Below are positions 1 to 23,293 of a DNA stretch of 23,293 nucleotides, one piece after another; positions within the stretch are counted from its first letter, which is position 1; each line of letters begins with the position of its first letter. Source of the DNA: a virus; the IMG/VR virus record IMGVR_UViG_3300022871_000121, positions 1-23,293 of that record; one strand, given 5' to 3'. A model generated the notes under the pieces. The model was given only the letters and a program-made list of their open reading frames with translations. It was not told the DNA's origin and did no database searches. The position numbers were made by a program, and so were the translations under genes.

Positions 1-411
1 TGATGAATAATCTTTATCAACCTTTAGTAATAGTTTAGCATCTAATTCAGCTTGTGTATCTAATGCTATTAAATGTGCAATTTCTACATCAGTAACTAGA
101 CTTGAGCCTGTAACTTTATCTACTTTTAATCCTAATTCAGTTATAGTATCACTTGGTACATTTGCTACTTTAGCTTTATCTGCGTCTACATAAGCATTAG
201 TATCTGTGTTACTTTCATATAATACTTTTACTTCACTTGCACTTAGCTCATTAACACTTACATATGCTAATGACACCCATGCAGTAGTTCCATTTCCGAT
301 TTTTACAAATAGTGTATCTGTTTCAACACCAAATTCTCCTGCTGATAACACAGGATTTACTGATGTCCATACTGATGCTAAATCTCTTCTAATTTGAATT
401 TTAACTGCCAT
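1..411 (-). CDS. Tail fibre protein with Mtd_N-type N-terminal domain (partial, cut by window edge)
   Basis: The frame opens at ATG 411-409 and stays open to base 1, so only the first 137 residues are visible and the C-terminus lies outside the window. It starts MAVKIQIRRDLASVWTSVNP, followed by a GEFGVETDTLFVKIGNGTTA stretch. This is the small beta domain found at the N-terminus of many phage fibres and named from the Bordetella phage major tropism determinant (Mtd_N). Residues about 57-80 (ASEVKVLYESNTDTNAYVDA) repeat a module also present in the 457-residue fibre at 614-1987. A ribosome site GGAGGT lies 8 bases before the ATG, and the start overlaps the previous stop by one base (TAATG), so translation is probably coupled. 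The role, a virion fibre that may bind receptor, is inferred from the N-terminal domain only; the receptor-binding end is not seen. Confidence 0.85.
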   Translation of the reverse strand, partial: MAVKIQIRRDLASVWTSVNPVLSAGEFGVETDTLFVKIGNGTTAWVSLAYVSVNELSASEVKVLYESNTDTNAYVDADKAKVANVPSDTITELGLKVDKVTGSSLVTDVEIAHLIALDTQAELDAKLLLKVDKDYSS

Positions 412-593
412 TATGCAGCACCTCCATCTATGCTGGCTTCGTACGTTGACGTTGCCGAACCACCATCTATATCTCCTAATACAGCTAATCTAGCATCTAA
501 ATACTCTTTATTGACAGCATCCCCATCGGCACTTGGAGTGCCTACATTTATGATTTTATTTGTTTTTACATCTAATTCAGAATTAATTTTCAC
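411..593 (-). CDS. Short tail-fibre-like protein (60 aa)
   Basis: This small gene starts at GTG 593-591 with an AGGAG ribosome site 9 bases upstream and ends in a TAATG overlap with the next fibre gene. The protein carries TNKIINVGTPSADGDAVNKE, the familiar 'N-K-I-x-N-V-x-x-P-x-x-x-x-D-A-V-N-K-x-Y-x-D' motif that forms shaft segments in many phage tail fibres, and then a short Gly/Ala-rich tail. Normal fibres carry this motif inside a long chain, so at 60 residues this is either a stand-alone small appendage subunit or the leftover N-terminal piece of a longer fibre that was replaced by recombination. The good ribosome site and tight coupling to both neighbours favour a translated protein. 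Its function is an inference. Confidence 0.65.
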   Translation of the reverse strand: MKINSELDVKTNKIINVGTPSADGDAVNKEYLDARLAVLGDIDGGSATSTYEASIDGGAA

Positions 594-613
594 AATATGT
601 CACTCCTTTTCTA

Positions 614-1987
614 TTATCCTATAACTACTACTCTATATTCTTTAAGGTTTGCAGTTACTGGGTTCAAAATTACAGTTACTTGATTAACACCTGTAATTTC
701 TACATCTGTTAGTACAATTTCGCTAGTTGTAACTTCTTTAACACTAACAATAACGTCAGTTGTGTTTAAACTATGTGTGATAACAAAATTAGTAGCTACT
801 GCATTACCAGTAATGTTTTCTGCATATTTACCACTAGTTGTATTTAATTTTACTTTATCTGCGGCAGTCATAAGACCAGCTTCTGTTGATGTAACCGCTG
901 GTAACGTAACATTATTACCGCTAGATGATTCTACAACAACTGTTGTTCCAGTTTTTGTACCTATCGATAAATCTGTAGGTGCTCCAAGTGATAGCCAACC
1001 TGAACCATCATATGAATAAGCTGTGTCAACGTCAGTAACTATTACAATCCAACCCTCTTGAGGAGTTAGTGCATTTCTAGCTGCTATGCTTGCAACTGTT
1101 TGAACGTTTGCTAAGTTTAATGTATTTGCTGCAACTTCTGCTTTTTCTGCATCTGTGTAAGCGTTTGTGTTAGTATTACTTTCATAAGATACTTTAATTG
1201 AAGCTGCATCTAAATCTTTATTTACTACTGTCCAGTTTGCTTCAACTGTTGGGTTATCAATTTCTGCTATTAATACGTCACCAATTTCTAATGTTTTAGA
1301 ATAAAATGAACCCGCAGCGGTAACTGTATACATCCACCCAATTTCAATTCCTGTACCGCCAGTAGTTAAGTCTGGTGTATTAGTTGTTGCATTATATCCA
1401 CCTTTGTATTGTATTTGAGATGCAACAGAATCGTCTACATACTTTTTAACTGATTGTTGAGTAGGAACTTTTAAGTTTGTATTAGAAACCATATCATCTT
1501 CATCAATACTTTCTAATGATTTACTTAATTTTAAACTTTCTTCCCAAGTCATTACTCCATCTTGAGTTGTTGTATTTACTTTTGGTATAGTAACTTTCTT
1601 AGCCCCATCTGGAGTTAATGTGACTCCATCAACAATAACGCCTTCTATAATATTTACGTCGGCATCTGTTTCAATTGTATCTATTTTAGTTTTATCTGTA
1701 CCAGACATTACACCAGAAAGCGAAGGTGTTGCTTTTGGTATAGTTACATTATCCCCAGCTGAGGAATTAATGTCTATTGTATCTGTGCTTCTTGTTCCTA
1801 CTGATAAGTTTGCTACTTGAGTACTTACATCTACCCAGTCTGTTCCATCATAAAAGTAAAATGCGTGGTCTGTTGTATTATAATATATTTGACCTTCACT
1901 TGGTGATGTCGGGTTTCCAGTAAGATTTTGGATTACAGCGTTTTGTAACTCGTTCTTGTTAAGATTAATACTAGTTAAATATTTCAT
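614..1987 (-). CDS. Tail fibre / receptor-binding-type protein (457 aa)
   Basis: A strong AGGAGG site precedes the ATG at 1987. The N-terminus contains GNPTSPSEGQIYYNTTDHAF and then YDGTDW, typical of phage fibre attachment regions. Two internal modules are related: residues about 61-105 and 340-384 share the pattern LSxGTx...SSxGxNVTxPxxT...GxMxxxDKxKxxT, a motif common in phage fibre shafts. Between them are TQQSVKKYVDDSVASQIQYK and SYESNTNTNAYTDAEKAEVA, the latter shared with the partial fibre at the left window edge. The C-terminal 60 residues (VITHSLNTTDVIVSV ... YRVVVIG) match a small beta domain that often ends phage tail proteins. No enzymatic motif is seen. It probably forms a long fibre on the tail tip together with its neighbours; receptor binding is inferred from family habit. 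Confidence 0.8.
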   Translation of the reverse strand: MKYLTSINLNKNELQNAVIQNLTGNPTSPSEGQIYYNTTDHAFYFYDGTDWVDVSTQVANLSVGTRSTDTIDINSSAGDNVTIPKATPSLSGVMSGTDKTKIDTIETDADVNIIEGVIVDGVTLTPDGAKKVTIPKVNTTTQDGVMTWEESLKLSKSLESIDEDDMVSNTNLKVPTQQSVKKYVDDSVASQIQYKGGYNATTNTPDLTTGGTGIEIGWMYTVTAAGSFYSKTLEIGDVLIAEIDNPTVEANWTVVNKDLDAASIKVSYESNTNTNAYTDAEKAEVAANTLNLANVQTVASIAARNALTPQEGWIVIVTDVDTAYSYDGSGWLSLGAPTDLSIGTKTGTTVVVESSSGNNVTLPAVTSTEAGLMTAADKVKLNTTSGKYAENITGNAVATNFVITHSLNTTDVIVSVKEVTTSEIVLTDVEITGVNQVTVILNPVTANLKEYRVVVIG

Positions 1988-2004
1988 TTATTATTCCTCC
2001 TCTC

Positions 2005-2502
2005 CTAATTTAGATAAGCTTTTCCAGAAAATCCTCCAGAAAAAATAACTGTTAATTCATTTAAAGTTGTATATTGAACTTCTCCAATAACTGTATTATC
2101 TGCTGAATCTACTACTGTAACACTAGGATATCTGTTTAAGTTGTGTGTTACAGTCCATATTGTTGCTACACCCACTTGTGAATGTGTGTATGTATCTAAT
2201 GAATTTATATTTGTTCTAAATGCTTCGTAATCGTAACTACTAAATATTCTAGCAATTTTTATACCAGTTCCCCACGATGAGGCACTTCCGTCAAAACCTC
2301 TTTCTATTGTTAAAACGTTACCAGTTTTAGCAGTCATAAGAACTGTTTCTGGGGTAGTTCTATCGTATCCAATGGTTAATGTATTTGGTGCGTCAGGTAG
2401 TACAGAACCGTCATCAACGGTAATACTAACCTCTGTGTCATTTATTGCCATACTTAATTTTGTTGATGAAGAATTAACCTGTGAAGGATACATTGTACGC
2501 AT
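2005..2502 (-). CDS. Tail appendage/adaptor protein (165 aa)
   Basis: The start ATG at 2502 follows a GGGTGG ribosome site; a second ATG three codons in is possible but badly spaced. The N-terminal two thirds contain MTAKTGNVLTIERGFDGSAS and then W-G-T-G-I-K-I-A-R, a pattern common in phage baseplate and fibre-adaptor proteins where it is followed by a helix like DYEAFRTNINSLD. The last 55 residues (IWTVTHNLNRYPSVTVVDSA ... FSGKAYLN) form a beta domain widespread as the C-terminus of phage tail proteins. It is the first protein gene after the tRNA cluster and opens the second fibre cassette. It likely links fibres to the tail tip or acts as a short fibre itself. No other function is visible. 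Confidence 0.75.
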   Translation of the reverse strand: MRTMYPSQVNSSSTKLSMAINDTEVSITVDDGSVLPDAPNTLTIGYDRTTPETVLMTAKTGNVLTIERGFDGSASSWGTGIKIARIFSSYDYEAFRTNINSLDTYTHSQVGVATIWTVTHNLNRYPSVTVVDSADNTVIGEVQYTTLNELTVIFSGGFSGKAYLN

Positions 2503-2527
2503 TTTACCACCCTATTATTTTATATTT

Positions 2528-2600
2528 TGGTTGCGGAAATGGGCATTGAACCCACCAATCTTGGCTTATGAAACCTAGACGTACACCCTGCACTTCCGCA
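2528..2600 (-). tRNA. trnM: tRNA-Met (CAT), unusual D-arm
   Basis: Acceptor stem TGCGGAA/TTCCGCA is perfect, with discriminator A and encoded CCA at 2528-2530. The T-arm GTGGG-TTCAATG-CCCAT is sound. The anticodon loop TTCATAA gives CAT, but the anticodon stem has an A-A mismatch at 28:42 and a T-G pair next to the loop. The D region is 14 bases and has no normal 4-bp D-stem with an A/G-rich loop; it can instead form GTGCA-GGG-TGTAC. It is 73 bases with CCA, shorter than its neighbours. CAT could be Met or, if lysidine-modified, Ile; because a TAT isoleucine tRNA sits next to it, Met is more likely. It may be degraded or atypical. Confidence 0.65.
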
Positions 2601-2601
2601 T

Positions 2602-2676
2602 TGGTCGCGACAAAAAGATTTGAACTTTCAACCTCTCAATTATAAGTTGAGCGCTCTACCGTTGAGCTATGCCGCA
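2602..2676 (-). tRNA. trnI: tRNA-Ile (TAT anticodon)
   Basis: Acceptor TGCGGCA/TGTCGCG pairs with two G-T wobbles, D-stem GCTC/GAGC, anticodon stem CTCAA/TTGAG around loop CTTATAA, T-arm GAAAG-TTCAAAT-CTTTT, discriminator A and encoded CCA. The anticodon reads TAT, which decodes AUA directly. Most bacteria decode AUA with a CAT tRNA modified to lysidine, so a TAT tRNA is unusual. Only one base separates it from the tRNA-Met candidate and from tRNA-Ile(GAT). Confidence 0.88.
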
Positions 2677-2677
2677 A

Positions 2678-2754
2678 TGGTTGCAGTAAGAAGATTTGAA
2701 CTTCCGACCAACGCGTTATCAGCACGCTGCTCTACCAGACTGAGCTATACTGCA
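2678..2754 (-). tRNA. trnI: tRNA-Ile (GAT)
   Basis: Cloverleaf: acceptor TGCAGTA/TACTGCA perfect, D-stem GCTC/GAGC, anticodon stem GCGTG/CGCGT (two G-T pairs) with loop CTGATAA giving GAT, T-arm GGAAG-TTCAAAT-CTTCT, discriminator A, encoded CCA at 2678-2680. Reads AUU and AUC. It is part of the His-Ile-Ile-Met group. Confidence 0.93.
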
Positions 2755-2757
2755 ATA

Positions 2758-2835
2758 TGGGGTAGATAATGGGTTTTGAACCCACTTACACTGGAGCCAC
2801 AATCCAGCCGCTTACCGACTTTGCGTCTATCTACC
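2758..2835 (-). tRNA. trnH: tRNA-His (GTG) with encoded G-1
   Basis: Acceptor GTAGATA/TATCTAC is perfect and is extended by a 5' G (base 2835) opposite C73, the G-1:C73 pair that identifies histidine tRNAs. Anticodon stem CTGGA/TCCAG with loop TTGTGGC gives GTG. T-arm GTGGG-TTCAAAA-CCCAT and encoded CCA at 2758-2760 are present. First tRNA of the third group, 36 bases after the cold-shock gene stop. Confidence 0.93.
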
Positions 2836-2840
2836 ATATA

Positions 2841-2865
2841 AACCACCCGTTAAAAAGAGGTGGTT
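2841..2865 (-). other. Hairpin between cold-shock gene and tRNA-His
   Basis: A perfect 7-bp inverted repeat AACCACC/GGTGGTT with an 11-base loop lies 6 bases after the cold-shock stop codon. On the minus strand it is followed by TTATATGG and not by a clear run of T, so it is at best a weak terminator. It may protect the 3' end of the cold-shock message or mark a processing point before tRNA-His. Confidence 0.5.
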
Positions 2866-2871
2866 AATTAA

Positions 2872-3072
2872 TTATTCTACTTCTATTACTTGTTCAGCTT
2901 GTGGACCTTTGTCGCCTTCAATAATATTGAATTCAACATTTTGTCCTTCATCTAAAGTTTTAAATCCTTCTTTCTGAATTTGTGAGTAATGTACGAAGAT
3001 ATCTTCGCCTGCTTCAGTAGTAATAAATCCGTAACCTTTCTCAGCATTAAACCATTTTACTATTCCTGTCAT
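2872..3072 (-). CDS. csp: Cold-shock protein (CspA family, 66 aa)
   Basis: This is a full-length cold-shock domain, a small five-strand beta barrel that binds single-stranded RNA and DNA and melts RNA structure. The sequence starts [20 protein letters not shown]: the KGYGFI stretch (residues 12-17) is RNP1 and DIFVHY (24-29) is RNP2, with the aromatic residues W7, F8, Y14, F16, F26, H28 and Y29 that stack on bases. Length and the C-terminal GPQAEQV match the bacterial family. The ATG at 3072 follows AGGAGG with an 8-base spacer. It sits between two tRNA groups, unlike the virion genes on both sides. Acting as an RNA chaperone during infection is the likely role; a cold-induced role is not shown. 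Confidence 0.96.
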
Positions 3073-3212
3073 TTAAGTGTTTCCTCCTATTCTTTTTAAA
3101 CTTCTAAATACTAATACTAAATAGGAGTGGTTCTCATATTTACTACCTATATCCTTTGTCTAATTATTTTCGACCTTTTATAACGAGGTTGCTTAGCTCG
3201 TACATTTTTAAA

Positions 3213-3288
3213 TGGTGCTGATTATAGGAGTCGAACCTATCACCTATTGTTTACAAGACAATTGCTCTGCCAAATGAGCTAAATCAGC
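3213..3288 (-). tRNA. trnT: tRNA-Thr (TGT)
   Basis: Acceptor GCTGATT/AATCAGC perfect, D-stem GCTC/GAGC, anticodon stem ATTGT/ACAAT around CTTGTAA giving TGT, T-arm ATAGG-TTCGACT-CCTAT, discriminator A, encoded CCA at 3213-3215. It starts two bases downstream of tRNA-Gly, so the two are probably cut from one transcript. Confidence 0.94.
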
Positions 3289-3289
3289 G

Positions 3290-3363
3290 TGGAGTACGTG
3301 ACGAGATTTGAACTCGCGTAACCAGCTTGGAAGGCTGGGAGACTACCACTGTCCTACACATAC
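3290..3363 (-). tRNA. trnG: tRNA-Gly (TCC)
   Basis: Acceptor GTATGTG/CACGTAC with one T-G pair, D-stem GGAC/GTCT, anticodon stem CCAGC/GCTGG around CTTCCAA giving TCC, T-arm GCGAG-TTCAAAT-CTCGT, discriminator T as is usual for bacterial glycine tRNAs, encoded CCA at 3290-3292. Lies 39 bases after the RNase H-like gene. Confidence 0.94.
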
Positions 3364-3402
3364 ATATGACCTAAGTCCACACGTGATACTTAGGTACTAG
3401 TA

Positions 3403-3948
3403 CTAATTTATTGCTAGTTTACTTTTATGTTTCCTTGGAGGTCTTATATGGGGTACAGGTGCTCTTCCACTACCTTTTTTACTTTTTTTGTCAGCTATAC
3501 TACTTGCTGCTGGACTATCTGGTTTAATGTTACATTTAAACCCACTACCCACAACCCATCCAACCATAGCTTGTATTAAATCCTTAGTTGGACCGTTTCT
3601 ACCAACATCTAAATCTATTTCTACTCTTTCTTCGGGTATATCGTTTTGTCTACAAAATTCTTTTAATCTAAGACCTAACATAATAGATTCATTTACTTCA
3701 CTTTCTATTTTAACTCTAAGATTTTCAAAACGTTTAACTCTTGTTGTTTTAGAAAAGAAGAACCTTGCTTTATTACTAATATCTCCCATCTCTAAAATTA
3801 AAACTACAACAACTACATTTGTTCCACTGTAACTTTGACTATCTGTTCCAACGTGGATTTCATATTCTTCCATTACAGAACATCTTTCTTTAATTATGTT
3901 ATTCATTTCTTGTTCAGTAACTTTGTCATACGTTAGTGAATCAAACAT
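3403..3948 (-). CDS. YkuK-family RNase H-like protein (DUF458)
   Basis: The protein matches the YkuK/DUF458 group, predicted to have an RNase H fold. With numbering from the upstream ATG at 3957, the first strand carries IHVGTDSQ (34-41, D39). An acidic helix has E85 and E87. The EIDLDVGRNGPTKDLIQAMV segment (113-132) supplies D115 and D117. The family signature KPDSPAASSIADK (145-157) supplies D147 and D156. These acidic residues are the ones expected to bind metal. The tail is basic (KKSKKGSGRAP and RPPRKHKSK), suggesting nucleic acid contact. I favour the start at the second ATG (3948) because AGGAAGG is 9 bases before it but abuts the first ATG. It lies between tRNA-Phe and tRNA-Gly. A nuclease or RNA-handling role is inferred; no activity is established for the family as far as I know. 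Confidence 0.88.
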   Translation of the reverse strand: MFDSLTYDKVTEQEMNNIIKERCSVMEEYEIHVGTDSQSYSGTNVVVVVLILEMGDISNKARFFFSKTTRVKRFENLRVKIESEVNESIMLGLRLKEFCRQNDIPEERVEIDLDVGRNGPTKDLIQAMVGWVVGSGFKCNIKPDSPAASSIADKKSKKGSGRAPVPHIRPPRKHKSKLAIN

Positions 3949-3974
3949 TTTATTCATCCTTCCTAATATTTTTA

Positions 3975-4050
3975 TGGTCGTCCGAGGCGGGATTGAACCA
4001 CCTACACCTAGATTTTCAGTCTAGTGCTCTACCTGATGAGCTACCGAACG
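3975..4050 (-). tRNA. trnF: tRNA-Phe (GAA)
   Basis: Acceptor CGTTCGG/TCGGACG with two wobble pairs, D-stem GCTC/GAGC, anticodon stem CTAGA/TCTAG around CTGAAAA giving GAA, T-arm GGTGG-TTCAATC-CCGCC, discriminator A, encoded CCA at 3975-3977. It is the last of the Arg-Asn-Phe group and ends 18 bases before the next gene. Confidence 0.94.
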
Positions 4051-4051
4051 T

Positions 4052-4128
4052 TGGAGATTGGAATGAGACTTGAACTCACGACCTGCGCGTTAACAGCGCG
4101 CTGCTCTACCGAATTGAGCTATCCAATC
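4052..4128 (-). tRNA. trnN: tRNA-Asn (GTT)
   Basis: Acceptor GATTGGA/TCCAATC perfect, D-stem GCTC/GAGC, anticodon stem GCGCG/CGCGC around CTGTTAA giving GTT, T-arm GTGAG-TTCAAGT-CTCAT, encoded CCA at 4052-4054. The discriminator base reads T, while bacterial asparagine tRNAs usually carry G there. Confidence 0.92.
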
Positions 4129-4130
4129 AT

Positions 4131-4208
4131 TGGTACGCTTGAGAAGACTTGAACTCCCACAAACCCAGTTCCGTAGACTGGCGCTCTATCCAATTGAGCT
4201 ACAAGCGT
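4131..4208 (-). tRNA. trnR: tRNA-Arg (ACG)
   Basis: Acceptor ACGCTTG/CAAGCGT perfect, D-stem GCTC/GAGC, anticodon stem CCAGT/ACTGG around CTACGGA giving ACG, T-arm GGGAG-TTCAAGT-CTTCT, discriminator A, encoded CCA at 4131-4133. ACG needs deamination to inosine by the host TadA enzyme to read all CGU/CGC/CGA codons. First tRNA after the promoter at 4235-4263. Confidence 0.93.
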
Positions 4209-4234
4209 ATAAATAAATATTTATTACTACTAAA

Positions 4235-4263
4235 AGTATAACACGAAATAACCAAAAAGTAAA
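4235..4263 (-). promoter_or_regulatory. Promoter for the tRNA array (extended -10)
   Basis: On the minus strand the -35 TTTACT (4263-4258) and -10 TATACT (4240-4235) are separated by 17 bases, and TGT directly before the -10 makes it an extended type. Transcription would start near 4228, about 20 bases before tRNA-Arg. The -10 matches 5 of 6 consensus bases and the -35 matches 4 of 6. Confidence 0.6.
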
Positions 4264-4266
4264 GAG

Positions 4267-4413
4267 CTACTTTGTATTTTTCTTTTGCTTTTTATCTTCA
4301 CGTATGTTTTTATTAGCGATTCTGGTTTCTTTTTCAAGTTTTTGTATACGTTTATTTTTACTTATTTCTGTAAAAAAATTAATGCCCTTACTGTTACTAA
4401 ACTTTCTAGGCAC
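4267..4413 (-). CDS. Small basic protein of unknown function (48 aa)
   Basis: This gene is short and starts with GTG, so it is easily missed. AAGGAG lies exactly 8 bases before the GTG at 4413-4411, and a near-consensus promoter sits about 30-60 bases upstream. The product begins VPRKFSNSKGINFFTEISKN (first residue read as Met) and continues as a helix-prone chain rich in Lys, Arg, Glu and Asn, ending KKQKKNTK. It has no membrane segment, cysteine or known motif that I recognise. A strongly positive charge and coiled-coil-like heptads (IQKLEKETRIANK) suggest binding to nucleic acid or to a host protein. It is the first gene of the tRNA/auxiliary transcription unit. The function is unknown. 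Confidence 0.7.
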   Translation of the reverse strand: MPRKFSNSKGINFFTEISKNKRIQKLEKETRIANKNIREDKKQKKNTK

Positions 4414-4446
4414 CGAATCATCTCCTTGTAGTATTAACTACTTTTT

Positions 4447-4475
4447 ATTATACCATAAATAAGTCTCTATGTAAA
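4447..4475 (-). promoter_or_regulatory. Strong sigma-70/SigA-type promoter
   Basis: On the minus strand TTTACA (4475-4470) and TATAAT (4452-4447) are separated by 17 bases, with TGG before the -10 giving an extended -10 element. The -10 is a perfect consensus and the -35 matches 5 of 6. Transcription would start near 4440 and run through the 48-residue gene and the tRNA array. It lies just after the terminator of the late operon, which fits a new transcription unit. Confidence 0.85.
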
Positions 4476-4489
4476 GAGCCTATTTAAGT

Positions 4490-4535
4490 AAAAAAGACTG
4501 GCCACATTGTAGGGGGTAGAAACGAATGTGACCAG
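4490..4535 (-). terminator. Rho-independent terminator of the late operon
   Basis: The arms CTGGTCACATT (4535-4525) and AATGTGGCCAG (4508-4498) form an 11-bp stem with a single G-T pair and a 16-base loop. On the minus strand the stem is followed by TCTTTTTT. It begins about 10 bases after the stop codon of the appendage gene at 4545 and precedes the promoter at 4447-4475, so it separates the virion operon from the tRNA unit. Confidence 0.88.
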
Positions 4536-4544
4536 CTTGATACA

Positions 4545-5717
4545 TTAACTAAGTATAAATCTTTGTCCGTTACAAGTAAAGTAATGACTTACTAGACCAG
4601 TAAAATCGTCGTCTAATTCTATACCTATTTTATCTCCAACTGTTAATTCTAAATCGTCTAATACTATTGTAGCAGATAACATAAAGTTTGCTGCAGATGA
4701 TACAAGGTACTCTACATCTCCTAACTTATTGTAATCTGTATTATTAATTATTGATATTTCGTTTAAATAATCTTTGTCTCCATCACTTCTTTGAACAAAG
4801 AACTTAATTCCCGCTACTATTGTAATGTCACTACCATAACCACCTAAGTTTAAGGAAGCGTTATCTTCTATAACTACATTAATTTCGTTTATCATAAGTG
4901 CTTCGCCCGTTTGTACTTCTATATAAGAATCTTGTGATGCCGAGGCAACGTATGTATAAAGAGTATCTGTTGCTTTATCAAAGTACTGTTGACCTACATT
5001 TGCGCCTGGTATTGGTTCTACTGCAAATATTGTACCGCCATCACTCGCAAGTGTTACTACATATAATTTTTCTAAAGAAACACTAAACCATTCGTCTCCA
5101 GTTGTTACACTAGTTGTAGGATGTTCTAGTACTAATACTGTTCCTGCGTCGTTTGTAATTGTCATATTATACAGTTTGTCCCCAGTCTCATCAAACCATT
5201 GTTCGTCTAAATCAGCAGTAGTTGGTTCCGCAACAGCTAGTACTTCTGTTGTTGCTCCAGCCCATTGATAATCTATAGCACAAGTAATAAGTGTGTTAAT
5301 TGATTCATCAAACCATTGGTCTCCAACTACTGGAGATGTCAATGCTACCTCTGCTGGTTCTATTACGGGTACTTCTACTCCAGCATCACTTGCCAAAGTT
5401 ACTATATATATTGTACTTGTATCTACGTCAAACCATTTATCTCCTGTCGTAACAGCAGTATCTGGTTTAACTATATCTGTTACTGTTCCGCCATCATTTG
5501 TTACAGTCATTTTATACAAGTTATTTGTTGCTTTATAGAACCACTGTTCATCTACATCTGCTGTAGTAGGTTCAACTACTTCTAAAACTACTCCATCATC
5601 AACTTCTGTTTCGTAGTTAAGTATATGGTTAGATTCCCCAGTTGTTGTTCCATCATCCGTCATATAACGTCCGATTAATGGTAAACTTCTGTTATATCCA
5701 TCTTTTTTTATACTCAT
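4545..5717 (-). CDS. Modular tail appendage protein with W-F repeats (390 aa)
   Basis: The ATG at 5717 follows AAGGAGG with an 8-base spacer. Residues about 48-255 are six copies of a short module with the pattern G-D/x-x-W-F-D-x-x-x-x-x-L-Y, for example TTADVDEQWFYKATNNLYKM (51-70), TTGDKWFDVDTSTIYI (90-105), VGDQWFDESINTLI (131-144), TTADLDEQWFDETGDKLYNM (166-185), TTGDEWFSVSLEKLYV (205-220) and VGQQYFDKATDTLYT (241-255). Modules of this type occur in phage fibre and baseplate proteins. The larger unit 49-117 is repeated as 164-231, showing an internal duplication. The last 130 residues form a separate, acidic, beta-rich domain without recognised motifs. It is the last gene before the late terminator and follows the membrane proteins. 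I infer a virion surface appendage; the ligand is unknown. Confidence 0.7.
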   Translation of the reverse strand: MSIKKDGYNRSLPLIGRYMTDDGTTTGESNHILNYETEVDDGVVLEVVEPTTADVDEQWFYKATNNLYKMTVTNDGGTVTDIVKPDTAVTTGDKWFDVDTSTIYIVTLASDAGVEVPVIEPAEVALTSPVVGDQWFDESINTLITCAIDYQWAGATTEVLAVAEPTTADLDEQWFDETGDKLYNMTITNDAGTVLVLEHPTTSVTTGDEWFSVSLEKLYVVTLASDGGTIFAVEPIPGANVGQQYFDKATDTLYTYVASASQDSYIEVQTGEALMINEINVVIEDNASLNLGGYGSDITIVAGIKFFVQRSDGDKDYLNEISIINNTDYNKLGDVEYLVSSAANFMLSATIVLDDLELTVGDKIGIELDDDFTGLVSHYFTCNGQRFILS

Positions 5718-5740
5718 TTATCTGTCCTCCTTATTTTTGT

Positions 5741-6034
5741 TTATTTCTTTGATATTTCAGTATCAATTTTATCAATTCTATCGTGTGCTGCAGAAGTTGC
5801 TCCTTCAGTTCTAATTACTCTTTCCCTAGTATTATGAGCATAATTTTCTAGTCTATCTACACTATCAATTAAATTGTCCTGGCTTTTTGTAAAGTGAGCC
5901 ACGGTATTATTAAGTAATGCTATAGCTGTAACAACACTCTGAAGTTGTGGTTTTAACCACATTGTTAAAAGTCCTCCAATTATAAGAGATGCAGAAACTA
6001 TTGCCCCCAATACAAGGAATATCGTTTCCCACAT
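5741..6034 (-). CDS. Small membrane protein with coiled coil, putative lysis accessory/second holin (97 aa)
   Basis: An N-terminal hydrophobic segment (residues about 4-27, IFLVLGAIVSASLIIGGLLT) is followed by a soluble, helix-rich part with heptad spacing (LLNNTVAHFTKSQDNLIDSV and DRLENYAHNTRERV) and a charged end. There is no clear ribosome site; the ATG overlaps the stop of the preceding holin-like gene as TAATG, so its translation depends on coupling. Pairs of small membrane proteins encoded together are typical for phage lysis cassettes, where one forms the pore and the other tunes it. The XhlA-type family also combines a coiled coil with one membrane segment but in the opposite order. 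A tail-anchored role cannot be excluded. Confidence 0.6.
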   Translation of the reverse strand: MWETIFLVLGAIVSASLIIGGLLTMWLKPQLQSVVTAIALLNNTVAHFTKSQDNLIDSVDRLENYAHNTRERVIRTEGATSAAHDRIDKIDTEISKK

Positions 6035-6321
6035 TATTTTTTTGTAGCTTTTTCGATAGCATTTATAATATCGTTAGCAACTTTTGCTCCTTCTTCTGCG
6101 TCGTGTACTATGTATTCTTTATCCTTAACCATACCCTTGAAGTCTGGATTGTTAATAGATGCAAATACGTTTACTAATATTTCTGCGCCTATCATTATGT
6201 AAGCAACAGTTTCATTACCTGCTAAAAATGTTATTGAAGCTCCAGTTACTAATACTACATTAGCAATAGTGTAGGCCCATACAGCCATATTTGTTAATCT
6301 TGCTTTTAATTTTACATTCAT
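6034..6321 (-). CDS. Putative holin (95 aa, phi-LC3/phage_holin_1-like)
   Basis: Two hydrophobic segments at residues about 13-35 (AVWAYTIANVVLVTGASITF) and 38-56 (TVAYIMIGAEILVNVFASI) follow a short basic N-terminus, and a charged C-terminus ends in Lys. The order 'hydrophobic pair, then INNPDFKGMVKD' resembles the 'INDPTTKGLxDS' region of the phi-LC3 holin family in Gram-positive phages. Holins form holes in the cytoplasmic membrane at the end of infection and release the endolysin to the cell wall. AAGGAGGG lies 8 bases before the ATG. It sits after the tail hub gene and is coupled to another small membrane protein. No endolysin gene is adjacent. Confidence 0.75.
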   Translation of the reverse strand: MNVKLKARLTNMAVWAYTIANVVLVTGASITFLAGNETVAYIMIGAEILVNVFASINNPDFKGMVKDKEYIVHDAEEGAKVANDIINAIEKATKK

Positions 6322-6336
6322 TTTGTTTGCCCTCCT

Positions 6337-7923
6337 TTACTTCAATACTTCGCCTTTTACATTATCAAAGTTTTCTCTTATTAAGCTTTCTAGCGACAAA
6401 GCCTTTGTTCCAAATTCAAATTCTAATGTTCCTGCATTATTAAGTGTTTGTCTTTCCGTTATGGCAGTTACTCTAACGTGTAGTGTCAAGTTCCACTCTT
6501 CAACTTTAATGGTTACTTTATCACCAATTTCATAATCAGTACCAAGTTGTACAAGTATTTTTTTAGTAAACCCAGTTACCATAATAGCTTGTTTACGTTT
6601 CCTCTCTACTATTTTAGCAAGCCCACGAGTTTCTAATCCATCCTGTGTTTCGACATCCCTAGCATCAATAAAACCTAATTGAGACCAAACACCAGTTTCT
6701 TGGAAATTACCAAGAACTAATAAGTCACGGTCTGTTCCTTCTCCTTGACCACCTACTATTATTTGGTTATTCATTTCTAAGGTATCTTCTGAGTACTCTA
6801 TTCTTTTAACATTACCTCTATAAAATGAAAATATTACTGGATTGTTTACTGATTGTTCTGAGCTTCTATTTGAACCCTCTAAAACTTTAAAAACTAATCC
6901 TCCGTCTTCTGCCACTATATTCCAACCAAGACCACTTGCCTGTGATAAGTATTCTAACACGTCACTTAGCTTTTTAAATCTAAAAGACTCGTATGTATGT
7001 ATAATACCCTTTGGCGTAACTGGTGCTGATTCAAATGTTAAATATTCTAAGTTTTGAAACGGTAATACGTTAACTTTACGGTTATTAAATACTAAATCTC
7101 TCATTATAGTTTCTGTGTATTGGTCTTCATAAATATCATATGATATACCAGTACCCCAATAATCTAATATAGCTATATCAACAAGTTCCCCATCTGCGTC
7201 AGTATCCTGCCACAAATTAGCTGTTCCCCATTCTACCCACGCGTGTTGTACTTCTCCAACTTCGAACTGTGCCGTACCTATATTTACAGTATCTCCGTAT
7301 GATTGTGCAAAATAAGCATCTGGTGGTGATATTACAACACCATTAATAGCGGAGCTGTCGCCACCTAAAAATGTAGTTCCAGTTACATCATACCAAGAAA
7401 CTTCTTTTAAATCCGTTTTATAGTAACTTGTATTTGGCTTAACTGGCATTGCTACAGCGGCAAAACTACCCCCTTGTGCTTTTATTACACCGTCAGTATA
7501 GTCAACATAGGAATCTGCTGTTGCATTTGTTTCATCAAATAAGTTTGCTATTGGGAATAATCCTCCAGGCGGAACAGTAAGGGTAAATGCTAATAATCCT
7601 TTTAACTGTATACCACTAATAATAATAGTATTACTTACCATACCATTATCTGATACTTCTAGTTTTCTACCTATTTTTAGTATTATTCCTTGTCTTGATG
7701 TATCGTTGGCTAATTGTACTATTCTACCAACAACAAATGCTGCTGATTTTTCTTTATCGGCGTTCATTTCTATTGTAAACGAGCCAACGCCCTCCCAATC
7801 ACTTACGAATCTAAGTGATTGGTAGTTTGTGACTTGGTCAACAAATTCTATTAATCCTGTTTCTGTATTATACTCCAATATCTTAATAGGAAGTATAAGG
7901 TTATTTATCATTTTATATCCCAT
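6337..7923 (-). CDS. Tail hub/baseplate protein, ReqiPepy6 Gp37-like, with inserted binding-type domain (528 aa)
   Basis: Residues 1-118 (YQSLRFVSDWEGVGSFTIEM, later GRIVQLANDTSRQGIILKI and IISGIQLKGLLAFTLTVPPG) and 262-528 (ETIMRDLVFNNRK ... QASGLGWNIVAEDGGLVFKV ... GTDYEIGDKVTIKVEEWNLT) match the siphovirus Gp37-like family, tail-tip proteins that stand in for Tal/gp27-type hubs. Between them, residues about 126-252 form an insert starting NLFDETNATADSYVDYTDG and containing MPVKPNTSYY. Inserts like this occur in phage tail proteins as jelly-roll, carbohydrate-binding-type domains. The last part carries the usual C-terminal 'GDKVTIK' beta domain. The ATG at 7923 has GGGGAG 10 bases upstream. 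It probably forms the tail tip next to the distal tail protein; sugar binding by the insert is an inference. Confidence 0.82.
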   Translation of the reverse strand: MGYKMINNLILPIKILEYNTETGLIEFVDQVTNYQSLRFVSDWEGVGSFTIEMNADKEKSAAFVVGRIVQLANDTSRQGIILKIGRKLEVSDNGMVSNTIIISGIQLKGLLAFTLTVPPGGLFPIANLFDETNATADSYVDYTDGVIKAQGGSFAAVAMPVKPNTSYYKTDLKEVSWYDVTGTTFLGGDSSAINGVVISPPDAYFAQSYGDTVNIGTAQFEVGEVQHAWVEWGTANLWQDTDADGELVDIAILDYWGTGISYDIYEDQYTETIMRDLVFNNRKVNVLPFQNLEYLTFESAPVTPKGIIHTYESFRFKKLSDVLEYLSQASGLGWNIVAEDGGLVFKVLEGSNRSSEQSVNNPVIFSFYRGNVKRIEYSEDTLEMNNQIIVGGQGEGTDRDLLVLGNFQETGVWSQLGFIDARDVETQDGLETRGLAKIVERKRKQAIMVTGFTKKILVQLGTDYEIGDKVTIKVEEWNLTLHVRVTAITERQTLNNAGTLEFEFGTKALSLESLIRENFDNVKGEVLK

Positions 7924-7947
7924 TAATTATCTACTCCCCATATTTTC

Positions 7948-8346
7948 TTATTTTATTGTTTGGTTCTTGTAATCTAATTGCCAATTCACATCATCATAAA
8001 ATATCTCGTGAAAACTTTTATGCTCATATGGACTAATATTATATAAAGCAGTTAATCTAATTCTATCAAGAGTTCCCGAAGTTAACCCAGATGTATCTAA
8101 ATTACATATAAATAATCTACATATTTCAGGTCTTACTTCATAGATATTACATTTCTTATTTACTCTATCTCGGAATGGGCAAACATTTTCAAGTCTACCA
8201 TCTCTCCGATATATTAACTGTTCTATATTATTATCTATTATGTATTGTTTAATAGTATCAACTTCAATCGCAGAAACTGTCGCACAAGTCGTACAACAAT
8301 CTCCACAATTTGAACAAGAACCATTTATCGTGTTATCTCTAATCAT
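7948..8346 (-). CDS. YkgJ-family cysteine-cluster protein (132 aa)
   Basis: The N-terminus has SCSNCGDCCTTC (C11, C14, C17, C18, C21), the CxxCxxCC cluster that defines the YkgJ family of zinc- or iron-chelating proteins. A second set follows in CPFRDRVNKKCNIYEVRPEI and CRLFIC (C56, C66, C76, C81), with the family's C-x-I-Y-x-x-R-P-x-x-C core. In this family the cysteines are thought to hold metal or an Fe-S cluster; no reaction is firmly assigned. The ATG at 8346 follows a GGGGG site. It is encoded in the middle of the tail-tip genes, between a repeat protein and the hub protein, with spacings of about 20-25 bases, so it is expressed as a late gene. It may modify or mature a virion protein or act in the host at late times; the sequence does not decide. 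Confidence 0.88.
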   Translation of the reverse strand: MIRDNTINGSCSNCGDCCTTCATVSAIEVDTIKQYIIDNNIEQLIYRRDGRLENVCPFRDRVNKKCNIYEVRPEICRLFICNLDTSGLTSGTLDRIRLTALYNISPYEHKSFHEIFYDDVNWQLDYKNQTIK

Positions 8347-8364
8347 ATTATAGTTCCCCCTTTC

Positions 8365-10362
8365 TTATATTGCTTGAACATCGAAGTAAAAATCTCCACA
8401 ATCAGCTGGTATTGGTTCTTCTGTGTCAAATATTTCAACACGAGCTTCATCTCCAATAGTTCTACCTGCTGCTGGATAATTAGCTTCTAAATAAGCAAGT
8501 GCATCACTACTGTTTGCTAGTTTACATACATCAACTGGTGTACCAACAACGCTGAAATCATATGTTCCACTCGTTCCTAGATAAACCCATTCTTGAGAAC
8601 CTGTTCTCCATTGTGCATATAGCGTATCGTTACCTACTATTGAAACTGTGGTGCTTGATGTAATTTCTGTTCCACCGCTTGATGATGTAAACCAACCATT
8701 GAATGTATACCCACTTCTTGTTGTTGTTGCTAATGTTCCATAAGTTGAATTGTATGTAACTGTTTTATTTGTTGGACTTGGTGTTATTCCACTATTTGCA
8801 TTAAATGTTATTGTATAGTCTATTGCTGTCCATTGTGCTGTATAAGTTTGGTTAGCATATATAGCTCCAAATGAAGGAGACCAACCATCAAATGTATATC
8901 CATCTTTTTGTGGGGGTACTGCGGGCGCAGATGCGCTACTACCACAACTAATTTGTTGTGAATCATAAGAAGTTGGGAATGCTCCCGTTAATCCGTCAAA
9001 AGATGCCCAGAATTGATAAATACTTCCATAAGTTGCTGTATAATTTTGGTCAGCATATAAAGCTACAAGTGAGGGAGACCAACCTGTACCCGGATAACAC
9101 GTTCTACTTGCCGTTCCAGGATATGTAGCGCTATCTCCTTCAAGAACTTCTTGGTCACTATAATCTGGTGAACCAAGTCCTGAATCAAATGAAGCTGTCC
9201 AATAAACTGTTACTTCTTCCCACTGTGCATAATACGTTTTATCACTTGTTACTGTTGCCCACGCTGGGCTCCAACCAGTTAAGTTATAACCACTTCTACT
9301 TACTGATGGTATATAATTATCTACTGTTGAACCTAATGTTCCATAATTAAAATCGTGTGTTGTAGTACCAGTACCACCATTAGCTGAATATGTAACTGTA
9401 TACACATTAATATTCCATAGTGCTGTATAAGATTGGTTAGCATATAAAGGTGCAAATGCTGGACTCCAACTATCAAATGTATAACCTGTTCTTGTTGGAG
9501 TTGCGGTACTTATTACACTACTTCCACAGTCAATTGTTTGATCAACAATACTGTAATCAAATGATGCTGTGTATGTGTTAATATCATCAGTAAAATTACT
9601 GTCTACAGTTCTATCTGCAGTAATATTTATGTAAGAATCCCAGTTATCAAAACTGTATGTATAACAAGTTGTTGCACTTTTTGTAGGTGTTCCTGGATTA
9701 CTTGCGTCACTTCCATAATTTATATACTGTGTATCAAATGTATCGTTATTTCCATCTTTAAATGTAACTGTATATGTTTTAATATCCCACTGTGCAGTAA
9801 ATACTGTATCTACTGTAATTGCTCTAGGTAAACTAGGACTCCAACCAGTAAAGTCATAATCTGTTCGTGTCGGACTTCCTGGATTACTAATTGTATCTCC
9901 AGAATCAACTGTTTGTGGAGCGTAACTACTAGGTGTAGCTGATGTTAATCCTGCAAATGTAGCTGTTCTTTGGTAAGCACTTGTTGTTACATTTGCACTT
10001 ACTGCCGATACGGCTGAATCTAATCTTGGACTAACTGTTCCATACGTGGTTGTATTATGTGGAGTGTCTGCTGAAAGACCAGTCCATTGTTTATCCACAT
10101 AATAACCACTATTTACTGAGCCTAAATTAACATAAGAACCACTATCTAATTTAGCGTATACAGTAACGGCTTTATCGTCGTTGTTTGTATAACGCCAAGT
10201 AATGGTAGTATAACCTTTTGATACATAACTAATAACAGGAGTAGCTGTTTGTTTCTGAAAATACGTCACTCCATCTATAGTTACTTTATCATATTCGACA
10301 TCATCTAGATAAACTCCATCCATAACAACGTCATTCAATTTTAGTTTTTTATTAGCTGCCAT
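8365..10362 (-). CDS. Virion surface protein with seven InlB/Flg_new-type repeats (665 aa)
   Basis: After an N-terminal region (1-130, with DGVYLDDVEYDKVTIDGVTY and a beta-rich Ig-like stretch) come seven copies, residues about 132-587, of the InlB B / Listeria-Bacteroides repeat. Typical copies read GYTFDGWSPSFGAIYANQTY or SGYTFNGWFTSSSGGTEITS and close with TAQW, YAQW or TALW. These 60-70 residue units have a ubiquitin-like beta-grasp fold and occur in bacterial adhesins and in some phage tail proteins. The last 78 residues (GSQEWVYLGTSGTYDFSVVG onward) are a separate C-terminal domain. Cysteines are few. AAGGAG lies 9 bases before the ATG and overlaps the stop of the upstream fibre gene. 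It is inferred to be a tail-tip appendage or side fibre. Confidence 0.8.
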   Translation of the reverse strand: MAANKKLKLNDVVMDGVYLDDVEYDKVTIDGVTYFQKQTATPVISYVSKGYTTITWRYTNNDDKAVTVYAKLDSGSYVNLGSVNSGYYVDKQWTGLSADTPHNTTTYGTVSPRLDSAVSAVSANVTTSAYQRTATFAGLTSATPSSYAPQTVDSGDTISNPGSPTRTDYDFTGWSPSLPRAITVDTVFTAQWDIKTYTVTFKDGNNDTFDTQYINYGSDASNPGTPTKSATTCYTYSFDNWDSYINITADRTVDSNFTDDINTYTASFDYSIVDQTIDCGSSVISTATPTRTGYTFDSWSPAFAPLYANQSYTALWNINVYTVTYSANGGTGTTTHDFNYGTLGSTVDNYIPSVSRSGYNLTGWSPAWATVTSDKTYYAQWEEVTVYWTASFDSGLGSPDYSDQEVLEGDSATYPGTASRTCYPGTGWSPSLVALYADQNYTATYGSIYQFWASFDGLTGAFPTSYDSQQISCGSSASAPAVPPQKDGYTFDGWSPSFGAIYANQTYTAQWTAIDYTITFNANSGITPSPTNKTVTYNSTYGTLATTTRSGYTFNGWFTSSSGGTEITSSTTVSIVGNDTLYAQWRTGSQEWVYLGTSGTYDFSVVGTPVDVCKLANSSDALAYLEANYPAAGRTIGDEARVEIFDTEEPIPADCGDFYFDVQAI

Positions 10363-10375
10363 TGTTATCTACTCC

Positions 10376-12034
10376 TTATGATGTATATATTAATAATTCT
10401 CCTGCTACCACTTCAATTCTAACTGCCCCACGAACACCATTACTTCCTGTTCCTGGAGTTGCATAATCATTACTTAATGTTAGGGTATCGGATGTATCAT
10501 TATATGTAACTGTAATTGCTGTACCACCTACAATAAACGGTGCTACTATATCTTGTACTTGTTCACTTGTTAACTGTGTATCTGTATTGTGGTTTACGTC
10601 AGATACTTTATCGTCATTAAGTCTTACTCTGTAATCAATTTTTTCAAACGCTTCTAATACTTTATCAGTGTTAGAAATGTCAGAAGCCGTTGTAGCCACC
10701 TCAAATCCTGTTAAAACTGTATTAAGTACATCTACTGATGAACCAGATACTTTATCGTCATTAAGTCTTATTCTATATTCCATTTTTTGTAAAGCTTCTC
10801 GTATAGTATCTGATGAAGAAATATCAGAAGCAGTTGTTGCTACTGTAAATCCAGTTAAAGCCATTCCAGTTACTTGTGAGTTAGTTAATTGTGTGTCAGT
10901 ATTTGTTACTTTATCATCGTTAGTTCTTATTCTATATTCCATTTTTTGGAAAGCAGTAAGTATAGTATCTGATGAAGAAATATCAGAAGCAGTTGTTGCT
11001 ACTGTAAATCCAGTTAAAACCTTTGCAACTACTCCAGCAGAATCTAACTGTGTATCTGTATTAGTTACTTTAGAATCATTTAGGTTTACTCTATGTTCAA
11101 GTCTACCAAATGCTTGTAATACTGTGTCTCCTTCTACCACGTTTCCAGTTAAGCTCGTATTTAAACCAGTTAATACCATTCCTATAACTTGAGAATTACT
11201 TAACTGTGTATCTGTATTAGTTACTTTAGAATCATTTAGGTTTACTCTATGTTCAAGTCTACCAAATGCTTGTAATACTGTGTCTCCTTCTACCACGTTT
11301 CCAGTTAAGCTCGTATTTAAACCTGTAAGTACCTTATTTATAACATCCCCAGATAGTGTTGATACACTTGCAACTACTTCGTTAACAGCACTTACGATAT
11401 TTGTTTTTGATGTAGTTGTTAAAGTATTAAGAACACCTACTTGTCCAGTAATATAAGTTTTAGATGCTTTCTCTGTAGGAACTAATGTATCTAAGTTTAA
11501 AGTAAAGGCTCCGTCCGTACTTAAAGTTGCTCCACCAAATATAGCTGCTCCAGTTGTTCCGGCATACGTTCTTACATCAGTAACTGTTATAGTTGCTGGT
11601 TCTACTAAAATACTATATAGACCCATTTGATAAATACCAGTACCGTCCATATCTTGTTCCAATGTTGGAAGTGTGGTACTACTTGCATTTGGGTTTTCAA
11701 CAATAACAACATCAATTGTTTTATTATCTCTATCTATTTGTAATACTACGTAATCTCTACGTGAAATAGCTGCTGTGTTAAATGTTAAATCAATAGTTTC
11801 GTTTATGTTTTCCGCTGTATACTCAATAAAGAAACCGTAGTCTCCACCAACATAAGCAGCTCCAGGTCTTAATTTTAAAACTAAACCTGTTGAAGAATAT
11901 TCTGTAAAGTTATCTGTTGTATCGTTTATATCTACAACACCCTCACTTAAAATTCCACCTAGTTGTCTAGTTAAGTCAAAATCGTCATACTCTGTGTCTC
12001 TAAAATAGTTCTCTCTTTTTTTAATTACAGCCAA
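10376..12034 (-). CDS. Tail fibre with five tandem repeats (552 aa)
   Basis: The start codon is TTG at 12034-12032 with GAGGTG 6 bases upstream; no good ATG is near. The N-terminal 190 residues (VIKKRENYFRDTEYDDFDLT, RPGAAYVGGDYGFFIEYTAE, ISRRDYVVLQIDRDNKTIDV) form the globular attachment domain common to siphophage fibres that follow the distal tail protein. Residues about 235-488 are five copies of a 48-53 residue unit with the pattern VLTGxxx...D(T)xLxAFxxxEYRxxxNDxKVTNTDTQL; copies one and two are the LNTSLTGNVVEGDTVLQAFG type and copies three to five the FTVATTASDISSSDT type. The C-terminus has VRGAVRIEVVAGELLIYTS, a short beta end. These repeats probably form a trimeric shaft. The exact receptor is unknown. 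Confidence 0.83.
   Translation of the reverse strand: MAVIKKRENYFRDTEYDDFDLTRQLGGILSEGVVDINDTTDNFTEYSSTGLVLKLRPGAAYVGGDYGFFIEYTAENINETIDLTFNTAAISRRDYVVLQIDRDNKTIDVVIVENPNASSTTLPTLEQDMDGTGIYQMGLYSILVEPATITVTDVRTYAGTTGAAIFGGATLSTDGAFTLNLDTLVPTEKASKTYITGQVGVLNTLTTTSKTNIVSAVNEVVASVSTLSGDVINKVLTGLNTSLTGNVVEGDTVLQAFGRLEHRVNLNDSKVTNTDTQLSNSQVIGMVLTGLNTSLTGNVVEGDTVLQAFGRLEHRVNLNDSKVTNTDTQLDSAGVVAKVLTGFTVATTASDISSSDTILTAFQKMEYRIRTNDDKVTNTDTQLTNSQVTGMALTGFTVATTASDISSSDTIREALQKMEYRIRLNDDKVSGSSVDVLNTVLTGFEVATTASDISNTDKVLEAFEKIDYRVRLNDDKVSDVNHNTDTQLTSEQVQDIVAPFIVGGTAITVTYNDTSDTLTLSNDYATPGTGSNGVRGAVRIEVVAGELLIYTS
10801..11323 (-). repeat. Nearly identical DNA repeats inside the fibre gene
   Basis: Bases 11045-11167 and 11201-11323 are identical over 123 bases at a period of 156 bases (52 codons). 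A second pair, 10801-10859 and 10960-11018, is identical over 59 bases at a period of 159 bases (53 codons). They encode neighbouring copies of the fibre shaft unit, so copy number can change in frame by recombination. Confidence 0.92.
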
Positions 12035-12046
12035 TTAAATCACCTC

Positions 12047-12937
12047 TTATGCTATTATGTATTTTCTTTTATAATTTAATAAGGTAACTGGGTTACCTGT
12101 TACAGAAGAAAATGTTACTATATTCTTACCAACAAACATCTGCCAGTAATTACTATCTACGGTTAAGTATCTATTTACGTTTGTTTCATTACCACTATCA
12201 TCAATAAGTGTTGCTTCTTCTTTACCTTGGTCCGTATTAACTTTAAGACTATAATTGTCTGGTATATCTAACCCCTCAAAAGTTAACGTATCTGTTAGTA
12301 TTACTTCATCATCTGAGTTATATACTTCCCGTATTAATTCTGGGTCAGATAACGGTCCATAGAATACCATCTCAACTGGATGATGATAATCCCCAGTATT
12401 ATTAATAGTTACTTCTGATACGGAACTTCCTAGTTGTATTGGTAAAGTAAAAGGAATAGTAAACGTTCCTAAACTACTACCTAATACAGCTGTTTGTACA
12501 AATTCATCTTCAAACAAGGCACTGTCTGCCATTAAATTAAGACTTAATGAAGCATACCCATTACTTTCTTCTGGTTCAACTAAATTATGGTTTACATAGT
12601 AGGCGTGTATCATTCTTCTACGGTTACCGTTATCATAAATAATTTCTAATTCTCCTAAATAAGGATTCATAAATCTTATTATTTCTTGTACTCTTAAATC
12701 AATTTCATCTGAATTTCTTCTAACTAAATGTATTACGAACGATAAAGGTCTTGTGTCCCCTCTCATTGCAACAGCTGTTGCTCCTTGTTGAAATGGTGAG
12801 CGTTCGTAAGATATATTCATAAAGAAGTCTTGGGTAAATCCGTGTATATCGGAAATACCCTCTTCTTTACCTGCTCTATAATACAACTCATAAGTTTGGG
12901 TTGCTCCAAGTGAGTTTGTCATCTCTATTTTTCTCAT
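12047..12937 (-). CDS. dit: Distal tail protein (Dit, Sipho_tail family)
   Basis: The start (MRKIEMTNSLGATQTYELYY) and the segments GFTQDFFMNISYERSPFQQG, RPLSFVIHLVRRNSDEIDLR and RRRMIHAYYVNHNLVEPEES match the N-terminal domain of distal tail proteins of Gram-positive siphophages. The C-terminal half (SEVTINNTGDYHHPVEMVFY and LTFEGLDIPDNYSLKVNTDQ) forms the galectin-like beta part seen in the family. Dit makes a hexameric ring at the tail end and holds fibres and the hub. At 296 residues it has the expected length. The ATG overlaps the tape measure stop by one base (TAATG) and follows a G-rich run, so it is probably coupled. Its position directly after the tape measure gene is the usual one. 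Confidence 0.9.
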   Translation of the reverse strand: MRKIEMTNSLGATQTYELYYRAGKEEGISDIHGFTQDFFMNISYERSPFQQGATAVAMRGDTRPLSFVIHLVRRNSDEIDLRVQEIIRFMNPYLGELEIIYDNGNRRRMIHAYYVNHNLVEPEESNGYASLSLNLMADSALFEDEFVQTAVLGSSLGTFTIPFTLPIQLGSSVSEVTINNTGDYHHPVEMVFYGPLSDPELIREVYNSDDEVILTDTLTFEGLDIPDNYSLKVNTDQGKEEATLIDDSGNETNVNRYLTVDSNYWQMFVGKNIVTFSSVTGNPVTLLNYKRKYIIA

Positions 12938-15900
12938 TAAGGTCTAAACCCCCCCATTCTAAGTTTTGCGTTTACTTCTTGTCTTCTTAAAGCTTCTTGT
13001 ACTTTTTGTGTAATATCTCCATCTAGACTAAAAGTATTATTATTAGTAACGTTATAATCCCCTCTAGATTTTGTATTTTGTTGATTGGATGTCATTGGTG
13101 TAAGTACTGTACCTAAACTTTCCCTAGCAGATTTCATTAAGTTGTTACCATTAAGTATATCTGTAATACCTGCTCTAGACGCTTCAATAGCATCCCTAAG
13201 TAATTTTTGTAACATAGGTAATGGGGCAACAACTTCATCATCTTTACCTTCCCCAATTACAGCGTGTATACCACCACTACCAGCTTTAAAGTATCCACCG
13301 CTAGCTAAATATTTAGGTTCACTATAATTTACTCGGTATGGTATCCATTCTCCAGCCCAAGGGTCCCATTTAGCGCCAGGGAATGGTGCGCTACCTAATG
13401 GTTCTTTATACTCACTCCAGTCTATAACATCTTTATTCGCTATCCAAGTTGGATTAGTAACACTATCTGGTACTACTGCTCCACCTACTTCATTAATGTG
13501 TGCAATTTCTTTTGACTTAGGAAGTAGTAAATTCATTCCATCTATAATTACATTTATGGCTGTTATAATACCGTTAAGAACTGCATCAAAAGCGGATGAA
13601 AATCCTTCAGCAAGTTTTGGTCCTATACCAGTAAAGAAATCCATTATTTTATTAAGTTGTTCGGTAATAGTTCCATCATCACCAAATAAACCATCAAATA
13701 TATTAGTAATGGTTGTTTTTGCTGTAGTTAGTCCACCAGTAAGTCCATCCCAAATACCAGTAACGAAACCTAAAATACTTTTTATTTGTGATATATCTGG
13801 TAACATACTGTTGTAATCAACTGTAACTCCTTCAAGGTCTATATCAGTATTTGCGGGAGCAAATATTTTCTTAAATAAGTCCCCTATCCAAGTACCAATA
13901 TCTATAAGGCCAGTAATAAGAGCTCCAAATGCTATTTCGAAGACGCCAATAATAAAGTCCCCCATACCAGCAATAATATCTTTAAATCCTTCCCAAGCTT
14001 CAGTAAATCCATCAACTATTGTTTGCCAAGCTGCTATTGCTGCATTTCCATCCCAAGTAAATAAAGCTGTAATTGCCTCAACGATACCCGTAATAATTGT
14101 AATTACTCCACTAAGAGTATTAATTACTCCTGTAACTATATCAACTACTGGGTCGTATAAATATTCCATAAATATATCATAAATAGTAACAAGAACATCA
14201 ACTATACCATCAATAACGGTTTTAATACCATCAAGTAAAAATTGAAGGATAAAAGAAATAGCTTCAAATGCTATAGTAGCTGCTTCTGTAAAAAATTCTA
14301 ATACCCAATCCCATACATTTTTAAATACATCTTTCATAGCTGTCCATAAAGCACTTAACGCTTCAACAAGTGGGTCAAACTTAGAAGCAAAATTATCTAT
14401 TGCCTCTCCTATTTTACCCTCTGTAAATTCAACAACTATTAAATCTATAAACTCTTTAACTATCTCTATAATTGGGTCAAATACAGTAAGTAAATCAAAA
14501 AACTTATCTTTAAGTTTTTTAAACGATTCATCAATTCTATCTGTAAACTCACCCGTTTTATCAGCTAAATATACAAACCCAGCTAATAACCCCATAACAG
14601 CTGCTACAATAGCTAAAACTATTGCTACTGTTCCTGCCGCCGTTGCGGCTATAATTTCAAGTCCAGTTCCTATAGATGTTATTAAAGTACCTGCACCACT
14701 GAATGCCAATACTAATCCAGACCAAGCGAGTGCCAAACCGTCAACAAGAAGAGAACCGGCTGAAATTATAACGCCCGCAGTTTCTATTGCTATTCCTATT
14801 AATGAAAAACTAGAAAGTGCTGGAACTATTGCTGTAACTATTCCACCGATGGCTAATGATAAAGCCAATACGGATAATGTATTTGCATCAAAATCTATAA
14901 TTATATTTTTAATTGTTTCTATAAGTATCTTAAACCAACCATCAGTTTCTTCCATTGCTTTATTTAATGGTTCAAATCCATCTGTTATTAAAGAAGTTAA
15001 GGATTCTAATACATCAACTACAAACCCAGATAATACTTCTACTATTGTTGTTGTTGTTTCTCTTAATACTTCACCAACACCACTATCGCCAATTTTATCC
15101 CATAAGGTAACGAAACTTTCTTGAAGTCCAGGAATTTTAAGCATTATAGCATCATATAAACCTATAAATGCTTCCTTAACATTATCCCAAGCAGTTACTA
15201 ATCTAGATGTATATACATCATTTTCGTCCGTGAATAAAGTAAATGCTACGCCTGCTGCTAATAAGTACGTCGGTATAAGTAATAGTGCAGCTACTATACC
15301 AGTAAAAGGATTAAGTATAGTTACTACTGCTGCCGCTACCGTGGCAAATACTGGTAATACAAGTCCAACAGCACTAGAAAATAAAGTAAGTATTCCTACT
15401 AATTTTCCAATTACTCCTACAACCAACCCAAATATAATAAGTAAAGGTCCAATAGCTGCTGTTAATAACATAATGTCAAGTATAACACCTTGAGTCATTT
15501 GTCTTTCCATAATAGGTTCTCCAGCTTCGTCGAACTGTGGAACCATATTTCCTTCTTCATCCATAGTATGTTTCTGTACCATTTCGCCTTCTAAGTCTAT
15601 ACCAAATACATCATTTAATGTATCTTTAAAAGATTCCCATTTATCTACCATAAAATCTACTACAATTTGTGTAGCATTTTTTAATCCAAATAAATTATCC
15701 ATAAAGTCATCTATTTTATTTCTAATAACGCCAACTACTATACCAATGTGGTCTTCTAATCTAGACCAGTTAGTTATATAATCCATTATTACAGATGTTC
15801 CTTTTTGCATATCAGAAAACTTATTTATTAAATTAGTTAATGACCAAAGTAAAGTAATTACTGGTACATTAAATAATTCTCTTAATTTTAGTAAAGCCCC

Positions 15901-16953
15901 TTGAGAAGCTGATTTAAAGTAAATCATTGCTCCAGGAAGTCCTTGTAATAACATTTCCTCCATTGTTGCGGCAGTAAGTTCTCCCTCTTCTAGCTCTTTG
16001 AAATAGGCAGCAAAAGCATTACTTCCATCTTCTGTTGCTTCAGCTTGCTCTTTTAATAATATATTCATAGGTCCAAGAGCACGTGTTCCATATAGTACAC
16101 GAAGTGTAGCCATACGTTCCATATCTCCCATACCTTCTAATCCTTCATTTACATTTCTAAGTTGTTCCTCAAAGCTTACTAGGTTACCTTCTTCGTCTGT
16201 AACAGAAACACCAAGTTGTCTTAGTTTTTCTGATGCTTCTGAAGTTGGCGCTACAATCTTTAAGATACCCATTCTTAATGCACGTCCCGCAATACCTGCA
16301 CGAATACCATTATTGGCTAATATACCCATTGCTGCTGCTGTTTCTGCTAATCCCATACCTGCTTGATGGGCGATAGGTCCAGCAAACTTTAACCCATTAA
16401 CTAATTCCTCTACAGTCTGGTTAGAACTTGTAGCAGTACGTGCTAATATGTCTACAGCTGAAGTAAGGTCTGTTGCTGCAATATCAAACTGTGCCATTAA
16501 GTTGGCAGCATCCTGTGCAGCTGTCTTTAAGTCTACATCCGCGATAACAGATAAACTGGTAATCGCAGCTATTGAAGCATCAATATCTTCTATACTAAAT
16601 CCGGCTAACCCTAATGTTGCCATACCCTCAGCAATTTGAATTGCAGTTCTGGCTGTTGTACGTCCTAACATTTGAGCTGTATCATTTAGTTTTGACATAT
16701 CTTTAGTTGTTGCGTTAGTAACGGCTTGTACACGGTTCATTGCCCAATCATAGTCCCTACCTAGTTTAAGTGCTGCTACACCTATTGCAACTAAGCCACC
16801 AATCATAATCTTAGACATACGTTTACCAGCGTGAATCATACTACTACTAGCTCTGGATAAACTCTTTTGTAATGATTTTATTCCTTTATTAAAATGAGAG
16901 TTATCAACACATAGTTGAACAACTAATCTTTCAATTACCGTTTTTTGTGCCAA
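12937..16953 (-). CDS. Tail tape measure protein
   Basis: This is the longest gene. Residues about 70-310 (LGRTTARTAIQIAEGMATLG, ILARTATSSNQTVEELVNGL, AMGILANNGIRAGIAGRALR) match the TP901-type tape measure core. Hydrophobic blocks follow near 490-575 and 690-800, with several alpha-helical amphipathic stretches; tape measure proteins span the tail tube and later enter the membrane. Near the C-terminus SGGYFKAGSGGIHAVIGEGK resembles the glycine-rich 'GGI...GE' motif common in this family. A GTG at 16962 lies directly on the ribosome site, while GGAGGT is 7 bases before TTG 16953-16951, so I take TTG as the start (1338 residues); the GTG start would add three. Tail length scales with this gene: at about 0.15 nm per residue, roughly 200 nm is expected. 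Confidence 0.92.
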   Translation of the reverse strand: MAQKTVIERLVVQLCVDNSHFNKGIKSLQKSLSRASSSMIHAGKRMSKIMIGGLVAIGVAALKLGRDYDWAMNRVQAVTNATTKDMSKLNDTAQMLGRTTARTAIQIAEGMATLGLAGFSIEDIDASIAAITSLSVIADVDLKTAAQDAANLMAQFDIAATDLTSAVDILARTATSSNQTVEELVNGLKFAGPIAHQAGMGLAETAAAMGILANNGIRAGIAGRALRMGILKIVAPTSEASEKLRQLGVSVTDEEGNLVSFEEQLRNVNEGLEGMGDMERMATLRVLYGTRALGPMNILLKEQAEATEDGSNAFAAYFKELEEGELTAATMEEMLLQGLPGAMIYFKSASQGALLKLRELFNVPVITLLWSLTNLINKFSDMQKGTSVIMDYITNWSRLEDHIGIVVGVIRNKIDDFMDNLFGLKNATQIVVDFMVDKWESFKDTLNDVFGIDLEGEMVQKHTMDEEGNMVPQFDEAGEPIMERQMTQGVILDIMLLTAAIGPLLIIFGLVVGVIGKLVGILTLFSSAVGLVLPVFATVAAAVVTILNPFTGIVAALLLIPTYLLAAGVAFTLFTDENDVYTSRLVTAWDNVKEAFIGLYDAIMLKIPGLQESFVTLWDKIGDSGVGEVLRETTTTIVEVLSGFVVDVLESLTSLITDGFEPLNKAMEETDGWFKILIETIKNIIIDFDANTLSVLALSLAIGGIVTAIVPALSSFSLIGIAIETAGVIISAGSLLVDGLALAWSGLVLAFSGAGTLITSIGTGLEIIAATAAGTVAIVLAIVAAVMGLLAGFVYLADKTGEFTDRIDESFKKLKDKFFDLLTVFDPIIEIVKEFIDLIVVEFTEGKIGEAIDNFASKFDPLVEALSALWTAMKDVFKNVWDWVLEFFTEAATIAFEAISFILQFLLDGIKTVIDGIVDVLVTIYDIFMEYLYDPVVDIVTGVINTLSGVITIITGIVEAITALFTWDGNAAIAAWQTIVDGFTEAWEGFKDIIAGMGDFIIGVFEIAFGALITGLIDIGTWIGDLFKKIFAPANTDIDLEGVTVDYNSMLPDISQIKSILGFVTGIWDGLTGGLTTAKTTITNIFDGLFGDDGTITEQLNKIMDFFTGIGPKLAEGFSSAFDAVLNGIITAINVIIDGMNLLLPKSKEIAHINEVGGAVVPDSVTNPTWIANKDVIDWSEYKEPLGSAPFPGAKWDPWAGEWIPYRVNYSEPKYLASGGYFKAGSGGIHAVIGEGKDDEVVAPLPMLQKLLRDAIEASRAGITDILNGNNLMKSARESLGTVLTPMTSNQQNTKSRGDYNVTNNNTFSLDGDITQKVQEALRRQEVNAKLRMGGFRP

Positions 16954-16977
16954 ACCACTCACCTCCGCTTGTGAGTA

Positions 16978-17711
16978 TTACAGTTGTGCTATATCTACAC
17001 CTGTTATTCCACCAGTTTCTTTTTCCTTTGCTTTCTTTTTAATATCTGCTTTCCAATCATCAAACGTAGAAGAACTCATTGATTTAGACCAAAGGTCAAA
17101 CAATTTGTCCTCGTTTGATTGTTTCAATGCTACGCTTATTTTTTTAACTGCTATCTTTAAATCTTGGTCAAATATAAAATCTAAGTTTCCATATCTTAGG
17201 TAAAGAAGGTCTTCTAGCTCGTCCCAACCTATAGAAGTTTCAAGTTGAACAAACGTGAGAAGAATTTTACGAAACCCGGATTTGTAAACACTGCCAATAC
17301 TGCGTCAACAGCTTCCTCTTCTTCCATATCTAATACTTGTTTAGCAGTATAATCTTCTAGGTAATACCCCATAAAGTCTGCTATTAAATCAAACTTGTCA
17401 GCTACAATACCAAGTAACTTTAAAGCTACTTCGAAGAATCCTGCGCTAGACGAAACGCCCTTATGATTAAGGGCAAATTCTCGTAATTTAGCTATATCGT
17501 TTTCGTGTTCCTTATATAGTTCCTTACGTTCTTTAGCACTAACATTATTTAATAGATAAAGTTCAACATCTGCTTCTGTTCCAAGCATTTCCTTTTGAGC
17601 CCCTGTTAGTACATTTAATATATCGTTTATATCTTCTTTTTTTAAGTCAAGTTGTGTTACTAGTTTCGAGATTTTTTGCACATCTCTGAATTTGAATACT
17701 TTTACATTCAT
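16978..17711 (-). CDS. Tail assembly chaperone, frameshifted long form (G-T type fusion)
   Basis: The region between the short chaperone and the tape measure gene has no start of its own but is open in the -1 frame. Ribosomes slipping at GGGTTTC (17277-17271) pass from residue 147 of the short protein into 97 more codons, giving RKILLTFVQLETSIGWDELE and then DLLYLRYGNLDFIFDQDLKI, ending GITGVDIAQL at TAA 16980-16978. The product is 244 residues. The extension has well-formed coding character (D/E/K-rich helices, two W residues, frequent ATA Ile codons), and no stop occurs between the slip site and the end. Long-form chaperones bind the tape measure protein and the tail tube subunit during assembly, as gpGT does in lambda. 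Its position directly before the tape measure gene fits. Confidence 0.88.
17229..17711 (-). CDS. Tail assembly chaperone, short form (G type, 160 aa)
   Basis: Zero-frame product from ATG 17711 to TAG 17231-17229, with AAGGGGGA 7 bases before the start. It is an all-helical, charged protein (VFKFRDVQKISKLVTQLDLK, GAQKEMLGTEADVELYLLNN, DFMGYYLEDYTAKQVLDMEE), like the short chaperones that precede tape measure genes in Gram-positive siphophages. Most ribosomes end here; a minority shift at the slippery site thirteen codons before the end and make the long form. The short form is normally in excess and coats the tape measure protein. The assignment rests on position, size and the frameshift, because the sequence of this family is poorly conserved. 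Confidence 0.88.
   Translation of the reverse strand: MNVKVFKFRDVQKISKLVTQLDLKKEDINDILNVLTGAQKEMLGTEADVELYLLNNVSAKERKELYKEHENDIAKLREFALNHKGVSSSAGFFEVALKLLGIVADKFDLIADFMGYYLEDYTAKQVLDMEEEEAVDAVLAVFTNPGFVKFFSRLFNLKLL
17271..17277 (-). promoter_or_regulatory. -1 ribosomal frameshift slippery site GGGTTTC
   Basis: The seven bases read G-GGT-TTC in the zero frame, a perfect X-XXY-YYZ heptamer; after slipping, both tRNAs re-pair on GGG and TTT. It is the only such heptamer I find between the end of the -1 frame's last upstream stop and the zero-frame TAG. I see no strong stem or Shine-Dalgarno stimulator at the usual distances. Confidence 0.85.
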
Positions 17712-17743
17712 TTATAATTCCCCCTTGGAATTTTTTTTAAAAA

Positions 17744-17772
17744 TAAAGGGTGTTATTAGATAACACCCTTTA
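17744..17772 (-). terminator. Hairpin terminator after the major tail protein
   Basis: A 13-bp perfect stem (TAAAGGGTGTTAT with ATAACACCCTTTA) and a 3-base loop lie 12 bases after the major tail protein stop. On the minus strand it is followed by TTTTT and then an A run. It probably ends part of the transcription so that the abundant tube protein outnumbers the downstream chaperone and tape measure proteins. Confidence 0.75.
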
Positions 17773-17783
17773 AATTATCTTTT

Positions 17784-18686
17784 TTACGCGGCAGTTGTAA
17801 AGTTAATTACAGTTGCTCCGCTTTCTTGTCCATATACGTCAGTAAGGTTATACACTATTGTGTAGTCAGTAGAAGCTGTTAAATCTACTGCTGGAGTAAC
17901 TGTAATTATCTTACCAGTTACATCGACAGTTAAAGTTGCAGTTACTAAACCAACCCCATCTTCCATTAAGAATACATTAGCTGCATCAGTTGCATTAACG
18001 AATGCTCCATTTGCTGAAGTTATTGTTGGTATTACATCAACTGCTACACCAGCGTCTCCATCAGATGGATTTGATGTAATTGTAAATGCTGGGTCAGCAG
18101 CATATACATAATCAAACCAAGTATCTCCTTCGTCAGTATAATTCACATTGTCTTCATCTGCTGTAGCCATAATTAATGATTTGTCTACACCACTGAAAGT
18201 TTTTTCAAAGTTTGTTGCTACAAATTGAGCTGTAATAGTTCCTGTTTGGAAGTTTACAGAGTCATTTTTAGTCTCGTTTGCTTGGTCTGGTTCTGAGAAT
18301 TTACCTTTGAATAATTTAACGAAACTAGATGTTCCATTAGAGTATGTTTGTTCATACATAATTGCGTAGTAAGGTGCTGTGTTTTCACTTGTCAAGTAAC
18401 TTACTCCACCTTCAGTAGGACGTCCAAGTACTTCTGATAATAAGTCATCTGGTAAACTATCTTTTTCTATACTAACATCTACCATACCAACACTAGAATA
18501 AACAATAGCTGCTTTGTTGTCGGTATATAGTGTGTCAGTATTAGTTCCAGGATTTACATCAATTTTAATAAGTCCAGGAACTCTTTCTGGTGTACCATAC
18601 GCTAACAAAGTTGAGTCATCTTGACTTAACAATGCGAAGTATAGGTTCTTAACACCAGTACGTACTTTTTGTGTTTGTTTTCCCAT
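17784..18686 (-). CDS. Major tail tube protein with C-terminal Ig-like domain (300 aa)
   Basis: Residues about 1-185 (KVRTGVKNLYFALLSQDDST, LYTDNKAAIVYSSVGMVDVS, SFVKLFKGKFSEPDQANETK, VNFQTGTITAQFVATNFEKT) match the phi13/TP901-1-type major tail protein, which stacks as hexamer rings to build the tube. Residues about 200-300 (SNPSDGDAGVAVDVIPTITS ... GKIITVTPAVDLTASTDYTI ... GATVINFTTAA) form a Big_5/SbsA-type Ig-like domain, expected to project from the tube surface and aid weak attachment to the cell or to surface sugars. AGGAGG precedes the ATG. It sits after the tail terminator gene and before a hairpin terminator, as expected for a highly expressed gene. Confidence 0.92.
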   Translation of the reverse strand: MGKQTQKVRTGVKNLYFALLSQDDSTLLAYGTPERVPGLIKIDVNPGTNTDTLYTDNKAAIVYSSVGMVDVSIEKDSLPDDLLSEVLGRPTEGGVSYLTSENTAPYYAIMYEQTYSNGTSSFVKLFKGKFSEPDQANETKNDSVNFQTGTITAQFVATNFEKTFSGVDKSLIMATADEDNVNYTDEGDTWFDYVYAADPAFTITSNPSDGDAGVAVDVIPTITSANGAFVNATDAANVFLMEDGVGLVTATLTVDVTGKIITVTPAVDLTASTDYTIVYNLTDVYGQESGATVINFTTAA

Positions 18687-18698
18687 TTATTTTGCCTC

Positions 18699-19106
18699 CT
18701 ATAAGTTTGAAGGAAATTCTTTCTTATACGTCAAGGATAAGTGGCTAACTCTCTCCTCAATCTCTCTCTTCTCGCTTTCGCCAACTTTAGCGTAACCAAG
18801 TGTAAGTACAATTCTATCAATTTCCAGTTTTATTGCATTAAGGCTAAAATCAACTAAAGACGTTGACGGTAACCATATATCCACATTAAAATATAATTCA
18901 TCATATATTGGTTTATTATCCACAAATAAAGCGTGTGTTCTTTCATCCAATATATAAGTAATACGTGGAAAGTTTGATGCTGTGTTTGTTCCAAACATCG
19001 AAATGATTGGATATTTGTTTGATATTTTGGAGATATCATCATCAACTACCAGCAAAATAGCAGAGTCAGTTTTTAAAGCATAATATAACTCTTCTTGTGG
19101 TGTCAT
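18699..19106 (-). CDS. Tail terminator-like protein (135 aa)
   Basis: The start ATG overlaps the stop of the tail completion gene as ATGA, and AGGAGGAG precedes it. Size and order (head closure, gp10-like, this gene, tube protein) fit the tail terminator (gpU/gp17/DUF3168-like) that caps the tube and joins it to the head. The sequence has TPQEELYYALKTDSAILLVV at the N-terminus, a beta stretch NFPRITYILDERTHALFVDN, then YDELYFNVDIWLPSTSLVDF, typical of this small alpha/beta fold. Sequence conservation in this family is low, so the call depends partly on position. Confidence 0.75.
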   Translation of the reverse strand: MTPQEELYYALKTDSAILLVVDDDISKISNKYPIISMFGTNTASNFPRITYILDERTHALFVDNKPIYDELYFNVDIWLPSTSLVDFSLNAIKLEIDRIVLTLGYAKVGESEKREIEERVSHLSLTYKKEFPSNL

Positions 19107-19585
19107 CTAATTCTCCTCCTAATTTTAGTTTTAAGTGTGTCTGAAAACCTACCAAGATTTTTTTCTAGTGCTTTATTAAAGAATAACTGTGGTTTTTGTC
19201 CTTCAGTATAAAAGAACTCGCCCGTTGATTCCTTTCTATACACCCATCCACCTTTTCTACCTTTACCAAATATATTATAAATACCTGTACCAAACTCGGC
19301 ATATTCTGCGTACGGTGCGTTAACACCGACTTCGTAAGTACCAAAGATACTTTTTTTCTTAGAATATACAGAACTTTCAAGTTCTCCTGTTTGTGTTTGT
19401 AAACTAGAACGAATGTTATTTCTTGTGTCTCTAGCAATTCTTTCAGAAACCTCTTGTGAAGTCTCTTTTGAACTTTTATTACTATCTCTTAAAAACGAAC
19501 TGAACTTAGAAACAAGCCCACTAAAACCCTTTTTCCCAGTTTTAGATGAAAAGATTCTCCATCCTTTTTTACACGGTTGAAGCAT
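19103..19585 (-). CDS. HK97-gp10-like tail completion/neck protein (160 aa)
   Basis: The central motif NAPYAEYAEFGTGIYNIFGK with SERIARDTRNNIRSSLQTQT before it and GQKPQLFFNKALEKN after it is characteristic of the HK97 gp10 family, proteins of the neck between head and tail. It ends in arginine-rich KTKIRRRIR. The start overlaps the preceding stop by one base (TAATG) and the end overlaps the next start as ATGA, a real TGA stop. The N-terminus is basic (CKKGWRIFSSKTGKKG). Confidence 0.9.
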   Translation of the reverse strand: MLQPCKKGWRIFSSKTGKKGFSGLVSKFSSFLRDSNKSSKETSQEVSERIARDTRNNIRSSLQTQTGELESSVYSKKKSIFGTYEVGVNAPYAEYAEFGTGIYNIFGKGRKGGWVYRKESTGEFFYTEGQKPQLFFNKALEKNLGRFSDTLKTKIRRRIR

Positions 19586-19905
19586 TAAATAGTAGCCTTT
19601 GATAACAGCATTTCTTGGTGTGTAGAATAGGGGTCTAGTATTTTATCTACGGTATAAGTAATACCCTTAATAATAGCTCTATCTCCCGCTAACACCGTTG
19701 TTACCTCTTCTGTGTGTACATATAATATAAACACATCTTCAGCTTGTGTGCGCCCGTATTGTCCTGGAAATAATTTTCCATCTTCCGCTTGTAAGTTACA
19801 ACCTATATTACTAAGTAATGTATGATAAACAGGATACTGTGAGCCTTCGGAATTAGTCTCTACTGTCGCTCTTTGAAAAGTTACTGAATTATCTATTATT
19901 AACAT
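19585..19905 (-). CDS. Head closure / head-tail joining protein (106 aa)
   Basis: Small beta-rich protein with CNLQAEDGKLFPGQYGRTQA in the middle and TTVLAGDRAIIKGITYTVDK toward the end, the usual layout of head closure proteins (SPP1 gp16 / HK97 gp7 type) that seal the connector and accept the tail. AGAGGA lies 8 bases before the ATG, and the gene overlaps the upstream small gene by 17 bases. The order connector, small protein, closure, gp10-like is typical. The family is variable, so the call is mostly by context and fold pattern. Confidence 0.75.
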   Translation of the reverse strand: MLIIDNSVTFQRATVETNSEGSQYPVYHTLLSNIGCNLQAEDGKLFPGQYGRTQAEDVFILYVHTEEVTTVLAGDRAIIKGITYTVDKILDPYSTHQEMLLSKATI

Positions 19906-20149
19906 TTGTTGATTCCTCTAATAAATCCAATAACTCCTGTTTTTTTACAGTACTACTATAATGAACTCCGAGCTCCTCTAATTGTCCCTTAATTTGTACA
20001 ACGGTAATTGAGTATTTGGTAAGAACTCCAAGTTCGATAAACTTTAAAGCCACATCTTCTTCCATCTCAAAGATATAACCTTTCTTATATCTTACATTGT
20101 CTTTCTTAGTAATAAAATGAATACCCTTAGTGAATATATATTTTTGCAT
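19889..20149 (-). CDS. Small protein with HeH/SAP-like C-terminal domain (86 aa)
   Basis: The N-terminal half is a small beta unit (YIFTKGIHFITKKDNVRYKK, GYIFEMEEDVALKFIELGVL). The C-terminal part, residues about 50-80 (VVQIKGQLEELGVHYSSTVK then KQELLDLLEE), has the helix-extended loop-helix pattern of HeH/LEM/SAP-type domains, which bind DNA in other proteins. Such proteins often lie beside the connector gene in Gram-positive siphophages. The ribosome site (GGAG) is 12 bases before the ATG, longer than ideal. It might help organise DNA at the portal; the function is inferred. Confidence 0.7.
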   Translation of the reverse strand: MQKYIFTKGIHFITKKDNVRYKKGYIFEMEEDVALKFIELGVLTKYSITVVQIKGQLEELGVHYSSTVKKQELLDLLEESTNVNNR

Positions 20150-20153
20150 TTTA

Positions 20154-20795
20154 TTACCACACTCCTATCTTCTTGTACTTTTGTAAAGTACTAAACTCTC
20201 TAGCGCTTAACAGCTCACCAGTGAATTTAAGTGTCAAACGGCCTTGTTTTAATTCTTTAAGTCCGTGACTTTGACGTTGATTTTCCCTGTGTTTAAGAAC
20301 AACAAGTTTAATTGCTATTGCTTCTAAACTACGTGGTAATGTTTGTGCTACTTGGTCTGTAACGTCCTTCGGTAGTATATAACCATAGTCGTAATCGACA
20401 GTATAGTTTCTACGTGTTCCGAATTGGTCTCCAGTTAACCCTACTATATAACTAGATTTTGTCCAACCTACATCACGGTAAACCATACCCGCTTTATAGT
20501 CGTCCGCATCTACTAAAAAGTTCGTTATTGCTTCTGTCCCGTATAGAATTTCGTTAACCACTAATATTGGTCTACCTTTTAATAATAAATAGTTATCGGC
20601 TGAGCCACCAACAACTTCAATCTTGTTACTAATTTTACCAAAGACTCTACCAGTTTCTTCTTCTATAAAATCTGTAGCTTCATTAATATATCTAATTAAA
20701 GTTTCGTCAATACTATTATTATCATAAGATACTCCAAGTTCGTCTTTAACTCTTTCGATAGTAGTTAATGCATTACTTACTAAACATTCTGCCAT
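20154..20795 (-). CDS. Head-tail connector protein (phage gp6/gp15-like, 213 aa)
   Basis: The N-terminus TTIERVKDELGVSYDNNSID followed by LIRYINEATDFIEEETGRVF is the classic start of head-tail connector adaptors (HK97 gp6, SPP1 gp15), which form a ring under the portal and receive the packaged DNA. The middle has LLLKGRPILVVNEILYGTEA and VDYDYGYILPKDV, and the C-terminal helix LPRSLEAIAIKLVVLKHREN is also usual. At 213 residues it is on the long side for the family. AGGAGGT is 7 bases before the ATG. It overlaps the 79-residue gene upstream by 23 bases. Confidence 0.88.
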   Translation of the reverse strand: MAECLVSNALTTIERVKDELGVSYDNNSIDETLIRYINEATDFIEEETGRVFGKISNKIEVVGGSADNYLLLKGRPILVVNEILYGTEAITNFLVDADDYKAGMVYRDVGWTKSSYIVGLTGDQFGTRRNYTVDYDYGYILPKDVTDQVAQTLPRSLEAIAIKLVVLKHRENQRQSHGLKELKQGRLTLKFTGELLSAREFSTLQKYKKIGVW

Positions 20796-21012
20796 CGTTT
20801 CTACCTCCTAATTTACCAGCACTAATGCCTTCATTAATAAACTGTACTTGTAATTTTAAGTACGTTCTAATTTCATCAACGTTGGTATATATAGTTGGTA
20901 TCATAATTGAACGGGAGCTTGCAAACTTACGTAACTCCTTTAAATCCTTTACATCTAAACTGCGAGCAGAAAATAATTTTCCACCCGAGTCCAGATTATG
21001 TATAGCTCTCAT
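20773..21012 (-). CDS. Hypothetical protein in head gene cluster (79 aa)
   Basis: The only available start at the front is ATG 21012-21010, 10 bases after the previous stop and preceded directly by an in-frame TAG; no good ribosome site is visible, so re-initiation from the upstream gene is likely. The protein (AIHNLDSGGKLFSARSLDVK, ELRKFASSRSIMIPTIYTNV, QVQFINEGISAGKLGGRNDG) is mixed alpha/beta, basic, and has no motif I recognise. It lies between the small virion protein and the connector gene and is probably a minor head or assembly protein. Confidence 0.7.
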   Translation of the reverse strand: MRAIHNLDSGGKLFSARSLDVKDLKELRKFASSRSIMIPTIYTNVDEIRTYLKLQVQFINEGISAGKLGGRNDGRMFSK

Positions 21013-21022
21013 AAACTATTTG

Positions 21023-21436
21023 TTATTTTTCTAAGAATTCAGTTGCTGTAGGTGTATAGTTTTGGTCTCCAAGTGCGCATACTACTGCGATAGTTGATGT
21101 TCCAGCTTTTGATGTAACGATAACAGCTTTAACATATCTTTGTAATCCAGATACTGCTACTTCAAATACTTCTGTTGCAGTGTCATCTGTTTCTGTACCA
21201 GTAATAGCTGCGAATTTTGCTGCAGGAACTGCTGTATAATCTCCAGCTAATGTTTCACATTGTGTTAAACTAATTGAATAGGCAACTTCGTTAGTTGCTA
21301 CAATATCAATTGCAAGAATTGCATTTCTAAAGTTAAGTGTATCAAAAGCAACTGAAGTTAATGTAGCTGCAGCTGCTACTGCTTCTTGATTAAGAACAGA
21401 TAGTGATACTCTGTTTGTAATAAATAAGTTCTTCAT
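21023..21436 (-). CDS. Probable capsid decoration or minor virion protein (137 aa)
   Basis: It follows the major capsid gene directly and has a strong AGGAGG site. The protein is beta-rich and Ala/Thr/Val-rich (NQEAVAAAATLTSVAFDTLN, FRNAILAIDIVATNEVAYSI) and ends RYVKAVIVTSKAGTSTIAVV then CALGDQNYTPTA. Proteins with this 'RYVKAVIV...ALG' ending are common straight after capsid genes in HK97-type phages and are often annotated as unknown. A surface decoration or cement role is inferred from position and fold pattern. No lambda gpD or SPP1 gp12 signature is seen. Confidence 0.75.
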   Translation of the reverse strand: MKNLFITNRVSLSVLNQEAVAAAATLTSVAFDTLNFRNAILAIDIVATNEVAYSISLTQCETLAGDYTAVPAAKFAAITGTETDDTATEVFEVAVSGLQRYVKAVIVTSKAGTSTIAVVCALGDQNYTPTATEFLEK

Positions 21437-21465
21437 TTATTTTATTCCTCCTATTATTATTGTGC

Positions 21466-21486
21466 AACCCGTTTTGTTAACGGGTT
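21466..21486 (-). other. Hairpin in the gap after the capsid gene
   Basis: AACCCGTT-AACAA-AACGGGTT forms a perfect 8-bp stem with a 5-base loop on the minus strand, about 30 bases before the next ATG. No T run follows, so it is not a standard terminator. It lies in the 120-base gap between the capsid stop and the next gene, together with a small stem AGCG-AAA-CGCT. It may stabilise the capsid message or act as a processing site. Confidence 0.55.
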
Positions 21487-21556
21487 ACAACGTATGTTAA
21501 CCTAGCGTTTCGCTATATCTGTTTGTTTAATATATTTCTAATTCAGTAAGTTATAC

Positions 21557-22747
21557 TTACGATGCAACTGTGTTGAATACTTGTTTAACGAATGAAATAC
21601 CACGCATTAATTTCATGTCGTGTTTCATAATAGCTCTATAAACTGTAAAGTCATTAGTAAATGCATTAATTACTTTACCGTCTTCATCAGTAAATGTAGT
21701 ACTTCCGTCCATAGCTAATTCTACTTTGAACTCTTCACCAATCAACATATCGCTCCATTTCCCGAAGAAAATATCTGTTGTTGAACTAGATGTTCTAACT
21801 TGGTTCGAAATTAAAACTTTGTAACCTAACATTGTTCCTTTGTCAGTTAATTCTCTGTTAATAAGTCCTTCCCCTGTGTCTCTTTCGTCTGAAAGGTTTT
21901 TCCAAGAGTCCCAACCCATTACCCAACCAATACTTGCGTCAGCTAAGTTAATATTTTTAAGTCCTAATAAAGTTACGATTGCAACTAATTTAGTTCTTGT
22001 TGGTGCATTTGCATAAGCATCTGGTACTTGAATGTCGGGTGTATTTGCTATACCTAGAGGTGCATCTTCTCCACCAGTTCCGTATAAACAAGCGTAATCC
22101 ATAGCTTGTGCCATTGTTTCTAACATATTATCTAAAACAATTCTATCTGCGTAATAAGAGTTAGTTCTTAAAATATCGTTTGACATTGCTGTTAAACTCA
22201 TTAATTTTTTAGAACTTAATCTAACTCTACCTAATTTGATGTTACTAAATGCTGCAGCTCCACCTTCAGGAATATATTGTGCAGTTAATCCACCGATTAA
22301 TTTATTAATACTAATATTACCTTTTTCCATAGGAATTACAACTGCTCCCATTTCTTTAACAATAGTTCTGTTATAAAGTAAGTCAATAAATTCGTCTGAA
22401 TAGATTTCAGGAATTAATAATCCACCGTCATTTTCTTCCATTAATGCTTTATCCATTTTTGCTAAGAATGCTGTATCTTTTGCATATCCTTTTTTCAAGA
22501 AGTCTGCTTGGAATTTTGCAGGGTTTGATGAAGCTTTCATATTACCAGAAAGAATTTCTCTTTGTGTGTATAAAATAGCTTTTGCTAAACGTGCAAACAT
22601 AATTCCAGGTTCGTCGCTTTTATTGTGACGATTTGGTGTTTCTTTTTGTGGGGCAGAAAGCAAAGTACTGTAATTCTTACCAACTAATACTTTGTCTATT
22701 GCAGATTGTACAAGTTCTTCCACTTTTGCCATAATTTCTTTTTCCAT
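21557..22747 (-). CDS. Major capsid protein, HK97 fold (396 aa)
   Basis: The chain has the HK97 major capsid pattern: a charged, helical N-terminal delta-like region (1-~105), then NDGGLLIPEIYSDEFIDLLY, NRTIVKEMGAVVIPMEKGNI, YIPEGGAAAFSNIKLGRVRL, KLMSLTAMSNDILRTNSYYA, the alanine/glycine-rich helix ETMAQAMDYACLYGTGGEDA followed by PLGIANT, and the C-terminal GWVMGWDSWKNLSDERDTGE and FTVYRAIMKHDMKLMRGISF. Length is normal for the family. The N-terminal part is probably a scaffold-like delta domain that the prohead protease removes. AGGAGG lies 9 bases before the ATG. It is downstream of the scaffold gene, the usual order. Confidence 0.96.
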   Translation of the reverse strand: MEKEIMAKVEELVQSAIDKVLVGKNYSTLLSAPQKETPNRHNKSDEPGIMFARLAKAILYTQREILSGNMKASSNPAKFQADFLKKGYAKDTAFLAKMDKALMEENDGGLLIPEIYSDEFIDLLYNRTIVKEMGAVVIPMEKGNISINKLIGGLTAQYIPEGGAAAFSNIKLGRVRLSSKKLMSLTAMSNDILRTNSYYADRIVLDNMLETMAQAMDYACLYGTGGEDAPLGIANTPDIQVPDAYANAPTRTKLVAIVTLLGLKNINLADASIGWVMGWDSWKNLSDERDTGEGLINRELTDKGTMLGYKVLISNQVRTSSSTTDIFFGKWSDMLIGEEFKVELAMDGSTTFTDEDGKVINAFTNDFTVYRAIMKHDMKLMRGISFVKQVFNTVAS

Positions 22748-22779
22748 TTATAAAGTCCTCCTATATTGTACATAACTTT

Positions 22780-23199
22780 TTATTTTTGTTCTGTAAGTCC
22801 TAAATATTTTGCAATTTCTTCAGTTATTTGTTCTTTTGTTTTTTGAAGTGGCTCATCTTCATCAACGGGTGGTACTATAACTTCAACAGCTTTAGCGGCT
22901 GTATTAGTTTTAACTTGTTCTTTTAATACGTTTATTTCTTTTTCTAAACCTTTTACTACAACTAACAATTCCGTAACAGATTTCTTAAACTCTATTTCGT
23001 CGTTAATTGCTTTTGCTTCGATTTCATCTGCTAAACGTTTTGTTTCTACTGCTTCATCTTCTAAGCGTTTGGCTTCTTTTGCTTCATCTAAAGTTTTTTG
23101 TTCATCTGCTAAACGTTTTTCTTCAGCTAATCTTTCGTCTTCTACTTTTTTAGCTTTAGTAGCTTCTAATTCCTTAGCTTTCTTTTCTTCTTCAGTCAT
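22780..23199 (-). CDS. Scaffold-like coiled-coil protein (140 aa)
   Basis: From ATG 23199 the product is MTEEEKKAKELEATKAKKVE and so on, almost wholly Glu/Lys/Ala-rich helix (DEQKTLDEAKEAKRLEDEAV, VTELLVVVKGLEKEINVLKE), then a Pro-rich linker (VIVPPVDEDEP) and a short C-terminal end (AKYLGLTEQK). This shape, long coiled coil with a short end, fits a capsid assembly scaffold. AAGGAGGT lies 7 bases before this ATG, much better than for upstream ATGs in the same frame (23247, 23238, 23232), so I choose it. It lies just before the capsid gene. Alternatively it is the C-terminal part of a longer protein, because the same frame stays open to the window edge. Confidence 0.78.
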   Translation of the reverse strand: MTEEEKKAKELEATKAKKVEDERLAEEKRLADEQKTLDEAKEAKRLEDEAVETKRLADEIEAKAINDEIEFKKSVTELLVVVKGLEKEINVLKEQVKTNTAAKAVEVIVPPVDEDEPLQKTKEQITEEIAKYLGLTEQK

Positions 23200-23292
23200 C
23201 TCGTCTACCTCCTTATCAATTCTTTTTAACATTCCCATACTCTTCATATGTTCTTGGTCTTCTTTGTTAAAAAGTCCTTTTGAAACACCTAA
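22780..23292 (-). CDS. Possible in-frame long form, C-terminal part of upstream protein (partial)
   Basis: Reading the same frame upstream of the scaffold start gives LGVSKGLFNKEDQEH, then MKSMGMLKRIDKEVDE, with no stop to the window edge. This open stretch of 31 codons is longer than expected by chance at this base composition. It could be the end of a prohead protease gene that contains the scaffold as an internal in-frame product, as lambda gene C contains Nu3. The rest of the protein is outside the window, so the claim cannot be settled here. Confidence 0.4.
   Translation of the reverse strand, partial: LGVSKGLFNKEDQEHMKSMGMLKRIDKEVDEMTEEEKKAKELEATKAKKVEDERLAEEKRLADEQKTLDEAKEAKRLEDEAVETKRLADEIEAKAINDEIEFKKSVTELLVVVKGLEKEINVLKEQVKTNTAAKAVEVIVPPVDEDEPLQKTKEQITEEIAKYLGLTEQK
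23207..23214 (-). promoter_or_regulatory. Ribosome binding site AAGGAGGT deciding the scaffold start
   Basis: AAGGAGGT on the minus strand at 23214-23207 is a near-perfect Shine-Dalgarno sequence 7 bases before ATG 23199-23197. It lies inside an open frame that continues upstream, which is why the scaffold could be made both alone and as the tail of a longer protein. Confidence 0.8.
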
Positions 23293-23293
23293 C

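Follow-up and report, generated by a model that had tools for sequence, protein, structure and literature searches.

Genomic context of the tRNA cluster

The window (the whole stretch of DNA that was analysed, 23,293 bases of an IMG/VR virus record) is a siphophage late region with an HK97-type capsid, a tape measure and tail proteins. Default ARAGORN reported eight tRNAs in the window, the last being a tRNA-Ile with a TAT anticodon, referred to below as Ile(TAT); a ninth, with a CAT anticodon, was spotted by eye in the flank and is called only with relaxed settings (-ps90), which gave 0.075 false tRNAs per window on shuffled windows (Table 1). Ile(TAT) is flanked by spacers of 1 nt on each side, and the spacers at this tight end of the cluster are 1-3 nt. 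The RNase H-like protein encoded within the cluster shares 43% identity with the protein encoded at the same place in a 102-kb relative. No other viral contig had an exact match to the TAT tRNA or to the left end of the window. Further tRNAs might therefore lie beyond position 1, and nine is the count within the window. The promoter and terminator scans gave no matches above chance level. The tail region also encodes a protein with a zinc/iron-chelating domain.

Table 1. Features of the window that bear on the Ile(TAT) gene.
Feature	Position	Strand	Evidence
Divergent tRNA-Met-like gene, CAT anticodon	2528-2600	-	ARAGORN -ps90; 1 nt from Ile(TAT)
tRNA-Ile, TAT anticodon (predicted UAU), 75 nt including encoded CCA (2602-2604)	2602-2676	-	ARAGORN; Rfam RF00005
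Anticodon arm CTCAA-CTTATAA-TTGAG; anticodon 2642-2644	2635-2651	-	Sequence and cmscan alignment
tRNA-Ile(GAT)	2678-2754	-	ARAGORN, Rfam; 1 nt from Ile(TAT), 71% identity to it
tRNA-His(GTG)	2758-2834	-	ARAGORN, Rfam
Cold-shock protein gene, within cluster	2872-3072	-	PF00313, 6e-31
tRNA-Thr(TGT)	3213-3288	-	ARAGORN, Rfam
tRNA-Gly(TCC)	3290-3363	-	ARAGORN, Rfam
RNase H-like protein gene, within cluster	3403-3957	-	PF04308 profile match
tRNA-Phe(GAA)	3975-4050	-	ARAGORN, Rfam
tRNA-Asn(GTT)	4052-4128	-	ARAGORN, Rfam
tRNA-Arg(ACG)	4131-4208	-	ARAGORN, Rfam
CxxCxxCC zinc/iron-chelating domain protein	7948-8346	-	PF03692
Overlapping-frame extension after tail-assembly chaperone (17229-17711)	16962-17300	-	
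Major capsid gene, nearly without AUA	21557-22747	-	PF05065, 8e-29; codon counts

The neighbouring CAT gene has a perfect 7-bp acceptor stem, a TTCAATG T-loop and an encoded CCA, and its D-arm (GTGCA-GGG-TGTAC) is abnormal. It was called tRNA-Met(cat) with the relaxed settings, and its Rfam score (17.1 bits) is under the cut-off. The gene is more stable than its shuffles (fold z -3.2), and its closest match is the initiator-like tRNA-Met of the 102-kb relative (62.5%). It is either a strongly divergent Met tRNA or a decaying one.

Structure and identity elements of Ile(TAT)

An earlier sequence-only reading had noted a tRNA with a TAT anticodon in a clean 5-bp stem, which was borne out by the ARAGORN call and by the stem pairs read directly. 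On the minus strand, 5' to 3', the gene consists of the acceptor strand TGCGGCA, TA, the D-arm GCTC-AACGGTA-GAGC, G, the anticodon arm, AGGTT, the T-arm GAAAG-TTCAAAT-CTTTT, the second acceptor strand TGTCGCG, A and CCA. All five pairs of the anticodon stem are Watson-Crick, and the loop presents the UAU anticodon with U33 and A37. Covariance-model scoring, which the same reading had proposed as a check, accepted the gene as a full-length Rfam tRNA (66.5 bits, E 1e-12; gathering cut-off 29 bits), and this score is the third highest in the cluster. The blemishes include the U1.G72 and G5.U68 wobbles, the former being an unusual pair, and a weak, A-U-rich T-stem. The thermodynamic fold is unremarkable by itself (z -0.8), and the call is therefore based on the covariance score and the context. 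The locus is a sound phage tRNA-Ile(UAU) gene, and the tRNA is probably functional.

The isoleucine identity features listed for E. coli are A73, A35, U36, A37 (the t6A site), C29-G41, C4-G69 and G16 (PMC9976931). The main elements A73, A35, U36 and A37 are all found in Ile(TAT). Among the minor elements, in a set determined in E. coli only, C29-G41 is present, G4-C69 replaces C4-G69, and C16 replaces G16.

Ile(GAT) is the best match of Ile(TAT); the two T-arms are near-identical and both tRNAs have U1. An origin by duplication of Ile(GAT) was considered and is not established by the 71% match, since the unrelated Asn tRNA also matches Ile(GAT) at 71%. The nearest phage DNA to the TAT tRNA by blastn consisted of tRNAs annotated mostly as Pro (73-76%), which is uninformative.

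Comparison with the 102-kb relative

Among viral contigs, the major capsid protein matches seven relatives; identity is 100% for three of them and 70-74% for the other four. Only one relative found, the 102-kb contig (L012, G004), also spans the tRNA stretch, and a search for further relatives covering the cluster returned this contig only. Its 25 tRNAs are accompanied by a tmRNA with an unusual predicted tag (GNLFTKAVSWVKSLFSRPTVALSV; L083, 5728-15768). QueE-, FolE-, QueD- and QueC-like genes and a DpdA-like protein were also recognized by eye in this relative (L086, 3478-5382 and 9153-10789), and this set suggests a 7-deazaguanine DNA modification.

The order Asn-Phe-[RNase H-like]-Gly-Thr-[Csp]-His-Ile(GAT)-X is common to the window and the 102-kb relative. 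The slot X is occupied by Ile(TAT) in the window and by a CAT tRNA (at 37049) in the relative. The latter shares 68.8% identity with E. coli ileX and only 62.5% with metU, and by this pairwise identity it is a probable, though not certain, lysidine-type Ile2(CAU). It is followed by a second CAT tRNA of ambiguous class, and an initiator-like CAT tRNA lies elsewhere. No TilS-like ATP_bind_3 domain (PF01171) was found in the 102-kb relative.

AUA codon usage

The heavy use of AUA described in the sequence-only reading holds for the raw counts: AUA accounts for 241 of the 504 Ile codons (48%) in 25 genes of the window, or 34 per 1000 codons. It does not hold against the phage's own A-ending preference, since the share of AUA versus AUU is 0.508, whereas that of A versus T at the third position is 0.571 in six four-fold and TCN boxes (p 0.012). 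If anything, AUA is slightly under-used, and no enrichment beyond base composition was found in this comparison, which is made within the phage. The tail-chaperone frameshifted extension, which overlaps the chaperone frame as in G/GT-type programmed frameshifts, does contain six AUA codons as had been noted, but among seven Ile codons rather than eight, and it is one short region.

The major capsid gene has only 2 AUA among 29 Ile codons, with 23 AUU (p 5e-6 versus the remaining genes), and the share of A-ending codons in its other boxes is normal (0.55). The capsid genes of four relatives have no AUA, with L012 and L015 being near-identical and equal in codon counts, hence non-independent. 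The same combination, AUA almost absent and other A-ending codons freely used, was seen in the capsid genes of the window, L009 and L012-L015. In the 102-kb relative, the capsid gene, its neighbour and the tail-tube gene jointly avoid AUA (p 3e-6); the avoidance is as strong in the bearer of the probable lysidine-type Ile2 tRNA. Because the capsid gene nearly avoids AUA, this codon looks slow, scarce or costly in the host even with the phage tRNAs. The pattern is compatible with a tRNA that augments a poor AUA-reading supply in genes of moderate expression, but it is no demonstration that Ile(TAT) makes AUA a good codon. An adaptation of the phage's AUA usage to this tRNA is thus unsupported.

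TAT tRNAs in other viruses and bacteria

A TAT-tRNA shape motif matched 42 viral contigs, and ARAGORN called 39 of them Ile(tat). Two other matching contigs (L049 and L055), without an Ile call, have a predicted tRNA-Pyl(CTA), and one of them also has a long-tag tmRNA. The CAT version of the motif matched at least 120 viral contigs, with Met and Ile2 pooled. The TAT motif was also present in at least 113 bacterial genomes; most of these are Patescibacteria, and the rest comprise some Lacticaseibacillus and scattered other taxa. Among 18 TAT-motif genomes searched for TilS, many of them incomplete assemblies, nine of the Patescibacteria type had none above the cut-off, and the other nine had it. 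TAT tRNAs thus occur in two settings, as the likely sole reader of AUA or as an extra one alongside TilS.

The UAU-encoding tRNA-Ile has been reported in 19 species (PMC4013482) and in 17 genomes (PMC8450103), counts consistent with TAT tRNAs being rare in cultivated bacteria. Bacteria without TilS, such as Mycoplasma mobile, likewise encode UAU directly; in those cells it alone reads AUA, whereas here it is a phage gene. Phage-borne TAT tRNAs also occur in lactobacilli: the isolates iLp84 and PLE3 carry one annotated as tRNA-Ile (97% identity to the TAT tRNA of L021), and Lacticaseibacillus genomes have TilS too. However, this tRNA is only about 70% identical to Ile(TAT), and, in contrast to the cluster-bearing phage of the window, these phages are of temperate type, carry a single tRNA or a few, and have hosts with an Arg-type IleRS. 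Ile(TAT) is an uncommon kind of tRNA gene that is already known: isolated lactobacillus phages carry it, and in Patescibacteria it is common. Phage Ile2(CAU) tRNAs likewise serve AUA; those of Latilactobacillus curvatus prophages were explained by a higher AUA use in phage than in host (PMC10688831). Their anticodon needs the host TilS, whereas the tRNA of the window has UAU.

Putative host and charging by IleRS

Judging from the nearest relatives of its DNA polymerase and tape measure, the phage may have an ordinary member of the Bacillota as host. No relative was found in the capsid alignment against bacterial genomes; capsid homologues, all distant, were present in 23 of 398 Bacillota genomes. 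The DNA search of the same 398 genomes gave, among the matches listed, only tRNA-type ones, with no spacer and no prophage.

Going by the literature, the main obstacle to Ile(TAT) is charging, a point absent from the sequence-only reading. The E. coli IleRS reportedly charges UAU tRNA poorly owing to Trp905, and the M. mobile enzyme is said to have Arg there. Going by the motif, we place this position directly behind the second cysteine in the C-terminal CxxC. In 30 sampled Bacillota IleRS loci, Trp was found there in all 26 readable enzymes (one had no motif and three were unreadable). The Lacticaseibacillus enzymes have Arg (CQRCR, CPRCR), and the genomes concerned (L330, L331) carry TAT tRNAs. 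One deltaproteobacterium also has Arg, and Trp was found in Nostoc, two alphaproteobacteria and one elusimicrobium, all with TAT tRNAs. At this place in the zinc motif, Arg instead of the usual Trp was thus seen in L330, L331 and L341, all of them genomes with TAT tRNAs. In an ordinary Bacillota host, the charging of Ile(TAT) may be weak.

Functional interpretation

A functional phage tRNA-Ile, whose U34 is unmodified or lightly modified and pairs with the A of AUA, is the probable explanation, with expression, charging and decoding inferred. It is supported by the full-length high score, the identity elements, the tight nine-gene array, the conserved order, the AUA frequency and the recurrence of such tRNAs elsewhere; the case against it comprises the avoidance of AUA by the capsid genes (presumably the most expressed), the Trp-type IleRS, the absent C4-G69 and G16, and U1.G72. 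The tRNA would be co-transcribed with its neighbours and excised from the tight array, A37 would be given t6A, and the host IleRS would charge it at some rate. It would then increase the capacity to read AUA in the AUA-rich late genes when the host Ile2(LAU) is limiting. Its slot in the cluster is the one in which the 102-kb relative keeps a probable lysidine-type Ile2(CAU) tRNA. We infer that it supplements rather than replaces the host Ile2. As for the proposed independence of TilS, the true UAU anticodon, for which lysidine is predicted to be unnecessary, and the lack of a PF01171 match in the relative are in line with it, but an adaptation of the AUA usage is not supported.

An expressed but hardly charged tRNA, which would be redundant or differently used and would not decode AUA, seems unlikely. 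The avoidance of AUA in the capsid genes, the uniform Trp in the readable Bacillota enzymes, and the Arg in the Lacticaseibacillus genomes with TAT tRNAs, as if UAU use required an adapted enzyme, are all compatible with it; redundant CAU and UAU tRNAs are also reported to occur in Lactobacillus plantarum. However, the structure has been kept intact in an AT-rich phage, and the relative that carries the CAT Ile2-type tRNA avoids AUA equally, so that the avoidance may have nothing to do with Ile(TAT). Moreover, B. subtilis without TilS reportedly grows well, with low AUG misreading, on a tRNA-Ile1 changed from G34 to U34. That suppressor likewise combines a UAU anticodon with the body of a tRNA-Ile, in a bacterium of the Bacillota; it is laboratory-made and chromosomal, whereas Ile(TAT) is phage-encoded. 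A natural counterpart of this bypass, in which the lineage swapped a lysidine-dependent Ile2(CAU) for a UAU tRNA in the same slot and freed AUA reading from the host TilS or from a nuclease-cuttable tRNA, is a rather doubtful reading.

Phage tRNA clusters restore tRNAs cut by defence nucleases, and the cluster is large in the 102-kb relative; Ile(TAT) might thus replace a host Ile2 cut by an anticodon nuclease, its altered anticodon being no substrate. This is quite improbable, as the cluster spans many isoacceptors and not AUA alone. It is highly improbable that Ile(TAT) is a decaying tRNA without a role: the two wobbles, the weak T-stem and the aberrant adjoining gene might indicate decay, but the score, the intact anticodon arm and the encoded CCA argue against it.

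If the functional tRNA-Ile is charged and used, the phage decodes AUA without the lysidine step on which most bacteria depend, and it would provide a natural setting in which to test how AUG misreading by a U34 tRNA is prevented on bacterial ribosomes. Comparing the slot with that of the 102-kb relative yields a concrete CAT-to-TAT exchange for study, and the IleRS residue survey leads to a simple prediction of the hosts that would be able to use Ile(TAT).
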